Shown here: piece by piece, positions 1-64,000 of the stretch
How the letters are laid out: every line of letters starts with the position of its first letter
Position numbering within the stretch: position 1 is the stretch's first letter
DNA from: Acidisarcina sp.
GTDB taxonomy: Bacteria > Acidobacteriota > Terriglobia > Terriglobales > Acidobacteriaceae
Direction: 5' to 3'
DNA: 64,000 bases
Assembly (NCBI GenBank): GCA_035539175.1
Contig: DATLIY010000003.1
Location: 62,001 to 126,000 of the forward strand
Made by a program: the position numbers and the translations under genes
The notes under the pieces: generated by a model
Told to the model about the DNA's origin: nothing
Database searches by the model: none
What the model saw: the letters and a program-made list of their open reading frames with translations, nothing else

Positions 1-104
1 GCAGGGAGAGGCGCCCACGGCGTCTCCGGGCTCTGAACTTCTCAAAGACTGCGCTGCTATCGATCGCGGGAGTCTAGTCAATGCGTGGGGATGGAGGGAG
101 CGCG

Positions 105-602
105 ATGAAGATCGATACTTTAAAAGAGTTGTATGTCGAGGAGCTCAGGGATCTGTACTCCGCAGAGACGCAGAGCCTCAAGGCGCTGCCAAGGATGGTG
201 CGCGCGGCAAACAATGTACATCTGAAAGAAGCATTTCAAAGCCATCTGCATGAAACCGAAGAGCAGGTTCAGCGGCTTGAACAGATCTTTGCCATCGTTG
301 GCGCAACTCCGAAGGGCAGGACGTGCGAGGGGATGAAGGGACTCCTGAAGGAAGCCGACGAGTGGATGGACGAGGATGCCGAGCCGGACGTGATGGATGC
401 AGGGCTTATCTCCGCCGCGCAGCGCGTGGAGCACTACGAGATATCGGGTTACGGAACAGTTCGCACCCATGCAGAACTGCTCGGCGACGAGAATGCCGTC
501 GAGCTTCTGGAGGAGACGCTCCAGGAGGAAAAGGCGGCCGATGCACGGTTCGGCCAGGTCGCCATCAGGATCAACGTGGAAGCGAACAATCGGGCAGCAT
601 AG
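105..602 (+). CDS. YciE/YciF-type ferritin-like protein (DUF892)
   Basis: A 165-residue, almost wholly helical protein with the pattern of the DUF892 (YciE/YciF) ferritin-like family. It has an opening ELRDLYSAE helix and later helices carrying HETEEQ, VEHYEISGYG and EEKAAD, which supply the spaced Glu/His ligands expected of a di-iron four-helix bundle. Members are linked to stress response in enterobacteria; the substrate is unknown. An ATG lies 24 nt upstream at 81, but the ATG at 105 follows GGAGGGAG at good spacing and starts right at the domain, so I prefer it. It stands alone, followed by a small membrane peptide gene on the same strand. Confidence 0.85.
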   Translation: MKIDTLKELYVEELRDLYSAETQSLKALPRMVRAANNVHLKEAFQSHLHETEEQVQRLEQIFAIVGATPKGRTCEGMKGLLKEADEWMDEDAEPDVMDAGLISAAQRVEHYEISGYGTVRTHAELLGDENAVELLEETLQEEKAADARFGQVAIRINVEANNRAA

Positions 603-694
603 GACCGCAATGGGCAGGGTAAATGGAAGCCTGCCCCCTGAATCCGGTGCTCGCCTTGAACGAGATTTAGTTTTTTAAGAAGGGAGAAACGTAT

Positions 695-844
695 ATGTTT
701 CTTGGACTCGGAATTCTTTTGTTGTTGCTATGGATAGGCGGATTTCTGATGTTTCACACTGCGGGATTCCTGATTCACATACTGCTCATTCTTGCCGTCG
801 TGTCTCTAATCTTCCATTTTCTGCGTGGTGCGCGCGCCGCTTGA
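695..844 (+). CDS. Lmo0937-type 49-residue membrane peptide
   Basis: A 49-residue peptide beginning MFLGLGILLLLLWIGGF and ending HFLRGARAA. It has two hydrophobic stretches separated by HTAG and a short basic tail, matching the small Lmo0937-type membrane proteins common in soil bacteria. A purine-rich AAGGGAGAAA stands just before the ATG. Function is unknown; the family is often near stress genes, which fits the ferritin-like neighbour upstream. Confidence 0.72.
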   Translation: MFLGLGILLLLLWIGGFLMFHTAGFLIHILLILAVVSLIFHFLRGARAA

Positions 845-859
845 TTTCTTCGGGCGTCG

Positions 860-888
860 GCGCGGCTCTTCGCCAGGAAGAGCCGCGC
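860..888. terminator. Strong hairpin between convergent genes
   Basis: GCGCGGCTCTT (860-870) pairs perfectly with AAGAGCCGCGC (878-888) around a 7-nt loop. It sits between the rightward small membrane gene and the leftward apt. There is no T-run on either side, so it is a candidate bidirectional transcript-end structure, not a classic intrinsic terminator. Confidence 0.5.
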
Positions 889-908
889 GCCTGTGGAGTT
901 ATGCTTCG

Positions 909-939
909 GCGGAGTTATTCGTCCGCGGAGTTATTCGTC
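909..939. repeat. 15-bp tandem duplication spanning the apt stop codon
   Basis: GCGGAGTTATTCGTC occurs at 909-923 and again at 925-939 (period 16). The right copy contains the stop codon and last codons of apt (leftward); the left copy lies just beyond the gene. Confidence 0.8.
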
Positions 940-1524
940 ATAGTGCAGCAGGCTGAAGACGTCAAAGTCCGGGAAGCGGTCGCGGCCTTTCAGGAAGTCC
1001 AGTTCGACGGCAAAGCCCAGTCCTGCGATCTGGCCGCCTAGCTGGCGTACCAGCTTCACCGTGGCCTCCATGGTGCCGCCAGTGGCCAGCAGATCATCGA
1101 CAATCACCACACGCTCTCCCGGTGCGATCGCGTCGAGGTGAATCTCCAGCGAGTCGCTGCCATACTCCAGATCGTAGGTGACGCGCGCGGTCGATGCCGG
1201 CAGCTTGCGTGGCTTGCGTACCGGCACAAATCCGGCATTCAGCCGGTAGGCCAACGCGGGACCAAAGATAAAACCACGCGCCTCAATGCCCAGCACCAGG
1301 TCAATCTCCTTGCCGATGTAGTGCGCGGCCAGCGCATCGATGAGCTCCGCAAAGCCCTTCTTGTCCTTCAACAGCGTGGTGATGTCGTAAAAGAGGATTC
1401 CCGGCTTGGGGAAATCCGGAACGGTTCGCACCAGCTTCTTCAGCGGTCCACAATCAATGTCGTTGAACTCTGCATCGATCACGGGATCCGCACTCGATAA
1501 TTTCGTCTGGCTATCTTTGCTCAT
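931..1524 (-). CDS. apt: Adenine phosphoribosyltransferase
   Basis: A 197-residue purine-salvage enzyme that joins adenine to PRPP to give AMP in the cytoplasm. The PRPP-binding signature [16 protein letters not shown] is intact near residue 140, and [17 protein letters not shown] is the typical mid-domain stretch. The protein is about 20 residues longer than the common 170-180, with a polar N-terminal extension rich in Ser/Asp. It begins 3 nt after the acylphosphatase stop, so the two are probably co-transcribed leftward. Confidence 0.95.
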
Positions 1525-1527
1525 TCG

Positions 1528-1809
1528 TTACCACGCTCCTTCAATCTGAAACGAACCAAGTCCCTTGGCTTCCTCGTCGGAAAGCGGCTGCTCTATCACT
1601 CGATCGACACGGCTGCCGCGTGACCCGCGGTGCAGCGCCGATCGCAGTGCGGAGAGTTCTTCATGACTGCCCGCGGCGACAACTTCCACGTCGCCGTCCT
1701 CGGTGTTCTTTACCCAGCCGCGCAGGCCAAGCGCACCAGCTTCCCGGTGAACAAACCAGCGAAAGCCGACGCCCTGCACTCGTCCCTGTATGAGAAATCG
1801 ACGGACCAT
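1528..1809 (-). CDS. Acylphosphatase
   Basis: A 93-residue protein with both acylphosphatase signatures: GRVQGVGFRWFV near the N terminus, giving the phosphate-binding loop and catalytic Arg, and GWVKNTEDGDVEV with the catalytic Asn. The family hydrolyses acyl phosphates such as carbamoyl phosphate. It has the usual length and no extra domain. It lies directly upstream of apt on the same strand and downstream of efp, from which it is separated by a terminator-like hairpin. Confidence 0.93.
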   Translation of the reverse strand: MVRRFLIQGRVQGVGFRWFVHREAGALGLRGWVKNTEDGDVEVVAAGSHEELSALRSALHRGSRGSRVDRVIEQPLSDEEAKGLGSFQIEGAW

Positions 1810-1930
1810 AAAAGCAGTTCAGTGAAGCTCAGTATCGTGTTTCCGAAAACTTTGTCAGTGTTGCAGATGCTCGCGCTCCACGCAAGCAAACCGCGGCTGC
1901 CTGCAACCCAGCGCTGGCTGCAATCCAGGA

Positions 1931-1961
1931 GAAAGAGAAAGAGGTCCCGGAGCGGGACCTC
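1931..1961 (-). terminator. Intrinsic terminator after efp
   Basis: GAGGTCCCG (1941-1949) and CGGGACCTC (1953-1961) form a 9-bp perfect stem with a 3-nt loop. Read on the minus strand it is followed by CTTTCTCTTTC, a U-rich tail. It ends the efp transcript. Confidence 0.8.
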
Positions 1962-1984
1962 TGACGGAGTCTCGCAGACCGGCT

Positions 1985-2545
1985 CTACGCGCGCGACATG
2001 TAGGCGCCTTCCGCAGTATCCACGCGGATCGTCTCGCCCTCGTTGATGAACGGTGGCACCTGCACGACCAGGCCGGTTTCGAGCTTTGCAGGCTTGGTCA
2101 CGGAGGACGCCGTTGCCGATTTCAACCCAGGCTCAGTCTCAATGACCTTCAGCTCCACTGTCTGCGGCAACTCGACGCCGACGGCGACGCCATCGATGAA
2201 CGAGACTTTGATCTGCAGATTCGGAATCAGGTACTCGACCGCATCGCCGAGCGTGGCGTGCTTCAGCGGCGTCTGCTCGTAGTTCTCCGGATTCATGAAG
2301 TAGTAGTCTTCGCCATCCGCGTAGAGAAACTCCATGGCGACTTCGTCGACGATCACGCGCTCGATGGGGTCAGGCGAACGGAAGCGGTGCTCGAACATGG
2401 CTCCAGTGCGCAGGTTGCGCAGCTTGGCCTGGATAAAGGCGCGCAGGTTTCCGGGGGTCCGGTGCTCCACGGAAAAAACCAGGTGGAGTTGGTTGTTGTG
2501 CTTGATGATCATGCCCGGACGCATTTGTGTGGCGGGAATCGCCAT
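1985..2545 (-). CDS. efp: Translation elongation factor P
   Basis: A 186-residue EF-P with the normal KOW-like N-terminal domain and two OB domains; the factor rescues ribosomes stalled on polyproline. A good AAGGAG lies upstream of the ATG. The loop that in E. coli carries the lysylated Lys34 (PGKG) reads HRTPGNLRAF here, placing Asn33 at the tip, with neither Lys nor the Arg used for rhamnosylation. The rest is typical, including LRNLRTG and YFMNPENYEQ. A terminator follows the gene. Confidence 0.95.
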   Translation of the reverse strand: MAIPATQMRPGMIIKHNNQLHLVFSVEHRTPGNLRAFIQAKLRNLRTGAMFEHRFRSPDPIERVIVDEVAMEFLYADGEDYYFMNPENYEQTPLKHATLGDAVEYLIPNLQIKVSFIDGVAVGVELPQTVELKVIETEPGLKSATASSVTKPAKLETGLVVQVPPFINEGETIRVDTAEGAYMSRA

Positions 2546-2640
2546 AAAAAGAAAGCTCCTTGATTTTGCTGCTCTTAGGATTCGAATGCCGGTCCACAGC
2601 AGGGAATGTGTCTGCTCTCAGGGGGACCTATGGCCCAATC

Positions 2641-2877
2641 TTGATTGTATCGCAGAGCTATCGAACCCGAAGAGGCTTCCCACTTACGGAGGTTGCAGGT
2701 TACGTCGGGCGCAGCTCCAGCCTGGACGGGAATGTCAGGCGCGCCATCGACATCCAGGAGGACGACAAGGTCGATGAGGCGGCCTTGAAGGAACTCATCT
2801 GCGCTGCTGTGGCGCTCAATCTCAGTGGCAAGAGCAAGCCGAAGCCCCGGCGAGTGAGCGGCAAGCGGGCCGACTAG
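2641..2877 (+). CDS. Doubtful small hypothetical protein
   Basis: In the 404-bp gap between efp and the FecR-like gene, the best candidate reading frame runs rightward to 2877. Its C-terminal half (VDEAALKELICAAVALNL then a Lys/Arg-rich SGKSKPKPRR tail) looks protein-like. No ATG with a ribosome site is present; TTG at 2641 is only one possible start. I do not recognise the product, and it may be non-coding. Confidence 0.2.
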   Translation: MIVSQSYRTRRGFPLTEVAGYVGRSSSLDGNVRRAIDIQEDDKVDEAALKELICAAVALNLSGKSKPKPRRVSGKRAD

Positions 2878-2949
2878 CTTCATCGCAGGCCCGGCCCATA
2901 TCTTCTCGCGTAGGGGGAACGCGTAGGTACGGCCTCTTCGCGGAAGCGC

Positions 2950-3960
2950 CTACTTGCCGAAGATGTGCGAGAAGAAGTGGCCGACACGATGGAAGAAGCC
3001 GCCATTTTCCGCGGGCGACTTCTTTTCCGGAGCAACGGCCCGGGCCGTCTCCGTTGTCTTGGACTCGACGGGGGTTGCCACCAATCCTGTACCCGGTGGC
3101 TGCGTCTCCGCTCCCGCCGCGCCTGCGGCTGCCAGGTCTGCCGGATCGCCCGCCTTGCCTGTAGTGCCGTTATAGGTCAGAGGAACTGTAACCATTGCAT
3201 GCACTTCTCCGGTTGGCGGTGCTGCTTTGGCGGGAGGTGCGGCCAGGCCCTCGCTGACGGCCAGGGGAAACGCTGTATCCGCCGGTGTGGACGAGGGACC
3301 TCCCACGCGTGCGCCCGGAGTTGCCGGTGTGTCGCTGCTGGTTCCGGCGCTGGCGAGCGAAACCTCTGGGGGACACCCACAGGCTTCCTTTTCGTTGTCC
3401 ACCACGTCGCGCAGGCTGCCATGCTCGAACAATACCCGCTGGTTGGGCTGTACGCGATATACCCCGTTATCGAACAGGCTGCTCACGGTCACGTAGGGAG
3501 CGCTGTCGCCATGATTGTCCACGCAGGTGTCGCCCTTGGTATTCACCCGCACACTCACGTTGGCCGTTCCCGGGCCCGAGAGCAGGATGCGGAAGTCGGG
3601 AGTCATCAGCACATCGGAATACTTGCCGGTGATGTAGTTTGCCTCCAGCGCGCCGCGATCCAGGGCCATCATCAGGGCTGACGAGTCTGCTTTTTCCACG
3701 CTGCTGTCTTTGGAGAGGTGCACAGTCGTCGTCGGGCACAGACGAAGCTCGCCGCCGCGCGTGAGGGAGATTGTGACGGTGTCCTCGCCTGCGGAAACCG
3801 TGCTGCCGTTGCCCAGCAGCATCTCGCCTGCATGCATATCCATCGCGCCGGAGACCTTGACCTCGCGCGCCGTCGTGCGGCCAATAGGCTGCTGCGCCTC
3901 TCCGAGTAAAGAGGAGGCAGCAGCTAGTGCTCCAAGCATGCATGCTCGCGAAATATGCAA
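2950..3960 (-). CDS. Secreted FecR-like domain protein
   Basis: 336 residues. The N terminus (MHISRACMLGALAAASSLLG) is a plausible signal peptide, starting at TTG 3960 with AGGAG about 10 nt upstream; an ATG at 3939 would shorten it by 7. The central region (about 45-190) reads like a FecR/beta-sandwich sensor fold: GNGSTVSAGEDTVTISL, LRLCPTTTVHL, then LDRGALEANY. The C-terminal third is low-complexity, rich in Ala/Pro/Thr, and ends in a basic and aromatic HRVGHFFSHIFGK. No sigma or anti-sigma gene adjoins it. Role unknown; probably periplasmic or surface exposed. Confidence 0.7.
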   Translation of the reverse strand: MHISRACMLGALAAASSLLGEAQQPIGRTTAREVKVSGAMDMHAGEMLLGNGSTVSAGEDTVTISLTRGGELRLCPTTTVHLSKDSSVEKADSSALMMALDRGALEANYITGKYSDVLMTPDFRILLSGPGTANVSVRVNTKGDTCVDNHGDSAPYVTVSSLFDNGVYRVQPNQRVLFEHGSLRDVVDNEKEACGCPPEVSLASAGTSSDTPATPGARVGGPSSTPADTAFPLAVSEGLAAPPAKAAPPTGEVHAMVTVPLTYNGTTGKAGDPADLAAAGAAGAETQPPGTGLVATPVESKTTETARAVAPEKKSPAENGGFFHRVGHFFSHIFGK

Positions 3961-4012
3961 TGGACTATTGCTCCTATCGCTTCCTGTCGCTCCCTATCGC
4001 TTCACGAAGACG

Positions 4013-4588
4013 TCATAGCTCCAGAAAATTTCGGATCAACTGCTTGCCGTTTGCCGTCAGCACGCTCTCCGGGTGGAACTGCACTCCCTCCACCGGATAT
4101 TTGCGATGGCGCAGGCCCATGATGATCGAGCTGCCATCCGGCGATGCCGTGCGTGCGGAGATCTCCAGCTCAGCAGGCAATCCTTCTTCTGCCACAATCA
4201 GCGAGTGGTACCGGGTGCAGGTCATCGGGCTGGGGATTCCGGCGAAGATTGTTCTGCTGTCGTGCTCCACTTCGCTGGTCTTGCCGTGCATTAATTGCGG
4301 AGCGCGAACCACCTTGCCCCCGAAGGCAGCGCCAATCGCCTGATGCCCCAGGCACACCCCAAGAATCGGAACCTTGCCGGCAAAGTGACGGATGAGCGGA
4401 ATGCTGATGCCCGCCTCCTGCGGAGTGCACGGTCCTGGCGACAGCAGGATGCGCTCCGGCGCGAGCGCTTCTACGTCCTCCACCGTCAACTCATCGTTAC
4501 GGCGGATGACCATCTCAGCGCCCATCTCCCCCATGTACTGCACAAGGTTGTAGGTAAACGAATCGTAATTGTCGAGGACGAAGACCAT
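4013..4588 (-). CDS. trpG: Anthranilate synthase glutaminase subunit (TrpG/PabA)
   Basis: A 191-residue class I glutamine amidotransferase supplying ammonia to anthranilate (or aminodeoxychorismate) synthase. Visible are [15 protein letters not shown] at the start, [13 protein letters not shown] for the oxyanion region, the nucleophile in [10 protein letters not shown] (about residue 80) and the catalytic pair in GVQFHPES near the C terminus. The family serves TrpE and/or PabB. The partner trpE lies about 2.8 kb away on the same strand, with unrelated genes between, so the pair is not a compact operon. Confidence 0.93.
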
Positions 4589-4621
4589 CCCCTTCAGTGT
4601 AGCGCGGCGAGAGCCCGGAAA

Positions 4622-4650
4622 CGCAAAACGGGCGGCTGGTTGGCCGCCCG
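4622..4650 (-). terminator. Intrinsic terminator after the phosphodiesterase gene
   Basis: CGGGCGGC (4629-4636) pairs with GCCGCCCG (4643-4650) around a 6-nt loop. On the minus strand the stem is followed by TTTTGCG and more T. It lies between the phosphodiesterase stop and trpG. Confidence 0.7.
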
Positions 4651-4673
4651 CGTATCGCCCTCGGGAAACGGGC

Positions 4674-6218
4674 TCAGTGGTACAGATGCGAGAGTCCCGG
4701 CAGCGATGGAGTGCTCTCCATCTGCACCGCCTTCAATTCATAAGGGTTCAGGCCCAGCGAACGCAGGATCGTCGGCGCTACCTGGCGGGTATCGACGGCT
4801 TCCTTGATCACCCGCGGCGCAAGTCCGGGGTACGAGACCAGCAGGCCAATGCTCGTATCGTCGAGTGAAAAGCCGCCATGCTCGGCGATCTTCGACGTGC
4901 TCTTGGTGTAGATAACGCCCAGTTCCGGCTGCACGATGATGTCCGGCGTGCGGCTGTCCTTGCTGGGGTCGTTGAACATCAACTGAAGCGTGTTGCCGGA
5001 GTAGATCTTCTCCGCGTGGATGGCTGCCTGGTTCTGTTGCAGGATATCGGCGTCGGTTTCCGTCTGGCTCGCGTCGGTCAGCCAGATGAGCGAAATATCG
5101 TCGGTCGTCTCCTGCGCAACGGTGCTGCCGAGGAAGCTGCCCGGAACCTTGACCCCGGTGTTCCTCGTTTGCAGGCGGCTCTTATCGATCGGGCTCTGGC
5201 CGTGCTTGGTCGCGAGGATGATCGCCGTGTTCTGGTAAATTCCCTGTGTCTTCAGGGCATTGATGAACATCCCCAGATCGCTGTCTGCGTGCGCCAGCGC
5301 TTTGCCCAGCTCCGCGCTCGGCGTTCCAATTTCGTCGATGTAGCCGCCGTTGATCACCTTCTGGCCGACGCTGATCTCCTGGAAGTTCGATCCGAAAACA
5401 GTCGGCACACCCACCCAGTTCTTGCCGGTGTAGTCGTAGCCGCGAATCCAGTTCAGCACCGCATCGCGCTTCAGATCGTCGTACTTGATGCACTCGTCCA
5501 CGCTGGAGGTCGCGATGGAGTTGTTGGCTGCAACCTCCGGGCTGTAATACTCGTCCAGACCTTTGCCGCTGGGGCCATAGAGGATTGTGTAGGCACCCAC
5601 ATGCTTGTCGGACCATGCCGTCAATCCGCCGTGCGCCTTGACCACCTCAAACACGTTGTTTACGCGGCTGTACTGCCAGGGATAGACGGGCGCGCAGCCA
5701 TTCGCCGGATCGCGGGGCAAGCGGTCTTCGTTGATGCCGCCACCGCCATCGATGGCATTCATGTTCTTATCGATGCTTTCGTCCATTACGACTTCGGTGC
5801 CGATCACCGTGCAGTTCTTGTCGCCCAGGGGATTGCCATCGGCATCCACCAGCGGCGGGGAGTACTTGCGGTCATAAGCGTCGTCATACCAGACACCGGT
5901 TGAGTTCGGCGAACCGCCGGTCAGAGGCGCAAGAATTCCGGGGAAGCTATCGGAAGGCTTCGAAGTAGAGGCATTGGAGTAGCGAACCCCATGCCGCGCC
6001 AGATCGGCGAACGCCGACGCCGGGTGAGACTGGATGTAGTTGGCAAGATCGATGGCGTGCAGCCCATCGAAGCTCAGCACCAGCACGTGCTTGACCTCAG
6101 TTGAAGCGCCGGACTCGTTCTCGTCTGCCAGCGCCGGCGTGTGAGCCGCGGCTAGGAGCATAGCTCCGAGGGCTGCGGCGGAAGCGATCTGTTTCCAGGA
6201 AGAAAAGGGCACCATCAT
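4674..6218 (-). CDS. Secreted type I phosphodiesterase/nucleotide pyrophosphatase-like protein
   Basis: 514 residues of the alkaline-phosphatase superfamily. A signal peptide covers about residues 1-31 (hydrophobic [18 protein letters not shown]). The catalytic core starts with [14 protein letters not shown] (metal Asp). [12 protein letters not shown] holds the nucleophile Thr/Ser region; [10 protein letters not shown] and AEHGGF supply later His ligands. The ATG at 6218 has AAAGGAG 9 nt upstream. Such enzymes cleave phosphodiester or pyrophosphate bonds outside the cytoplasm; the substrate cannot be told. It lies between trpG and a divergent DUF998 gene and ends at a terminator. Confidence 0.85.
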
Positions 6219-6447
6219 GGGGAAAACTCCTTTTTCTGAAGAAGCGATGCAGCCCGCGAAGATCTTCTGCGCAGGTCAGCCAGATGGAACTCTAGGTTCT
6301 CCATGTTTTCAATGTTGTTAATACATAGTGAATAAATAGAATTGCGGAACCCCACATGGAGAAACCTCGTGAAATGCACACGAACCCATGCCAATTGCAA
6401 CTATCGAATTACGGGAACTTCCCACGGGCAGTTGCGTATGAGAGGAA

Positions 6448-7065
6448 ATGGAAAATCTGCGCTTGTACCCTGCCACTTTCCGGCAGGCGACGAAATGGGC
6501 GTTGTACGCAGCCATCGCTATGCCCGTTGTGTACTTTGGGACGCAGTTGGTTGCCGCGCCCTATTACCCGGGATATAGCTTCTCGCGGGACACGGCGAGC
6601 ATGCTGGGAACGACGGACTCTCAGCATCCCTGGATATTCAACCTGGGGGCGGTGCTGACCGGAGTGGCTGGATTGGCCGGAGCGCTTGGGCTTTTCCAGG
6701 CCTTAAAGACAAAGACCTGGACGGCGCTGGCGGCGCTTGTAGCACTATCCGTTGTAGCCAATGGCGTCCTTTCATTGAAGGCCGGAATGTTTCCTATGCC
6801 CGATCCACGGCACGCTTCGTGGCAATTTCTAATGCCAGTGATCCTCATTGCGCCACTGCTGTTGCTGATCGCCTTATGGTGGCAGGGCGCTACTCTAAGG
6901 ACATATCTGCTTTGTAACATCGTCGCGCTCGGATTGATTTTGCCGATGATGATGCACAGGGTGGCTCCGATTTTTGCGGAAGGAACGATGCGGCGGTTAT
7001 TTGCGTTGCTGGTATTTGTACCGATCGGGGTGGCAGGGTATGCTCTGGTACAGTCGAGTGACTAG
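6448..7065 (+). CDS. DUF998 family membrane protein
   Basis: 205 residues with about six hydrophobic segments: WALYAAIAMPVVYFG, FNLGAVLTGVAGLAGALG, LAALVALSVVANGVLS, FLMPVILIAPLLLLIALWW, LLCNIVALGLILPMMM and LFALLVFVPIGVAGYALV. Size and topology fit DUF998 integral membrane proteins, whose function is unknown. The ATG at 6448 has GAGAGGAA directly upstream (short spacing). It is divergent from the phosphodiesterase gene and followed by a tiny membrane peptide gene on the same strand. Confidence 0.75.
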   Translation: MENLRLYPATFRQATKWALYAAIAMPVVYFGTQLVAAPYYPGYSFSRDTASMLGTTDSQHPWIFNLGAVLTGVAGLAGALGLFQALKTKTWTALAALVALSVVANGVLSLKAGMFPMPDPRHASWQFLMPVILIAPLLLLIALWWQGATLRTYLLCNIVALGLILPMMMHRVAPIFAEGTMRRLFALLVFVPIGVAGYALVQSSD

Positions 7066-7128
7066 GACGCGTTCACACGCGCAATCGCCTCCGGTCTGAG
7101 CGACCACAGCGCTGAATGGAGAAGAGAT

Positions 7129-7236
7129 ATGGCTATTACCGTGATTCTTTCGCTGTTCGCCGTCTTCTTTACGCTCATCCTCTGGGCTACCCACAACTCA
7201 GGCCATAACCACAACTCCGATGGCGGCGACTTCTAA
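7129..7236 (+). CDS. 35-residue membrane peptide
   Basis: MAITVILSLFAVFFTLILWATH followed by a polar His/Asn/Gly tail ending SDGGDF. It has one transmembrane helix and a hydrophilic tail. A GAGAAGAG ribosome site precedes the ATG, and the gene sits 63 nt after DUF998 and before a terminator. No family recognised; the ribosome site and the clean helix argue that it is real. Confidence 0.55.
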   Translation: MAITVILSLFAVFFTLILWATHNSGHNHNSDGGDF

Positions 7237-7297
7237 CCCGGTATCTCTGGCAGAGAGCTCTGCGCAGTGGACCTAATGCGCCGGTCAGCAAAAGAAA

Positions 7298-7342
7298 GCG
7301 CGGGGAGAGAGTGTGCTCTGCCCGCGCCCCGTATGTTGTTTT
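7298..7342. terminator. Bidirectional terminator between DUF998 unit and trpE
   Basis: GCGCGGG (7298-7304) plus AGAG (7306-7309) pairs with CTCT (7316-7319) plus CCCGCGC (7321-7327). Rightward the stem is followed by TGTTGTTTTTG; leftward by TTTCTTTTGC. Both convergent transcripts, the small membrane gene and trpE, can end here. Confidence 0.8.
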
Positions 7343-7371
7343 TGTATCTGTAGCAGTTACTATTTCTTAAT

Positions 7372-8883
7372 CTAGTTGCCGCGCGCCCGCTCAATAGCTC
7401 GCACTACGGCCTGGGCCTTATTGACGGATTCCTGGTACTCATTCTCCGGGGAGGAGTCGGCGACGATTCCGGCTCCGGCCTGGATATACCCCTTCTTCCC
7501 CTGCAGCAGCATCGAGCGGATGGCGATGCAGGAGTCGAGGTTGCCGGAGTAGTCGGCATAGAGGATCGCGCCGCCGTAGACGCCGCGCCGCGTCGGCTCC
7601 AGTTCTTCGATGATCTCCATCGCGCGGATCTTGGGCGCGCCGGAGAGAGTCCCCGCGGGAAAGCATGCGCGGAAGGCGTCGACCGGTGTCAGGTCCCGGC
7701 GCAGCTCGCCTTCGATGCTGCTCACCATGTGCATCACGTGGGAGTAGCGCTCGACAAACATCAGGTCCTTTACTTTGACGCTGCCGTACTCGCTGACGCG
7801 GCCGACATCGTTGCGCCCCAGGTCCACCAGCATGACGTGCTCGGCGCATTCCTTCTCGTCGCCCAGCATCTCCGCCTCAATGCGGCGGTCCTCCTCTTCT
7901 TCCTCGGATCGCGGACGTGTTCCGGCAATTGGCCGATACTCGACGGTACGGTCATGCACGCGCACAAGCAGCTCTGGCGACGAGCCCAGAATATGGGTCG
8001 GCTGCGCAGCCTTTCCGGCTTTCCCATTGAGATCGAGCCGCAGGAAGTACATGTAAGGAGAGGGATTGACGATGCGCAGCGAGCGATACACCGAGAAAGG
8101 GTCCACATCCGGCTGCACGTCAAAGCGCTGCGAAAGCACGGCCTGAAAGATGTCGCCTGCCGCAATATATTCTTTCGTTTTCGCGATCGCGGAGAGGAAC
8201 TGCTTCTTCGGCGTGCGATGAACAATCTTGAGCTTGCCCTTCGAGCGGGTGCGCGGCGCCCGTGGCAAAGGCCTGGCCAGGCTGCGCTCCAGCCGCTTCA
8301 GACGTGTGATGGCCTGGGCATATGCCGCCAGCGGCTTCGTGCGGGTCAGATCCGCCGTCACCACCAGCAGAATTTGTTTCTTCACATGATCGAATGCCAG
8401 CACCTCGTCGAAGAACAGGAAGCAGGCATCGGGCAGCCCCAGGTCGTCTTCCGCGAGCGAAGGCAATTTCTCAATCTGGCGCACGACGTCATAGGAGAAA
8501 AAGCCGACCGCGCCCGCCGTGAAGGGAGGCAGCGCGCTGATTCTCGCCGGCTTGTGGCCGCTCAACGATTCCTTGAGCAACTCGAAGATATCGCCCTCAA
8601 CGGTACGGGTACGCTTGCCCTCTGTAATCCGCACCGAGGTGCCGTACGAAACCATCTTGCGGAATGGCCGGATTCCAATGAAGGTGTAGCGGCCCACCTT
8701 CTCGCCGCCTTCCACTGACTCCAGCAGAAAGCAATTCGGCTCGTCCGCGGCGATGCGCAGAAAGGCGGAAACCGGCGTCTCCAGGTCTGCCGTCAGGGTG
8801 CGATAGACAGGAACCAGGGTGTGCGTACGAGCGAGGCGCAGAAAATCCGTGCGTGTTGGATGGATGAAATTGCTGTGCTGCAT
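7372..8883 (-). CDS. trpE: Anthranilate synthase component I
   Basis: A 503-residue chorismate-binding enzyme making anthranilate, the first committed step to tryptophan. The N-terminal half carries FLLESVEGGEKVGRYTFIG, which includes the LLES feedback-inhibition signature, favouring TrpE over PabB. The C-terminal catalytic half shows YRPIAGTRPR, LVDLGRNDVGRV, PAGTLSGAPKIRAM and GAGIVADSSPENEY. The ATG at 8883 has only a weak ribosome site. Its amidotransferase partner trpG is on the same strand about 2.8 kb downstream. I see no tryptophan-rich leader peptide upstream. Confidence 0.95.
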   Translation of the reverse strand: MQHSNFIHPTRTDFLRLARTHTLVPVYRTLTADLETPVSAFLRIAADEPNCFLLESVEGGEKVGRYTFIGIRPFRKMVSYGTSVRITEGKRTRTVEGDIFELLKESLSGHKPARISALPPFTAGAVGFFSYDVVRQIEKLPSLAEDDLGLPDACFLFFDEVLAFDHVKKQILLVVTADLTRTKPLAAYAQAITRLKRLERSLARPLPRAPRTRSKGKLKIVHRTPKKQFLSAIAKTKEYIAAGDIFQAVLSQRFDVQPDVDPFSVYRSLRIVNPSPYMYFLRLDLNGKAGKAAQPTHILGSSPELLVRVHDRTVEYRPIAGTRPRSEEEEEDRRIEAEMLGDEKECAEHVMLVDLGRNDVGRVSEYGSVKVKDLMFVERYSHVMHMVSSIEGELRRDLTPVDAFRACFPAGTLSGAPKIRAMEIIEELEPTRRGVYGGAILYADYSGNLDSCIAIRSMLLQGKKGYIQAGAGIVADSSPENEYQESVNKAQAVVRAIERARGN

Positions 8884-9448
8884 CTGGAGCCAATGTTACA
8901 ACGGTCCAGCGCAATCCAAAAGACGCTCCTTCCTCGGGATGCCAATCATGCAGCAGGGATTGCACTCGCGTGGTCCGTGGGAAAGAGACGGATTCTGTGG
9001 CATGTTCTATCGACAGGATCGAAAAGGAATCGCGGCGGATGATGCTTTTTGATCTGCTCCAATTCCCGTGGCTCACCCGGGGAGTCTCCGGCATATCTAA
9101 TATCCGTTGCGTCTATGAGGAGCGGCGATGGCGTGGACTGCATGGCTCATTTCCGCGTTGGGTACAGTTCGTCCGGTACCTCAAGAGTGACCCGTTTGTG
9201 GCAGGATCCAGGGATTTACCTTGTTGCTCTGTTTTCTCTGGCGGGCCTATACTCTGTGAGTTTGGCCCGAGGGTGGCTGGCCCTCGTCAAACCCTGCCGG
9301 AAAATGCGATAGAGACCGCAAAGTCCGGCGCGAAAGTGAGGATGTTTCGTGTGAGTCTAGTTCCTGCCGCTCATCTCGGCGATTGCGACGATTCGCCATC
9401 GAGGGATGTTCGGTCCACAAGTGAACCCGAAACCTGGAGAATTTGTTT
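8884..9448. other. 565-bp intergenic region without a confident gene
   Basis: Region between the divergent trpE and gdhA. Short open frames exist, one with a hydrophobic stretch (GIYLVALFSLAGLYSVSL near 9205-9260), but none has a start with a ribosome site and a family I recognise. It must hold the promoters of both flanking genes; no clear -35/-10 pair, operator or attenuator stands out. Confidence 0.5.
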
Positions 9449-10714
9449 ATGGCAACCATGACCCTCGAGCAGGAGATCAATCCCTGGGAAGCACAGGCTG
9501 CTCGATTTGATTTTGCCGCTCGTAAACTCAACCTCGACGAAGGGCTTTGGAAGGTGCTTCGCTACCCGTCGCGAGAGATTATCGTTCACTTTCCCATCAG
9601 CATGGATGACGGCCGCGTGGAGGTCTTTACCGGTTTTCGCGTGCAGCATTCCATCGCTCGTGGCCCCTGCAAAGGCGGCATCCGCTACTCTCCCGATGTG
9701 ACGCTGGATGAAGTACGCGCGCTCGCAAGCTGGATGACCTGGAAGTGCGCTGTGGTGAATATTCCCTTTGGTGGTGCCAAGGGGGGAGTGATCTGCGATC
9801 CGAAGAAGATGTCCCAGGGAGAGTTGGAGCGGATGACACGCCGCTACACTTCGGAGCTGATCGAGTTCCTGGGACCGGAAAAAGACGTTCCCGCCCCCGA
9901 TATGAACACCAATGAGCAGACGATGGCCTGGATCATGGACACCTACTCCATGCACATGCGCCAGACGGTGACCAGCGTCGTGACCGGCAAGCCGCTCAGC
10001 CTTGGCGGATCGCGTGGACGCCGCGAAGCCACCGGACGCGGCATCAGCGTCGTTTGCGATGAGGCTCTTAAATACCTGCATCTTCCCCGCGAAGGCTGCA
10101 GGGTCATCATCCAGGGCTTCGGAAATGTGGGGTCCAACGCAGCCAAGCTGATCGCCGACAAGGGCTACAAAATCGTCGGCATCGCCGAATATGACGGCGG
10201 CCTGTACAACCCCAACGGCATCGATGTCGGAATGCTGATGGATTACCGCAGACGAAACGGCAGCGTTCTGGGATTCAAGGGTGCGGAGCCCTTCGATTCT
10301 CAGGAGCTGATCATCGCCGACTGCGACATCCTGATCCCCGCCGCAACGGAGAATGTCATCACCAGCCGCAATGCGGATCGCATCAAGGCGCGCATTGTCT
10401 GCGAAGGCGCGAATGGGCCAACCACCGCGGTGGCAGACGAAATTCTCGCCGATAAGAAGATATTCGTGATTCCCGACATTCTGGCGAATGCCGGCGGAGT
10501 CACGGCGTCCTATTTTGAATGGGTGCAGGATCGGCAAGGATATTTCTGGAAGGAGGCGACTATTAACGATCAACTGGAAGCGATTCTGGCAGCCAGCTTC
10601 GACGATGTGTTGCGCTATGCGGAAGCGCACGGCGTGAATAATCGTATTGCCGCGTACATGCTGTCCATCGATCGCGTCGCTTCTACGATTAAGCAGCGGG
10701 GCTTTTACGCATAG
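9449..10714 (+). CDS. gdhA: Glu/Leu/Phe/Val family dehydrogenase (glutamate dehydrogenase)
   Basis: 421 residues; converts glutamate and 2-oxoglutarate with ammonia exchange, using NAD(P). The substrate domain shows [18 protein letters not shown] and [14 protein letters not shown] with the catalytic Lys. [14 protein letters not shown] and [18 protein letters not shown] follow, then the Rossmann motif [11 protein letters not shown] near residue 230. The ATG at 9449 is preceded by GGAGA at 8-nt spacing; TTG at 9443 is less likely. Length and motifs fit catabolic hexameric GDH. It is monocistronic by spacing. A long open frame on the opposite strand is a shadow. Confidence 0.93.
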
Positions 10715-10980
10715 CGATGGTTTGCGGCCTGCTGTGGCCGGATGTGTAAAGAGCTCAGGTGCAAGGATGAGATGCAGCCGGATAACGGGGTGCGGCTTTT
10801 CCCAGCCGCGCGCCGATCCGTGCGCGAAGTGAAGTACCGCACCCTTTTGTGGAGCGGCGGGCGATGCTTCCACGAGGTAAGGTTACGAAAGCCAATTCGC
10901 ACGGCGCTCATCTTGATAGTGCATAATAAAGGCGTATCGACCCCCGACCCGGGGGCCTAAATCTCCCTCAGAGCTGAGCT

Positions 10981-11640
10981 GTGAACCTGCCAAATTCCAT
11001 CACGATGAGCCGCATCTTCTCGGTGCCAGTGCTTATCTGGATGTTGTCGCCCGTCTTTCCTTTCCGGGGACATGGCGAGCAGGAAATCTGTGCTTCAATC
11101 GTCTTTATCCTGGCCTCCATCACGGATGGAGTGGATGGCTATCTTGCCCGGCGACGAGGCCAGATCACGACCATGGGTATGCTGCTCGATCCGGTGGCAG
11201 ACAAGCTGATGGTCTCCGCCGCTTTTATCTGCCTTGTGGCCTACAATCCGCACATCGTCAAGCCGTGGATTGCGGTTCTGGTGATCGGGCGGGAGTTTCT
11301 GGTGAGCGGGTTGCGATCAATTGCGACTACCGAGGGCTTCACCATCGAAGCCAGCGACCTGGGCAAGTTGAAGACCGTTATCCAGATCGTCTCAGTTGTC
11401 GCTGCCATCCTGGCGCATGGCTGGTTTGAGTGGCACTTCGGCTGGTTCATTCTTCCCGTCGAGTGGACCGCGATCGTCGCGATCTACTTCATGGTGTTGG
11501 TCTCCATCATCTCCGCCGTAGATTACTTTGTAGCCTTCTGGAAGAAGATCGATCATGCCTCGGCGGATACGCGCCGCAAGTCCAGCTTTGTCCTCAGCCG
11601 ACGCAAAAAAGAGATTCCGGCCACCGCAAAAAACCTTTAG
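10981..11640 (+). CDS. pgsA: CDP-diacylglycerol-glycerol-3-phosphate 3-phosphatidyltransferase
   Basis: 219 residues of the CDP-alcohol phosphatidyltransferase family, making phosphatidylglycerol phosphate at the inner membrane. It begins with the typical NLPNSITMSRI (GTG start at 10981), and the signature ITDGVDGYLARRRGQITTMGMLLDPVADK supplies the DG-AR-G-D-D residues (split here over about residues 42-70). Several hydrophobic helices follow. The C-terminal 40 residues are basic and extend a little beyond the usual end. A terminator follows immediately. Confidence 0.92.
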   Translation: MNLPNSITMSRIFSVPVLIWMLSPVFPFRGHGEQEICASIVFILASITDGVDGYLARRRGQITTMGMLLDPVADKLMVSAAFICLVAYNPHIVKPWIAVLVIGREFLVSGLRSIATTEGFTIEASDLGKLKTVIQIVSVVAAILAHGWFEWHFGWFILPVEWTAIVAIYFMVLVSIISAVDYFVAFWKKIDHASADTRRKSSFVLSRRKKEIPATAKNL

Positions 11641-11675
11641 TGGATTGATCTTGAAGACGCTGCTCCCTTAATAAA

Positions 11676-11702
11676 AAAGCCCCTTTGGCAGGGGCTTTCT
11701 CT
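11676..11702. terminator. Intrinsic terminator after pgsA
   Basis: AAAGCCCC (11676-11683) pairs with GGGGCTTT (11691-11698) around TTTGGCA, followed by CTCTTT. Leftward the stem is followed by TTTTTATTAAG. It serves the convergent pgsA and GvpL/F genes. Confidence 0.85.
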
Positions 11703-11724
11703 TTACAGGCCGGCTGCGGGGGTG

Positions 11725-12507
11725 TCAGACAATTGCCGCAACCTCACGAGTCACCGCGACCGGTGCAGCCGCGACAGGCTGATGGCAGGGCCGGATCAGC
11801 TTGTGGACAAAGTGGTAAGGTGGCCAGGGGCCGGAGAGTTGCAGTTTGCAATCCTTCAGGATCTGCATAGCGCTGACGTACTTGTTCTGGTAGCGTTCCA
11901 CGGATTTCGAGTCGATCAGGTGGGCGATGTCGAGCAACATCTTCCCGGTATCGATCCGACGGCAGGAAATCTCCTCATCCAGGGGCGCGAACATGCGATG
12001 CAATTGCACGGAAATCGCGCGTGCCTTGGTCTGGCGTTCCCGTTGGCGGGTTGCGTTCTCGCGCAGACTGGTCAGGTATTCCTTGCCTACGCAGTCCTGC
12101 GCCACCGGCCGTGTTATCTCGCGGCAGGAATCGTCCACTACTACCTTCAAGTGCATCTCGGCCTTTCCGCGAAGCCTTTCCATATTCGCGAGAAATTGCC
12201 TTTGGTTGGAACGGATGGACCGTCTCAGCGCTTCGTCGTCGTGGAAAACGGTTCCGAAGCGGAAGGGAAGAACCGTCGATAGCTTGAAGCAGTCGGCGAT
12301 GACGCGAGCATGATCTACTCCAGCTTTCTGGTCATACTGCTCTTCTGGATTGTGCTCGCTGACGATAAGGGCTAGATCACTGGCGGGATAAAGAAAAACC
12401 TGATTTCCGGAAACACCTGTAACAGATGCAAAAGGTATAGGCTTACGGTGCCGGGCTAATTCAGGAAAGGACTGTTTTTCACCAATACAATAGGCATACC
12501 ATGCCAT
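11725..12507 (-). CDS. GvpL/GvpF family gas-vesicle-type protein, orphan
   Basis: 260 residues. The start MAWYAYCIGE, the TVLPFRFGTVF segment around residue 80, a Lys/Glu-rich middle (MERLRGKAEMHLKVVVD) and the ending LSGPWPPYHFV are hallmarks of GvpL/GvpF, minor structural proteins of gas vesicles. No gvpA, gvpN, gvpK or other vesicle gene is in the window: the neighbours are pgsA and a coiled-coil membrane protein. GvpL/F-like genes also occur outside vesicle clusters with unknown roles, so vesicle function should not be assumed. Confidence 0.85.
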   Translation of the reverse strand: MAWYAYCIGEKQSFPELARHRKPIPFASVTGVSGNQVFLYPASDLALIVSEHNPEEQYDQKAGVDHARVIADCFKLSTVLPFRFGTVFHDDEALRRSIRSNQRQFLANMERLRGKAEMHLKVVVDDSCREITRPVAQDCVGKEYLTSLRENATRQRERQTKARAISVQLHRMFAPLDEEISCRRIDTGKMLLDIAHLIDSKSVERYQNKYVSAMQILKDCKLQLSGPWPPYHFVHKLIRPCHQPVAAAPVAVTREVAAIV

Positions 12508-12957
12508 AGAGAGTCACTCCACGTCCGGGAGATTCCCGAACTGTTTTTACTACTTTGTTCTTGGGGAACGACTTCATTACAGGCTTCTGAGCGCGTCCAC
12601 TTAAGCAGACTGCGCCGAACTACCGCAAATAGTAGTCCCGCACACTAACAAGTGGCAATCTCAAATATTGGCCACTAGATACCGCGCTTTCGCTTCACAG
12701 GAAATCGGTTTACCTCGGCGGGTGAATCCTGCGGCCGGAATCGGCAGGGAGCGACGGCTTTTTGACCTCGCAGCAGCATCGCTACCGCCAATAAGCCTTT
12801 TATTTTGTGAAATTTGGAGTGGCGAAGGTTCTGCGGAGGGCCAGGCTCGTCGCAATGGGAGCGTCTTGGAGGTGTGCCCATGAGCGTTCCGGGCACACCT
12901 CAACTGATGGCGTGGGATTGGGTAGATCGGGGCGGATCCAGGGGCGAGCCCAGGGCG
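12508..12957. other. 450-bp intergenic region
   Basis: Upstream of the GvpL/F gene and downstream of the leftward coiled-coil protein gene. Short open frames on both strands lack ribosome sites and protein-like composition. I see GAGGTGTGCCCATGAG and GGGCACACCTC (about 12868-12901) forming a stem with GGTGTGCCC/GGGCACACC, a possible terminator for the coiled-coil gene. Nothing else is evident. Confidence 0.45.
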
Positions 12958-13458
12958 CTAGTGGCGGAGTCGCACCAGTAAATAGACAACCAGGCCGCCA
13001 TTGGCCAGCAGCAGCAGCATGGCCGCGATCGTCACTGCCTTCAGGGTTCCGCCGAAGGACTTCAGATCTTCGATCAGTTCCTGCTGTTCCAGCGTGTTGC
13101 GCTCCGTAGTCTCCCGCAGGCGCTCCAGTTGTTCCTCCACGCGCTTCAACTGCACCGTCTGCTCCAGCAATTGCCCGCGAATCTCCTTGTGCCCGGACTG
13201 GACCTCGGCGAGACCATGCTGCAATTCATGGCTCTGGGTGCTTGGCTGGTGGGCCGTCCCATCCAGCAGAGGAACCAGCCGGGAAAGATAGGGCAGCAGA
13301 ACGCGAAGTTGTAGCAAGCTTCTCCACATAGAGGGATTCTTGTCTTCCTTGTGAGTCAAATCCTTGATCGCAGGCTCTTCCTGCGGGGATTCGATCGGGT
13401 TATCCAGTGCCTTAACGCGCGCACGCAACTCTTCAACAGCGAGTTCTTCGGTCGTCAT
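12958..13458 (-). CDS. Coiled-coil protein with C-terminal membrane anchor
   Basis: 166 residues, not recognised as a named family. The N-terminal 60 residues are polar; residues about 75-135 form a continuous Leu/Glu/Arg/Gln heptad coiled coil (LKRVEEQLERLRETTERN). The C terminus holds one transmembrane helix (AVTIAAMLLLLANGGLVVYLL) followed by VRLRH. This is a tail-anchored layout with the coiled coil facing the cytoplasm. It lies between aroDE and the GvpL/F gene on the same strand. Role unknown. Confidence 0.65.
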   Translation of the reverse strand: MTTEELAVEELRARVKALDNPIESPQEEPAIKDLTHKEDKNPSMWRSLLQLRVLLPYLSRLVPLLDGTAHQPSTQSHELQHGLAEVQSGHKEIRGQLLEQTVQLKRVEEQLERLRETTERNTLEQQELIEDLKSFGGTLKAVTIAAMLLLLANGGLVVYLLVRLRH

Positions 13459-13559
13459 CGGGACTCCAATTCCTTGATGCAGGGATCAAGGCAGACGGGG
13501 GAAAGTAGAAGCCACTGAAGCCAAACCTGTTGCGTGCACCTGTGGCGATCAGCCAGCTA

Positions 13560-15131
13560 TCAGGACTTCGTGCGGGCTTCCGTCGCCGCTTCCGCGCGCT
13601 GGCGGAGCGCATGGACCACGACGCGGAGCATCTCTTCTTCCGGAGCCGGTTTCCCGGTCCAGATCTCAAACTGCCGGGCACCCTGATGAACAAACATCTC
13701 CACGCCGGTTACGACGGGAATGCCCTTTTCGCGCGCCATGCGAATCAGAGGTGTCTCAATGGGATTGTAGACGAGATCGAAAACCAAGCGGGCATTGATT
13801 TCTTTTGGTTCGAGAATATGGTTCGGCTTCACCCCGTGCATGCCCACCGGTGTCGCGTTTACGATCACGTCGAACTGGGTCTTGGTGAGATTCTCCCGCC
13901 GGAAGGTCTTGGCCTTCGCTTCCCGCGCCAGCTTCTGGGCTGGCTGCGGTGTGCGATTCAGGATAAAGACCTCCGCCCCCTTCTCCCGCAGGCCGAAGAC
14001 AGCAGCCCGCGCCGCGCCTCCGGCGCCCAGCACCAGGATTTTGGCATCCTTCAACCGCAGGCGTTTTTCCAGGGGACGCACCACGGCGGTCACATCGGTG
14101 TTGAATCCATAGAGCTTGCCATCCTGCGCCCGCACGACCGTATTGCAGGCGCCGATCTTACTGGATAACGGATCGGTCTTCTCCAGATGCTGCAGGATCT
14201 CTTCCTTAAACGGCATGGTGACGCTGAGTCCGCTGATCGGCACCTCGCGCACCAGCTTCAGCAGATCGTCGATCCTGGTGGTCTGGAGCGCCAGGTAAAT
14301 CGCGTTCACCCTCTCCCGGCGGAAGGCGGAGTTCAGCATCAGAGGAGACAGCGAATGCTTCACCGGATTCCCCGCTACGCCAAAGACGCGCGTCGCCGCG
14401 TCCAACTGATCGATACGATAGGTATCCACCAGCGTGCGGGCAGCAATCTGTCCGGGAGCCGTCTCTTCGCCCACCGTGGCCGAGGCAAAGGTGAAGGCAC
14501 TGCCGGCCCGCAGCCCCAGAACCCGGCTGATAACCCCTTCTTCTCCCATGCAGATGCCTACCACGTTTGCCTGGTCCCGCGTCCGCTCCAGAAAGCGCAT
14601 CATTGTCACGTTGTCGGAGAGCGACTTCGCGGTCGAGACAACTTTGTAGAAATCCGCCCCGAACTTCTGCATGCGCTCGAACACGCTATCCAGCTTCACC
14701 GTCGCCACAAAGTCGTGATAGGAGAGGACCAGCCCAACCTTACTCCGCAGCTTTTCCAGCTCCTGCGGCTTCAGGCTCTCGGCGGTCTCCAACTCCACAT
14801 CCACCAGGTGAAACCCCGAGCCTGCTGCCTTCTGCAGAATCTCGATCTCGGCTGCAACCGTGCCCTTGAATTTGCCGCCATTGGCGGCCCTACGGCATGT
14901 CGCGATAGCGGTAACTTCACCGTGCTCCGCAAAGAAGTGCTTCAGTTTGGGCAGCGCCGTCTGCGGGGTGGCTAGATAATCCAGGCGAAATTCGAGAAAT
15001 GTGCTGTCGGCGAGGCAGGCCTGCGCCTTTTCCACCAGTTCAGCTGGAGTGGATCCGATAATGGCAACGCACACCTTTCCTACTCGGAAGCGGCGGTAGT
15101 TTGGCGAGGAACTCGATGTAGGAAGATTCAT
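13560..15131 (-). CDS. aroDE: Bifunctional 3-dehydroquinate dehydratase / shikimate dehydrogenase (AroDE fusion)
   Basis: 523 residues joining two consecutive shikimate-pathway steps. Residues about 10-235 are a type I dehydroquinate dehydratase: EFRLDYLA, ATCRRAANGGKF, the His in LSYHDF and the Schiff-base Lys in FYKVVSTAKS. Residues about 245-510 are shikimate dehydrogenase: KHSLSPLMLNSAFRR, VTMPFKEEIL with the catalytic Lys, GACNTVV, GFNTDVTAV and the NADP loop GAGGAARAAV. Most bacteria encode the two separately; the AroD-AroE order resembles the plant enzyme. All key residues are present, so both halves should be active. Confidence 0.93.
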   Translation of the reverse strand: MNLPTSSSSPNYRRFRVGKVCVAIIGSTPAELVEKAQACLADSTFLEFRLDYLATPQTALPKLKHFFAEHGEVTAIATCRRAANGGKFKGTVAAEIEILQKAAGSGFHLVDVELETAESLKPQELEKLRSKVGLVLSYHDFVATVKLDSVFERMQKFGADFYKVVSTAKSLSDNVTMMRFLERTRDQANVVGICMGEEGVISRVLGLRAGSAFTFASATVGEETAPGQIAARTLVDTYRIDQLDAATRVFGVAGNPVKHSLSPLMLNSAFRRERVNAIYLALQTTRIDDLLKLVREVPISGLSVTMPFKEEILQHLEKTDPLSSKIGACNTVVRAQDGKLYGFNTDVTAVVRPLEKRLRLKDAKILVLGAGGAARAAVFGLREKGAEVFILNRTPQPAQKLAREAKAKTFRRENLTKTQFDVIVNATPVGMHGVKPNHILEPKEINARLVFDLVYNPIETPLIRMAREKGIPVVTGVEMFVHQGARQFEIWTGKPAPEEEMLRVVVHALRQRAEAATEARTKS

Positions 15132-15188
15132 GGCTACGATTGCGGCATCTTATAGGCGTCTGCGCCAGGATGCAACATATGTCTCATG

Positions 15189-15204
15189 TGTGATTTAAAT
15201 CACT
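15189..15204. promoter_or_regulatory. CRP/FNR-type palindrome between aroDE and M3 peptidase
   Basis: TGTGATTTAAATCACT contains the perfect 14-nt palindrome GTGATTTAAATCAC and fits the CRP-class half-site layout TGTGA-N6-TCAC. It lies 58 bp upstream of the aroDE start and 119 bp upstream of the M3 peptidase start, in their shared divergent promoter region. Confidence 0.5.
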
Positions 15205-15322
15205 TATCTTCGAGAGTGCAAATATCCTGCGCTCCTGGCGCAAAGATCTTCGGTGAGCCGCTGAATTCCCGGGGCAGTTTGCCGATGAGCTATTCTTGAG
15301 CGCAGCAGCGAGGACAAGCAAA

Positions 15323-17311
15323 ATGGCAATAAAGAATTCGGTGCACCCTGCAATGGTGCACCCGTGGCAGACTCCGGATCAGGGCGGGATGACCGCGTCC
15401 AGCCTCACCACCTGGGTAGAGGAAAAGTTGGCGGAACATCATCAGTCGATCGCCGATCTGCTCCAGGTCTCTGGCAGCCGTACTGCCGACAACACCTTGC
15501 GCCCTTTTGATAAGGCGGTTGCGGTGTTGAGCTCCGCCGCCTCGCAGACTGGTGTGCTTAACAGCGTTCACCCGAAAAAGGAGATCCGCGACACCGCCGA
15601 GGCGATGACGCAGAAGATCGCCGAGGTCGGCACAGCGCTGTCTTTGAATCGCGAGGTCTACCTCGCATTACGCGCCATGGATGTCACATTCGAAGACGAG
15701 GCGACTCGTCATTACGTGCACCGCACGCTGCTCGACTACCGTCTCGCTGGTGTCGATAAGGACGACGCCACACGGACCCATCTCCGGGAGCTGCACGACA
15801 AGGCCACCATGCTCTCCCTCGCCTTCAGCCGCAACGTGCAGGAGGGCGCCAAGCAGGTCATCGTGGAAGACGCGGCAGAGCTTGCGGGACTACCTACGGA
15901 TTTTCTGGAGAGCCATCGCCCATCCGCCGATGGAACCATTGTTCTGACGACTGACTTTCCCGACTACATGCCGGTCATGACCTTTGCCACGAGCGACGCG
16001 CTGCGCAACCGCATGTTCCTGGCCTACAACACCCGCGCGTATCCGCAGAATAAGAGCATTCTGCTCGACCTGATGAGCACGCGGCAGGAGATTGCCACCA
16101 TCTTGGGATACGAGAGCTGGGCCGATCTGGCCACGGCCAACCAGATGATGCAGTCGGCGGCAAATATGAAAAAGCTGATCGACGACCTGGAGCGCGTTTC
16201 CCGTTCCGGCGCTGCGCAGGAGTACAAAATGGTGCTCGAATTTGCGCGCACGAAGCAGCCCGAAATCCAGGAGCTGGATGCCGCCAGCCGTGGCTATTGG
16301 CTGGAGCAGTATCGCCGCGCGGCCTTCGATTTCGATTCCCAATCCGTCCGCCCCTACTTCGCTTATAAGCGCGTACAGAAGGGCATACTGGAGACGGCGG
16401 AGCGCCTCTTCCAGGTCAGCTTTGAGCGCGTTCAGGTGCCGGTATGGGATCCATCTGTAACCGCCTGGGATGTCTATGACGGCGAGAAGAAGATTGGCCG
16501 CTTCTTCCTCGACATGCATCCCCGCGAGGGTAAGGATAAGTGGTTCAGCGCAGCGCCTATGGTTCCCGGAGTCGCAGGCGGGCAGCTTCCGGTCGTCGCG
16601 CTGATCTGTAACTTTCCCGGTGGCAAATCCGAGGATCCGGGCCTGATGCAGTTCAGTGACGTCGTGACCTTCTTCCACGAGTTCGGCCACCTGATGCACG
16701 CCATTCTTGGCGGACAGCAGAAGTGGGCCGGCCTGAGCGGTATTGCCACGGAGGGAGATTTTGTCGAGGTGCCCTCGCAGATGCTGGAGGAGTTCTTCCA
16801 CGATGCGCGGCTATTGGACACCTTCGCGCTGCACTACCAGACCAACGAACCGCTGCCGCCGAAGCTCGTCGGGCGCATGAATCGTGCCAGCGCTTTTGGT
16901 CGCGCCGACTGGGTTCGTACCCAGCTCTTCTATACCAGCTATGCACTGGATATGCACAGCCAGCACCCCGAGGGGCTGAACCCGGACGCGCTGCTCAAGA
17001 GTGACTATCAGCGCTTTTTGCCCTATCGATGGATCGAAGGCAACCGCATGTATAGCGCCTTTACCCACCTGGTCGGGTATTCGTCCAACTACTACACGTA
17101 TCTCTTCGACAAGGTAATCGCACTCGATTTCTTCAAACAGTTCGATCCAGAGAACCTGCTGGATGGCCCTACAGCCATGCGCTACCGCCGCACGGTTCTG
17201 GAGCCCGGCGGTTCCCGGCCCGGCAACCTGCTGGTGCTCGACTTCCTTGACCGCGAACAGAACTTCTCGGCCTTCGAGCATTGGATGGGAGAAGAATTCG
17301 CTCCTGCATAG
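15323..17311 (+). CDS. M3 family oligopeptidase (thimet/oligopeptidase A-like)
   Basis: 662 residues. The zinc site is HEFGH at about residues 452-456, followed by the third ligand region GDFVEVPSQMLEE about 25 residues on, the M3 layout. The long helical N-terminal half and WFSAAPMVPG, GWIEGN-like and HLVGYSSNYYTY segments agree. The enzyme degrades short peptides in the cytoplasm; there is no signal peptide. The ATG at 15323 has GAGG at 9-nt spacing; a TTG at 15296 lacks one. It is divergent from aroDE, with a CRP-like palindrome between. Confidence 0.92.
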   Translation: MAIKNSVHPAMVHPWQTPDQGGMTASSLTTWVEEKLAEHHQSIADLLQVSGSRTADNTLRPFDKAVAVLSSAASQTGVLNSVHPKKEIRDTAEAMTQKIAEVGTALSLNREVYLALRAMDVTFEDEATRHYVHRTLLDYRLAGVDKDDATRTHLRELHDKATMLSLAFSRNVQEGAKQVIVEDAAELAGLPTDFLESHRPSADGTIVLTTDFPDYMPVMTFATSDALRNRMFLAYNTRAYPQNKSILLDLMSTRQEIATILGYESWADLATANQMMQSAANMKKLIDDLERVSRSGAAQEYKMVLEFARTKQPEIQELDAASRGYWLEQYRRAAFDFDSQSVRPYFAYKRVQKGILETAERLFQVSFERVQVPVWDPSVTAWDVYDGEKKIGRFFLDMHPREGKDKWFSAAPMVPGVAGGQLPVVALICNFPGGKSEDPGLMQFSDVVTFFHEFGHLMHAILGGQQKWAGLSGIATEGDFVEVPSQMLEEFFHDARLLDTFALHYQTNEPLPPKLVGRMNRASAFGRADWVRTQLFYTSYALDMHSQHPEGLNPDALLKSDYQRFLPYRWIEGNRMYSAFTHLVGYSSNYYTYLFDKVIALDFFKQFDPENLLDGPTAMRYRRTVLEPGGSRPGNLLVLDFLDREQNFSAFEHWMGEEFAPA

Positions 17312-17482
17312 TGGCGGCTGGATCCACCTTGCGCCAGCTACGATGATATTGCTGCAACGAGATGTGATGCTGTCATAGCGAAAACCTGGTATTCCCACTT
17401 TTCTCCTGCCAATCCCGGCTTCGAATAGTTTGTGGAATCGGCCGGGAAAAATAAGAGATTTTCGGGCTACAATACTCTGCAA

Positions 17483-18904
17483 ATGCCCGAACATAAGCAG
17501 ATCAAGGCGCTGCTGGCCGTCTCGCGTCCGGCCGTCAGCGGACCTCTCCGTGCGTATTTCCACGCGCGGGGTGACAGTGTTGAGGAGGTTTCGCCATCTC
17601 CCGTTGACCCGGTAGTGGAGCGGGTCTCTGTCTTGCGTCCCGATCTGGTTGTGCTCGAGCTGGACGGCAGCATCGAGGCGCTTGAGACGATGCACCGCTG
17701 CTTTCGCACCCTGCCGGTTGTTGTCTTTGCGCCCACGTCGCCCGAGATTGCCTTTGCCGCTGCCCGGCTGGGCGCAGTTGAAATTCTCAGTTTCCCCCTC
17801 GGCAGTGACGAGCTTGCCAGCAAACTGAATCGTGTGACCGCCAGGCTGGCCGACGCTCCGTCGCGTGATGCCGCGCCCAGCCGCAATGCCGGCAATCCCA
17901 GCAATGAGGTTCTGGAGGATTTTCCCCGCATCTTCAGTTCGTCTCCGCGCATGATGCAGATTCACGACACCATCAACAAGGTCGCTAACACAAGCGCGAC
18001 GGTCCTGATCCGCGGCGAGAGCGGCGTGGGGAAGGAGATTGCGGCACGCATGATCTATGCCCTCTCCGAACGCAGCCACGGCCCCTATATCAAGCTGAAT
18101 TGCGCGGCCATTCCCGGCGACCTGCTGGAAAGTGAGCTGTTTGGCTACGAAAGCGGCGCTTTTACGGGAGCGGTACGCAGCAAGCCGGGGAAGTTTGAGC
18201 TTGCGGATGGGGGAACGTTGTTTCTGGACGAGATCGGCGAGATGGAGCCCCGCCTGCAGGCAAAGCTGCTCCACGTGCTGCAGGACGGCCAGTTTTCACG
18301 TCTGGGCGCCAAGGGGGATGTCGCCGTCGATGTTCGCGTGATATGTGCCACCAACCAGATTCTGGAGCAGCGCGTAGCCGAGGGCAGCTTCCGCGAAGAC
18401 CTCTTCTACCGCATCAATGTCATCACCATCAGCGTCCCCCCGCTGCGCGAGCGGCGCGAGGAGATCCCGATCCTGATCCGGTATTTTCTGGAGCGGTATG
18501 CACGCGTTTATCAGCGCACCCTCGTTCCGCTCGATCCGAAGGTCCTGGATTTCCTCTGCGATTACTCCTGGCCGGGCAATATTCGCGAGCTGGAAAACCT
18601 TTGCAAGCGGTATGTGATTGTTGGCGATCCTACCCAGATCGTCCGCGAACTCTCCGCCCACAAGAAGAATGAAAACCCAGTCCAGCCCCCACAGCCGGCT
18701 GAGACCGCACCTGCGTCAATCGCCGGGGACCCTTCTCTGCTGGAAATAGGACACCGTGCCGCCTGGTTGGCGGAGCGGGCAGCCATCCGTGAGATGCTCG
18801 TAGAAACCCGCTGGAATCGCCGGGAGGCAGCAAGACGCCTCAAGGTGAGCTACAAAGCCCTCTTGAATAAGATCCGCGTCATGGAAGTTGAATCGAAGGG
18901 GTAA
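17483..18904 (+). CDS. Sigma-54 dependent activator with pseudo-receiver domain
   Basis: 473 residues. Residues 1-120 resemble a receiver domain, but the phospho-acceptor position in PDLVVLELDG is Glu and the N-terminal acidic pair is missing. The AAA+ sigma-54 domain is complete: Walker A GESGVGKE (about 178), ESGAFTGAV (about 225), LFLDEIGEM, and the arginine-finger region FREDLFYRIN. A Fis-type helix-turn-helix ends the protein (RREAARRLKVSYKALLNKI). GTG 17432 would add 17 residues, but neither start has a good ribosome site. TACAAT (17469-17474) lies just before the ATG. No kinase gene adjoins it; it ends at a hairpin terminator. Confidence 0.9.
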   Translation: MPEHKQIKALLAVSRPAVSGPLRAYFHARGDSVEEVSPSPVDPVVERVSVLRPDLVVLELDGSIEALETMHRCFRTLPVVVFAPTSPEIAFAAARLGAVEILSFPLGSDELASKLNRVTARLADAPSRDAAPSRNAGNPSNEVLEDFPRIFSSSPRMMQIHDTINKVANTSATVLIRGESGVGKEIAARMIYALSERSHGPYIKLNCAAIPGDLLESELFGYESGAFTGAVRSKPGKFELADGGTLFLDEIGEMEPRLQAKLLHVLQDGQFSRLGAKGDVAVDVRVICATNQILEQRVAEGSFREDLFYRINVITISVPPLRERREEIPILIRYFLERYARVYQRTLVPLDPKVLDFLCDYSWPGNIRELENLCKRYVIVGDPTQIVRELSAHKKNENPVQPPQPAETAPASIAGDPSLLEIGHRAAWLAERAAIREMLVETRWNRREAARRLKVSYKALLNKIRVMEVESKG

Positions 18905-18927
18905 TGGACAGAGTATTGAAATGTCAT

Positions 18928-18960
18928 ATAGTGGTATTTGAATACCACTATTGTTCTTTC
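18928..18960 (+). terminator. Intrinsic terminator after the sigma-54 activator
   Basis: ATAGTGGTATT (18928-18938) and AATACCACTAT (18941-18951) form an 11-bp perfect stem closed by TG, followed by TGTTCTTTC. Confidence 0.8.
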
Positions 18961-19342
18961 TAAGGATTATGCGATCTCTAGGTCGCCCGAGGGTGTTTGG
19001 AGCCAGTTTTCCACAGCCTCTAGTGTTTTCAGTCACATAGAGAAGTGATTGGGATATTATTTCCCCGGCGGCAACTCTGGCCCATGAAATGCATCTATTC
19101 AAGTAACAATTAGAGGCTACTTCCGTCAAACCGCCTACCTCAGAAGTGTAACTCTCTGTAGTACCGTCCGTAGTTTACGGACTCTCTCCTTCACCTCAAT
19201 CCTTGGCTTCCCACCTTCAATGCCTCTGAGCGGGCCCGCTGGAAAGCGGGCCCATACGCTCTAACCCCGCTGTGTTCCGTCTGCAGGAAATGGCTCCATT
19301 CCAGAGACTCGGATTCTCCCGCCTGCTCTAAAATAAGTTTTC
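18961..19342. other. Intergenic region with two further perfect hairpins
   Basis: No protein gene. GTCCGTA (19166-19172) pairs with TACGGAC (19176-19182), followed by TCTCTCCTTC. GGGCCCGCT (19232-19240) pairs with AGCGGGCCC (19245-19253), with outer AGCG/CGCT extending the stem. The first could end a short transcript. No known RNA family is recognisable. The pgeF promoter must lie near the right end. Confidence 0.5.
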
Positions 19343-20287
19343 ATGGCGCCCCCTACAAGAAATCCGCAATCGCAAAAGCCAGAATCGTTGTCTGCCTCTT
19401 CGCCCCTGGAGGTAGTTCGCATACCGGCGTGGGAGAAGCACCCCAGGCTGGTGCACGGCTTCAGCACGCGGACCGGTGGGGTGACGACCGTCTACCAGCC
19501 GGGCGAGGGGAAGGAGCGCAGGGACCTGAACCTGGGATTCACTTCATCGGATACCGAGGAGAATGTCCTCACGAATCGTCGCCTGTTCCTGGAGGCAGTG
19601 GTTGGGGAAAAGTCGCCTACTCTGTCCAGCCTGGTGACTTTGAAGCAGATCCACTCCACCTTGCTGCACCGGGTGGGCTCGGAACAGGCCGGGGAGCGCG
19701 CCTCGTTAGCCGGAGATGGGCTGATGACGGATGAACCGGGTGTGATTCTGGGCATCCAGACGGCGGATTGCATTCCCGTTCTTATCGCAGACCCCAGGCG
19801 GGGCGTGGTGGCTGCCTTCCATGCAGGCTGGCGTGGCACGCTGGGCAGGATCGTGGAGGCCGGGGTGGGCCGGATGCGGCTTGAGTTTGGCAGTCGGCCT
19901 GAGGATCTCCTGGCCGCAATTGGTCCGGGCATCGGGCAGTGCTGCTACTCAGTGGGCGAAGAGGTGCTGCACCAGTTTCAATCCCAGTTTCTATACGCAG
20001 ACGATCTTTTCCGGGAGGTATACGACTCGGATCCGGTTAAAGCGAAGTACCCTCTGTTATTCCTCACGGCGCGAGCGCCAGGGCATAGCAATCTTGGGCC
20101 ATCGCTGCATCTGGACCTCAAGGAGGCGAACTGCCGGCAATTGCTCGATGCAGGGTTGCAACCCGATGCTATCTCCGTGGTAGCGGACTGCACCAGTTGC
20201 CAGCCGGAGCGGTATTTCTCCCATCGCGGCGAGCATGGGTTTACCGGCAGGATGCTCTCCGTTGTTGGATTGCGGGCAGGCGGGTAG
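19343..20287 (+). CDS. pgeF: YfiH/PgeF family polyphenol-oxidase-fold protein
   Basis: 314 residues of the YfiH (cytotoxic-necrotizing-factor-like fold, formerly 'laccase domain') family. Conserved metal and substrate residues appear as VHGFSTRTGGV, QIHS, MTDEPGVILGIQTADCIPVLI (with TADC), AAFHAGWRGTLGRI and GPGIGQCCYSVG. In E. coli, PgeF keeps L-Ser out of the muropeptide stem; related enzymes act on purine nucleosides. The N-terminal 30 residues before the domain are polar and variable. The ATG at 19343 has a poor ribosome site. Confidence 0.88.
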   Translation: MAPPTRNPQSQKPESLSASSPLEVVRIPAWEKHPRLVHGFSTRTGGVTTVYQPGEGKERRDLNLGFTSSDTEENVLTNRRLFLEAVVGEKSPTLSSLVTLKQIHSTLLHRVGSEQAGERASLAGDGLMTDEPGVILGIQTADCIPVLIADPRRGVVAAFHAGWRGTLGRIVEAGVGRMRLEFGSRPEDLLAAIGPGIGQCCYSVGEEVLHQFQSQFLYADDLFREVYDSDPVKAKYPLLFLTARAPGHSNLGPSLHLDLKEANCRQLLDAGLQPDAISVVADCTSCQPERYFSHRGEHGFTGRMLSVVGLRAGG

Positions 20288-20355
20288 CAAAGGGACTTAA
20301 GAGGCAGAGGCGTGGCGTTTCAGCCGCACCCCTGCTCCAATCCGTCAGAAGGCTT

Positions 20356-20667
20356 CTATGCGGCAGTGCCTTCGCGCCCTGTTTCCGGACTCCTGGGGTT
20401 CACCAGGTCGCGCAACTCCTTACTCGGCTTGAAGTAGGGAACGCGCTTGGCCGGGACGTCGACCTTTGCGCCGGTCTTTGGGTTTCGACCGATGCGGGGT
20501 TTGCGCTGGCGAATCCGGAAACTGCCGAATCCGCGGATCTCGATTTTATCGCCCGACTGAAGCGCCTGGATGACGGACTCGAAGATGGTATCTACGATCA
20601 CTTCTCCGTCGCGCCGTGTCAGGTCGCCCAGCTGCGTTACTTCCTCAACCAGATCTGCTTTAGTCAT
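20356..20667 (-). CDS. HU/IHF family DNA-binding protein
   Basis: 103 residues with the full HU/IHF fold: an N-terminal helical dimer region (TKADLVEEV), GDKIEIRGFGSFRIRQRKPRIGRNPKTG with the arm Pro in GRNPKTG, and PYFKPSKELRDLV. The C-terminal 12 residues are an acidic/polar extension. FKPSKEL resembles IHF more than HU, but sequence alone does not settle this. The ATG at 20667 is preceded on its strand by GGAG; a GTG 21 nt upstream lacks one. It sits downstream of sppA on the same strand, as in several Acidobacteriota. Confidence 0.93.
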   Translation of the reverse strand: MTKADLVEEVTQLGDLTRRDGEVIVDTIFESVIQALQSGDKIEIRGFGSFRIRQRKPRIGRNPKTGAKVDVPAKRVPYFKPSKELRDLVNPRSPETGREGTAA

Positions 20668-20743
20668 GGTGGGCTCTGCTCCAAACACTAGGATAACCCG
20701 AGTTATCTATAACTTATCTAATCTAGATGCAATCCCGGTCCGG

Positions 20744-21661
20744 TTATCTCCAAAGAAAATAAAAACCAGCGTTTTTTTCCAGCAACTTCGCAGGATTGGG
20801 GAAGAGTTCGCCTGCATCGCCGTTGAGCAGATCGAGCACCCCGGGGTGTTTCGCAATCGGCCGGACGACATGGGGTTCGCCGCTGATCCCCACCCTTTTG
20901 GCCGTTTCCAGCAGCGCAACCCGGAAGCTGCCCGTTTTATCGATCAGGTGCAGCGGGAGTGCCTGTTCCCCGGTCCAGACCTGGCCTGTGGCAAGTGGGC
21001 GGATCGTGTCGGTGGAGAGTCCACGCCCTGCTGCCACATCGCTGATGAACTGGGCATGCATGTTATCGACGAGGCCCTGCATATAGGCTCGCTCAACCGG
21101 CGTCAGATCGCGGGTCGGCGATCCGGCATCCTTCAAAATGCCGGCCTTCAGCACCTCAGGCTTAAGCTTTGCCCACTTCAGCAACTCGCCGTAATTGGTC
21201 CACTCGGCGATTACGCCAATGCTGCCGACGACGCTGGCACGATTGGCATAGATTTTCTCCGTGCCGGAGGCGATATAGTATGCGCCGCTGGCGCCTTCGC
21301 TCTCGATCGAGGCAATGATGGGCTTCTTCTTTTCCCGCCGCAGGTGCAGCACTTCGTCGTAGATCTCCTGCGAGGCCGCGGCTCCGCCGCCCGGAGAATT
21401 GATGTGCAGGATGATGGCCTTGATGGAGCTATCGTCCTGGAACTTGCGAAGCTGGTCCACCAGGGTGTCCGCGTTGAGGATGACGCCATCAATGTCGATG
21501 ACACCAATGTTGCCTCCCCCAATGGAGGCGAACTGTGCGTCGCCGGTGATGCTCCGGAGCGTGGCAAGGACGATCAGCGCGACGACCACAAGAAAAGCCG
21601 CAAAGAGGCCACTGCCGATCAGGAGCCAGAAACCCACAGAGTGTTTGCGTTCTTCTTCCAT
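20744..21661 (-). CDS. sppA: Signal peptide peptidase SppA (short form)
   Basis: 305 residues. One N-terminal transmembrane anchor (VGFWLLIGSGLFAAFLVVVALIVLATL) precedes the S49 peptidase domain. The Ser nucleophile lies in EGASGAYYIASG and the general-base Lys in ILKDAGSPTRDLTP, the Ser/Lys dyad of the short, Bacillus-like SppA. The enzyme digests cleaved signal peptides in the membrane with its active site outside. The start is at 21661 (MEEERKHSV); longer frames upstream run into the divergent gene. It faces a glycosyltransferase gene across about 100 bp. Confidence 0.93.
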   Translation of the reverse strand: MEEERKHSVGFWLLIGSGLFAAFLVVVALIVLATLRSITGDAQFASIGGGNIGVIDIDGVILNADTLVDQLRKFQDDSSIKAIILHINSPGGGAAASQEIYDEVLHLRREKKKPIIASIESEGASGAYYIASGTEKIYANRASVVGSIGVIAEWTNYGELLKWAKLKPEVLKAGILKDAGSPTRDLTPVERAYMQGLVDNMHAQFISDVAAGRGLSTDTIRPLATGQVWTGEQALPLHLIDKTGSFRVALLETAKRVGISGEPHVVRPIAKHPGVLDLLNGDAGELFPNPAKLLEKNAGFYFLWR

Positions 21662-21762
21662 AGGCCGGAGTTTAGCACCGCCCGGGATGCGAGGGACGGG
21701 GAAGGATTTGGAATAGCGTATGATACACAGGATTCGTACGGAAGTTTCCCTGGACGCACGGA

Positions 21763-22527
21763 ATGTCAAACCCGCAATATAGCATCATTATTCCCGCATA
21801 TAACGAGGCAGCTCGCATCGGGAAGGCCCTGACCGAAGTTTTGGAGTGCATGCATCGACGCAACTGGTCGGCTGAGGTCATCGTGGTCAACGATGGATCG
21901 AAAGACGCAACCGCAGAGATCGTAGAGGAGTTTGTGAGGAAGGATCCTGCCGTGAGGCTCCTGCAGAATCCTGGGAACCGGGGCAAGGGCTATAGCGTGC
22001 GCCACGGAATCCTCGAGGGCCTCGGCGATATCCTGATGTTCACCGACGCCGATCTCTCCGCACCCATTCAAGAGGCAGAAAGGCTCTTTGCCGCGATTGC
22101 AGAGGGGGCGGATATCGCCATTGGTTCCCGCTGGCTAGAGCGCACCCGGCAGACGATCCATCAGCCGCTCTACCGGCAGATCTTTGGGCGATGTTTCAAC
22201 CTGGTGACGCGCTCGGTCATCCGCCTTCCGTTTGCGGATACGCAATGCGGCTTCAAGGCATTTCGCCGGGCCGCCGCACATACTGTCTTCGGCCTGCAGC
22301 GGATCGAGCGCTGGGGATTTGATCCGGAACTGCTTTTTATCGCGTTGCGCAAGGGATATAAAGTTCGCGAGGTACCCGTTACCTGGGGTCACGACGAGCG
22401 CTCTCGTATCAGCTATCTGAAAGACGGGCTGAGAATGCTCGAAGATATCCTGTACGTTCGCTGGAACTCGCTGATCGGGGTTTATGATCGCGAGCCGGGT
22501 ACTGCGAGCAAAGCATCCTCCTGTTGA
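21763..22527 (+). CDS. Family 2 glycosyltransferase, dolichyl-phosphate glucosyltransferase type
   Basis: 254 residues: a GT2 catalytic domain with YSIIIPAYNEAARI, the first Asp in VIVVNDGSKD, FTDADLSAPI as the DXD-type metal site, and GSRWLE. FADTQCGFKAFRR and RWGFDPELLFIA are typical of polyprenyl/dolichyl-phosphate beta-glucosyltransferases, which move glucose or mannose from a nucleotide sugar to a lipid carrier at the membrane. There are no transmembrane helices, so it is peripheral. It is divergent from sppA and ends at a clear terminator. Confidence 0.9.
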   Translation: MSNPQYSIIIPAYNEAARIGKALTEVLECMHRRNWSAEVIVVNDGSKDATAEIVEEFVRKDPAVRLLQNPGNRGKGYSVRHGILEGLGDILMFTDADLSAPIQEAERLFAAIAEGADIAIGSRWLERTRQTIHQPLYRQIFGRCFNLVTRSVIRLPFADTQCGFKAFRRAAAHTVFGLQRIERWGFDPELLFIALRKGYKVREVPVTWGHDERSRISYLKDGLRMLEDILYVRWNSLIGVYDREPGTASKASSC

Positions 22528-22550
22528 ACCATTCGCATGATGCAATGGAA

Positions 22551-22577
22551 AAGGCGCTCTCCACGGAGCGCCTTTTT
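22551..22577. terminator. Intrinsic terminator
   Basis: AAGGCGCTC (22551-22559) pairs with GAGCGCCTT (22566-22574), followed by TTT. The minus-strand side also has TTTTCC, so it can serve both the glycosyltransferase and the convergent zinc-ribbon gene. Confidence 0.88.
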
Positions 22578-22652
22578 CAATTGCGGCGATCGGTTGTTCC
22601 TCACCTACGCTACGCTCGTCAACACCTGCCGCCGAGCTGATTCATCGCAGCC

Positions 22653-22946
22653 TTAGGAGGCCAGAGCAGGCGGCACCTGAACGGAAGAAACCTCGATGGG
22701 CCGCACTGGCGTGGTGCCGCGACGCGGCACAAGGCGGATGCCTTTATCTCCCATTTGCTGCAAGACCAGAGTTTTTGAGCATTCTCCGCAGAGCCAGAAG
22801 TGCTCCAGACGATACGCTCCGCGTCCAGAGGTGGTGCCGGCAGATTGCGGAACAGGCATGTCGAAGACGAAAATTCGTCCCTCACGCAGGTACAACAGTG
22901 GTTTCGAGCACTTGGGATTGGCGCAATTGCTGATCATAGACTCCAT
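22653..22946 (-). CDS. Small zinc-ribbon-like hypothetical protein
   Basis: 97 residues from the chosen start. CANPKC near the N terminus and CGEC about 45 residues later form a likely zinc-binding four-cysteine site; between them lies LLYLREGRIFVFDMPVP. The C terminus is rich in Pro/Val. No named family recognised, though the pattern suggests a short, probably cytoplasmic, metal-binding protein. Starts at 23027 or 22937 are also possible; 22946 has GGGAGAG just upstream and begins right at the cysteine domain. Confidence 0.6.
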   Translation of the reverse strand: MESMISNCANPKCSKPLLYLREGRIFVFDMPVPQSAGTTSGRGAYRLEHFWLCGECSKTLVLQQMGDKGIRLVPRRGTTPVRPIEVSSVQVPPALAS

Positions 22947-23251
22947 ACTCTCCCTGGGCGCTCTCCGTCGCCTCGTCCCGCTCTCTTTATCGCGGCGGTG
23001 AGGTTCTGGAAAACTGTCCGTTGACATATAAACCACGAGCTGTTTACTACGATGCACCCCAACTCGAGATGAGTTTCCCACTTTTCAACAGGAAGAGTGA
23101 AGGGGATTTTGTGAATTTCTCTTCAAAGTGCGGCAACATCACTCCTGGCGGATGCGCCTGCCGACGCATCTTACCTCGGATAGCGTCTGCTGAGAGCAAC
23201 GACCGCCGCCGCCGCTATCCCAAAAGAGGTACCAAAAAGAGGAACATACGA

Positions 23252-23848
23252 ATGACAGCAAGAAGAATCGGAATTCTTGGTAATGGTCATGTGGGAAGCG
23301 CGCTGGCGCGGGGGCTCACGAACGCCAAACATGATGTCCGGGCTGTGGGCAACGAGCCGGCGAAGATTCGCGAGACGGCCTCGTGGGCAGAAATTGTCAT
23401 CCTCGCTGTTCCTTTTAACGCAATAGATAGCGTCTTGAAGGAAGCAGGTTCCCTGGATGGAAAGACTGTGGTCGATGCCACCAACGCGCTGGGACCGGAG
23501 ATGCAGTGGGCGCTTGGTTTCACCACCAGCGGTGCGGAGGAGTTGCAGAAGAAGATTCCCAAAGCGCGTGTTGTGAAGGCATTCAACACGGTTTTTGCCG
23601 TACACATGGACACGGGGCGAGTGAACAACCAGCAGCTCACTGCATTTGTCGCCGGCAATGATGCGGATTCGAAAAAGAGCGTGCTTGAGATTGCGGGGGA
23701 TATTGGGTTCGACGCTGTGGATGCGGGGCCGCTCACGAATGCCCGTCTGCTCGAACCTCTTGGATATCTCAATATCCAACTCGGTTATGTCGTTGGTATG
23801 GGCACGCAGATCGGCATCAAGCTGCTCCATGATTCGAAGAAGAAATAA
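23252..23848 (+). CDS. NADPH/F420-dependent oxidoreductase-like protein
   Basis: 198 residues of the F420H2:NADP+ oxidoreductase-like family. The N-terminal Rossmann loop is GILGNGHVGSALARGL; VILAVPFNAID and VVDATNALG follow, then KAFNTVFAVHM and DAGPLTNARLLEPLGYL. These bind NADP and probably reduce a small substrate; whether F420 is used cannot be told. ATG 23252 has AGAGGAACA upstream at good spacing; the longer frame to 23021 has low-quality sequence. The stop region is duplicated. Confidence 0.85.
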   Translation: MTARRIGILGNGHVGSALARGLTNAKHDVRAVGNEPAKIRETASWAEIVILAVPFNAIDSVLKEAGSLDGKTVVDATNALGPEMQWALGFTTSGAEELQKKIPKARVVKAFNTVFAVHMDTGRVNNQQLTAFVAGNDADSKKSVLEIAGDIGFDAVDAGPLTNARLLEPLGYLNIQLGYVVGMGTQIGIKLLHDSKKK

Positions 23849-23867
23849 AAGATTCGAAGAAGAAATA
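23831..23867. repeat. 17-bp tandem duplication spanning a stop codon
   Basis: GATTCGAAGAAGAAATA occurs at 23831-23847 and 23851-23867 (period 20). The left copy contains the last codons and TAA of the oxidoreductase gene; in the right copy the same frame would end in TAG. Confidence 0.9.
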
Positions 23868-23875
23868 GCGGAGTG

Positions 23876-25378
23876 TTATTGGGGTTCCTCAGCTTTTCTA
23901 TCGGATGCCAGGCTGCGCCTTCTTTCCCGGTGCAGCCGGTATCCCCGGTAAAGAAGCGTGAGAGCGATCCACGCACAGACGAGGCTGACGGGATACGCCA
24001 GGAAGCGTGGAAAAAAGACGAAAAAAATCGCCAGGCACAAAAGTGCTGCGCCAGCGATGGATACAATTTTCCCTTCCGCCGTCTCCAGCACACGATGATT
24101 GGTGAAGGCAGCGCCGATCGTATTGCTGAGGCGGAGTGTTCCGGCGGCAGCGCGTCCTATGCTGCCTCCACCGCTGTTCAGGCCACGCGGGGCATGGCGA
24201 GGCGCGCCCGGAGCGCGGACTTTGTTGGCGTTATTCAGCACGACTTCTGTCGCGTTGGCCAGGTCGTCGAGGTACATCGCCTCCATCTCAGAGGCAAACG
24301 CAGCATCTTCAATGACGGCATCGAGTTCGCAGTTTCCAAACCAACTCGCAAGGTTCAGATTCGTAGAGCCGACGCGGGCCCAATTTCCATCGGCAACGGA
24401 CGTCTTGGCGTGGAGCATGGTGCCGTTCCATTCGAAGATGCGGACTCCTGCCACCAGCAGAGGACGGTATCCAGCCCGGGAAAGGGGTTTAAGGATGGGA
24501 ATATCTGTCCCGCTCGGCAGAAGCAGGCGGACGTCCACTCCATCGCGAGCCGCCGATTTCAATGCTTCGACATAGGTCGAAGTGCCTGCAAAATAAGCAT
24601 CCGTCAGCCACAGCCTTTTGCGCGCCATGCTGGAGATGAGCAGATCCAGGCGCAACATTCCGGCCATCTCGGGCAATCCGGCTACGATGCGCAGATTCAT
24701 CTGGCCTGCGTCTGCCTGGTTGCTGCTGCAGAGTTGTTCGCTGGCGGGGATGGGTTCGCCGAGCATCTCCCAGATGTGGGCGAAGGCGCGCTCCAGTTGC
24801 GCGACGACATTTCCCCTTACCTCTACTCCGGTATCGCGCCACGGCTGGATATTCTTTTTGGGATTGCCGAGCCACCGGCTGCCGACGCATAACCCGCTGA
24901 TGAAGCCGATGTTGGAATCGATTGCGATGGTCTTCCGATGATCGCGAGAGAGCCATCCGAACGGACTGTCGAGGTGTGGCGGATTGTAGCAGCGCACCTC
25001 GACACCGCCTGCGCGCAGGTGATTCCAGAAGTTGCTGGACGCCTTGCCGAAGCAGCCGAGCCAATCGTAGATGAGCCGTACGTGTATGCCTTCGCGAGCC
25101 TTTGCGATCAATTCGTGGGCCAGGCTGCGGCCGATCTCATCGTCATAGATGATGTAGTTTTCGAAGTGGACATGATGCTTTGCCGCGCGAATGGCATCGC
25201 GCCATGCGGGATAGTTCTCCTGCGCATCCTTGAGCAGGCGTACCTGGTTGCCCCCGACCAATGGAGCGCTGGCTGCCCGAGAAAAGGCGTGGTCCGCGAT
25301 GGCCCGGATATAGCCTAGGCCCGCGCGTTCCTGCCGCTGCTGTTGCTCTCCGAGTTTTCCTGCGTCCCTCACAGCCAT
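23876..25378 (-). CDS. Phospholipase D/cardiolipin synthase family protein
   Basis: About 500 residues with two HKD motifs: HRKTIAID (about residue 145) and HAKTSVAD (about 325), each followed by the expected GS/N segment (RVGSTNLN). This is the layout of bacterial cardiolipin synthases, which condense phosphatidylglycerol, or related phospholipases D. Unlike ClsA, the membrane helices are C-terminal (IAGAALLCLAIFFVFF and YPVSLVCAWIALTLLY), followed by a basic tail. ATG 25378 is chosen because GGGGAA stands upstream; ATGs at 25417 and 25459 are less likely. It is convergent with the oxidoreductase gene. Confidence 0.88.
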   Translation of the reverse strand: MAVRDAGKLGEQQQRQERAGLGYIRAIADHAFSRAASAPLVGGNQVRLLKDAQENYPAWRDAIRAAKHHVHFENYIIYDDEIGRSLAHELIAKAREGIHVRLIYDWLGCFGKASSNFWNHLRAGGVEVRCYNPPHLDSPFGWLSRDHRKTIAIDSNIGFISGLCVGSRWLGNPKKNIQPWRDTGVEVRGNVVAQLERAFAHIWEMLGEPIPASEQLCSSNQADAGQMNLRIVAGLPEMAGMLRLDLLISSMARKRLWLTDAYFAGTSTYVEALKSAARDGVDVRLLLPSGTDIPILKPLSRAGYRPLLVAGVRIFEWNGTMLHAKTSVADGNWARVGSTNLNLASWFGNCELDAVIEDAAFASEMEAMYLDDLANATEVVLNNANKVRAPGAPRHAPRGLNSGGGSIGRAAAGTLRLSNTIGAAFTNHRVLETAEGKIVSIAGAALLCLAIFFVFFPRFLAYPVSLVCAWIALTLLYRGYRLHRERRRSLASDRKAEEPQ

Positions 25379-25568
25379 CTTGCGTTCCCCGGGGTTGATA
25401 CCTTGTTCCGCGTGCATGTCGATTCTAGTCACGATGCAGAACATGTGAGCGTAAATCATTGTCCTTCATGCTGCGAGAAAGAGGGGAAGATCTCCAATGC
25501 TTCGCCGCAGCCGTTCTGGCGGCAAGCGCATCTCATTACGCGGAGAACTCACGACGAGGAGAATGTCT

Positions 25569-25835
25569 ATGCCTGCTAGAAACAAGCGCAAGGAGCACCT
25601 GGAAACCGGACCCGATTCCGCAGGGCAGTCGGGCGATCTTCAACAGATATCCGACGTCGAGGACATCGACTCGGAGAGCATCGAGGAACTGGAATCGGAG
25701 GGAAACACGTTCGAGGCGGAGGCTGTCGGCGGCGTGGAGTACGCCAAGGATCCTGACGTCTCCGAGGTGAGGACGCGGGAGTTCCCGGAGGACGACGTCC
25801 CGGAAGAGTATCTGGATGACGACCGCACCGGGTAA
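25569..25835 (+). CDS. Acidic small hypothetical protein
   Basis: 88 residues, with a basic first 10 (MPARNKRKEH) and then strongly acidic (DVEDIDSESIEELESEG, EFPEDDVPEEYLDDD). No cysteine, no membrane segment, probably disordered. ATG 25569 has GAGGAG 7 nt upstream; an in-frame ATG at 25563 is too close. No family recognised. It stands between two leftward genes. Confidence 0.55.
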   Translation: MPARNKRKEHLETGPDSAGQSGDLQQISDVEDIDSESIEELESEGNTFEAEAVGGVEYAKDPDVSEVRTREFPEDDVPEEYLDDDRTG

Positions 25836-25914
25836 GCCGCACAAGCGTTAGCTTGCACGGCATCTCGGAAGAATGCGCGGAGAGCGATGCCTCGTGACCT
25901 GTCTCGTAATGGGG

Positions 25915-27186
25915 TTACGATTTCTGCGGCGAAACCCACTCGCCCTGTCGCATTAACGGGTTCGCCTCGCCGGATGCGGAGATGCCGTCAATATCGAGCT
26001 TGTCCGATCCGATCATCCAGTCCACGTGGATCAGGCTCTCATTGGCACCCTTGGCAGCGAGTTGTTGCGGAGTCAGTGTGTCCCCGTCCCGCAGGCAGGA
26101 GCTGTACGCCTGCCCAAGAGCGATGTGGCTCGCTGCATTCTCGTCAAACAGGGTATTGAAAAACAGCAGGCCGCTGCTGGCAATCGGCGAAGAATGAGGC
26201 ACAAGCGCCACCTCGCCTAATCTGCTGGCGCCTTCGTCCGTAGCAATGAGCTTCTGCAGAACCTCCTGCCCTTTGCTGGCGCGCACTTCGACGATGCGCC
26301 CCTTCTCGAAGCGCACCTGAATGCCATCAATCAGCGTTCCCTGGTAGGAGAGCGGTTTGGTTGCCGTCACCGTGCCGTCGGCGCGATCCTTGTGCGGCGT
26401 GGTGAAGACCTCTTCCGTAGGAATGTTGGGAACGCAGTAGAGTCCGTTGCCGGCAGTGGTGCCACCGCCAAGCCAGAGATGGTCGTCCGCCAGGCCGAGG
26501 CGGAAGTCGGTTCCCGGCCCGCGGTACTGTAACGCGGCATAACGTCTTTGGTTGAGATATTCAGCCCTCCGATGCAACTCCGCATCATGCTGCTTCCAGG
26601 AGGCCACCGGGTCCTCTTCATTAATTCGCGATACCTGGAAGATTGCGTCCCATAGCTTGGCCTGGGCGATCTCCGGAGCGTCCTCAGGGAACATGGCGGA
26701 TGCCCACGCCGGTGTGGCGCTGGCAACAATCGTCCAGTTGATGGAGTGCCGCGTGATCAATTCCAGTGCAGGGCGGTAGGCCTGCGAGAGCGCCCGGTTC
26801 GCCCGGCTGACTTTGTCCGGGTCTTCGCTGGAAAGCAGGGATGGATTGGCGCCGGCGATTGCCAGCCGCGCTGCGCCGCTTTGGAACGCGGCGGCTAACC
26901 CGTCGTACAACCACGCTGCAGTGCGGTCAAAACTCTCGTACGGCGCAAAACGATAGCGCATCAGCGTCGCTTCGTCGTCGTTAAAGAGCGTGGTGACCTG
27001 GGATGCACCGGCCCGGTAGGCGTGCTCGGTGATGCGCCGCGACAGGGCGAGGGAATCGAGGGAGGCGGTCATCACCAGTTCCTGACCGCGTTCGATGCCG
27101 AGCCCAACGCGAACCGCGACCTCGGCAAGACGATCGAGTTTCTGTGCGTGCGTGAGTTGTGGGGTAGCCAGCAAAGCTTCCTTCAT
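25915..27186 (-). CDS. M29 family aminopeptidase
   Basis: 423 residues of the M29 (AmpS/PepS, thermophilic aminopeptidase) family. The N-terminal domain begins LDRLAEVAVRVGLGIERGQELVM. The C-terminal metal domain shows NIPTEEVFTTPHKDRADG, the Glu in GRIVEVRAS, LGEVALVPHSSPIA, and ENAASHIALGQAY with HVDWMIGS, giving the Glu/His/Asp ligands of the two-metal site. It removes N-terminal residues from peptides in the cytoplasm. Monocistronic by spacing. Confidence 0.9.
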   Translation of the reverse strand: MKEALLATPQLTHAQKLDRLAEVAVRVGLGIERGQELVMTASLDSLALSRRITEHAYRAGASQVTTLFNDDEATLMRYRFAPYESFDRTAAWLYDGLAAAFQSGAARLAIAGANPSLLSSEDPDKVSRANRALSQAYRPALELITRHSINWTIVASATPAWASAMFPEDAPEIAQAKLWDAIFQVSRINEEDPVASWKQHDAELHRRAEYLNQRRYAALQYRGPGTDFRLGLADDHLWLGGGTTAGNGLYCVPNIPTEEVFTTPHKDRADGTVTATKPLSYQGTLIDGIQVRFEKGRIVEVRASKGQEVLQKLIATDEGASRLGEVALVPHSSPIASSGLLFFNTLFDENAASHIALGQAYSSCLRDGDTLTPQQLAAKGANESLIHVDWMIGSDKLDIDGISASGEANPLMRQGEWVSPQKS

Positions 27187-27304
27187 GCTCCCAGTTTAAT
27201 CCGTTTTGAAATGCCTTGAATGTCGCGGTATCATGGCGCTCCAATGGCGGCGCGAGAGGCAATCCGATGCTGGCCTGGCTGCTGCAATTTGAGGGGAGAG
27301 CAAT

Positions 27305-28063
27305 ATGTCGAATGCGTTCCCGAATGCGTTCCCAAATGCGTTCTATGAACTGCGCGAGCGCCTGCTGCGGGCTGGCGTCGCTCCGCGGCACGTGCGGAGC
27401 TATCTCGCCGAACTTGCAGATAGGCTGGCCGATCTGACGGCGGAAGAAGAACGCGCGGGCCGCAGCCGGGCGGATGCCGAAGCTGCAGCGCTCTCCCGGC
27501 TTGGCACGATGGATGAGCTCGCCAGCCGCAGGATCGAACATCGCCAGCTCCAGTCCTGGAGTGCCCGGGCGCCGTGGGCGATGTTTGGTCTCGCTCCACT
27601 CCTCTTGCTGGCCGCGGCGTGGCTGGTTGCCTGTTCGATTTTGTGGTCTGGCTGGAAAATCTTTCTTCCCGGATCGGCGACGCCCTTCATTCGAACCGAT
27701 GGATTCTCGGTCTTCTATTTCGGTGTCGGCAGGTTGCTCTATTTCAACGCGCCACTCCTCATCGGCTGGGGAATCGGAGTCCTGGCCGCCCGTCAAAGAC
27801 TGCGGATGCTTTGGCCTGCCATCGGCATGGTTCTGATCGCATTGCTCGGCGGCACGGTCCAGGTTCACACCAGCCCACCGGCCTCCCCCGCAGGAGCCGG
27901 ACACGTCAGCCTGGGCTTCGCCCTTGGGCCTTCCGTTCAAGGGATTCCCGACGGTCTGCTTCATGCTCTGGTGATTCTCACGTTGGAGGCGCTGCCCTTT
28001 GTCCTTTGGCGTCTGCTTAGTCGTCCGGTTGCTTCGCTTCGCTTGCGAATGCAATCCCATTGA
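27305..28063 (+). CDS. Membrane protein with permease-prefix-type N terminus
   Basis: 252 residues. The N-terminal 85 residues (LRERLLRAGVAPRHVRSYLAELADRLADL, with ALSRLGTMDEL) resemble the 'permease prefix' helical domain found before FtsX-like permeases, but no permease follows; instead there are about four transmembrane helices (MFGLAPLLLLAAAWLVAC and others). The first codons contain three copies of a 12-bp repeat, encoding NAFPNAFPNAF. A GGGGAGAG ribosome site precedes ATG 27305. Role unknown. Confidence 0.65.
   Translation: MSNAFPNAFPNAFYELRERLLRAGVAPRHVRSYLAELADRLADLTAEEERAGRSRADAEAAALSRLGTMDELASRRIEHRQLQSWSARAPWAMFGLAPLLLLAAAWLVACSILWSGWKIFLPGSATPFIRTDGFSVFYFGVGRLLYFNAPLLIGWGIGVLAARQRLRMLWPAIGMVLIALLGGTVQVHTSPPASPAGAGHVSLGFALGPSVQGIPDGLLHALVILTLEALPFVLWRLLSRPVASLRLRMQSH
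27311..27343. repeat. 12-bp tandem repeat in coding sequence
   Basis: AATGCGTTCCCG, AATGCGTTCCCA and AATGCGTTC follow one another directly at codons 3-13 of the membrane protein, encoding Asn-Ala-Phe-Pro units. Being a multiple of 3, copy changes would keep the frame. Confidence 0.85.
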
Positions 28064-28113
28064 CGGTCTCCGCCCCCTGCCTCCGGCGCCGGTCTCCGGC
28101 CTTCCTGTATCGC

Positions 28114-28119
28114 TATAAT
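28114..28119 (+). promoter_or_regulatory. Candidate -10 element upstream of split metH
   Basis: A perfect TATAAT lies 160 bp before the first metH gene, in the gap after the membrane protein. No convincing -35 accompanies it at 17 bp. A small stem CTCG/CGAG follows. I see no match to a cobalamin, SAM or SAH riboswitch in the 200-nt leader. Confidence 0.3.
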
Positions 28120-28278
28120 CAATAGACGCGCTCGGTGCCGAGTCTGGCATAGAGCACGGATGTCGCGCCGACGGGCCCGGTTGGCCCATTCGGGCAGGTG
28201 GCTTACAGCTTTGCGCGGACTTCGCACACCACAGCCAACCCCGGGCCATCAACACACCCCAGGGCCATCAAGGGAGAT

Positions 28279-29406
28279 ATGACGAAAGCCAGCCAACATC
28301 CTCTTGAAAAGATCCTCGAGAGCCGAATTGCCATCATCGATGGAGCGATGGGTACGACGATCCGCACTTACGGCATGAAAGAAGCCGACATGCGCGGGCA
28401 GCGCTTCAAGGACGCAACAAAAGATCTGCTGAACAACGGAGACCTCTTCTCCCTGACGCAGCCGGAGATGATTGGCGACATCCACCGCCGGTTTCTTGAG
28501 GCCGGGGCGGACATCATCGAGACGAATACCTTTGGCGCGACCAGCATCTCGCAGAGTGAGTTTTTTCTAGAAGATCCGCGGGAGCATGGCGGCCGAAAGG
28601 ATCCCGCGTTCTACCAGGGAGTCATCGAAGATCCGTTTCTCATCAATCTGGCGCGGGAGATCAATGAAACATCGGCGCGTCAATGCCGGGAGTGGGCCGA
28701 CCGCATTGCGAATGCAACCTCGCGTCCGCGATTTGTCGCGGGGGCAATCGGGCCGCTGACCGTGTCCCTCTCGAATTCGCCCGATCCCGACGATGCAGGC
28801 TTCCGGGTGGTCACCTTCGATCAGGTGAAGAATGCCTATGCGGAGCAGGTGCGCGCCTTGATTGCGGGCGGTGTCGATCTGCTTCTGGTGGAGACCATCT
28901 TTGATTCGTTGAATGCCAAGGCGGCGCTGGTTGCTATCCGCGAGGTGTTCGATGAGGGCGGCAAACAACTGCCGGTGATGATCTCCGCGGCGGTGGGGCG
29001 TGGCGGCGAGACGATGATTTCCGCCCAGACCACGGAGGCGTTCTGGAACGCGGTGAAGCACGTGAAGCCGCTATCGGTAGGGTTGAACTGCTCTCTCGGT
29101 CCGGACCTGATGTATCCGTTTCTGGAGGAGCTTTCGGAGAAGGCAAACGTGGCGATTTCGTGCTATCCGAATGCCGGCCTGCCGAATCCTCTCTCGCAGA
29201 CAGGGTTCGATCTGGGGCCGCAGGACATGGCCCGCTATCTTGGCGACTTCGCACGCGGAGGGCTGATCAATATAGCCGGGGGCTGCTGCGGAAACACGCC
29301 GGAGCACATTGCGGCGATCGCCAAAGCACTTGAAGGCAAGCCACCGCGAAAGTGGGAGACGGCGACGCCGGAATTCCATGCCCGCCAGAACGAGGACAAA
29401 GCATGA
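28279..29406 (+). CDS. metH: Methionine synthase, homocysteine-methyltransferase module (split MetH, part 1)
   Basis: 375 residues, only the homocysteine S-methyltransferase domain. It starts with [17 protein letters not shown] and holds [17 protein letters not shown], and the zinc cysteines in VGLNCSLGP and [11 protein letters not shown]. In standard MetH this domain is the N-terminal third of a single ~1,200-residue chain; here it stops and the next gene begins in an ATGA overlap (29403-29406). Translational coupling should give equal amounts of both parts. The ATG at 28279 has AGGGAG very close upstream. Confidence 0.93.
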
Positions 29407-32132
29407 GCATCTCCGAGAGCGGAAACGTGGCCATGCCCACGGAGACCAGGCCTCTCCGCCTGTCAGGATCGCAACCCTTTACCCAGCAGCCCGGCGTCTA
29501 CATCATCATCGGCGAGCGGACGAATGTGGCCGGTTCGCCCAAGTTCGCGAAGCTGATTAAGGCCGGCAAGTACGAGGAAGCGGTCAGCGTAGCCCGTCAG
29601 CAGGTGGAGAACGGGGCGAATGTCCTCGACATCTGCATGGACGAGGGCATGATCGACGGCGTCGCGGCGATGACGCGCTTCCTGCAATTGCTGGCGAGCG
29701 AGCCGGAGGTTGCCAAGGTTCCCTTCATGGTGGACTCGTCGAAGTGGGAGGTCATCGAGGCCGGGCTCAAATGCATGCAGGGCAAGGGCATCGTGAACTC
29801 CATCTCCTTGAAGGAAGGGGAAGAGAAGTTCCGCCAGAACGCCGCCACAGTGCTGAAGTATGGCGCGGCCGTGGTGGTCATGGCCTTTGACGAAAAGGGC
29901 CAGGCCGCGACCTACGAGGAAAAGATCCGCATCAGCGAGCGCGCCTACCGCATTCTCGTTGACGAGGTCGGCTTCCCGCCGGAAGACATCATCTTCGACC
30001 CGAACGTCCTCACCGTGGCCACCGGCATGGAGGAGCACAACAACTACGCGCTGGACTTCATCAACGCCACGCGCTGGATCAAGGCCAACCTGCCACATGC
30101 GAAGGTCAGCGGCGGCGTCTCGAACATCTCCTTCAGCTTTCGCGGCAACAACAAGGTTCGCGAGGCCATGCACGCTGCTTTCCTCTACCACGCCATTGCG
30201 GCGGGCATGGACATGGGCATCGTGAATGCCGGGATGCTTGAGGTATACGAGGAGATTGATCCCGAGTTGAAGGTGCTGGTTGAGGACGTGCTGCTCAACC
30301 GCCGTCCCGACGCGACAGAGCGCCTAGTGGAGCACGGCGAAAAACTGAAAGATAGCGCCACCGTGACCGAAAAGAAAACGGAAGAGTGGCGCAACGGCAC
30401 GGTCGAAGAGCGTCTTTCTCACGCATTGGTCAAGGGGATCGACACCTATATCGAGGCCGATGCGGAGGAAGCCCGCGTCAAACTGGGCCGCCCGCTCGCG
30501 GTGATTGAAGGCCCGCTGATGGCCGGCATGGGCGTGGTGGGAGATCTGTTTGGAGCCGGCAAGATGTTCCTGCCGCAGGTGGTCAAATCCGCGCGCGTGA
30601 TGAAAAAAGCGGTGGCTCACCTGACGCCGTTCATGGAGGCCGAGAAGGCTGCGTTGGTCGCCGCCGGTGAAGAGGTCAAGGCGCAGGGGAAGATCCTGCT
30701 GGCAACGGTCAAGGGTGATGTTCACGACATTGGGAAGAACATCGTTGGCGTCGTCCTCGCATGCAACAACTTTGATGTGATTGATCTGGGCGTGATGGTT
30801 CCCTGCGAGAGGATCCTTGAACGTGCCAAAGCGGAGAAGGCGGATGTGATCGGCCTCAGCGGCCTGATTACTCCTTCTCTCGATGAGATGGTGCATGTGG
30901 CCCGCGAGATGGAGCGCCAGGGCTTTAAGCAGCCGCTGCTGATCGGTGGCGCAACCACAACACGGATGCATACGGCCGTCAAGATTGCACCGAACTATAG
31001 CCAGCCGGTGGTGCATGTGCTGGATGCCAGCCGGGCGGTGCCGGTGACGACCAGCCTTTTGAGTGACGATAGCAAGGCCGAGTTCGTGACGAAGTATCGC
31101 GCCGAATACGAGAGCCTCCGCAAGTCCCACACCGCACCCCGCCAGAGCATCGTTCCCCTGGAGACGGCTCGCGCCAGGCGGACTCCGATCGAATGGCGTG
31201 CCGAAGACGTGCCGACACCCGCATTTACCGGGGTGCGCGCACTGGACAACTTTTCTCTGGCGACACTGCGCGAATTTATTGACTGGGCGCCGCTCTTCCA
31301 CGCATGGGGGCTCAAGGGCTCTTATCCGGCCATTCTGGAACACAAGGAGAAAGGGGAGCAGGCCCGCCAGATCTTCACCGATGCCAATGCGCTGCTGGAT
31401 ACCATGATTGCGAAGAACCTGATCACGGCGCGCGGCGTGTATGGCTTCTTTCCTGCGAACGCCGTGGGCGACGATGTCGAACTGTACACGAACGAGACCC
31501 GTGGAAAGGTGCTCGATCGGCTCCACTTTCTTCGGCAGCAGGCAAACAGGGAAGGCAGCGAGCCATGCCGGTCGCTGGTAGACTTCATAGCGCCGAAGGA
31601 GACCGGGCTGTCCGATTACATCGGTGCGTTTGCGGTGACCAGCGGCATCGGTTTGAAGGAGGTTTGCGACCGGTTCCGTGCCGAGAATGACGACTACAAC
31701 GCGATCATGGCGGAAGCGGTTGCCGACCGCCTGGCCGAGGCCTTCGCCGAATGCCTGCACAAGCAGGCCCGCGATGATTGGGGTTACGGTTGTGAAGAAG
31801 GCTTGAGCAACGCGGATCTCATCCAGGAAAAGTACCGGGGAATCCGGCCAGCGCCGGGTTATCCGGCATGCCCCGATCACACGGAGAAGGGCACCATCTG
31901 GCGCCTGCTCGACGTGACGGCAAATACCGGAATGCTGATTACCGAGTCGTTTGCCATGTGGCCCGGCTCAAGCGTGAGCGGACTCTACTTTGCCCATCCG
32001 GAATCGCGATACTTCGCCGTCGGCAAGATCGACCGCGATCAGGTCGCCGACTATCACAAACGCAAGGGCATGAGCGTGGCCGAGGTCGAGCGTTGGCTGG
32101 GGCAAAACCTGAACTACGACCCCGCGGAATAA
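29403..32132 (+). CDS. metH: Methionine synthase, folate/cobalamin/activation modules (split MetH, part 2)
   Basis: 909 residues. Order: pterin-binding domain ([42 protein letters not shown]); a helical cap; the cobalamin domain with the lower axial His in [10 protein letters not shown] and [13 protein letters not shown] and [14 protein letters not shown]; then the AdoMet activation domain with [19 protein letters not shown] and ending [14 protein letters not shown]. It transfers methyl from methyltetrahydrofolate to B12 and then to homocysteine bound by the preceding protein. The start overlaps the previous stop. All modules look intact, so this is a natural gene split and not decay. Confidence 0.94.
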
Positions 32133-32213
32133 GCGGCCAACAAGAATCGTGACACTGGTCTGCACCTTGTGCATGGACAGTATCAGGAATCTTGCATCGC
32201 CGGCAGGAGACAG

Positions 32214-32381
32214 ATGGCTAACGAGGAACTGGATTACCCGACCAGGGAACAGATCGCAGAGTTTCTGGAAGCGCACAGGCGAGGAGGAGCGCAGGCCATT
32301 GCGGATTTGCTTCGGAAAAAGCAGGGGGAAGCGCAGGATGTGCAGCCGCAGCCCCAGGATGCCACTCAGAGCAATTCTTGA
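32214..32381 (+). CDS. 55-residue hypothetical protein
   Basis: MANEELDYPTREQIAEFLEA followed by a helical ALLR-type segment (QAIADLLRKKQGEA) and a Gln/Pro-rich tail. AGGAGA precedes the ATG at ideal spacing. It follows metH by 80 bp on the same strand. No family recognised; likely a short helical cytoplasmic protein. Confidence 0.5.
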   Translation: MANEELDYPTREQIAEFLEAHRRGGAQAIADLLRKKQGEAQDVQPQPQDATQSNS

Positions 32382-32510
32382 GGGTTTCCGTCCGCTCCTG
32401 GCACGGAGTAATTTTAGAGCTGCTTATGGCTCACGCATGTAAGGCGAATTCTGTGCCAATGGGGCGCGGTCCTTGCACACTCGGGTGTGTCGCTAAGTTG
32501 TTGAAGGGAT

Positions 32511-32587
32511 TGGTGGTCGCTGTAGGACTCGAACCTACGACCTCCTGCGTGTGAAGCAGGCGCTCTAACCAACTGAGCTAAGCGACC
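32511..32587 (-). tRNA. tRNA-Val (anticodon CAC)
   Basis: On the minus strand: acceptor GGTCGCT/AGCGACC, D-arm TAGCTCAGTTGGTTAGAGC, anticodon stem CCTGC/GCAGG with loop TTCACAC (anticodon CAC, reading GTG), T-arm GTAGGTTCGAGTCCTAC. The discriminator is A, and the 3' CCA is encoded (32511-32513). Confidence 0.97.
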
Positions 32588-32850
32588 CTGAAGAAATTCT
32601 ACTCGACAGCTTTCAATACTTTGAAACCGGTTTGAAGAAAGAAGCCACTTTGCAGTAACGCGTGTCTAAGTTGATGATTCTAAATTATGCTGCCGCCATA
32701 TGAAGGTGGCTCTCCACCGCTCCAGTTAAGCGCCCGCAACTGCGGAGTAACCTAAGGTTATCATTCCAGAGAGTCGGCTGCCAATTGCCCGGGTTGGAAG
32801 TGTTTCCGGAAGCAAAAGCCTTCGACGCGATAGAATCCAACGACGAGCAA

Positions 32851-33654
32851 ATGTCAGAGCGGCATCCAGATCGATTTCCACCACCCGACCCCGAAATTTC
32901 CGGCGAGGATCCGCCGGAACTCCGCGCATTGGAGGATCAGCCCTCCGCGGGAAATGGGGAGAACGGTATTTCCCCGCAACCATCGCGCTCAACGCGGGTT
33001 CGTAGAGATATGGCGAGCATGGCGCTGGAACCCGCACAATTTGCGACTGCCGCCCGTTCGGTTGGGGTTGCGGTCAAGCCGGGCGAGGTCAGCGATGCGG
33101 AGCTTATGCTCCGCGTTCGCGATGGCGACGATGCTGCTTATAACTACCTGATCGAGAAGTATCGCCAGCCGATCATTCACTTCATGTTCCGGATGGTCAG
33201 GAACCAGGCGGTTGCCGAAGAGCTGGCTCAGGAGACTTTTCTCCGGGTATACCGGTCGCGCCAGACGTATCGTGCGGAAGCACGCTTCAGCACCTGGCTG
33301 TATCGAATTGCCACGAACCTGGGCGTGAACCATGCGCGGGATACGAAATATGAGCGATCCGCGCAGACGGTGTATCTGGATGAAACGGATCCCGAGACGG
33401 GCACGACGCCGGATCTGGCGGACAAGACGCCCAGCGTGGAGCAGGACCTGGTGCGGGAAGAGCGGATGAGGGCGATTCGCCAGCATGTGATGGCTTTGCC
33501 GGAGCGTCAGAGGAGTGCTGTGCTGATGCATAAATATCAGGGCCTGGATTATAGGGAGATTGGCGAGGTGCTGAAGTTGAGCGAATCCGCCACCAAGTCT
33601 TTGTTGTTTCGGGCTTACCAGACGCTGCGCGAGCGGCTGAAAGATTTTGTTTAG
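32851..33654 (+). CDS. ECF-type RNA polymerase sigma factor
   Basis: About 267 residues. Sigma-2 region: AYNYLIEKYRQPIIHFMFRM, AEELAQETFLRVYRSR and FSTWLYRIATNLGVNH; sigma-4 region: LPERQRSAVLMHKYQGLDYREIGEVLKLSESATKSLLFRA. The N-terminal 80 residues before the core are Pro/Glu-rich and disordered; starts at 32785, 32851, 33010 or 33019 are possible, none with a strong ribosome site. It directs RNA polymerase to a stress or envelope regulon. A zinc anti-sigma gene follows after 14 nt, and a DUF3106 secreted protein after that, making an operon. Confidence 0.92.
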   Translation: MSERHPDRFPPPDPEISGEDPPELRALEDQPSAGNGENGISPQPSRSTRVRRDMASMALEPAQFATAARSVGVAVKPGEVSDAELMLRVRDGDDAAYNYLIEKYRQPIIHFMFRMVRNQAVAEELAQETFLRVYRSRQTYRAEARFSTWLYRIATNLGVNHARDTKYERSAQTVYLDETDPETGTTPDLADKTPSVEQDLVREERMRAIRQHVMALPERQRSAVLMHKYQGLDYREIGEVLKLSESATKSLLFRAYQTLRERLKDFV

Positions 33655-33668
33655 AAGTGAGGAAGATC

Positions 33669-34151
33669 ATGACTTGCCGGAAGATTGAATCGAACGTGGC
33701 TGACCTGCTCTTTGAGCCGGATACCGTTCCAGCGCCGGTGCAGGCTCATGTCAGGGAGTGTGCCGACTGCAGCCGCAAACTGGCCGAGCTGAGGTCGACG
33801 ATGGATTTGATGGACGCCTGGGAGGCTCCGGAGCCATCGCCATTCTTTGATACCAGGCTCCAGGCCCGGCTGCGGGAGGAGCGTAATGCAGCGCCGGCTG
33901 GTTTTTTTGAGCGGCTGTATTCGCGTCTTGTGTACAACAGCAGCGTGCATCTGCGGCCGATAGCGGCCACGGCCTTAACGGTTCTGCTGGCGGTAGGCGG
34001 TGCAACGTATGCCGGCTTTGTGAACTGGCGTGCACCGCAACAGACCTCTGCCACGGTGCGCGATCTGCAGTCACTCGATAGCAATCACCAGTTGTTCCAA
34101 CAACTGGATTCGCTCGATGACGACGATGACAACGCTCCTTCGGCAAACTGA
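33669..34151 (+). CDS. Zinc-finger anti-sigma factor, membrane anchored
   Basis: 160 residues. The N-terminal zinc anti-sigma motif is HVRECADC (His-x3-Cys-x2-Cys), preceded by a CRKIESNVADLLFEPD helix. One transmembrane helix (PIAATALTVLLAVGGATYAGFV) lies near residue 110, and the outer part is short and acidic (DSLDDDDDNAPSAN). It should hold the neighbouring ECF sigma factor until an envelope signal. ATG 33669 has GAGGAAG upstream; GTG 33657 is less likely. Confidence 0.88.
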   Translation: MTCRKIESNVADLLFEPDTVPAPVQAHVRECADCSRKLAELRSTMDLMDAWEAPEPSPFFDTRLQARLREERNAAPAGFFERLYSRLVYNSSVHLRPIAATALTVLLAVGGATYAGFVNWRAPQQTSATVRDLQSLDSNHQLFQQLDSLDDDDDNAPSAN

Positions 34152-34211
34152 CAGGGAGCGGCGCGCTGGATGCAAGGCAGCCTGGAATGCGGGGCGGGAG
34201 GCCCCGAAGAG

Positions 34212-34991
34212 ATGAAACGGCATTGGAATCGCCTGAACCCGGCCACGCAGTCTGGTGAGCAGAGACCGGTGTTTTTGCCGTATGGACGTGGTATGTCTTT
34301 GCGAATTGGCTCGTGGATTGCGTCTGGAATATTCCTTGGTTCGCTCGTTGTTGCCGCTCCCTTGCAGGGATTGGCGCAGCAGCATGCTCCTGCCTACCGC
34401 GGCGGGCAGCCAGCCATGCGCTTTCCGGCGCAAAACGCTCCTTCTTTTCAGCGGGGGGCGCCGCGCCCGGCACAGGCACCACGCCCGCAGTCGCAATACC
34501 AGCAATCGCAGCAACACCTGGGAGACTGGCTGCACACTCACCAGAACCTTGCTCCAGCGGAGCAGGAGAAGGCTCTGCAGCGGGAGCCGGGCTTTAACAA
34601 GTTGCCGCAGGAGCAACAGCAGCGCCTGATGAATCGATTGCGCGATCTGAACAATAAATCACCGCAGCAGCGCCAGCGCACGATCGACCGGGTCGAAGTC
34701 TGGGAGAGGCTGTCGCCGCAGCAGAAGCGCGAGATCAGTAACTCGACGGCTCAACTCCGCTCCATGCCGCCGGAGCGCCAGGTTCCGCTGCGCAGGGCAT
34801 TTCGCGATTTGCGTGAGGTTCCTCCCGGGCAGCGGCAGGCGATCTTGAATTCGCCCGAGTATCAATCCCAGTTCACGCCCCAGGAGCGGGGCATCCTCAG
34901 CAACCTGCTGACGATTGAGCCCTATCAGGCGAATCCCTCCGCCCCTGCGGACTCACCGGCGCGCCAGGCGCCGATCCCGGCTTACCGATAG
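34212..34991 (+). CDS. DUF3106 secreted protein of the ECF operon
   Basis: About 259 residues from ATG 34212, or 232 from ATG 34293. A signal peptide is clear around MSLRIGSWIASGIFLGSLVVAA with cleavage after GLAQ. A Gln/Pro/Arg-rich linker follows. The C-terminal half has the repeated DUF3106 pattern of LSPQQKREI, MPPERQVPLRRAFRDLREV and LTPEER-like units. Periplasmic; possibly a metal or envelope-stress partner of the sigma/anti-sigma pair, by context only. Confidence 0.75.
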   Translation: MKRHWNRLNPATQSGEQRPVFLPYGRGMSLRIGSWIASGIFLGSLVVAAPLQGLAQQHAPAYRGGQPAMRFPAQNAPSFQRGAPRPAQAPRPQSQYQQSQQHLGDWLHTHQNLAPAEQEKALQREPGFNKLPQEQQQRLMNRLRDLNNKSPQQRQRTIDRVEVWERLSPQQKREISNSTAQLRSMPPERQVPLRRAFRDLREVPPGQRQAILNSPEYQSQFTPQERGILSNLLTIEPYQANPSAPADSPARQAPIPAYR

Positions 34992-35255
34992 CCGTACCTG
35001 AGCGGCGGCGGGAGCCGTTTTTTTCGGGCTCCAGCGGTTTCGCATTCTCTGAGTGAGGATCGCCGGATACCGGGTATTTGCTAGAGACGAAATCGGGAAA
35101 ATCGACTAGGTTTCGTCATCCTGAGGACCATTTAGTTTTGGCCTCTGAGCCCCTTTTAGGTTTGTCATCCTGAGCGAAGCGAAGGATCTGCTTCATAACG
35201 CGAACGCCATCCTTCGTTGTCGTCCCAGCCGTCGTTCTCCGCCTTGTTATAGGCC
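34992..35255. other. Intergenic region with hairpin and dispersed-repeat copies
   Basis: GGAGCC (35011-35016) can pair with GGCTCC (35027-35032) around a T-rich loop just after the DUF3106 stop. GTCATCCTGAGGA at 35115-35127 and the fuller repeat at 35164-35193 follow. There is no gene. Confidence 0.5.
35115..35193. repeat. GTCATCCTGAGCGAAGCGAAGGATC-type dispersed repeat
   Basis: A partial copy (GTCATCCTGAGGA, 35115-35127) and a full copy (35164-35193, GTCATCCTGAGCGAAGCG then AAGGATCTGCTT). ATCCT and AGGAT at the ends of the full copy form an imperfect inverted repeat. Related sequence in the opposite orientation recurs at 63476-63569. Confidence 0.8.
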
Positions 35256-36176
35256 CTAACTGCGGAAGATGTTCTTCGCGAGGAAGATCAGATTAGCAGG
35301 CCGTTCGGCGAGCCGGCGCATGAAGTAGGGGTACCACTCCGTTCCAAAGGGAATGTAGACGCGCATGTTGTAGCCCTCGCGTACCAGTGACTTCTGTAGA
35401 TCGCGGCGAATCCCATACAGCATCTGGAACTCGAACCGCCGGGTGTCGAAGTGGCGCTCGCGAAGGAAGTGCTTGGTTGCCGCGATGATCTTTTCATCGT
35501 GGGTGGCCAGGCCATGGAAGATGTTGCTATTCAGCAGAATGCGCGCCAGCTTCAGGTAGTTTTCGTCCACATCCTTCTTGCTGGCAAAGGCTATATTAGG
35601 AGGCTCCTGATATGCCCCTTTGCATAGGCGCACGCGGATGCCCTCGTTGAGAAGCGTGTGCAGGTCCTGCTCGCTGCGGTAGAGGTAGGCCTGGATCACA
35701 ATGCCGACGGTTCCGGGATTCGTGTCATGCAGCTTGCGCACCATGTCGATGGTGGTCTGGGTATGTTCGGAGCCTTCCATGTCAATGCGGACGAAGTTTC
35801 TGGTGGAAGCCGCATGCGAGACCAGCCCGGCTACGATGTCGTAGGCCAGAGCCTGGTCGATCTCCAGACCCATCTGTGTCAGTTTCACACTGACATTCGC
35901 ATTGAGGCGGCGGGACTGGATGGCGTCGAGGAGCTGGTGATAGGTATCAGCGGCCCGGCGTGCCTCGTCGGCGGTCGATACGCTTTCTCCCAGGCTGTCG
36001 AGCGATGCGGTGATGCCGTTCTCGTTGAGCGTTTCTGCGGTGCGCAGGGCGGCTTCGATTTCCACGCCAGCAACGAAACGTGAGGACATGCGGCGGCCAA
36101 GAGAGGATTGCTCGGAAAATCTGCGCACAGAGGAGTTGCGCGAAAGCGCAATAAAGGTAGATCTCAGGATGGGCAT
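35256..36176 (-). CDS. Proline dehydrogenase (monofunctional)
   Basis: 306 residues. FAD-dependent oxidation of proline to pyrroline-5-carboxylate, in a beta/alpha barrel. Core motifs: ITASLDSLGESV, NANVSVKLTQMGLEID, FVRIDMEGSEHTQTT, IVIQAYLYRSEQDL, RVRLCKGAYQEP, LATHDEKII, FEFQMLYGIRRDL and YIPFGTEWYPYFMRRLAERP with the catalytic Arg pair. The PutA aldehyde-dehydrogenase domain is absent and no P5C dehydrogenase gene is in the window. Monocistronic. Confidence 0.93.
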   Translation of the reverse strand: MPILRSTFIALSRNSSVRRFSEQSSLGRRMSSRFVAGVEIEAALRTAETLNENGITASLDSLGESVSTADEARRAADTYHQLLDAIQSRRLNANVSVKLTQMGLEIDQALAYDIVAGLVSHAASTRNFVRIDMEGSEHTQTTIDMVRKLHDTNPGTVGIVIQAYLYRSEQDLHTLLNEGIRVRLCKGAYQEPPNIAFASKKDVDENYLKLARILLNSNIFHGLATHDEKIIAATKHFLRERHFDTRRFEFQMLYGIRRDLQKSLVREGYNMRVYIPFGTEWYPYFMRRLAERPANLIFLAKNIFRS

Positions 36177-36319
36177 TGTCCCTCTTTTTTTTAACGCCTA
36201 TTTTCGCACAAGCAGTCGAAGCTGGTGCGGCCGGTCTTTGCCGCCATTGCGCTGCGGAGGGTTGCGCTCCGTTCCGGGTGCGAGCGCCGCGGTGACAAGG
36301 CCAGCCAGAGCCAGCAATT

Positions 36320-37267
36320 ATGATGGTTCGCATGGCATTCTTCCTTGGCATTGATGCTGGCGGTACCAAGACGGTATGCGCCATTGGCGACGAGACCCGC
36401 ATCCTGGCACGCGCGCAGGGCGGCTCCATCAAACACATGCGCGTGGGCAAGGAGCAGGCGGGCGAGAATCTTCGGGCAGTCGTAGGCGAGGCGCTGCAGG
36501 CAGCCGGAGTGCGCGCCGACCAGATCGCGTCCAGTTGCGTAGGCACGGCCGGCTCGCGGATTCCTTCATTCGCCGCATGGGTTATGCAGTCGCTCGAAGA
36601 ACTGGTAAGCGGCAAAGTGGAGGTCTGCGGCGATGACGAAGTAGCTCTGGATGCAGCCTTTCCTGGTGGAGCGGGCGTGCTCGTTGTCGCGGGTACAGGC
36701 TCCAACATCGCTGGCCGTACGAGCACCGGCGCACTGGTTAACGCTGGAGGGTGGGGTCCGGCGCTGGGCGATGAAGGTTCCGGCTATTGGATCGGGCACA
36801 CCGCCCTATGCGCGGCTTTCCGCGCCTACGACTGGGGAGAGCCAACGATGCTGCTGGAGAGGGTCACGGCCTTCTGGTCGTTGCCGGAGCTGGGCGAGGT
36901 GGTGGCCTATGCGAACAAGATTCCGGCCCCGGATTTTTCCCGCCTGACGCCGCTGGTGGTGGAGTGCGCCGAGGCGGGCGATGCGGTCGCGACCCAGACG
37001 CTGCTGGATGCGGGGCGCTACCTTGCGGAGTTTGCGCTGCTGGCCTGCCGCAAGGTGCGGCATGCGGAGCCGGATGGGCCAATCCCCGGCTTCGCGTTTA
37101 CGGGAAGCGTGCTGGCAAATATCTCCATGGTTCGCGAGACCATGACGGAACAGATTCGCCGGGCCCTGCCTGCGGCGCATATTGCCCAGGAACCGGTTGA
37201 CCCGCTCGAAGGCGCATTATGGCGAGCACGCCACGCTGTGGGCGCGGCTGCCGCCATCATGCATTGA
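36320..37267 (+). CDS. N-acetylglucosamine kinase-type protein (BadF/BadG ATPase family)
   Basis: 315 residues of the BadF/BadG/BcrA/BcrD ASKHA family. The phosphate-1 loop is FFLGIDAGGTKTVCAIGD; phosphate-2 VLVVAGTGSNIAG; then GGWGPALGDEGSGYWIG and GFAFTGSVLAN. This branch contains eukaryote-like GlcNAc kinases. The convergent nagA next door supports phosphorylation of GlcNAc to GlcNAc-6-P. Possible starts at 36320, 36323 and 36332 differ little. Confidence 0.82.
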   Translation: MMVRMAFFLGIDAGGTKTVCAIGDETRILARAQGGSIKHMRVGKEQAGENLRAVVGEALQAAGVRADQIASSCVGTAGSRIPSFAAWVMQSLEELVSGKVEVCGDDEVALDAAFPGGAGVLVVAGTGSNIAGRTSTGALVNAGGWGPALGDEGSGYWIGHTALCAAFRAYDWGEPTMLLERVTAFWSLPELGEVVAYANKIPAPDFSRLTPLVVECAEAGDAVATQTLLDAGRYLAEFALLACRKVRHAEPDGPIPGFAFTGSVLANISMVRETMTEQIRRALPAAHIAQEPVDPLEGALWRARHAVGAAAAIMH

Positions 37268-37292
37268 TTCGAATGGACGGCGGCAGCCTGTC

Positions 37293-38459
37293 TTATCCGC
37301 GATAGACGACCCGCCCGGAGAGCATGGTGGCGACGATCTTGCCTTCCGGGGAGAGCACGACGATGTCTGCCCAGCGGCCGGGCTGCAGCGAGCCGATCCT
37401 GTCGTCCAGACCTGTCATGCGTGCCGGGTTGCGGCTGGCAGCCGCTATCGCCTGCGACCACTCGGCGCCGGTGAAGTCGCGGAAGTTGCGGACGGCACGG
37501 TCGAGGGTGAGCACGCTGCCCGCCAGCACTCCTTCATAGAGGCACTTGCCATTCTCCACTACGACTGGGAGATCGCCCAGGCGGTAGGTGCCATCCGGCA
37601 TGCCGGTGGCGCTCATCGCATCGGTCACCAGGATGGCGCGGTCCGGTCCCTTTGCCCTCCAGAAGAGCTTTACGACCGCGGGATCGACATGGACTCCATC
37701 ACTGATGATCTCGGCATAGATTTCGTCCGTCGTGAGCGCCACGCCCAGAACTCCGGGATGGCGATGATCGAGGGGGCGCATGGCGTTGAAGGTATGCGTC
37801 GCGCTCGAAGCTCCGGCGGCGATTACCTCTCGCGCTTCGATACTGCCGGAATCGCTGTGGCCGATGCTGACGCGGACCCCGAGCTTGGTGGCGTGAGCTG
37901 TGAGCTCAGCAGCACCGGGAAGCTCCGGAGCCACCGTCAAGACCTTGATGTGGCCTTGAGCGGCATGCCACATGCGGTCGAAGACTTTGACGGAGGGTGG
38001 CAGCAGCCAATCCGACGGGTGCGCTCCGCGCTTGGGATGGGAGAGGAATGGGCCCTCCAGGTGAATTCCGAGCGGACGGGATCCGTTGGTTTTCTTGCCG
38101 ATGAGCTTTGCCAAGCCTTCGAGCGAATGCAGCAGGGTGTCCATCGGAGCCGACATCGTCGTTGGCAGAAAGGCCCCTACGCCGTGGCTCGCGAGGAAGT
38201 GGCCAATGGCAGTCAGAGCCTCCGGCGTTGCCTCCATGACGTCGTGTCCCATGGCCCCATGCGTGTGGATATCGAAGAGTGTCGGGACCAGAGTGCATCC
38301 CGGAAAATCGATGTGTTCAGCGGAGGAGGGGATGGAGTTGGCTTCACGGGTGCGGATGTCGTCGATGATGCCGTCTTCAAGGATCAGAATGGGCTCCCGG
38401 ATTCGTTTCTCCGGGCTCAGTAATACTTCGGCAGTAAGTACGGTGGCCATGGCCAACAT
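37293..38459 (-). CDS. nagA: N-acetylglucosamine-6-phosphate deacetylase
   Basis: 388 residues of the amidohydrolase superfamily. Metal and substrate residues: LVPTLFDIHTHGAMGHD, GIHLEGPFLS (Glu ligand), VSIGHSDSG, ATHTFNAMRPLDHR and VTDAMSATGMPDG with the catalytic Asp. It deacetylates GlcNAc-6-P to glucosamine-6-P in amino-sugar catabolism and wall recycling. It is convergent with the kinase gene with 25 bp between. An ATG at 38450 is an alternative start. No nagB in the window. Confidence 0.93.
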   Translation of the reverse strand: MLAMATVLTAEVLLSPEKRIREPILILEDGIIDDIRTREANSIPSSAEHIDFPGCTLVPTLFDIHTHGAMGHDVMEATPEALTAIGHFLASHGVGAFLPTTMSAPMDTLLHSLEGLAKLIGKKTNGSRPLGIHLEGPFLSHPKRGAHPSDWLLPPSVKVFDRMWHAAQGHIKVLTVAPELPGAAELTAHATKLGVRVSIGHSDSGSIEAREVIAAGASSATHTFNAMRPLDHRHPGVLGVALTTDEIYAEIISDGVHVDPAVVKLFWRAKGPDRAILVTDAMSATGMPDGTYRLGDLPVVVENGKCLYEGVLAGSVLTLDRAVRNFRDFTGAEWSQAIAAASRNPARMTGLDDRIGSLQPGRWADIVVLSPEGKIVATMLSGRVVYRG

Positions 38460-38523
38460 TATCGCGCAAACAGGTGCATCCCGCGGAAAACACTTTTGTT
38501 AGCGAGCAGCTACACTGGAGCGG

Positions 38524-39411
38524 ATGGCTGACAACGAACAACAGACCACGAAGCTGCCCACTCGGGTTGGGATTCACCTCTCCGCCTCCGGCGGGGTTTT
38601 CACCGCAGCGGAGCGCGCGCGTGAGATCGGCGCGAATACGTTTCAGATCTTTTCCTCCAGCCCGCGCATGTGGCGTGCTGCAAAGCTTGATCCGGAGCAC
38701 TGCGGGAAGATGAAGGCGCTGCGGCAGCAGTACAACTCTGCGCCGCTGGTGATTCATACCAGTTATCTGGTCAATCTGTGCAGCCAGTCCGAAGACGTGC
38801 GGGCAAAGTCGATTGCCGCCTTCCATGGAGAGGTAGAACGCGCGCTGGATCTGGGAGCGGAGTACCTGGTGCTGCATCCGGGTTCGTGGCGGGGTTTGAC
38901 GAGGGAAGAGGGGCTGCGGCTGGCAGCGGAGTCGATTGAGCGGGCTCTCGAAGGCCTGAAGTGGCAGGATCACAACTTCCACGTCTTGATCGAGAACACG
39001 GCCGGAGCGGAGTTTTCGCTCGGAGGCTCGTTCGAGAATGTTGCGGAGCTGATTGAGCGGCTGCGGCCCTCCGCACCCGTTGGCGCTTGCCTGGATACCT
39101 GTCACACGCACGTCTCCGGCTACGACATGGTGAGCGAAGCGGGCTATGAAGACACGATGCGGCAGATCGAGTCGACGCTGGGCTTCGATACCGTGCGCGT
39201 CTGGCACTGCAACGACGCCAAGGCTGCACGGGGATCGAAGCTGGACCGCCACGAGCATATTGGCGAGGGCACGATGGGCCTGGCCCCCTTTCGCCGCCTG
39301 CTGAACGATGCCCGGTTCCGCCATGCCGCCTTTATTGCCGAGACGCCGGTGGATGCTCCCGGGGACGAGCAGCGGAATCTGGGAGTGTTGCGCGGGCTGT
39401 TGCAGGGCTGA
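38524..39411 (+). CDS. nfo: Endonuclease IV (AP endonuclease)
   Basis: 295 residues, TIM-barrel three-zinc enzyme that incises abasic sites in DNA repair. Visible: VGIHLSASGGVFTAAERA, FQIFSSSPRMWRA, VIHTSYLVNL, VLHPGSW, LIENTAGAEFSLGGSF, GACLDTCHTHVSGYD, RVWHCNDAKAARGSKLDRH and HIGEGTMGL. All zinc ligand positions are filled. It is slightly longer than the usual 280-285 because of a 12-residue polar N terminus. leuS follows 50 bp downstream on the same strand. Confidence 0.95.
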   Translation: MADNEQQTTKLPTRVGIHLSASGGVFTAAERAREIGANTFQIFSSSPRMWRAAKLDPEHCGKMKALRQQYNSAPLVIHTSYLVNLCSQSEDVRAKSIAAFHGEVERALDLGAEYLVLHPGSWRGLTREEGLRLAAESIERALEGLKWQDHNFHVLIENTAGAEFSLGGSFENVAELIERLRPSAPVGACLDTCHTHVSGYDMVSEAGYEDTMRQIESTLGFDTVRVWHCNDAKAARGSKLDRHEHIGEGTMGLAPFRRLLNDARFRHAAFIAETPVDAPGDEQRNLGVLRGLLQG

Positions 39412-39460
39412 GGCGCGGGCTCCCGGGAAGTTAGGCTGGGAAGGTTACACTGGTAGAGAT

Positions 39461-42163
<2,703 letters not shown>

Positions 42164-42168
42164 GTGGA

Positions 42169-43104
42169 ATGCCGGCCAATCCAGAGATGCAGGTAACAGT
42201 CCGGGGAACGCAGTCGCTTGTACATACTCTGCACGAAGTCTGGATGCGGCCATCGCTGGTTGCGCTGGAGGTGCTGTGGCGCTGGCTCTTCGGCGCTCCC
42301 GCGCTGTGGCTGATCTACCGGGGAGCCGTGAAGATTCTCGCGGCGGCGCCGCTTGAGTCCACCGGAGTTCAACAGCTCACCTTGCAGGATCCCTGGCAGG
42401 CTGCGGCGCTGTTGTCCGATGCGGCTGCGGCTTTGATACCGCTGGTGCTGCACGCCGCCCTCTCCCTGGTGCCGCTGCTGGCGGTTGGGTGGGCCGTTGC
42501 TTCCGGCCTGGGGAGAACGCTCGTTCTGCGCCGCTACGACCGCTCGCTCCCCGCTGCTCCGCTGTCGATGATTTTCCTGCAACTGCTGCGGGTGATCGCG
42601 CTCGGAGCAATGTTCGCGGGGTGGTTCTATGGACTGCACCGGGTGGCCAACGCTACGCTGTCCGGCCCCGGCGAACCGAATCTGCTGGCCTACCTGGTGC
42701 AGGTGATCTGCCTTTCGCTGGGCCTCTTCACACTATGGGCACTGGCGAGCTGGATCTTCTCGGTTGCGCCCTTGCTGGTTGTCCTGGAGCGTAGGAGCGC
42801 GCTCTCCAGCCTGCATCGCAGCCTGCACCTGGGGCGCGAGTTCACCGGCAAGCTGAGGGAAGTGAATCTAGTGATGGGCATCGTGAAGCTGGCGCTGATC
42901 GTGCTCGCCATAGTCTTCTCCGCAACCCCGATTCCGTTCGAAGCGCAGATGTCCGGCGACGCGCTCCACCTCTGGTGGCTCATCGTTACCCTGCTCTACT
43001 TTGTTGCCAACGACTTCTTTCAGGTGGCAAGGCTCGTCAGCTTCATCCGGTTCTGGAAGGTGCTGGCCGCACGGGCGGACGGAACTCAATCTATGGGTGT
43101 CTGA
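42169..43104 (+). CDS. Polytopic membrane protein of unknown function
   Basis: 311 residues with about six transmembrane helices in two sets (PLVLHAALSLVPLLAVGWAV, LLRVIALGAMFAGWFYGL, VICLSLGLFTLWALASWIF, IVKLALIVLAIVFSA and others) and a basic amphipathic stretch between (RSALSSLHRSLHLGREF). It looks like the widely found 'glycerophosphoryl diester/DUF-type' polytopic proteins, but I do not assign a family. It starts 5 nt after leuS, so the two are probably co-transcribed. Confidence 0.7.
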   Translation: MPANPEMQVTVRGTQSLVHTLHEVWMRPSLVALEVLWRWLFGAPALWLIYRGAVKILAAAPLESTGVQQLTLQDPWQAAALLSDAAAALIPLVLHAALSLVPLLAVGWAVASGLGRTLVLRRYDRSLPAAPLSMIFLQLLRVIALGAMFAGWFYGLHRVANATLSGPGEPNLLAYLVQVICLSLGLFTLWALASWIFSVAPLLVVLERRSALSSLHRSLHLGREFTGKLREVNLVMGIVKLALIVLAIVFSATPIPFEAQMSGDALHLWWLIVTLLYFVANDFFQVARLVSFIRFWKVLAARADGTQSMGV

Positions 43105-43235
43105 GTAAGATAAAGTTTTCCGCTGGAGTTCCCGAGCAAGGCTCTGTAGCTAGGACTCATATCCCGAGTTGGAAGCCAAAGACAGAACGAATTCGCTTCA
43201 AGGTCATTTCGCCTCCTCATCAGAAGAGGAAAAGC

Positions 43236-43255
43236 ATTCCAGCGCTGGCTGGAAT
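43236..43255. repeat. Perfect hairpin upstream of guaA
   Basis: ATTCCAGC and GCTGGAAT flank a GCTG loop, about 80 nt before guaA. The 229-nt leader shows no purine-riboswitch core. It could end the leuS transcript (no T-run follows) or act in the guaA leader. Confidence 0.45.
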
Positions 43256-43333
43256 ATCTGGAATATAGAGCCAACGGGCCTCCAGCTTTTTTCAAAACTT
43301 TACAGCTTCCCCTCAACCCTGAAAAACTGAAGC

Positions 43334-44881
43334 GTGGACACCTCTTCGATCGTTATTCTCGACTTTGGTTCGCAGTACACCCAGCTGATTGCGCGGCGTA
43401 TTCGCGAGCAGAATGTTTTCTCCGTGGTCCTGCCCTGTACCGCGTCCCTGGCGGAGATCCAGGCACAGAAGCCGATAGGGATCATCCTCTCGGGCGGTCC
43501 GTGCTCGGTTTATGATGCGGACGCGCCGCCGAGCGATCCCCGGGTGCTGGCTCTGGGCCTGCCGGTGCTGGGCATCTGCTATGGACTCCAGTTCGTTACC
43601 CATCACCTTGGCGGCAAGGTGCGTTCGGCGGAGAAGCGCGAGTACGGCCATGCCGAGGTAACCCTGATAGAGAATACGCCGCTCTTTGACGGGCTCGAAC
43701 GCACGCAGCAGGTTTGGATGTCGCATGGCGACGAGGCTCTGGAGCTTCCAGAGGGCTTTCACCTGACGGCCAAGACGGCGAATGCGGTCGCGGGAATCGC
43801 GAATCCTGAGAAGCGGATCTGGGCCGTGCAGTTTCATCCCGAGGTGCACCACACTCGCCAGGGCACTGCGCTGCTGCGCAACTTCATCTTCAAGATCTGT
43901 AAGGCAGCCCCGGATTGGACGCCGGAGCACTTCATTCAATCGACGGTTGCGGCGATTCGCGAGAAGGTAGGCACCGGCCACGTCATCTGTGGTCTCTCTG
44001 GTGGAGTCGACTCCGCGGTGGCCGCGGTGCTCGTGCATCGAGCTATCGGCGATCAGTTGACCTGCATCTTTGTGAACAACGGCGTGCTGCGCAAGCACGA
44101 ATTCTTCAAGGTGCAGGAGAACATGCGCGACAAGCTTGGGCTCAAGGTGGTCGCGGTCGATGCCAGCGGACGCTTCCTGGGCAAGCTGGCGGGCGTGACC
44201 GATCCCGAGACCAAGCGCAAGATTATCGGCAATGAGTTCATCGAGGTCTTCGACGACGAGGCGAAGCGTATCGCGGAGCAATCTGGCGGCGTGGACTGGC
44301 TGGTGCAGGGAACGCTCTACCCCGATGTGATTGAGTCGTCGTCGGTGAAGGGCCCGTCGCAGACCATCAAGAGCCACCACAACGTGGGCGGCCTGCCGGA
44401 GACGATGAAGTTGAAGCTGATTGAGCCGCTGCGCGACCTCTTCAAAGATGAGGTGCGGCGTATTGGCCGCGATCTCAAGATGCCGGAAGAGATTCTGCAG
44501 CGCCAGCCCTTTCCGGGGCCCGGACTTGCCGTGCGCATTCTCGGCGAGGTGACGCCGGAGCGCGTAGCTCTGCTGCAGGAGGCCGACGAGATTGTGGTTT
44601 CGGAGATTCGTGCCGCGGGACTCTATCAGCAGATCTGGCAGAGCTTTGCGGTGCTGCTCCCAGTGAAAAGCGTGGGCGTGATGGGCGATCAGCGTACCTA
44701 TGCCTACACTTGCGCGATTCGCGCAGTTCACTCGGAAGACGGCATGACCGCGGATTGGGTACCGCTGCCGTATGAGGTACTGAAGACAATCTCCAGCCGT
44801 ATCGTCAACGAGGTTCGCGGCATCAACCGCGTTGTTTATGACATCACCTCCAAGCCGCCGGGCACCATCGAATGGGAGTAA
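43334..44881 (+). CDS. guaA: GMP synthase (glutamine-hydrolysing)
   Basis: 515 residues. N-terminal class I amidotransferase: [27 protein letters not shown], nucleophile in GICYGLQF, and [10 protein letters not shown]. Then the ATP-pyrophosphatase domain with PP-loop [12 protein letters not shown] and the C-terminal dimerisation domain ([18 protein letters not shown], ending KPPGTIEWE). It converts XMP to GMP. The start is GTG at 43334 with a weak ribosome site. A long frame on the opposite strand is a shadow. Confidence 0.96.
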
Positions 44882-45012
44882 AGTCGAGTCGGCACGAAGG
44901 GGCCAGGTTGCGGGGCCAAAAGGGGAAATGGGCCTGTTCGACGGAAGGCAGGTTGCCGGACTCCGATCCCCGCCAGGCAAATCGCCGCCGGCCAGTATGG
45001 AAAGCCCTGTAG

Positions 45013-45026
45013 GTGAGGCACCTCAC
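45013..45026. promoter_or_regulatory. Inverted repeat next to the aldolase promoter
   Basis: GTGAGGCACCTCAC: GTGAGG and CCTCAC arms around CA. It lies 6 bp upstream of the candidate -35 of the aldolase gene, a natural position for an operator. Confidence 0.4.
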
Positions 45027-45031
45027 TGACT

Positions 45032-45059
45032 TTGACGCAGTCCTGGTTTATTCTATTAG
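45032..45059 (+). promoter_or_regulatory. Sigma-70 type promoter of the aldolase gene
   Basis: TTGACG (45032-45037), 16-bp spacer, TATTAG (45054-45059), 42 bp upstream of the aldolase ATG. TTGACG differs from consensus by one base and the -10 by two. Confidence 0.55.
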
Positions 45060-45101
45060 GGAACCTCAAGACGAGAATCTCGAGATCTGAAGGAGACGAG
45101 T

Positions 45102-46133
45102 ATGCCGCTGGTATCGTTGCGACAGGTGCTGGATGAAGCATCGAAGAAGAACTATGGCGTTGGTGCTTTCAACGTCAACGACATGGAACAGATTCAAGCG
45201 ATCATGGAAGCCGCCGATGAGACGAAGTCCCCGGTCATCATTCAAGCCAGCCGCGGTGCTCGCGCCTATTCTCAGGACAACTACCTGTACCATCTGATGC
45301 TGGCAGCGGCGGAGCTGTACCCGAATATTCCGCTGGTTATGCACCTGGATCATGGCAACAGCTTTGAGACCTGTGAGTCGGCGATCAAGCTGGGATTCAC
45401 CAGCGTGATGATGGACGGATCCCTCAAGACCGACGGCAAGACGCCCACCACCTTTGAGGAGAACGTGGAAGTCACCCGCCGCGTAGTCGAGATCGCTCAC
45501 GAAAAGGGCGTATCGGTGGAAGGTGAAATTGGCGTTCTGGGCGGCATCGAAGACGGACATGGCGCCGGTGGCACGGGTCTGGAGCACGTTACCGATCCCG
45601 ACCAGGCAGTTGAGTTTGCCGAGCGCACGGGGGTCGACGCGTTGGCGCTGGCGATTGGCACCAGCCATGGTGCGTACAAGTTCAGCAAGAAGCCGGATGG
45701 CTCGGTTCTCAAGATGGATCTGCTCATCGAGATCCACAAGCGGCTGCCGCATACCCACCTGGTGATGCACGGCTCATCGAGCGTTCCGAAGGATCTGCAG
45801 GACATCGTCAACCAGTACGGCGGAAAGCTGAAGCCGACCTGGGGCGTGCCGATCGAAGAGATCCAGCTTGGCATCAAGAACGGCGTGCGAAAGATCAACG
45901 TCGATACCGACAACCGCCTGGCGATCACGGGCGCGATCCGCAAGGTCTTCGCCGAGTCGCCGGAGAAGTTCGATCCCCGCGATTATCTGAAGCCGGCACG
46001 CGAGGCGATGAAGAAGGTTGTGGCACAACGCATGAGAGAGTTTGGACAGGCGGGACATGCTGGCGACTACACGGCAATTCCGCTTACTGAAATGGCGAAG
46101 AAGTATGCCGTTGGAGAACTCGTTACCAAGTAA
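45102..46133 (+). CDS. fba: Class II fructose-bisphosphate aldolase
   Basis: 343 residues; zinc-dependent cleavage of fructose-1,6-bisphosphate in glycolysis and its reverse. [19 protein letters not shown] carries the catalytic Asp and a zinc His; [22 protein letters not shown] (His), MHGSSSVP (His) and [14 protein letters not shown] give the rest of the phosphate and zinc sites. AAGGAGACGAGT precedes the ATG. A sigma-70 promoter lies upstream and a strong terminator follows, so the gene is monocistronic. Confidence 0.95.
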
Positions 46134-46168
46134 GAATCCATAAGTAACGAGCTACAAAGACAAGTAGC

Positions 46169-46213
46169 GAAATCGGGTTGCGGGTGAAACACCTGCAATC
46201 CGATTTCTTTTTT
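46169..46213 (+). terminator. Intrinsic terminator after aldolase
   Basis: GAAATCGG...TTGC..GGTG and CACC..GCAA..CCGATTTC form a long, nearly perfect stem with an AAA loop, followed by TTTTTT (46208-46213). Confidence 0.92.
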
Positions 46214-46420
46214 GCCGTCCTGCTTTGCGGAGCTTTTCCGCTGAGGCGGAAATCAAGCGTGGAAGTGCGAATGATGCGGATCTTCCTGTGACTGTCGGTG
46301 GGTGCGCATTGGGACCCCCGCTGAAAGATCGGGAATGCGTGACCGCTGTATCTATGACTGTTTTCTATCTGTACCTATGACTGTGACTGTTTTATATATG
46401 GTGTCCCATTCCATGATTGT

Positions 46421-46693
46421 CTAGATGTCGGTCAGAAGATCCGACAGGTGGATACCGAAGCCCAGAGCAATTACTTCAAGCATGGGCAGTGAGATGGATT
46501 TTCTTCCGCGCTCAACTTCGCTGATGTAGCTACGATCTATCCCGAGGAAGTTAGCCATCTGTTGCTGTGTCCAGTTTCGATTGTGACGAAGTTCTCTCAA
46601 TTTCAAACCAAAGCGATAACTTACATCCAGCCGTGGTTGCTGAAGGACGTAAGTAGAAGACAAGTGAGTCGGCGCATAGTCGAAGTGGCTCAT
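46421..46693 (-). CDS. XRE-family transcriptional regulator
   Basis: 90 residues. The N-terminal 25 are a polar leader; the rest is a Cro/CI helix-turn-helix: FGLKLRELRHNRNWTQQQMANFLGIDRSYISEVERGRKSI, then LPMLEVIALGFGIHLSDLL. There is no sensor domain. AGAGAGAAA stands before the ATG. It faces a 58-residue membrane peptide gene across about 330 bp that holds a triple 18-bp repeat, a possible target. Composition looks like the rest of the window. Confidence 0.85.
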   Translation of the reverse strand: MSHFDYAPTHLSSTYVLQQPRLDVSYRFGLKLRELRHNRNWTQQQMANFLGIDRSYISEVERGRKSISLPMLEVIALGFGIHLSDLLTDI

Positions 46694-47024
46694 ATTTTCT
46701 CTCTGCCTGTCTAAAGGTGGTTGGAGTGCTTTTAGAGCTATGGCCCTTTTTTATGTTCATAACTGCTTTTCTTAGCTGCCAAAGCACGCCACCCTGCTAA
46801 GTGGCGGGTTTCGCTTCCAAGCAGGATGGCACTGCCTAATTTCAGGGGCGTTGATACTTTAACCGTCGCACAATCTATCCTCGTCGTCAGTCGCCCACCG
46901 GCAACATTCTGCCTGTAGTCATCATTCCGCCTGCAGTCCTCATTCTGTCTGCCGTCAACACGTGCTCACAGCCAACCCTGCTAAGTTCTGAAAGTAGTTA
47001 CTCCAGAGCACGAGGGATCTGACT
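46694..47024. other. Divergent intergenic region with repeats
   Basis: No gene between the XRE regulator and the small membrane peptide. It holds the 18-bp triple repeat at 46905-46958. Promoters of both genes must be here; no clear -35/-10 pair. Confidence 0.5.
46905..46958. repeat. Three tandem 18-bp repeats in a divergent promoter region
   Basis: CATTCTGCCTGTAGTCAT, CATTCCGCCTGCAGTCCT and CATTCTGTCTGCCGTCAA stand head to tail. The shared core is CATTCYGYCTGYMGTC. Confidence 0.85.
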
Positions 47025-47201
47025 ATGGTCATCTATCTTGTCGGCATAGGCGCGTTCATTCTCGGCGCAAATCTGGGAGTTCTCATCGCATTGCTCCTTC
47101 TGCATGGAAGAGCAGAAAGCCTCGCACGGAACTATCGTGCAGAAGCTTCCGCTCCTGCTGAAGCTAAGTGCGAGGAGCCCTTGACTCCTGCATATTTCTG
47201 A
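47025..47201 (+). CDS. 58-residue membrane peptide
   Basis: MVIYLVGIGAFILGANLGVL continues into IALLLLHGRAESLARNYRAE and ends EEPLTPAYF. One N-terminal transmembrane helix of about 25 residues, then a charged cytoplasmic tail. CGAGGGA stands about 9 nt before the ATG. No family recognised. It is divergent from the XRE regulator. Confidence 0.5.
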   Translation: MVIYLVGIGAFILGANLGVLIALLLLHGRAESLARNYRAEASAPAEAKCEEPLTPAYF

Positions 47202-47576
47202 GGCCCTCAGGTGAGCGTCCCGTTATAGCTGGCCGCACTAAATGTATCGGCTAATGAGACGAGAACATGAATGGAGGACTGCGGATTGTTGAGCCAGGAC
47301 TTCAACTCGTGGCGCCAGAGGAACCACAATCCAACCTCGCATCGGGAAAGCCACGGTGCTGAGTTGCGAGTGTGGATGCCGGGAATCGATCCGTTCCGTT
47401 TCGGAATTTCCCCGCAACCCGGTAGTAAGGTTACCGAGCAGATCCGTACCGCTCGGCATGCCTTCGATGACGCCGGGAAGAGGTCTGCCCTGGCATTCCT
47501 GCAGGCGACGAGTGCCGCTGCCGTTCAGCTTGCAGAATCCTCTCCCACTAATTGCAAAAAGAAAAAGCTGGCGCAG
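47202..47576. other. 375-bp region without a confident gene
   Basis: Downstream of both the small membrane peptide gene and the leftward rph. Rightward open frames here run on through the antisense of rph and look like shadows. No terminator or repeat recognised. Confidence 0.4.
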
Positions 47577-48347
47577 CTATCGTTCCGCATCCAGCATGGC
47601 CTGGGTAGCCTGGAGCATCTGGCGGATCCCGGTTGCTGCGAGGTCGAGCATGCTGTCGAGTGCGGTTCGCGGAAAGGTCGAGCGCTCCCCCGTGGCCTGC
47701 ACTTCCACAAGCTCTCCATCAGCGGCCATCACGACGTTCATATCCACATCGGCCTGGGAATCTTCGTCGTAGGCAAGATCCAGCAGCACGGCATTCTCGA
47801 CGACTCCCACACTCACGGCAGCCACCATCTGCTTCAAGGGAGTGGCGGCAAGGGTTCCTGCTTTCACCATCGACTGCATAGCCAGGGCCATGGCGGCACA
47901 GGCTCCCGTGATGGCCGCAGTGCGGGTTCCTCCGTCTGCCTGGAGCACATCGCAGTCCAGAATCACGGTGCGTTCGCCGAGTGCGGCGCGGTCGACAACG
48001 GCTCGCAACGAGCGCCCGATCAACCGCTGAATCTCGTGGGTTCTACCGCCAACCTTGCCCCGTTCCGACTCGCGTGCGGTGCGCGTGAGCGTAGCGCGGG
48101 GAAGCATTCCATACTCCGCGGTAACCCAGCCGCGTCCGCTGTTCCGCATCCAGCCGGGAACGCCCAGTTCGACGGTTGCATTGCACAGCACCCGGGTGTT
48201 GCCAAGCTCGATCAATACCGATCCCTCGGCCGTGCGGACGAAGTGCGGGGTAAGCCGCAGCGGCCGCAGCTCATAGGCAGTGCGGTTATCCGAACGAAAG
48301 AAGGAGAACGCGGACGGGGAGGAAACGGGTCGAACAGGATTCGTCAT
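47577..48347 (-). CDS. rph: Ribonuclease PH
   Basis: 256 residues; phosphorolytic 3'-exonuclease trimming tRNA precursors. It has [64 protein letters not shown] with the phosphate-site Arg residues, [20 protein letters not shown] and [18 protein letters not shown]. The N terminus is about 15 residues longer than usual (Pro/Ser/Phe-rich). ATG 48347 is chosen over 48356 as the usual start of the family. Confidence 0.95.
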
Positions 48348-48754
48348 TGCTCTCATTCTAAGGCACCGGATTCCCGGACCAAAAAGGGAGAGCCGACGCG
48401 CAAGTTCAGAAGAGAATCATGACCAGATCGGGAATTCACCAGAATGGGGTCCCGAATCAGGCATCAGCGTTAACGTAATGTTTTTACACGACTTGTCTTG
48501 CTTTTGGTTAGACGTATATCCCATTTCGGGAAATCCACAGCTCATTTGCGGCCCAGGAAATGTGACGGTCCTATGGAGGCTAAATGCCGTGCAATCTGTC
48601 GTTTCGGCAGGAAGTCCCAGTTTGGTACACGGCATGCACTAGAGAAGGACACCGAGTTCACTATGGGAAGGTTTTGCGGGTTACCAGGGGACCGGTTCGC
48701 TGAAAAGGGATTCGCACCGAGCAGATTCGCAGAAAGGGAGAGTTGAGGAGAGTT
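48348..48754. other. Divergent region between rph and the histidine kinase gene
   Basis: No credible protein gene. It holds the candidate sigma-54 promoter at 48623-48638. An AT-rich stretch lies around 48468-48520. Confidence 0.5.
48623..48638 (+). promoter_or_regulatory. Candidate sigma-54 (-24/-12) promoter
   Basis: TGGTACACGGCATGCA fits TGGYACR-N4-WTGCA with the invariant GG and GC separated by exactly 10 bp. It is 117 bp upstream of the histidine kinase / NtrC-like operon. Two positions depart from the best consensus. Confidence 0.45.
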
Positions 48755-49672
48755 ATGGAGTCACTGGCGCAAGCATCGTTCCCGATCCCAGGCAAGACCG
48801 CTCCTGCGGCTGGTCCAAGGGTGGATTCGTCTGCGCAGGAACGCGCGAGTCTTTCGCATGATATGCGGAATATGCTGATGGCTCTGAATCTCTATTGCGA
48901 CCTGCTATCCGAGGATGCGGTACTGCCTGTTCGCCACCGTCACTATGCGGACGAATTGCGGCTGGTGGTTCAGGCAGGCAGCGATCTTCTCGATCGTCTC
49001 CAGCATCTGGCAACTCCGCCGCGCAATGCTCCAGTCGCAGCCCAGGAAGCGGGGAGCACCGCGGTAGGGAACCTGGCCCGGGAGTTGGAGAGCTGCCGGG
49101 GTCTGCTGCAGGCTTTGGCGGGTTCTTCCATTCGCGTGAACCTGGAGGTTGGCAGGTATACCGGGCCCGTGCCCCTCAGCCGCGAAGACCTTATGCGCAT
49201 CCTGGTCAATCTTGTTCGCAACGCATCCGAGGCCATGAGACTGGCCACGGCACAAGCCACGCCACAGGAGATGACGCGCGGCGGAGGAGAGATCCGGATC
49301 GCGGTCCGCATGGCGGAGGCGGTGGGGCCAGAAGTGACGCAGCGAGTTGTTCTCTCGGTTGAGGATGATGGTCCGGGAATGGACGCTTCTGTCCGGGAAC
49401 ACATCTTCGAGCGCGGTTTTACGACCAAAGGATGCCGCGGCACCAGCGTATCCAGTACCAGCGCATCGGGCCGTGGGCCTCGTGGCCTGGGGCTCGCGAT
49501 CGTGCGGGAGCTGGTGGAGGCCGCAGGCGGCATGGTGCGTGCCTCGAATCGTGATGGTCACGGAGCGCGCTTTGAAATTACGTTTCCAGCGGTTAGGGGA
49601 AAGCTGAGTACCACCAAAGTAGTAGCACGAAAGGATACCGCCTTGCGGGGAGGAACCGAAGTACAATGCTAA
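48755..49672 (+). CDS. NtrB-like soluble histidine kinase
   Basis: 305 residues without membrane or PAS domain. H-box LSHDMRNML (His35); N-box NLVRNASEAM; G1 DDGPGM; F-box FERGFTTK; G2 GRGPRGLGLAIV. A 40-residue Gly/Ser loop precedes G2. It should phosphorylate the response regulator encoded next, which it overlaps by 7 nt (ATGCTAA). With no sensor domain, input must come from a partner protein. GAGGAG precedes ATG 48755. The candidate -24/-12 promoter is upstream. Confidence 0.9.
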   Translation: MESLAQASFPIPGKTAPAAGPRVDSSAQERASLSHDMRNMLMALNLYCDLLSEDAVLPVRHRHYADELRLVVQAGSDLLDRLQHLATPPRNAPVAAQEAGSTAVGNLARELESCRGLLQALAGSSIRVNLEVGRYTGPVPLSREDLMRILVNLVRNASEAMRLATAQATPQEMTRGGGEIRIAVRMAEAVGPEVTQRVVLSVEDDGPGMDASVREHIFERGFTTKGCRGTSVSSTSASGRGPRGLGLAIVRELVEAAGGMVRASNRDGHGARFEITFPAVRGKLSTTKVVARKDTALRGGTEVQC

Positions 49673-51135
49673 CAATTGCTCCAACTAGTTTTTCCATGCA
49701 GACTTTTCCTGAATTGGTTGCAGGGAGGATGCACCTTCTCGTCGTGGATGAAGACGCTGCGGTGCGTTCCGCCTGTTGCGAAATTGCGACTCGGCTGGGT
49801 TATGCTGCGACGGGCGCTGCCGGCGTAGCTGCCGCCCGCGAACTGCTGCGTGGCAATGCCATCGACATTCTTCTGCTCGATCTGAAGGCTCCGGTCGCGG
49901 CTGGTCTTGAGCTTCTGGAAGAGGTGAAGACTCTGCATCCGCAGACCTCGGTGGTGGTGATGACCGCGTTCGCCACGGTCAACTCCGCAGTCGAGGCGAT
50001 GCGCACCGGCGCGAGCGATTACCTGACCAAGCCATTTGCGCTGGATGAAATCTCCGGCGTGTTGGAACGCGCCTCGGAGCGGAAGAAGGTGGATGTATCC
50101 AGCCGCCGGTTGCGGGAGAGGCTGCGGAACCAGCAGGGGCTTGGCAACATCATCGGGCGCAGTCCGGAGATGGATAAGCTGTATCGAATTCTTTCCAAGG
50201 TCGCGCAGAGCTCGCACCCTGTCCTGATCCTGGGCGAGAGCGGCACGGGCAAGGAGCTGGTGGCGCGGGCTATCCATGCCAATGGCGCAAACGCCAGCAA
50301 GCCTTTCATCCCGGTAGATTGCGGATCGCTGGTGCCGACACTGATCGAGAGCGAGCTCTTCGGCTATGTCAAGGGAGCCTTCACGGGAGCGAACCGCTCG
50401 AAGGACGGCCTGCTTGCATCGGCAGAGGGTGGCACCGTATTCCTCGACGAGATTGGCGAGTTGCCACTTGACCTGCAGGCCAAGCTGCTGCGCGCTCTGC
50501 AGGAAAAGGAAATCCGGCCGGTTGGATCGACGACCCGCATCCCCATCAATGTCCGCGTGCTGGCAGCGACGAACCGCGACCTGGCGGGAATGGTGGAGCA
50601 GGGGCGCTTCCGCAAGGATCTGTATTACCGCCTGAATGTGGTGAACCTGAGGATCCCTCCTCTGCGCGATCGCAAGCAGGACATCCCCATGCTGGCAGCC
50701 CACTTTCTGGATCGTCTGTCCCGGGAGAACGCGACCACTTACACGTTGAGCGATGACGCCCTGCGTACGATGATCGCCTACGACTGGCCGGGGAATGTCC
50801 GGGAGTTGGAGAACTCCATTGAACGTGCCTGCGCACTCTCATCCGGTCCGACGCTGCACATGGGCGATCTGCCGACGCAGTTGCAGGAGTTCCGCCTGCA
50901 GGTGCACCGCACCAATGATGCGGGGAGCGGGGCAGCGCAGGAGTCCGCCGCCGCGATGCCTGAAGTCACTCCCCTCGCGGAGTTGGAGAAGCAGGCAATC
51001 CTTTCCACCATTCGGCAACTGAAGGGCGACAAACTGATGGCAGCCAAGCTTCTCGGCATCGGAAAGACGACGCTCTACCGCAAGCTGAAGGAGTATGGCA
51101 TTACCGAAGCAATGGCAACGGACCCCGCTGATTGA
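49666..51135 (+). CDS. NtrC-family sigma-54 response regulator
   Basis: 489 residues. Intact receiver: acidic pair in LLVVDEDAAV, phospho-acceptor in DILLLDLKAP (about residue 70), Thr in VVMTAF, Lys in YLTKPFALDE. AAA+ domain: GESGTGKE (about 190), GAFTGA (about 240), VFLDEIGEL, RKDLYYRLNVV. C-terminal Fis-type helix-turn-helix (KLMAAKLLGIGKTTLYRKLKEYG). It starts inside the kinase gene's end with GGGGAGGA upstream, so translation is coupled. Target genes unknown. Confidence 0.94.
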   Translation: MLTIAPTSFSMQTFPELVAGRMHLLVVDEDAAVRSACCEIATRLGYAATGAAGVAAARELLRGNAIDILLLDLKAPVAAGLELLEEVKTLHPQTSVVVMTAFATVNSAVEAMRTGASDYLTKPFALDEISGVLERASERKKVDVSSRRLRERLRNQQGLGNIIGRSPEMDKLYRILSKVAQSSHPVLILGESGTGKELVARAIHANGANASKPFIPVDCGSLVPTLIESELFGYVKGAFTGANRSKDGLLASAEGGTVFLDEIGELPLDLQAKLLRALQEKEIRPVGSTTRIPINVRVLAATNRDLAGMVEQGRFRKDLYYRLNVVNLRIPPLRDRKQDIPMLAAHFLDRLSRENATTYTLSDDALRTMIAYDWPGNVRELENSIERACALSSGPTLHMGDLPTQLQEFRLQVHRTNDAGSGAAQESAAAMPEVTPLAELEKQAILSTIRQLKGDKLMAAKLLGIGKTTLYRKLKEYGITEAMATDPAD

Positions 51136-51179
51136 GAAGGATCCGCCGGTACTCTGACGGACGCTCGCAGCAAAACAAC

Positions 51180-51229
51180 AGCGGCCCAAAAACAAATTCA
51201 CACTAGCGGCCCCAAAACAAAATACAGCT
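51180..51229. repeat. 25-bp imperfect tandem duplication
   Basis: AGCGGCCCAAAAACAAATTC then ACACT (51180-51204) is followed directly by AGCGGCCCCAAAACAAAATA then CAGCT (51205-51229). It lies between the NtrC-like gene and the receiver-like gene. Confidence 0.8.
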
Positions 51230-51253
51230 AGAAAGTACAGACAGGAGTTCTTT

Positions 51254-51754
51254 GTGAATCTGCCCATATTGATGATTACCGCCCTTGCAGGATCCGAAAA
51301 TTGCGCCATGGCCATGGGCCGTCAACTCGGCCTTTCTGTGGAAGTTGCGGACACGCGCAAGGCTGCGCTGACCGCGCTTCGCCGCAGAGAATACTCCGTG
51401 GTGGTGGTGGACGACTCGCTGGCTGAGTCCGACCCCGCGGGTATGGAACTGATCTGGAAGCATGCAGCACTCGCCGTGCCTCTGCAGGTGAACTTTGCCA
51501 TCTCGGGTGCCTCCCGGCTGGCGCGAGAGGTCCGTCTGGCCCTTAGCCGACGCGAACAGGAGCAGTCTCTGGCGATGCGCGCCGCGGCTTCGACGATTGA
51601 GAACGAACTGAAGTCGACGGTTACCGGCCTGCTGCTGCAATCCCAGTTGGCGCTGGCGGAGCCTTCGGCATCTCCGGTATTGACGGAAAAATTAAAGCTG
51701 ATGGTGGAGCTGGCCGGCAACCTTCGTCAGCAGTTGGCGCGCCCGCAGGCTTAG
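51254..51754 (+). CDS. Receiver-like protein with DHp-like helical tail
   Basis: 166 residues. The first 110 look like a CheY-type fold: ILMITAL, VEVADTRKAALTAL, SVVVVDDSLAESDPAG (possible acceptor Asp), LQVNFAISGASRLAREVRLAL. The N-terminal acidic pair is missing. The last 55 residues form two helices (STIENELKSTVTGLLLQSQL and ...LMVELAGNLRQQL) reminiscent of a histidine-kinase dimerisation hairpin without the His. ACAGGAG precedes the GTG start. It follows the NtrBC-like pair and may be a regulator or sink for it; by context only. Confidence 0.6.
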   Translation: MNLPILMITALAGSENCAMAMGRQLGLSVEVADTRKAALTALRRREYSVVVVDDSLAESDPAGMELIWKHAALAVPLQVNFAISGASRLAREVRLALSRREQEQSLAMRAAASTIENELKSTVTGLLLQSQLALAEPSASPVLTEKLKLMVELAGNLRQQLARPQA

Positions 51755-51829
51755 AGCACCGCTCCCGCGCAAGGTCGCGACAGGGCTCGCACGCCGTTCC
51801 ATTGGTAGCGTTCCGCGCCCTGTTTCTAC

Positions 51830-51858
51830 CGCCGCTGTTCCACTCAGGAACGGCGGCG
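51830..51858. terminator. Hairpin between convergent genes
   Basis: CGCCGCTGTTCC (51830-51841) pairs with GGAACGGCGGCG (51847-51858), one G-U pair, loop ACTCA. It lies between the receiver-like gene and the leftward VWA gene. No T-run. Confidence 0.5.
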
Positions 51859-51912
51859 CTGGATGGCCCTCAGCCAGATCGCAGGGAGCACCGCACATTT
51901 GGCTGCACGGGG

Positions 51913-53154
51913 CTAATGCACGGTGCGCATCTTCCTTTGCATATAGTCCATCAGCAGATACTCGCCGAGCGTATCGGGCGTGGTGAAGTAGGCTTTGCCG
52001 CGGCACATCGACGTAACCTTCTGCACAAACTGCACCAGGCCAAGGTCTGAGGCCAGCATGAAGGTGTTGATCATGATGCTGGAGCGCTTGCAGCGGGCGA
52101 CCTCTTCCAGCGTCTCGCTCACCACCAGCGGATCGAGCCCAAAGGCGTTCTTGTAGATGCGTCCATCCGGCAGCGTGAGGGCCGAGGGCTTCCCATCGGT
52201 AATCATCACGATCTGCTTCATATCCTTGCGTTGCCGTTCGAGGATACGCTGCGCCAATCGCAGGCCCTCGCGCGTGTTGGTGTAGTAGGGGCCGACCTTG
52301 ACGCGGGCAATCTGCGAGACGGGCATCTCCTCCGCCGAGTCATGGAAGAGCACAAGGGAAAGAGAGTCTCCGGGATATTGCGTGCGGATGAGATGCGAGA
52401 GTGCCATAGCCACCCGCTTTGCAGGTGTGAAGCGGTCCTCCCCGTAGAGAATCATCGAGTGGGAGCAATCCAGCAGAACCACTGTGGCGCAGGAGCTCTG
52501 ATACTCCGACTGGTGTACATGCAGATCGCTGTACTCGATGTTCAGCGGCATGCGGAGGCCTTCGCGTGCAATCGCCGAGCTGAGCGTGGCAGTCGTGTCC
52601 AGATTCAGCGTGTCTCCGAATTGATAGAGCTGGGAAGCTCCGCTGGTTTCAATTCCGGTAGCCCAGTGCTGCGTGTCGTGCCGGCCATAACTGGACTTGC
52701 CGAGCGAGCCCAGGAGATCGCGGAGCGTCTTGAAGCCGAGAAAGTCGAGGCTCTTGTCGGTAACCTCAAACCGTACCTGCCCTTCGACCTCGCCGACCTG
52801 CCCTTGCCCCGCTGATGGGCGAGCCGGATTCAGAGGGCTCTCGACCGAGATATAGTTTTCCTGCTCCATCCGGTCGATGAGTTGTTCGATGAGATCGTCG
52901 AGCTGGCCGCTCTCCACCATCTTGTCGAGCTGCTGCTGCAGGGATTGGTCGAGCATTTCTCCGGATTCGAGCGCCTGGCGGAGCGCCTCCCGCAGACTCT
53001 CCAATGTGTGCTCGCCGTCGAGTTCGGCAAAGCGGGAGTAGGGATCGCGGTAGCCGGAATCGAGCAGGTAGTTCGCGAGAGCCTGCAGCAGGTCTTCCAT
53101 GCTCATTTCGGATGCCGGGCTGCCGTTGTACTTGGTGTATCGAATCCGTTTCAT
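51913..53154 (-). CDS. VWA-domain protein partner of a ChlI-like AAA ATPase
   Basis: 413 residues. Residues 1-170 are mostly helical and acidic. The VWA domain starts around residue 215 with the MIDAS motif [31 protein letters not shown] and the ending [12 protein letters not shown] follow. It resembles the VWA half of Mg-chelatase-like AAA/VWA systems, where the ATPase works with a VWA adaptor to insert metals or remodel proteins. The AAA gene lies 86 bp upstream on the same strand. No tetrapyrrole genes nearby. Confidence 0.85.
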
Positions 53155-53240
53155 GGCATAGCTCCTGGAAGAGCAGGTCTGTCAGCGAAGCACGCGCCGG
53201 GCTGCGATTCGAGAATGCTGCCCCGGCATTCTTGAGGCCT

Positions 53241-54752
53241 CTAGTTGAGTCCCCGCCGTACCTGCTTCTGCTGCCACTCCTCGGCGAAGGACTCCGTGTC
53301 TGTGCGCTCCGGCCGCCGCGGCTTCTCCTGCGCGGAGAAGCCGCGTTCCTCGCTGCGGCTCAACTTTCTGTGGGCATACATGCCTTCGAGCAAAAACTCC
53401 GCCGCGGAGACAATCAGCTCCGGCGTGCCCGAGGGCTTCACCGAAACAGCGGAGAGTTTTTCGAGGAGCCCTTGAATCTGGCACAACTCGGCCAGGGTAT
53501 CGGCAGCGGATTGTCCGTCATCGATCTTGACGGTGCCGCCCAGGTTGAACCACTGCTCGATCTGCTGTGTATTGGTGGTGGCGAAATACTTGTCGTAGAA
53601 CCGTGCGATCGCGACGCGGATCAACTCGCGGACCACCGTGTCGGCGCCGCGCAGTTCTCCTTCATATTCCAACTCGACCTTGCCGGTGATGCCCGGGAGT
53701 GCGGCGTACAGATCACCAACCCGCGGAACGACGAGCGTTTCTCCGTGCAGGAGCGCGCGCCGCTCGGCGTTGGAAACGACCAGCTCCATCGTGGAGATGG
53801 GCAGCCGCTGGCTTACGCCGCTGCGGTTATCTACCTTCTTATCCTGGCGTGCGCTGAAGGCGATCTGCTCCACGATCTCGCGGATATATGCGGGGATTTC
53901 GACGCGGCCCGTGCCGCGATCGGTCCACGCCTCCTGGCTGGTAATGGCGATGCCTTCTTCGATCGTCTCCGGATAATGCGTGCGAATCTCCGAGCCGATG
54001 CGATCTTTCAGCGGAGTGACAATCTTGCCGCGTGCGGTGTAGTCCTCCGGGTTTGCGCTGAAGACGAGTGCGAGATCCAGCGCCAGCCGGACAGGGTAGC
54101 CCTTAATCTGCACATCGCCTTCCTGCATGATGTTGAAGAGCGCAACCTGTATTTTTCCGGCAAGGTCGGGGAGTTCGTTGATGGCGAAGATGCCCCGATT
54201 GGCGCGTGGCAGCAATCCATAGTGCATGGTGAGCTCGTTCGACAGGTCCTGGCCGCCGCGTGCCGCCTTGATGGGGTCCAGGTCGCCGACGAGGTCTGCA
54301 ACCGTGACGTCGGGCGTCGCGAGCTTTTCCACGTAGCGGTCGTCTCGCGAGAGATATGCAATGGAGACGTCGTCCCCGCGCTCCTCGATTAGCTCGCGGC
54401 AACGACGGCACAAGGGATGGTATGGATTGTCGCGGATTTCGCAGCCTGCCACGAAGGGCAGCTTTTCGTCGAGGATCGCAGTCAGCGCCCGTAGAATCCG
54501 GCTCTTGGCCTGGCCGCGGAGTCCCAGAAGGATGAAGTTCTGCCGCGACAACACTGCGTTGACGATCTGCGGAACCACCGTATCCTCATAGCCGACGATG
54601 CCGGGGAAGAGAGGATCTCTGGCCTTGAGGCGCGCGATCAGGTTTTCGCGCATCTCTTCTTTCACGCTGCGGTTTTTCAACCGTGCTTCGGAGAACAGAT
54701 CGCTCTTGCGAAGTTCACCCAGAGTCAGGGGAAGGTGGCTCGGTGAAGACAT
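53241..54752 (-). CDS. ChlI-like AAA+ ATPase with altered Walker motifs
   Basis: 503 residues of the Mg-chelatase subunit I-like AAA family. The Walker A region is LLGLRGQAKSRIL (Ala where the canonical GxxxxGK has Gly) and Walker B is GIFAINELPDL (Asn for the usual Asp). A cysteine cluster HPLCRRCREL lies between them, a likely zinc knuckle. ALFNIMQEGDVQIKGYPVRL, LVFSANPEDYTARG and PLKDRIGSEIRTHYP follow. Both alterations look like lineage features of this ChlI-like branch, but nucleotide hydrolysis is not assured. Paired with the VWA gene downstream. Confidence 0.85.
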   Translation of the reverse strand: MSSPSHLPLTLGELRKSDLFSEARLKNRSVKEEMRENLIARLKARDPLFPGIVGYEDTVVPQIVNAVLSRQNFILLGLRGQAKSRILRALTAILDEKLPFVAGCEIRDNPYHPLCRRCRELIEERGDDVSIAYLSRDDRYVEKLATPDVTVADLVGDLDPIKAARGGQDLSNELTMHYGLLPRANRGIFAINELPDLAGKIQVALFNIMQEGDVQIKGYPVRLALDLALVFSANPEDYTARGKIVTPLKDRIGSEIRTHYPETIEEGIAITSQEAWTDRGTGRVEIPAYIREIVEQIAFSARQDKKVDNRSGVSQRLPISTMELVVSNAERRALLHGETLVVPRVGDLYAALPGITGKVELEYEGELRGADTVVRELIRVAIARFYDKYFATTNTQQIEQWFNLGGTVKIDDGQSAADTLAELCQIQGLLEKLSAVSVKPSGTPELIVSAAEFLLEGMYAHRKLSRSEERGFSAQEKPRRPERTDTESFAEEWQQKQVRRGLN

Positions 54753-54848
54753 AGATTCTCTCCTGCAGTTCGCTCCCTTGTTTGACTCGGAATCGCCTCA
54801 AGAGTTTGCTTGGGGTAGTTTGCCTGGGGCCTGTCGCTGTAGCGGCAA

Positions 54849-55466
54849 TTACATCACGTGGCCGTTCCGGCTGGAAGCCAGAGATGCCTGCGCTCCGCGG
54901 CGGAGCTTGGGGAGAAATGTCTTGTAGAACTCCAGAAGCCGCAGCGTGCGGTCCGCGTCCGACCGCAAACAAAGGAGTTCCTGCTTAAAGTCCAGGTCTG
55001 CGGGCAGGCTCCACGCCAGTTGAAATGAGATGGAATCTGCAGGATTGAGAGCCGCGTATATGGCCTCCACTCCCGCCAGTTCCAGCGCCTCGTAGTGGAG
55101 GCCGAGGCACTCCTCGCGGTTTAGCCTGCTGGCAGTCTCGCCAAAGTCAGGCAGCAGATCAACTTCCGCCTGCAGAAAAGTGCGGGAGTTATCCAGCGTC
55201 TCGATCTCAAAGCGGTCGATTCCTTCGCATAGAATGTCCATCCGGCCATCGGAATAGCGTTCGAGGATACGAAGAATGTGCGCCGTACATCCAATAACCG
55301 CAAGGCCACCCCGCTGTGCCCGCACCACTCCGAAGATCCCGTTTCCGTCGAGGCATTCTGCGACCATCTCCCGGTAGCGGTTTTCGAAAATATGAAGCGG
55401 GAGAGGAGCCCCTGGAAAGAGCACCACATCCAGCGGGAACAAAGGGATTCTCATGGCTCCGTCCAT
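54849..55466 (-). CDS. LON substrate-binding domain protein
   Basis: 205 residues: a stand-alone N-terminal LON (PUA-like) domain without protease. It begins RIPLFPLDVVLFPGAPLPLHIFENRYREMV, with FGVVRAQRGGLAVIGCTAHI and a C-terminal helical part (FQLAWSLPADLDFKQELLCL). Such proteins probably bind degradation substrates. Starts at 55466 and 55454 are both possible. It follows the TPR gene on the same strand. Confidence 0.85.
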   Translation of the reverse strand: MDGAMRIPLFPLDVVLFPGAPLPLHIFENRYREMVAECLDGNGIFGVVRAQRGGLAVIGCTAHILRILERYSDGRMDILCEGIDRFEIETLDNSRTFLQAEVDLLPDFGETASRLNREECLGLHYEALELAGVEAIYAALNPADSISFQLAWSLPADLDFKQELLCLRSDADRTLRLLEFYKTFLPKLRRGAQASLASSRNGHVM

Positions 55467-55563
55467 TATGCACGTCCCGGCGGTGTGCGAAACATCCGCG
55501 GCGGTTTCTCTTTTGATCGCCTGAGATTGCCTCCGCGGAGAGATTTTCAGCCGGGACGTCGGC

Positions 55564-55875
55564 TTAATTCTCCAGATCGTCGAGCATATCCTGCATTTCG
55601 CCCTCGGCATGCGTGTTGCGGGTTCGAACCGCGCTTGCGATACCAGCCTTCAGGCGCTCCTTAGCTTCGTCGATGCGTCCGGCCTTGGCCAGCGTCTGGG
55701 CACACATGAAGTATCCCGGCGTGTAGTCGGGGTGATCCGTTGCGAGGCGGTCAAACTCTGCCAATGCAGCCGTCACGTCGCCGCTGTTGGCGTACTCCAT
55801 CGCCAGCCCATAGCGGGCAAAGCTGTCCATGGGGTTCATGGTGAGAATCTGCTGCAACATGTCGATTTTGGTCAT
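55564..55875 (-). CDS. Small TPR-repeat protein
   Basis: 103 residues. About two tetratricopeptide units: DSFARYGLAMEYANSGDVTAALAEFDRLA and YTPGYFMCAQTLAKAGRIDEAKERL (split here), then an acidic end. It is a small scaffold fold without a signal peptide; partner unknown. AGGAG precedes the ATG at 55875. It lies upstream of the LON-domain gene by about 100 bp. Confidence 0.8.
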   Translation of the reverse strand: MTKIDMLQQILTMNPMDSFARYGLAMEYANSGDVTAALAEFDRLATDHPDYTPGYFMCAQTLAKAGRIDEAKERLKAGIASAVRTRNTHAEGEMQDMLDDLEN

Positions 55876-56056
55876 GCGCTCCTTTTTCTGCCTTGATCGC
55901 GCACTCCGGCGGGGCTCTGGGATTTGCCTAAATCCCCACAATTGCCGAAACTGGAAAGAGCCCCGAGAGAGCCGAATGGCCAGAGCCGATTCTAATTGCT
56001 GCTGGCCGATCCCGCCGAGGGTGTAAGTTTGCCGTCTTCAGGAAAGAGAGTTGTTC

Positions 56057-56605
56057 ATGGATTTTGCCGATCATCCCCTCCCCATCCGCACGGTGGCGGA
56101 CTCGCAGTCTGAGATGACCGAACTGATTTTGCCGAATGATACCAATACCCTCGGCAATCTGCTCGGCGGAAGGCTCATGCACTTCATCGATCTGGTCGGA
56201 GCCATGGCCGCCTACCGGCACTCGCGCACCCATGTCGTGACCGCTGCCATGGAGCACATCGACTTCATCGCCCCGGTGCATGTCGGGGACCTGCTGATTT
56301 TGAAGTCGTCCATGAATCGGGCCTTCAACACCTCGATGGAAGTGGGGGTCAAGGTCTGGGTGGAGAATACCCTGGCTGGAGTTCATCGCCACGTGGCGAG
56401 CGCCTATCTCACATTCGTCGCCATTGATTCGCAGGGGCGCCGCGTTCCCATACCACGGCTTCAGCCGGAGACGCAGGAGGAGGAACGGCGGTTTGAAGAC
56501 GCCGGCCGGCGCAGGGAGCATCGCCAGTCCGAACGGGAGCGCAAGCGCGCGAGCCTGCCTCCGGAAAAGGAAATGCAAGGGGCGGTGCGCCCGGGGAAAT
56601 TGTAA
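56057..56605 (+). CDS. Acyl-CoA thioesterase (hotdog fold)
   Basis: 182 residues. Hotdog thioesterase signature: TELILPNDTNTLGNLLGGRLMHFIDLVGAMAA (spanning about 20-50, with the catalytic Asp/Asn-rich turn), then HVVTAAMEHIDFIAPVHVGDLL and VEVGVKVWVEN-like strands. The tail after residue 135 is long, basic and Glu/Arg-rich. Hydrolyses acyl-CoA. ATG 56057 has GGAAAGAGAG upstream. Confidence 0.9.
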   Translation: MDFADHPLPIRTVADSQSEMTELILPNDTNTLGNLLGGRLMHFIDLVGAMAAYRHSRTHVVTAAMEHIDFIAPVHVGDLLILKSSMNRAFNTSMEVGVKVWVENTLAGVHRHVASAYLTFVAIDSQGRRVPIPRLQPETQEEERRFEDAGRRREHRQSERERKRASLPPEKEMQGAVRPGKL

Positions 56606-56680
56606 CGATCCTGGTAACGATCAATCCCTGGAACGATCACAAGGAGCGATCACAAGGAACGATCCAGCAAAGTCACGATC
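56603..56680. repeat. Clustered ACGATC-type short repeats upstream of mrp
   Basis: TAACGATCCTGG, TAACGATCAATCCCTGG, AACGATCACAAGG, AGCGATCACAAGG, AACGATCC and CACGATCC follow in about 78 bp, between the thioesterase stop and the mrp start. GATCACAAGG occurs twice exactly. Confidence 0.75.
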
Positions 56681-56747
56681 CAATCTCTATATCGGCCTGA
56701 GACTTCGAAGGCGTAACGGAATTCGCAAAAAGGAAACGGATATCACA

Positions 56748-57578
56748 ATGGGACACATGGCAACACCTCCAGCACCGCAGCCGCTCCCCGGAGTGGCCAA
56801 CATCATCGCAATCGGATCGGGCAAGGGCGGAGTGGGAAAGACCACGCTGTCTGTCAACATTGCCGTGGCACTGGCAAAGCTCGGCTTCCGCGTGGGATTG
56901 ATTGACGCCGATATCTACGGCCCGAACGTGCCACTCATGCTGGGCACCGGCGCCCAGCCACGCATCAAAGAAAACAATCAGATCGAACCCAATACGGCTC
57001 ATGGCGTGAAGGTCATGTCGATCGGCTTCATCTCGCCGGGAGACAAGCCGCTGGTGATGCGCGGACCCATGCTTCACCAGATCATCCGCCAGTTTCTGCA
57101 CCAGGTGGACTGGGGCGAGTTGGACTTCCTTCTGATCGATCTGCCGCCAGGAACGGGAGACGTCGTTATCTCGCTGGTGCAGACCGTTCCCTTGACCGGC
57201 GCCGTCGTCGTATCCACTCCTTCGGATGTGTCGCTGCAGGATGCGCGCAAGGCGGTGGAGATGTTCCACCAGGTCAACGTCGATATCCTCGGCATCGTGG
57301 AAAACATGAGCCACTTCACCTGCCCGCACTGCCACGAGGTTATTGATATCTTTGCCCGCGGCGGGGCGGATCGCATGGCGAAGCAGTTCAACGTTCCGTT
57401 CCTCGGATCGATCGAGCTGGTGCCGGAGATACGCGAGGGGGGCGACACGGGAATGCCCGTGGCTCTTGGCGGTCCGGAATCGGCCCAGGGCAAAGAGTTC
57501 TTTGCCGTCGCGGAAAAGCTCGTCGAGCGTGCCAAGGCGCAATCGAGCAAGGCCGAGAACATCTTTGAGATCAGCTAG
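56748..57578 (+). CDS. mrp: Mrp/NBP35-family iron-sulfur carrier ATPase
   Basis: 276 residues. P-loop GSGKGGVGKTTLSVNIA, GLIDADIYGPNVP, LLIDLPPGTGD and CPHC in FTCPHCHEVIDIFARGG, the CxxC that bridges a [4Fe-4S] cluster in the dimer. It delivers iron-sulfur clusters to target enzymes. The usual N-terminal DUF59 domain is missing. ATG 56748 has AAAGGAAA upstream; the longer open frame to 56424 overlaps the thioesterase and is spurious. Confidence 0.94.
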   Translation: MGHMATPPAPQPLPGVANIIAIGSGKGGVGKTTLSVNIAVALAKLGFRVGLIDADIYGPNVPLMLGTGAQPRIKENNQIEPNTAHGVKVMSIGFISPGDKPLVMRGPMLHQIIRQFLHQVDWGELDFLLIDLPPGTGDVVISLVQTVPLTGAVVVSTPSDVSLQDARKAVEMFHQVNVDILGIVENMSHFTCPHCHEVIDIFARGGADRMAKQFNVPFLGSIELVPEIREGGDTGMPVALGGPESAQGKEFFAVAEKLVERAKAQSSKAENIFEIS

Positions 57579-57617
57579 AAAGGCTGATTGTCCGCGCGCA
57601 GCGGTCTGCAGTCGTGC

Positions 57618-57639
57618 CGGCGGGTAGTACTGCCCGCCG
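57618..57639. terminator. Hairpin after mrp
   Basis: CGGCGGG (57618-57624) pairs with CCCGCCG (57633-57639) around TAGTACTG. No T-run; a probable end of the mrp transcript, before the hrcA promoter. Confidence 0.5.
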
Positions 57640-57718
57640 CACATGCGCGGGGCCTGCTGCGTATGCAGACTCCGCGGCCTCATGGGTCGCTGACAACAGC
57701 CCACTGAATGCCGCCGGG

Positions 57719-57747
57719 TTGACACCCCTCATGGCGCTTCCTAGAAT
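57719..57747 (+). promoter_or_regulatory. Sigma-70 type promoter of hrcA-grpE-dnaJ, with overlapping inverted repeat
   Basis: TTGACA (57719-57724), 17-bp spacer, TAGAAT (57742-57747), 69 bp before hrcA. An inverted repeat CTTCCT (57737-57742) / AGGAAG (57753-57758) overlaps the -10. No CIRCE element (TTAGCACTC-N9-GAGTGCTAA) is seen. Confidence 0.7.
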
Positions 57748-57815
57748 TAAACAGGAAGACCTTGCCCATTCGCGCCCTGTTGGACTGCGACTGATGGGTT
57801 CAGGGGCGGTGGAAT

Positions 57816-58886
57816 ATGTCTGCTGAGGTTCGAATCAGTCCCAGGGAACGACTTGTACTCACGGCAATCGTCGAGACGTACATCGCGACCGGAGAGCCGG
57901 TGGCCTCGCAAACCGTTGCCCGCCACTTTGGCAGCAAAGATGGTATGAGTTCCGCGACGATCCGCAATGTCATGGCGAGTCTGGGCGAAGCGGGTCTGCT
58001 GGAGCAGCCGCACACATCCGCGGGGCGCATCCCTACGGCACAGGCATTCCGCTTTTATGTAGAGCAACTCAGTGGTTTATCGCGGCTTGCGCCCGGCAGC
58101 CTGACGCCGGAGCAGCGCGAGCAGATCGCAGACAGCTTTGCGGGGGTTCACGGCAGCCAGCAGTTTCTTGAGCGTACCTCCCACGTGCTGGCCTTGCTGT
58201 CGAGCGGTGTGGGTGTAGCGCTCGCATCCGGCACAGAGGCTCATTCGCTGGAGCATATTCACTTCACCCGGCTGAGCGCGAGACGCGTGCTTGCGGTCCT
58301 GGTGACGATGGCGGGAGCGGTGCTCGACCGGGTTCTGGTGTTGGATCGCGACCTGGCCCATGCCGAGCTTGAGGTTGCCGCGCGCTTTCTGAATGAGAAT
58401 TTTCACGGCTGGTCCATCGAGCGCATTCGCGTGGATCTGACGCATCGCGTGGAAGCCGAGCGGAATGAGTATGACCGGCTCATGTCCTCGGTGGAAGAGC
58501 TATGCCGCAAAGGAGCCTTTGCCGCGGAGTTTGCGGACCAGAGTATCTTTGTGGAGGGTGTCGGCAACCTGGTCGCGAGCGAGATGGATCGCGAACGGTT
58601 GCGTCAGTTGCTGGGGGCCCTGGAGACGAAGCAGCGTCTGATCGAGTTGCTGAATGCTTATGTTGACTCACGCCAGCAGGCAGTGCGGGTGGTCGTGGGG
58701 CTTGAAGATTCCATCCCGGAGATGAGTAACATCGTGCTTTTTGGCGCTCCGGTGCATCTGGGCGCGGAGAGCTTCGGTACAGTCGCCGTAATCGGTCCTA
58801 CGCGCATCCAGTATCAAGAGACGATCAATGCGGTTTCGTATATCGCGCAGCTTTCTGAACGCATCCTGCAGGCGCCCCAGCAGTGA
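57816..58886 (+). CDS. hrcA: Heat-inducible transcription repressor HrcA
   Basis: 356 residues. N-terminal winged helix (RERLVLTAIVETYIATGEPVASQTVA, MSSATIRNVMASLGEAGLLEQPHTSAGRIPT spread over about 8-75), then the GAF-like core with FTRLSARRVLAVLVT and the C-terminal GAESFGTVAVIGPTRIQYQETI. It normally represses groE and dnaK operons by binding CIRCE. It leads the hrcA-grpE-dnaJ operon and overlaps grpE's upstream region. Confidence 0.95.
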   Translation: MSAEVRISPRERLVLTAIVETYIATGEPVASQTVARHFGSKDGMSSATIRNVMASLGEAGLLEQPHTSAGRIPTAQAFRFYVEQLSGLSRLAPGSLTPEQREQIADSFAGVHGSQQFLERTSHVLALLSSGVGVALASGTEAHSLEHIHFTRLSARRVLAVLVTMAGAVLDRVLVLDRDLAHAELEVAARFLNENFHGWSIERIRVDLTHRVEAERNEYDRLMSSVEELCRKGAFAAEFADQSIFVEGVGNLVASEMDRERLRQLLGALETKQRLIELLNAYVDSRQQAVRVVVGLEDSIPEMSNIVLFGAPVHLGAESFGTVAVIGPTRIQYQETINAVSYIAQLSERILQAPQQ

Positions 58887-58969
58887 GGCGGGAACGTCCG
58901 GGGAAAGAGACGCCACCATGGCTGCGTCAGCCCTATGAATCCATGAAAGAAATATTTTCGAAGGTACGT

Positions 58970-59587
58970 ATGTCAACAACACAAAAGCCGTCCGATGGAA
59001 AAATTGAAGCACTGCTGAACACGGATCCCGCCTCAGATCCCGCGGAGGATGTGGTCAGTGGAATGGAGGCCGGCGAAGGGCCGGCAACCGTTACAGAGAT
59101 GCCGCTCTCGGGAGCCGCTGTTCCACAAGAGGAGTATGAGCGGATCAAGGCCGAGCGCGATCAGCTCTTCGACCGGCTTGCACGCCTGCAGGCGGAGTTC
59201 GACAACGCCCGCAAGCGGGAGGCGAAGGAGCGCACGGAATTTCGCGACTACGCTATCGGGAATGCGGTCGCGCAGTTTCTTCCGGTCCTCGATAATTTTC
59301 AGCTGGCTCTCAATGCCAACGGCTCGGCAGAGCAGCTTCGCGGCGGAGTGGAGCTGATCGTCAAGCAGATGGAAGAAGCTCTGAAATCTCTCAACGTTGT
59401 TCCCGTGGAAACAGTAGGGGAACAGTTTGATCCGCATGTCCATGAGGCGCTTGGCACCGTAGAAAGCGAAGATGTGCCGGATCAGCAGATCGTCGATGAA
59501 ATTCGGCGCGGTTACCGCATCCGTGATCGCCTGCTGCGCCCGGCGATGGTTCGTGTAGCCCATAATCCGAAGCAGAAAGAAGCATGA
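58970..59587 (+). CDS. grpE: Nucleotide exchange factor GrpE
   Basis: 205 residues. Acidic N terminus, long coiled-coil helix (QEEYERIKAERDQLFDRLARLQAEFDNARKR over about 60-95), then FLPVLDNFQLAL, VELIVKQMEEAL and the beta wing with GEQFDPHVHEAL and RGYRIRDRLLRPAMVRV. It drives ADP release from DnaK. ATG 58970 has AAGG at 5 nt; GTG 58883, overlapping the hrcA stop, is possible. Its stop overlaps the dnaJ start (ATGA). Confidence 0.94.
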   Translation: MSTTQKPSDGKIEALLNTDPASDPAEDVVSGMEAGEGPATVTEMPLSGAAVPQEEYERIKAERDQLFDRLARLQAEFDNARKREAKERTEFRDYAIGNAVAQFLPVLDNFQLALNANGSAEQLRGGVELIVKQMEEALKSLNVVPVETVGEQFDPHVHEALGTVESEDVPDQQIVDEIRRGYRIRDRLLRPAMVRVAHNPKQKEA

Positions 59588-60717
59588 GCAGAACAGACAA
59601 CGTGACCAAAACCGACTTTTATGAACTGCTGGGCGTGTCCCGCGATGCCACGGATCAAGAGATCAAAACGGCGTATCGCAAACTAGCCATGCAGCATCAT
59701 CCGGATCGGAATCCGGATAATCCAGAATCTGAAGAGAAGTTCAAGGAAGCCAGCGAGGCCTACCAGGTCCTCTCCGACTCAGAAAAACGCGCGGCTTACG
59801 ATCGATATGGGCATGCTGCGTTTAACGGCGGAGGCGGAGGTGGAAATCCCTTTGCCGGCGCACAGGATATCGGCGACATCTTCGGGGACATCTTCGGCGA
59901 GATGTTCAATATGGGGGGCCAGGGACGCAGGCCCTCGCGTGTCCAGCGCGGCCAGGATCTGCGCTATGACATGACGATCGAATTCGTCGAGGCGGCCTTT
60001 GGCAAAGATGCGGAGATTCAGATTCGGCGTCTGGAGGCCTGCGCGGATTGCCATGGCACAGGCACAGCCAGCGGCCGCGGTCCGGTAACCTGCCGCCAGT
60101 GCCAGGGGCGGGGCCAGGTTCGCTATCAGCAAGGATTCTTTTCGATTGCGCGGACTTGCTCGGCCTGCGGCGGTGTCGGCACGGTAATTTCCGATCCCTG
60201 CTCCACCTGCAAGGGGGACACCCGCGTGCATCGAGAGCACATGATCCAAGTCAAGATTCCGGCGGGGGTGGAAGATGGGACGCGGATCCGCTACCAGGCC
60301 GAGGGCGACGCCGGTCGATTTGGCGGGCCCAATGGCGACCTCTACATCTTCCTCACGGTAAAGCCGCACGCCTTTTTCGAACGGGATGGCAACGACCTGC
60401 ACTGCATTCTGCCGATTTCGTTTCCCCAGGCTGCGCTTGGCGCCGAGTTGGATATTCCTACGCTGGAAGGCGAATCGAAGCTGAAGATTCCCGAAGGCAC
60501 GCAGAGCGGCAAGGAGTTCCGCATTCGTTCCAAGGGAATTCCGTACCTGAACGAACATGGCCGCGGCGATCTCATCGTGCAGGTGATGGTGCAGACGCCG
60601 AAGAAGCTGAACAAGGTGCAGCGCGAACTGGTGCGGCAGCTTGCCGATACGCTCAAGGTGGAAAATACGCCAACCTCTCGCGGCCTGTTTGAAAAGATGA
60701 AGGAACTGTTCAGCTAA
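59584..60717 (+). CDS. dnaJ: Chaperone protein DnaJ
   Basis: 377 residues. J domain with HPD at residues 39-41; Gly/Phe-rich linker (NGGGGGGNPFAGAQD); zinc domain with CADCHGTG, CRQCQGRG, CSACGGVG and CSTCKGDT (the last repeat has Asp-Thr in place of the final Gly region); then the C-terminal substrate domain. It stimulates the DnaK ATPase. Start overlaps grpE by 4 nt. dnaK itself is not in the window. Confidence 0.95.
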   Translation: MSRTDNVTKTDFYELLGVSRDATDQEIKTAYRKLAMQHHPDRNPDNPESEEKFKEASEAYQVLSDSEKRAAYDRYGHAAFNGGGGGGNPFAGAQDIGDIFGDIFGEMFNMGGQGRRPSRVQRGQDLRYDMTIEFVEAAFGKDAEIQIRRLEACADCHGTGTASGRGPVTCRQCQGRGQVRYQQGFFSIARTCSACGGVGTVISDPCSTCKGDTRVHREHMIQVKIPAGVEDGTRIRYQAEGDAGRFGGPNGDLYIFLTVKPHAFFERDGNDLHCILPISFPQAALGAELDIPTLEGESKLKIPEGTQSGKEFRIRSKGIPYLNEHGRGDLIVQVMVQTPKKLNKVQRELVRQLADTLKVENTPTSRGLFEKMKELFS

Positions 60718-60848
60718 GGGCAAAGAACGGATAGGGAAGTGGTTGGAGAGAGCGGGCAGGGAAGCGATTCCTGTCCATGGCCGTTTGCAGGATCGACTAC
60801 CTGCCCGTTGCCCGGTGAACCGCATCTCGCTCTTTGTATTTCAGGCTT

Positions 60849-61580
60849 TTACTCGAGCATCGCCGCGATCACGGACAGGGCGGCAATTGCCGCCGTCTCG
60901 GCTCGAAGAATTCGCGGTCCCAGGCTCACGGAGCGCCATCCCTCGGCATCCAGGAGAGCCGCTTCGTCGGAAGCCCATCCGCCTTCGGGGCCGATTGCCA
61001 CGCGAATGGATGGCACCTCGTCCCCGGCAGCGATCAGAACTTCACTCATCATTTGCCGCAGTGTCGTGCCTCGTTCCTGTTCTGCCAGGACAAGCCTTAC
61101 GGAGTCCTCCTGCGTGCGCGCCGCGACTTTAAGCGGAGCCGGATCTTCGATGAGCGGAACATCGGAGCGGCGGGATTGCTGCGCTGCTTCGTGTGCAATC
61201 CGGCGCCAGCGTTCCACGCGCTTCTCTGCGGCCAGTGCCAGGTGCTTTTCGCTGCGTCTCGCGATCACGGGGACAAGCGATTGCACCCCGAGTTCGGTTG
61301 CCTTTTCAATCGCCCACTCCATGCGATCGAACTTAAAGATGGAGATCAACAGGGTGATGGGAAGAGCGGGGTCCGCCTTGACCTCAGCGACAAGATTGAA
61401 GCGAACCTCCTCCGGCGAGATGCTTGCGATCACGCCATGCCAGACTTGGCCGCCGGCAACGACATCGTATTCCATTCCGGCCTGAGCGCGCAGAACTCGA
61501 ACCAGATGCATGGCTTGTTCGCCGCTTAGTGTCGCAGTGGCGTCATCCCAGTGATCGGCAATCCATCGGCGTCGTGTCAT
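60849..61580 (-). CDS. rsmE: 16S rRNA m3U1498 methyltransferase
   Basis: 243 residues of the SPOUT family. The PUA-like N-terminal domain has QAMHLVRVLRAQAGMEYDVV; the knotted AdoMet site is AIGPEGGWASDEAALL followed by SLGPRILRAETAAIAALSVI. It methylates U1498 of 16S rRNA. It is convergent with dnaJ; in many bacteria it follows dnaJ/prmA, so the association is kept but the direction is turned. Confidence 0.93.
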   Translation of the reverse strand: MTRRRWIADHWDDATATLSGEQAMHLVRVLRAQAGMEYDVVAGGQVWHGVIASISPEEVRFNLVAEVKADPALPITLLISIFKFDRMEWAIEKATELGVQSLVPVIARRSEKHLALAAEKRVERWRRIAHEAAQQSRRSDVPLIEDPAPLKVAARTQEDSVRLVLAEQERGTTLRQMMSEVLIAAGDEVPSIRVAIGPEGGWASDEAALLDAEGWRSVSLGPRILRAETAAIAALSVIAAMLE

Positions 61581-61676
61581 ACGTCTTCTTTCAGAAATTC
61601 GTACCTCATCAAGAGTAGAGTAATTCTCTTTTCTCTACCGGCGATAGGAGCGTGTATTCTCCCGCAGAAACAGTTT

Positions 61677-61699
61677 GGGGGACGCTTGCCGCGTCCCCC
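61677..61699. repeat. Strong hairpin downstream of the Lys/Ala peptide gene
   Basis: GGGGGACGC and GCGTCCCCC pair perfectly around TTGCC. It lies between rsmE and the 24-residue peptide gene, downstream of the latter. There is no poly-T, so termination is possible but not certain. Confidence 0.55.
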
Positions 61700-61728
61700 A
61701 TGTGTGGCTGAATCCTCTTGCCTAAGGA

Positions 61729-61803
61729 TTACTTCTTCTTCGCCGTCTTCTTTGCTGCCTTCTTAGCGGGTGCTTTCTTGGCTGCCTTTTTTGCTGTTGC
61801 CAT
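61729..61803 (-). CDS. 24-residue Lys/Ala-rich histone-H1-tail-like peptide
   Basis: MATAKKAAKKAPAKKAAKKT followed by AKKK. It consists only of AAKK/APAKK units like those of bacterial H1-like and AlgP-type proteins, with no folded domain. GGGAGAA stands about 8 nt before the ATG, and a strong hairpin follows the stop. If expressed, it should bind DNA or RNA by charge. Too short for standard gene callers, but the ribosome site, composition and terminator-like hairpin support it. Confidence 0.6.
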   Translation of the reverse strand: MATAKKAAKKAPAKKAAKKTAKKK

Positions 61804-62206
61804 GGTTTCTATTCTCCCTTTTCGATGTGCATCGAATCTGCAACACGAGTGTTGCAGTTACGGAAGGTATATGGTTCTTGAAAAAATGTGTCAAGAAAAA
61901 AATTGCAATTCGCAGCACACTTCCTCAATTGCGAATCGAAAAAAGCAATGAGGTTCGATCCGATTTTTCCGGATGCAGAAATACGACGAGAGAAGTGCAC
62001 CTTGAATATCGTTGCTCCACGGGGTCTTCCTCTGGCGTTGCGTGTTGCGACAGCGCTTGCTATCTTCAGTCGGCTGGTTTGGTGCTTCGCACTTCGCATC
62101 CAAACTGATTGTGCTGCTCTCCGGGTAGAAACGTCTGCCGCCCGCACCAGTCAAAGGGTTGAGAGCTATCGGCTAAGAGCCGTCGGGTTAAGAGAGGGCC
62201 TACACC
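61804..62206. other. 403-bp intergenic region
   Basis: AT-rich left half (61860-61960) as expected for the promoter of the Lys/Ala peptide gene and/or the thiolase gene. A small stem CGGCT-AAG-AGCCG (62170-62182) lies 25 nt before the thiolase start. No credible gene. Confidence 0.5.
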
Positions 62207-63391
62207 ATGGAAGAAATTGTGATTGTCTCCGCTGTTCGAACACCGATCGGAAAATTTCAGGGCTCCCTCTCTGACTTTTCCGCTGTGCAACTGGGAGCGC
62301 TCGCAGTCCGTGAGACGGTCCGGCGCGCCACGGTGGATGCTGCGTCGATCGATGAGTGCATTCTCGGGAACGTTGTCTCTGCTGGCCTTGGCCAGAACCC
62401 CGCGCGGCAAGCGGCGATCCGCGGCGGTCTGCCGCCCGAGGTGAGCGCCATGACGATTAACAAGGTTTGCGGTTCCGGGCTAAAAGCGATCGCACTCGCA
62501 GCGCAATCCATCCAGACCGGGAACGCCGAGACGGTCGTTGCCGGCGGAATGGAATCGATGACGAACGCGCCGTACCTCCTGCCGCAGGGCCGCAGCGGTT
62601 TTCGCATGGGCAACTCCACCGTAGTGGATTCCATGATTCACGATGGCTTGTGGGATGCCTTCTACGACTACCACATGGGGATCACCGGCGAGAACGTGGC
62701 AGAGAAGTATGGCATCACCCGCGAAGAGCAGGATGCGTACGCGGTGAACTCCCATTGCAAGGCTGCGGCAGCCACTCGCGAAGGCCGCTTCTCCGAGGAG
62801 ATTCTGCCGATCGAGATCCCCCCGAAAAAGAAGGGAGAGGAGCCCACCCTCTTCGCACACGATGAATCGATCCGCGAGAATGCGAGCCTCGAGTCTCTGC
62901 GCGCGCTGAAGCCTGCATTCAAAAAGGATGGAACGGTGACCGCCGGCAATGCTCCAGGGGTGAACGATGGAGCGGCCGCCTTCGTCGTCACATCGGCGCG
63001 CAAGGCAAAGGAGCTGTGGTTGCGGCCGATGGCTGCCATCCGCGCGCAGGCGACCAGCGGCGTGGATCCGAAGTGGGTCATGCTGGCTCCCATTACAGGC
63101 GTGAAGAAGCTGCTGGAGCGCGCCGGATGGCCGATCGAGAGCGTGGATCTCTTCGAATTGAACGAAGCATTCGCGGTGCAGGCGATTGCGCTGACTCGCG
63201 AGCTGGGTATCCCGCCGGAAAAGTTGAACGTCAATGGGGGGGCGGTCGCACTGGGACATCCTATCGGTGCCAGCGGAGCTCGCTGCCTGGTCACGCTACT
63301 GCATGAGATGATCCGTCGCGACGCGCATCGCGGAGTGGTGGCTTTGTGTCTCGGCGGCGGAAACTCTGTCGCCCTGGCCGTCGAGCGTTGA
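62207..63391 (+). CDS. Acetyl-CoA acetyltransferase (thiolase)
   Basis: 394 residues. Acyl-enzyme Cys in [12 protein letters not shown] (about residue 88); [10 protein letters not shown]; the catalytic His in [19 protein letters not shown]; second Cys in [12 protein letters not shown]. It either condenses two acetyl-CoA or cleaves 3-ketoacyl-CoA. AGAGAGGG stands before the ATG. Length is standard. No beta-oxidation partner gene adjoins it. Confidence 0.94.
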
Positions 63392-63475
63392 CGCGATAGC
63401 GTGACCCGGCTGCAAGGATGGGAAGGGCGCTATCGAAGGGCGGCTGCTCTTGGTTGCAATTGGAGGGTGAGAAGC

Positions 63476-63569
63476 AGATCCTTCCTGCGCTCAGGATGAC
63501 AATGCTTCTGCGCAGGACAATGCCCTTTGCGCAGGATGACAATGCTTTTGCGCTCAGGATGACAATGCG
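63476..63569. repeat. Degenerate tandem copies of the dispersed GTCATCCTGAGCG-type repeat
   Basis: Four shortened units of CTTYTGCGC(TC)AGGATGACAATG stand in a row (from about 63481), the reverse complement of the repeat at 35164-35193. The first, preceded by GCAGATCC, is nearest to full length. Confidence 0.75.
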
Positions 63570-63591
63570 AGCAACTGATGGCGTAGCGTCT

Positions 63592-64000
<409 letters not shown>

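Follow-up and report, generated by a model that had tools for sequence, protein, structure and literature searches.

A ChlI-like AAA+ ATPase and its VWA partner in Acidisarcina, near-universal in Deinococcota: a candidate remodelling chaperone pair

The stretch of DNA analysed here (the window) comprises 64,000 nucleotides from an Acidisarcina sp. (assembly GCA_035539175.1, contig DATLIY010000003.1, positions 62,001 to 126,000). It contains two neighbouring minus-strand open reading frames that a first-pass annotation had described as an AAA/VWA pair, and that description is borne out. Genes for a LON-type and a small TPR protein, overlooked earlier, lie just upstream on the strand of the pair. 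The features are as follows:

51913..53154, minus strand: VWA partner, 413 aa, with an N-terminal helical part, a linker and a VWA domain (from the open reading frame and a predicted model)
52456..52470, minus strand: MIDAS motif DCSHS, residues 229-233, the site being completed by T294 and D320
53241..54752, minus strand: ChlI-type AAA+ ATPase, 503 aa, with a mostly helical extra stretch past the AAA core (residues about 390-478)
54162..54188, minus strand: Walker B FAINELPDL, residues 189-197, in which Asn192 replaces Asp and Glu193 is kept
54399..54443, minus strand: three-Cys site C104, C115, C118, a presumed metal or redox site, all-or-none in homologues
54501..54524, minus strand: Walker A GLRGQAKS, residues 77-84; residue 82 is Ala in 149 and Gly in 4 of 153 homologues
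54849..55466, minus strand: stand-alone LON substrate-binding-domain protein (PF02190, E 2.8e-24), its start possibly at 55610
55564..55875, minus strand: small TPR protein (PF14559), upstream of the LON gene

The resemblance of the AAA protein to Mg-chelatase subunit I, proposed in the first-pass annotation, is confirmed by phmmer (E 4.1e-8 against BchI, PDB 1g8p), by NCBIfam scores and by structural comparison. The NCBIfam scores (TIGR02442 52.1 bits, TIGR02030 43.3 bits) are far under the respective cut-offs of 779.45 and 466.95, and no Pfam or NCBIfam model is matched over its cut-off by the protein of the window. Its AlphaFold model (pLDDT 82) finds its best structural match in BchI, with Z 16.1 over 257 residues. 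The predicted fold is that of the MoxR/ChlI/RavA (helix-2-insert) class, with BchI/ChlI (Z 16.1-13.0), 2r44 (14.2) and RavA (13.2) leading the list.

The alignment comprises 153 distinct homologues, so that the observation is not due to chance. K83, E193, R251 and R316 are kept in all of them and the sensor-1 residue N234 in 152; Walker A and B, the sensors and the Arg finger are all present save for the Walker B Asp, which is Asn throughout. As the catalytic residues are conserved to this extent, the ATPase is probably live, and the Walker B Asn might lower its hydrolysis. N192, E193 and D196 are each found in 153/153 homologues, so the guess that the Walker B Asn marks the branch was right. 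The Ala in Walker A, likewise suspected to be peculiar to the branch, also occurs in Escherichia coli RavA and in two of the three chelatase ATPases compared. The cysteine knuckle read from HPLCRRC (residues 112-118) is a genuine feature, wider than a CxxC, which consists of C104 together with C115-x2-C118; as a branch trait it fails, being missing from 86 of the 153 homologues. The remaining 67 possess all three cysteines and none has a partial set. On a quick tree (FastTree only) the triad requires 8 changes, against at least 41 in 100 shuffles, and in the lineages that have it the site would be a dispensable metal or redox switch. Judging from these alignments, only the Walker B Asn-Glu is special to the branch among the three odd motifs.

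The MIDAS of the VWA partner is intact, as had been claimed: D229, S231, S233, T294 and D320 are invariant in 26 sequences. We located the VWA gene in 130 of 153 loci, on the AAA strand in 130/130, and the MIDAS pattern is complete in 116 of these 130 open reading frames, the others being partly clipped by contig ends or of a longer kind. Loci without a long VWA frame numbered 27 of 153, and 23 after a wider search, many of them with short flanks. Pfam recognises VWA_2 in 26/26 partners and no AAA family in any of the 26 at E 0.01 or better. In the structural ranking for the VWA model, chains from NorQD complexes, which we take to be NorD, come first and second (E 5.4e-7), with a narrow lead over TFIIH and other VWA domains (E 7e-7 and up). 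A profile built from the VWA alignment matched nothing among the PDB sequences at E 0.1.

The range of the pair is not restricted to Acidobacteriota, as the first-pass annotation had implied. The AAA gene is found in 108 of 111 Deinococcota (E 1e-3), where it is near-universal and almost always single-copy in the sampled genomes. It is frequent among Gemmatimonadota as well, with 81 of 101 genomes, and 40 of the 119 Acidobacteriota have it. The genome-by-genome search for the VWA gene covered Deinococcota, while in Acidobacteriota and Gemmatimonadota it was sought at the loci. The VWA gene is present in 107 of the same 111 Deinococcota (E 1e-20): 106 genomes have both genes, two have neither and three have a single one, and in these three the expected place of the partner lies off the contig end. 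The VWA gene is kept alongside the AAA gene even where the two are unlinked. In genomes G126 and G129 they lie on separate contigs and both are strong matches. The VWA matches of G131-G136 are less strong, at E 7e-41 to 1e-46 and 34-39% identity, and they lie at a great distance or on a different contig. The VWA proteins of four of the six genomes were examined: they score 210-230 bits against the family profile, three have a 12-residue motif of the family, and no AAA relative lies beside any of the four. PF02514, the family of the chelatase H subunit, has no member in the genome of the window; it is missing from 104 of 111 Deinococcota (present in 7) and from 111 of 119 Acidobacteriota (present in 8).

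The Deinococcus ddrTUVWX operon, the last gene of which encodes a CoxE-like VWA protein, was considered as the same pair and is probably another one, since it is described from only some Deinococcus species in the part of PMC5552922 used here, versus a near-universal pair. Among 20 Deinococcota loci, a single one has a loose form of the ddr promoter motif, and there it lies some 9 kb away from the AAA gene.

Gene neighbourhoods were compared with a codon-scored ORF picker in an uneven set of 125 loci (the best 80 of 589 hits, 40 hand-chosen regions, four plasmid-collection records and the window). In the window, 96 bp separate the LON gene from the AAA gene downstream of it on the same strand. 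Of the 80 acidobacterial loci, 32 have a LON gene no more than 3.5 kb away from the AAA gene, in two arrangements and on the same strand in 32/32, and in 19 of the 80 a TPR gene lies up to 4.5 kb upstream, again on the AAA strand. Within 3.5 kb LON is absent from the 20 Gemmatimonadota, 21 Deinococcota and four other loci. In the window's own family, six genomes (G036, G049, G061, G094, G103, G112) have the AAA gene and zero LON matches and G023 has a LON protein without AAA; LON matches also occur in many AAA-negative genomes. The link between LON and the pair is loose.

Other genes of protein maintenance also occur nearby: Proteasome-family (HslV-like) and AAA_2 (HslU-like) genes in three Deinococcota loci and, in acidobacterial loci with the window included, a PpiC-type isomerase (3), HrcA (4), GrpE (5) and DnaJ (5). 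Each of the HslVU-like, PpiC and DnaJ neighbours occurs in a single lineage only and on the strand opposite to the pair, and their adjacency could be chance. The earlier statement that no tetrapyrrole, cobalamin or Rubisco gene is near holds for the 12 window proteins between 48743 and 60717 scanned against Pfam, and no consistent chelatase neighbour was recognised in relatives, by eye and in about 20 Pfam scans. Heme genes (HemY-like, HemN, HemE, HemA, HemC) lie roughly 3-10.5 kb off in five acidobacterial loci, with the HemY-like gene on the AAA strand in 5/5, and one further locus (L106) has a lone HemD-like match (36% identity) far downstream. A general link to heme was dropped as lineage-bound, the cluster being near the pair in 5 of 125 loci.

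In mycobacteria Rv0958-Rv0959 and MSMEG_5512 are the presumed orthologues, going by similar annotation; a sigma-54 interaction domain is annotated there as in the Tsukamurella member. The members from Tsukamurella and Nocardia (40-42% identity) share the Walker B NE and have GERGQGK as Walker A, and they differ in keeping the Walker A Gly, in a VWA frame of about 715 aa and in lacking the Cys triad. On a characterised homologue with a known substrate, the papers found gave scattered data on the presumed mycobacterial orthologue alone. According to the portion of PMC10433963 consulted, MSMEG_5512 binds ClpC1 with low micromolar affinity, yet ClpC1P1P2 did not degrade it in vitro; it is also listed there as an earlier find of studies that used ClpC1/P2 knock-down or two-hybrid assays. 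Given these earlier finds, MSMEG_5512 may be just a Clp substrate. In Mycobacterium marinum, as excerpted from PMC11237697, a single insertion located 49 bp ahead of the presumed orthologue made the cells resistant to B12, and knocking the orthologue down reduced dye uptake, as did four other knock-downs; the authors attribute the effect to envelope permeability.

Starting from what is directly established, namely the pair, its motifs and predicted folds, its distribution, the LON neighbour and the absence of the H subunit, we favour on balance a ChlI/MoxR-class AAA+ remodelling chaperone that acts on its clients in trans. The AAA protein would form an ATP-driven ring, on which the VWA protein would dock and hold the client via its MIDAS, and ATP turnover would pull or twist the client, as has been proposed for NorQ-NorD. 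The client would be encoded elsewhere and not beside the pair, and in Acidobacteriota the LON-type neighbour probably helps to present clients. With this neighbour, protein quality control or the remodelling of folded complexes appears the most likely job, which we put forward only tentatively. The structural matches, the conserved catalytic residues, the joint occurrence of the two genes, the further protein-maintenance neighbours and the ClpC1 binding of MSMEG_5512 speak for the chaperone reading, and the loose LON link and the narrow lead of NorD speak against it. Of the original interpretation, the two-protein machine without an established client and the branch-defining motif stand, and the limits set by the Ala, the Cys knuckle and the Acidobacteriota do not.

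Alternatively, the pair might work for a single metalloenzyme whose gene is unlinked, as a dedicated insertase of its metal or cofactor in the manner of NorQD, CoxDE and CbbQO. This reading has several observations on its side, and we nevertheless consider it somewhat unlikely. The leading position of NorQD chains among the matches of the VWA model agrees with it, and so do the heme genes near the pair; these adjoin, however, in one lineage only, and the comparison of phyla revealed no metalloenzyme gene that recurs beside the pair in all of them. COX1 (PF00115) is over its cut-off in 39 of 40 AAA-positive Acidobacteriota (G095, inferred from its E-value, being the genome under it) versus 54 of 79 AAA-negative ones (Fisher 1.2e-4, kinship ignored), but these 54 COX1-positive genomes without AAA speak against this reading. 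The AAA gene is also present in 8/8 CobN-positive Acidobacteriota (1e-4, kinship ignored). The B12 resistance and reduced dye uptake in M. marinum would fit as well, yet in the same excerpt of PMC11237697 the authors favour envelope permeability and the dye effect is common to four other knock-downs. The likeliest target of an insertase would be an enzyme of aerobes that is either respiratory or linked to cobalamin.

That the two proteins are a divergent I/D pair of a Mg- or cobalt-chelatase is suggested by BchI as the closest solved relative of the AAA protein and by a three-Cys site like that of Chloracidobacterium BchI. It is very improbable: the H subunit is missing from the window's own genome and from most carriers, so that the pair is no obligate chelatase, and the 26 VWA partners are without the AAA family, unlike ChlD. 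Moreover, Chloracidobacterium G232 holds a true BchI besides the branch protein, the Nocardia record W02 carries separate cobaltochelatase-like frames (471.6 and 248 bits), and G075 has another ChlI-like ATPase 1.5 kb from CobN.

We regard a conflict or defence function, with the two proteins as chaperones in a MoxR-vWA ternary system, as extremely improbable: the components are the same two described in the section of PMC7159879 consulted, but PADLOC gave no match, a third component constant across phyla was not found, and the pair is near-universal in Deinococcota with an almost always single-copy AAA. The sigma-54-dependent regulator of the public annotation has a negligible probability, for the record names (WP_012643106, WP_231857332) and weak Pfam Sigma54_activat matches in 24 of 26 members face a 503-aa AAA protein without GAFTGA, in which no HTH family was found, a linked VWA protein, and a tagged MSMEG_5512 with which no DNA was recovered, DNA contact still being possible in the view of its authors (PMC7092591, in part).

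The pair occurs in nearly all sampled Deinococcota, public records label its members as a sigma-54 regulator or Mg-chelatase, and the literature found does not name its client. Laboratory strains of Thermus and Deinococcus are tractable, so the client can be sought directly. The pair offers a test of whether AAA-VWA machines are general remodellers or metal inserters, and it would also inform on the role of an invariant Walker B Asn. At its widest, the system could be a general bacterial remodelling machinery beside Clp, Lon and Hsl, with a ChlI-derived AAA+ ring that receives its clients from a VWA clamp, helped in Acidobacteriota by a detached LON-type substrate-binding domain, and with its genes among the core genes of Deinococcota; we consider this rather unlikely.

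Among known systems, BchI/ChlI (1g8p, 8osf) share with the AAA protein the AAA+ fold, the catalytic layout and a partner with a VWA domain. The AAA of the window differs from them in its Walker B Asn, its further C-terminal part and its sub-cut-off TIGR02030 score, and structural alignments give 19-23% identity; compared with ChlD, the VWA partner is without the AAA half, and the H subunit is missing in most carriers. In Chloracidobacterium BchI a cluster of Cys residues sits at roughly the position of the three-Cys site, and its Walker A contains an Ala. NorQ-NorD, like CbbQ-CbbO and CoxD-CoxE, is likewise an AAA+ plus VWA pair and gives the VWA model its narrow top match, whereas NorQ matches the AAA protein less well than BchI does and a target gene beside our pair was not recognised. 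RavA-ViaA of E. coli is an AAA-VWA gene pair too, and RavA has Ala in its Walker A (GPPGIAKS); its Walker B reads DE, unlike the NE found here, and its Z of 13.2 compares with 16.1 for BchI. The clients of RavA-ViaA are unlinked (PMC10585395, in the part consulted), as they would be in our reading of the pair as a remodelling chaperone.

The ChlI-like AAA+ ATPase (here AAA) and its VWA partner are encoded on the minus strand, with a gap of 86 bp between the two ORFs, and two further minus-strand genes lie upstream of the pair.

51913-53154, minus strand: VWA ORF, 413 aa, passing Pfam VWA_2
53241-54752, minus strand: AAA ORF, 503 aa
54849-55466, minus strand: stand-alone LON substrate-binding protein (PF02190, E 2.8e-24)
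55564-55875, minus strand: small TPR protein

Searched against Pfam and NCBIfam, the window AAA had nothing above a curated cut-off; its top NCBIfam matches, TIGR02442 and TIGR02030, reach about one tenth of the cut-off or less. Its AlphaFold model (pLDDT 82) is nearest to BchI (1g8p; Z 16.1, rmsd 3.2, 257 residues), followed by ChlI, 2r44 and RavA. The list for the VWA model (pLDDT 69) is headed by chains of the NorQD complex (E 5.4e-7), a weak ranking because TFIIH and other VWA domains follow only just behind. The region 48743-51754, convergent to the VWA gene, encodes a histidine kinase and a regulator of the NtrC type and contains a 166-aa ORF that matches no Pfam family.

Taken together, distribution, co-occurrence and strand linkage provide strong evidence that AAA and VWA form a two-part machine, the target of which is encoded elsewhere. 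AAA orthologues are present in 40 of 119 Acidobacteriota (E <1e-100; 42 genomes were listed, two of which were left out as weak matches), in 81 of 101 Gemmatimonadota (E <=1e-50; a fragment in G280) and in 108 of 111 Deinococcota (fragments only in G142, G157 and G207). VWA is found in 107 of the 111 Deinococcota (E <=1e-20): 106 genomes possess both genes, two neither (G141, G199) and three only one (G143, G197, G224), and in these three the place of the missing partner falls past the contig end. The two genes are on separate contigs in G126 and G129, and distant or on other contigs in G131-G136, where VWA matches are weaker (34-39% identity); four of these six VWA proteins were checked, all scoring 210-230 bits against the family profile and three carrying a 12-residue family motif. 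Wherever a VWA gene was located (130 of 153 loci), it shares the strand of AAA. Among loci with VWA, it follows AAA immediately in 77 of the 84 from Acidobacteriota and 24 of the 31 from Deinococcota, several of the remainder being overlong ORFs; in 10 of the 11 from Gemmatimonadota it lies 1.3-4.6 kb from AAA, with mixed genes between. Of the 130 VWA ORFs, 116 show the full MIDAS metal site pattern; among the 14 that do not are ORFs truncated at contig ends and the four longer plasmid-collection proteins. In one Deinococcota branch (loci L243, L245, L246, also L244) the unlinked VWA is a few kb from a DnaA-like gene, a name inferred from sequence.

In NorQD the VWA protein is described as putting a finger into the pore of the ring, and the proposed effect of ATP turnover is a twist in the linker of the partner (PMC13036017). 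In the window VWA the N-terminal part is helical, the stretch ahead of the VWA domain (residues 129-190) is rich in invariant positions and the MIDAS is complete, an architecture that would fit such a use; combined with the NorQD mechanism, this makes a ChlI-type AAA+/VWA remodeller, which would work in trans, the best reading. As to its role, we lean slightly towards protein quality control, for which a LON neighbour, a ClpC1 contact and scattered protease and chaperone neighbours can be listed, over cofactor insertion, for which a NorD-like VWA, a link to aerobes, and heme and B12 hints speak.

In neighbourhood clustering VWA is the sole constant neighbour of AAA across phyla. A LON-domain protein lies within 3.5 kb of AAA in 32 of 80 acidobacterial loci, on the same strand in all 32, upstream of the pair in 16 and downstream in 16; among loci with adequate flank on both sides the count is 25 of 62. 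By coordinates, LON adjoins AAA in eight of 119 genomes (G000, G028, G041, G054, G077, G084, G107, G116). In many other sampled acidobacterial genomes the LON-domain gene is located away from AAA, in six AAA-carrying genomes of the window's family the protein is missing, and G023, of the same family, has it and no AAA. Proteostasis neighbours on the opposite strand vary lineage by lineage: HslV/HslU-like genes (Pfam Proteasome and AAA_2; names inferred) in three Deinococcota loci, a PpiC-type isomerase in three others, those without linked VWA, and HrcA/GrpE/DnaJ in four to five acidobacterial loci. At L165, L166 and L172 (inferred to be Thermus-like) AAA is divergent from the HslV/HslU-like genes, and small genes separate AAA and VWA. 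The heat-shock genes hrcA-grpE-dnaJ occupy 57816-60717 in the window, about 3-6 kb from AAA, and lie within 9 kb of it in three to four further acidobacterial loci.

On the side of cofactor insertion, heme genes are found beside the pair in five acidobacterial loci, and cytochrome-bd-like and oxidase-like genes, named by eye, near it in a few. COX1 is above cut-off in 39 of 40 AAA carriers versus 54 of 79 non-carriers, so the pair follows aerobes. All eight CobN-positive Acidobacteriota also carry AAA (hypergeometric 1e-4, uncorrected), and a looser cobalamin link may therefore exist. The heme cluster (HemA, HemC, HemE, HemN, HemY-like) of L048, L056, L062, L065 and L069, which belong to one acidobacterial lineage, is about 3-10.5 kb upstream of AAA. 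The pair as a chelatase is rejected: the window's genome has no PF02514 H subunit (which eight of the 119 Acidobacteriota and seven of the 111 Deinococcota have), and records with real chelatase-type proteins, e.g. G075, contain separate ATPases. Family members at L117 (8992-10392) and L120 (8965-10377) are annotated 'sigma 54-interacting transcriptional regulator', a label that may stem from weak Pfam PF00158 matches, seen in 24 of 26 AAA family members.

Rv0958/MSMEG_5512 is the presumed mycobacterial orthologue of AAA. The domain reported for it is similar to what is annotated in the Tsukamurella member, whose identity to the window AAA is 42%. The mycobacterial protein was found among RNA polymerase-associated proteins, with no DNA recovered with the tagged protein (PMC7092591), and binds ClpC1, with no degradation by ClpC1P1P2 in vitro (PMC10433963). 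For mmar_4541, the presumed M. marinum orthologue, one upstream insertion conferred B12 resistance and knock-down lowered dye uptake (PMC11237697), and a porphyrin study termed the presumed orthologue a Mg-chelatase from expression (PMC10774309). The portions of this literature cited here name no client of Rv0958/MSMEG_5512.

The motif alignment comprised 153 distinct homologues: 93 acidobacterial, 20 from Gemmatimonadota, 36 from Deinococcota and four plasmid-collection records (Thermomicrobium, Nonomuraea, Nocardia, Tsukamurella). The cysteine feature of AAA consists of C104, C115 and C118; 67 homologues carry all three (66 from Acidobacteriota plus Nonomuraea), 86 carry none and 0 a partial set. 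On a FastTree tree with the Cys columns omitted eight state changes are needed, six of them inside Acidobacteriota, versus at least 41 in 100 shuffles ignoring kinship. Because of this split and the few changes, the three cysteines are gained or lost as a single unit, as would be expected of a metal or disulphide site. Plant CHLI has four conserved, redox-controlled cysteines (PMC3778395), and one of three chelatase ATPases compared, Chloracidobacterium BchI, has a comparable cluster. One Chloracidobacterium genome (G232, locus L079) holds a genuine BchI with Walker A Ala and the Cys cluster together with a Cys-free AAA family member, within 10 kb of which no VWA gene was found.

K83, R251 and R316 are invariant among the 153 homologues and N234 is present in 152; at Walker A position 82, 149 homologues have Ala and four have Gly. 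The first-pass annotation suggested that the altered motifs, this Ala among them, might mark the branch; the Ala is nothing special, since it is shared by E. coli RavA (GPPGIAKS), Chloracidobacterium BchI (GHRGTAKS; above the TIGR02030 cut-off) and a Nocardia cobaltochelatase-like ORF (GEKGTAKS), whereas Tateyamaria BchI has Gly; a GXXXTAKS variant is noted for such systems (PMC7159879). Asn-Glu in Walker B is found in all 153 homologues, and among the sequences compared its Asn alone sets the branch apart from BchI, from RavA and from the cobaltochelatase-like protein.
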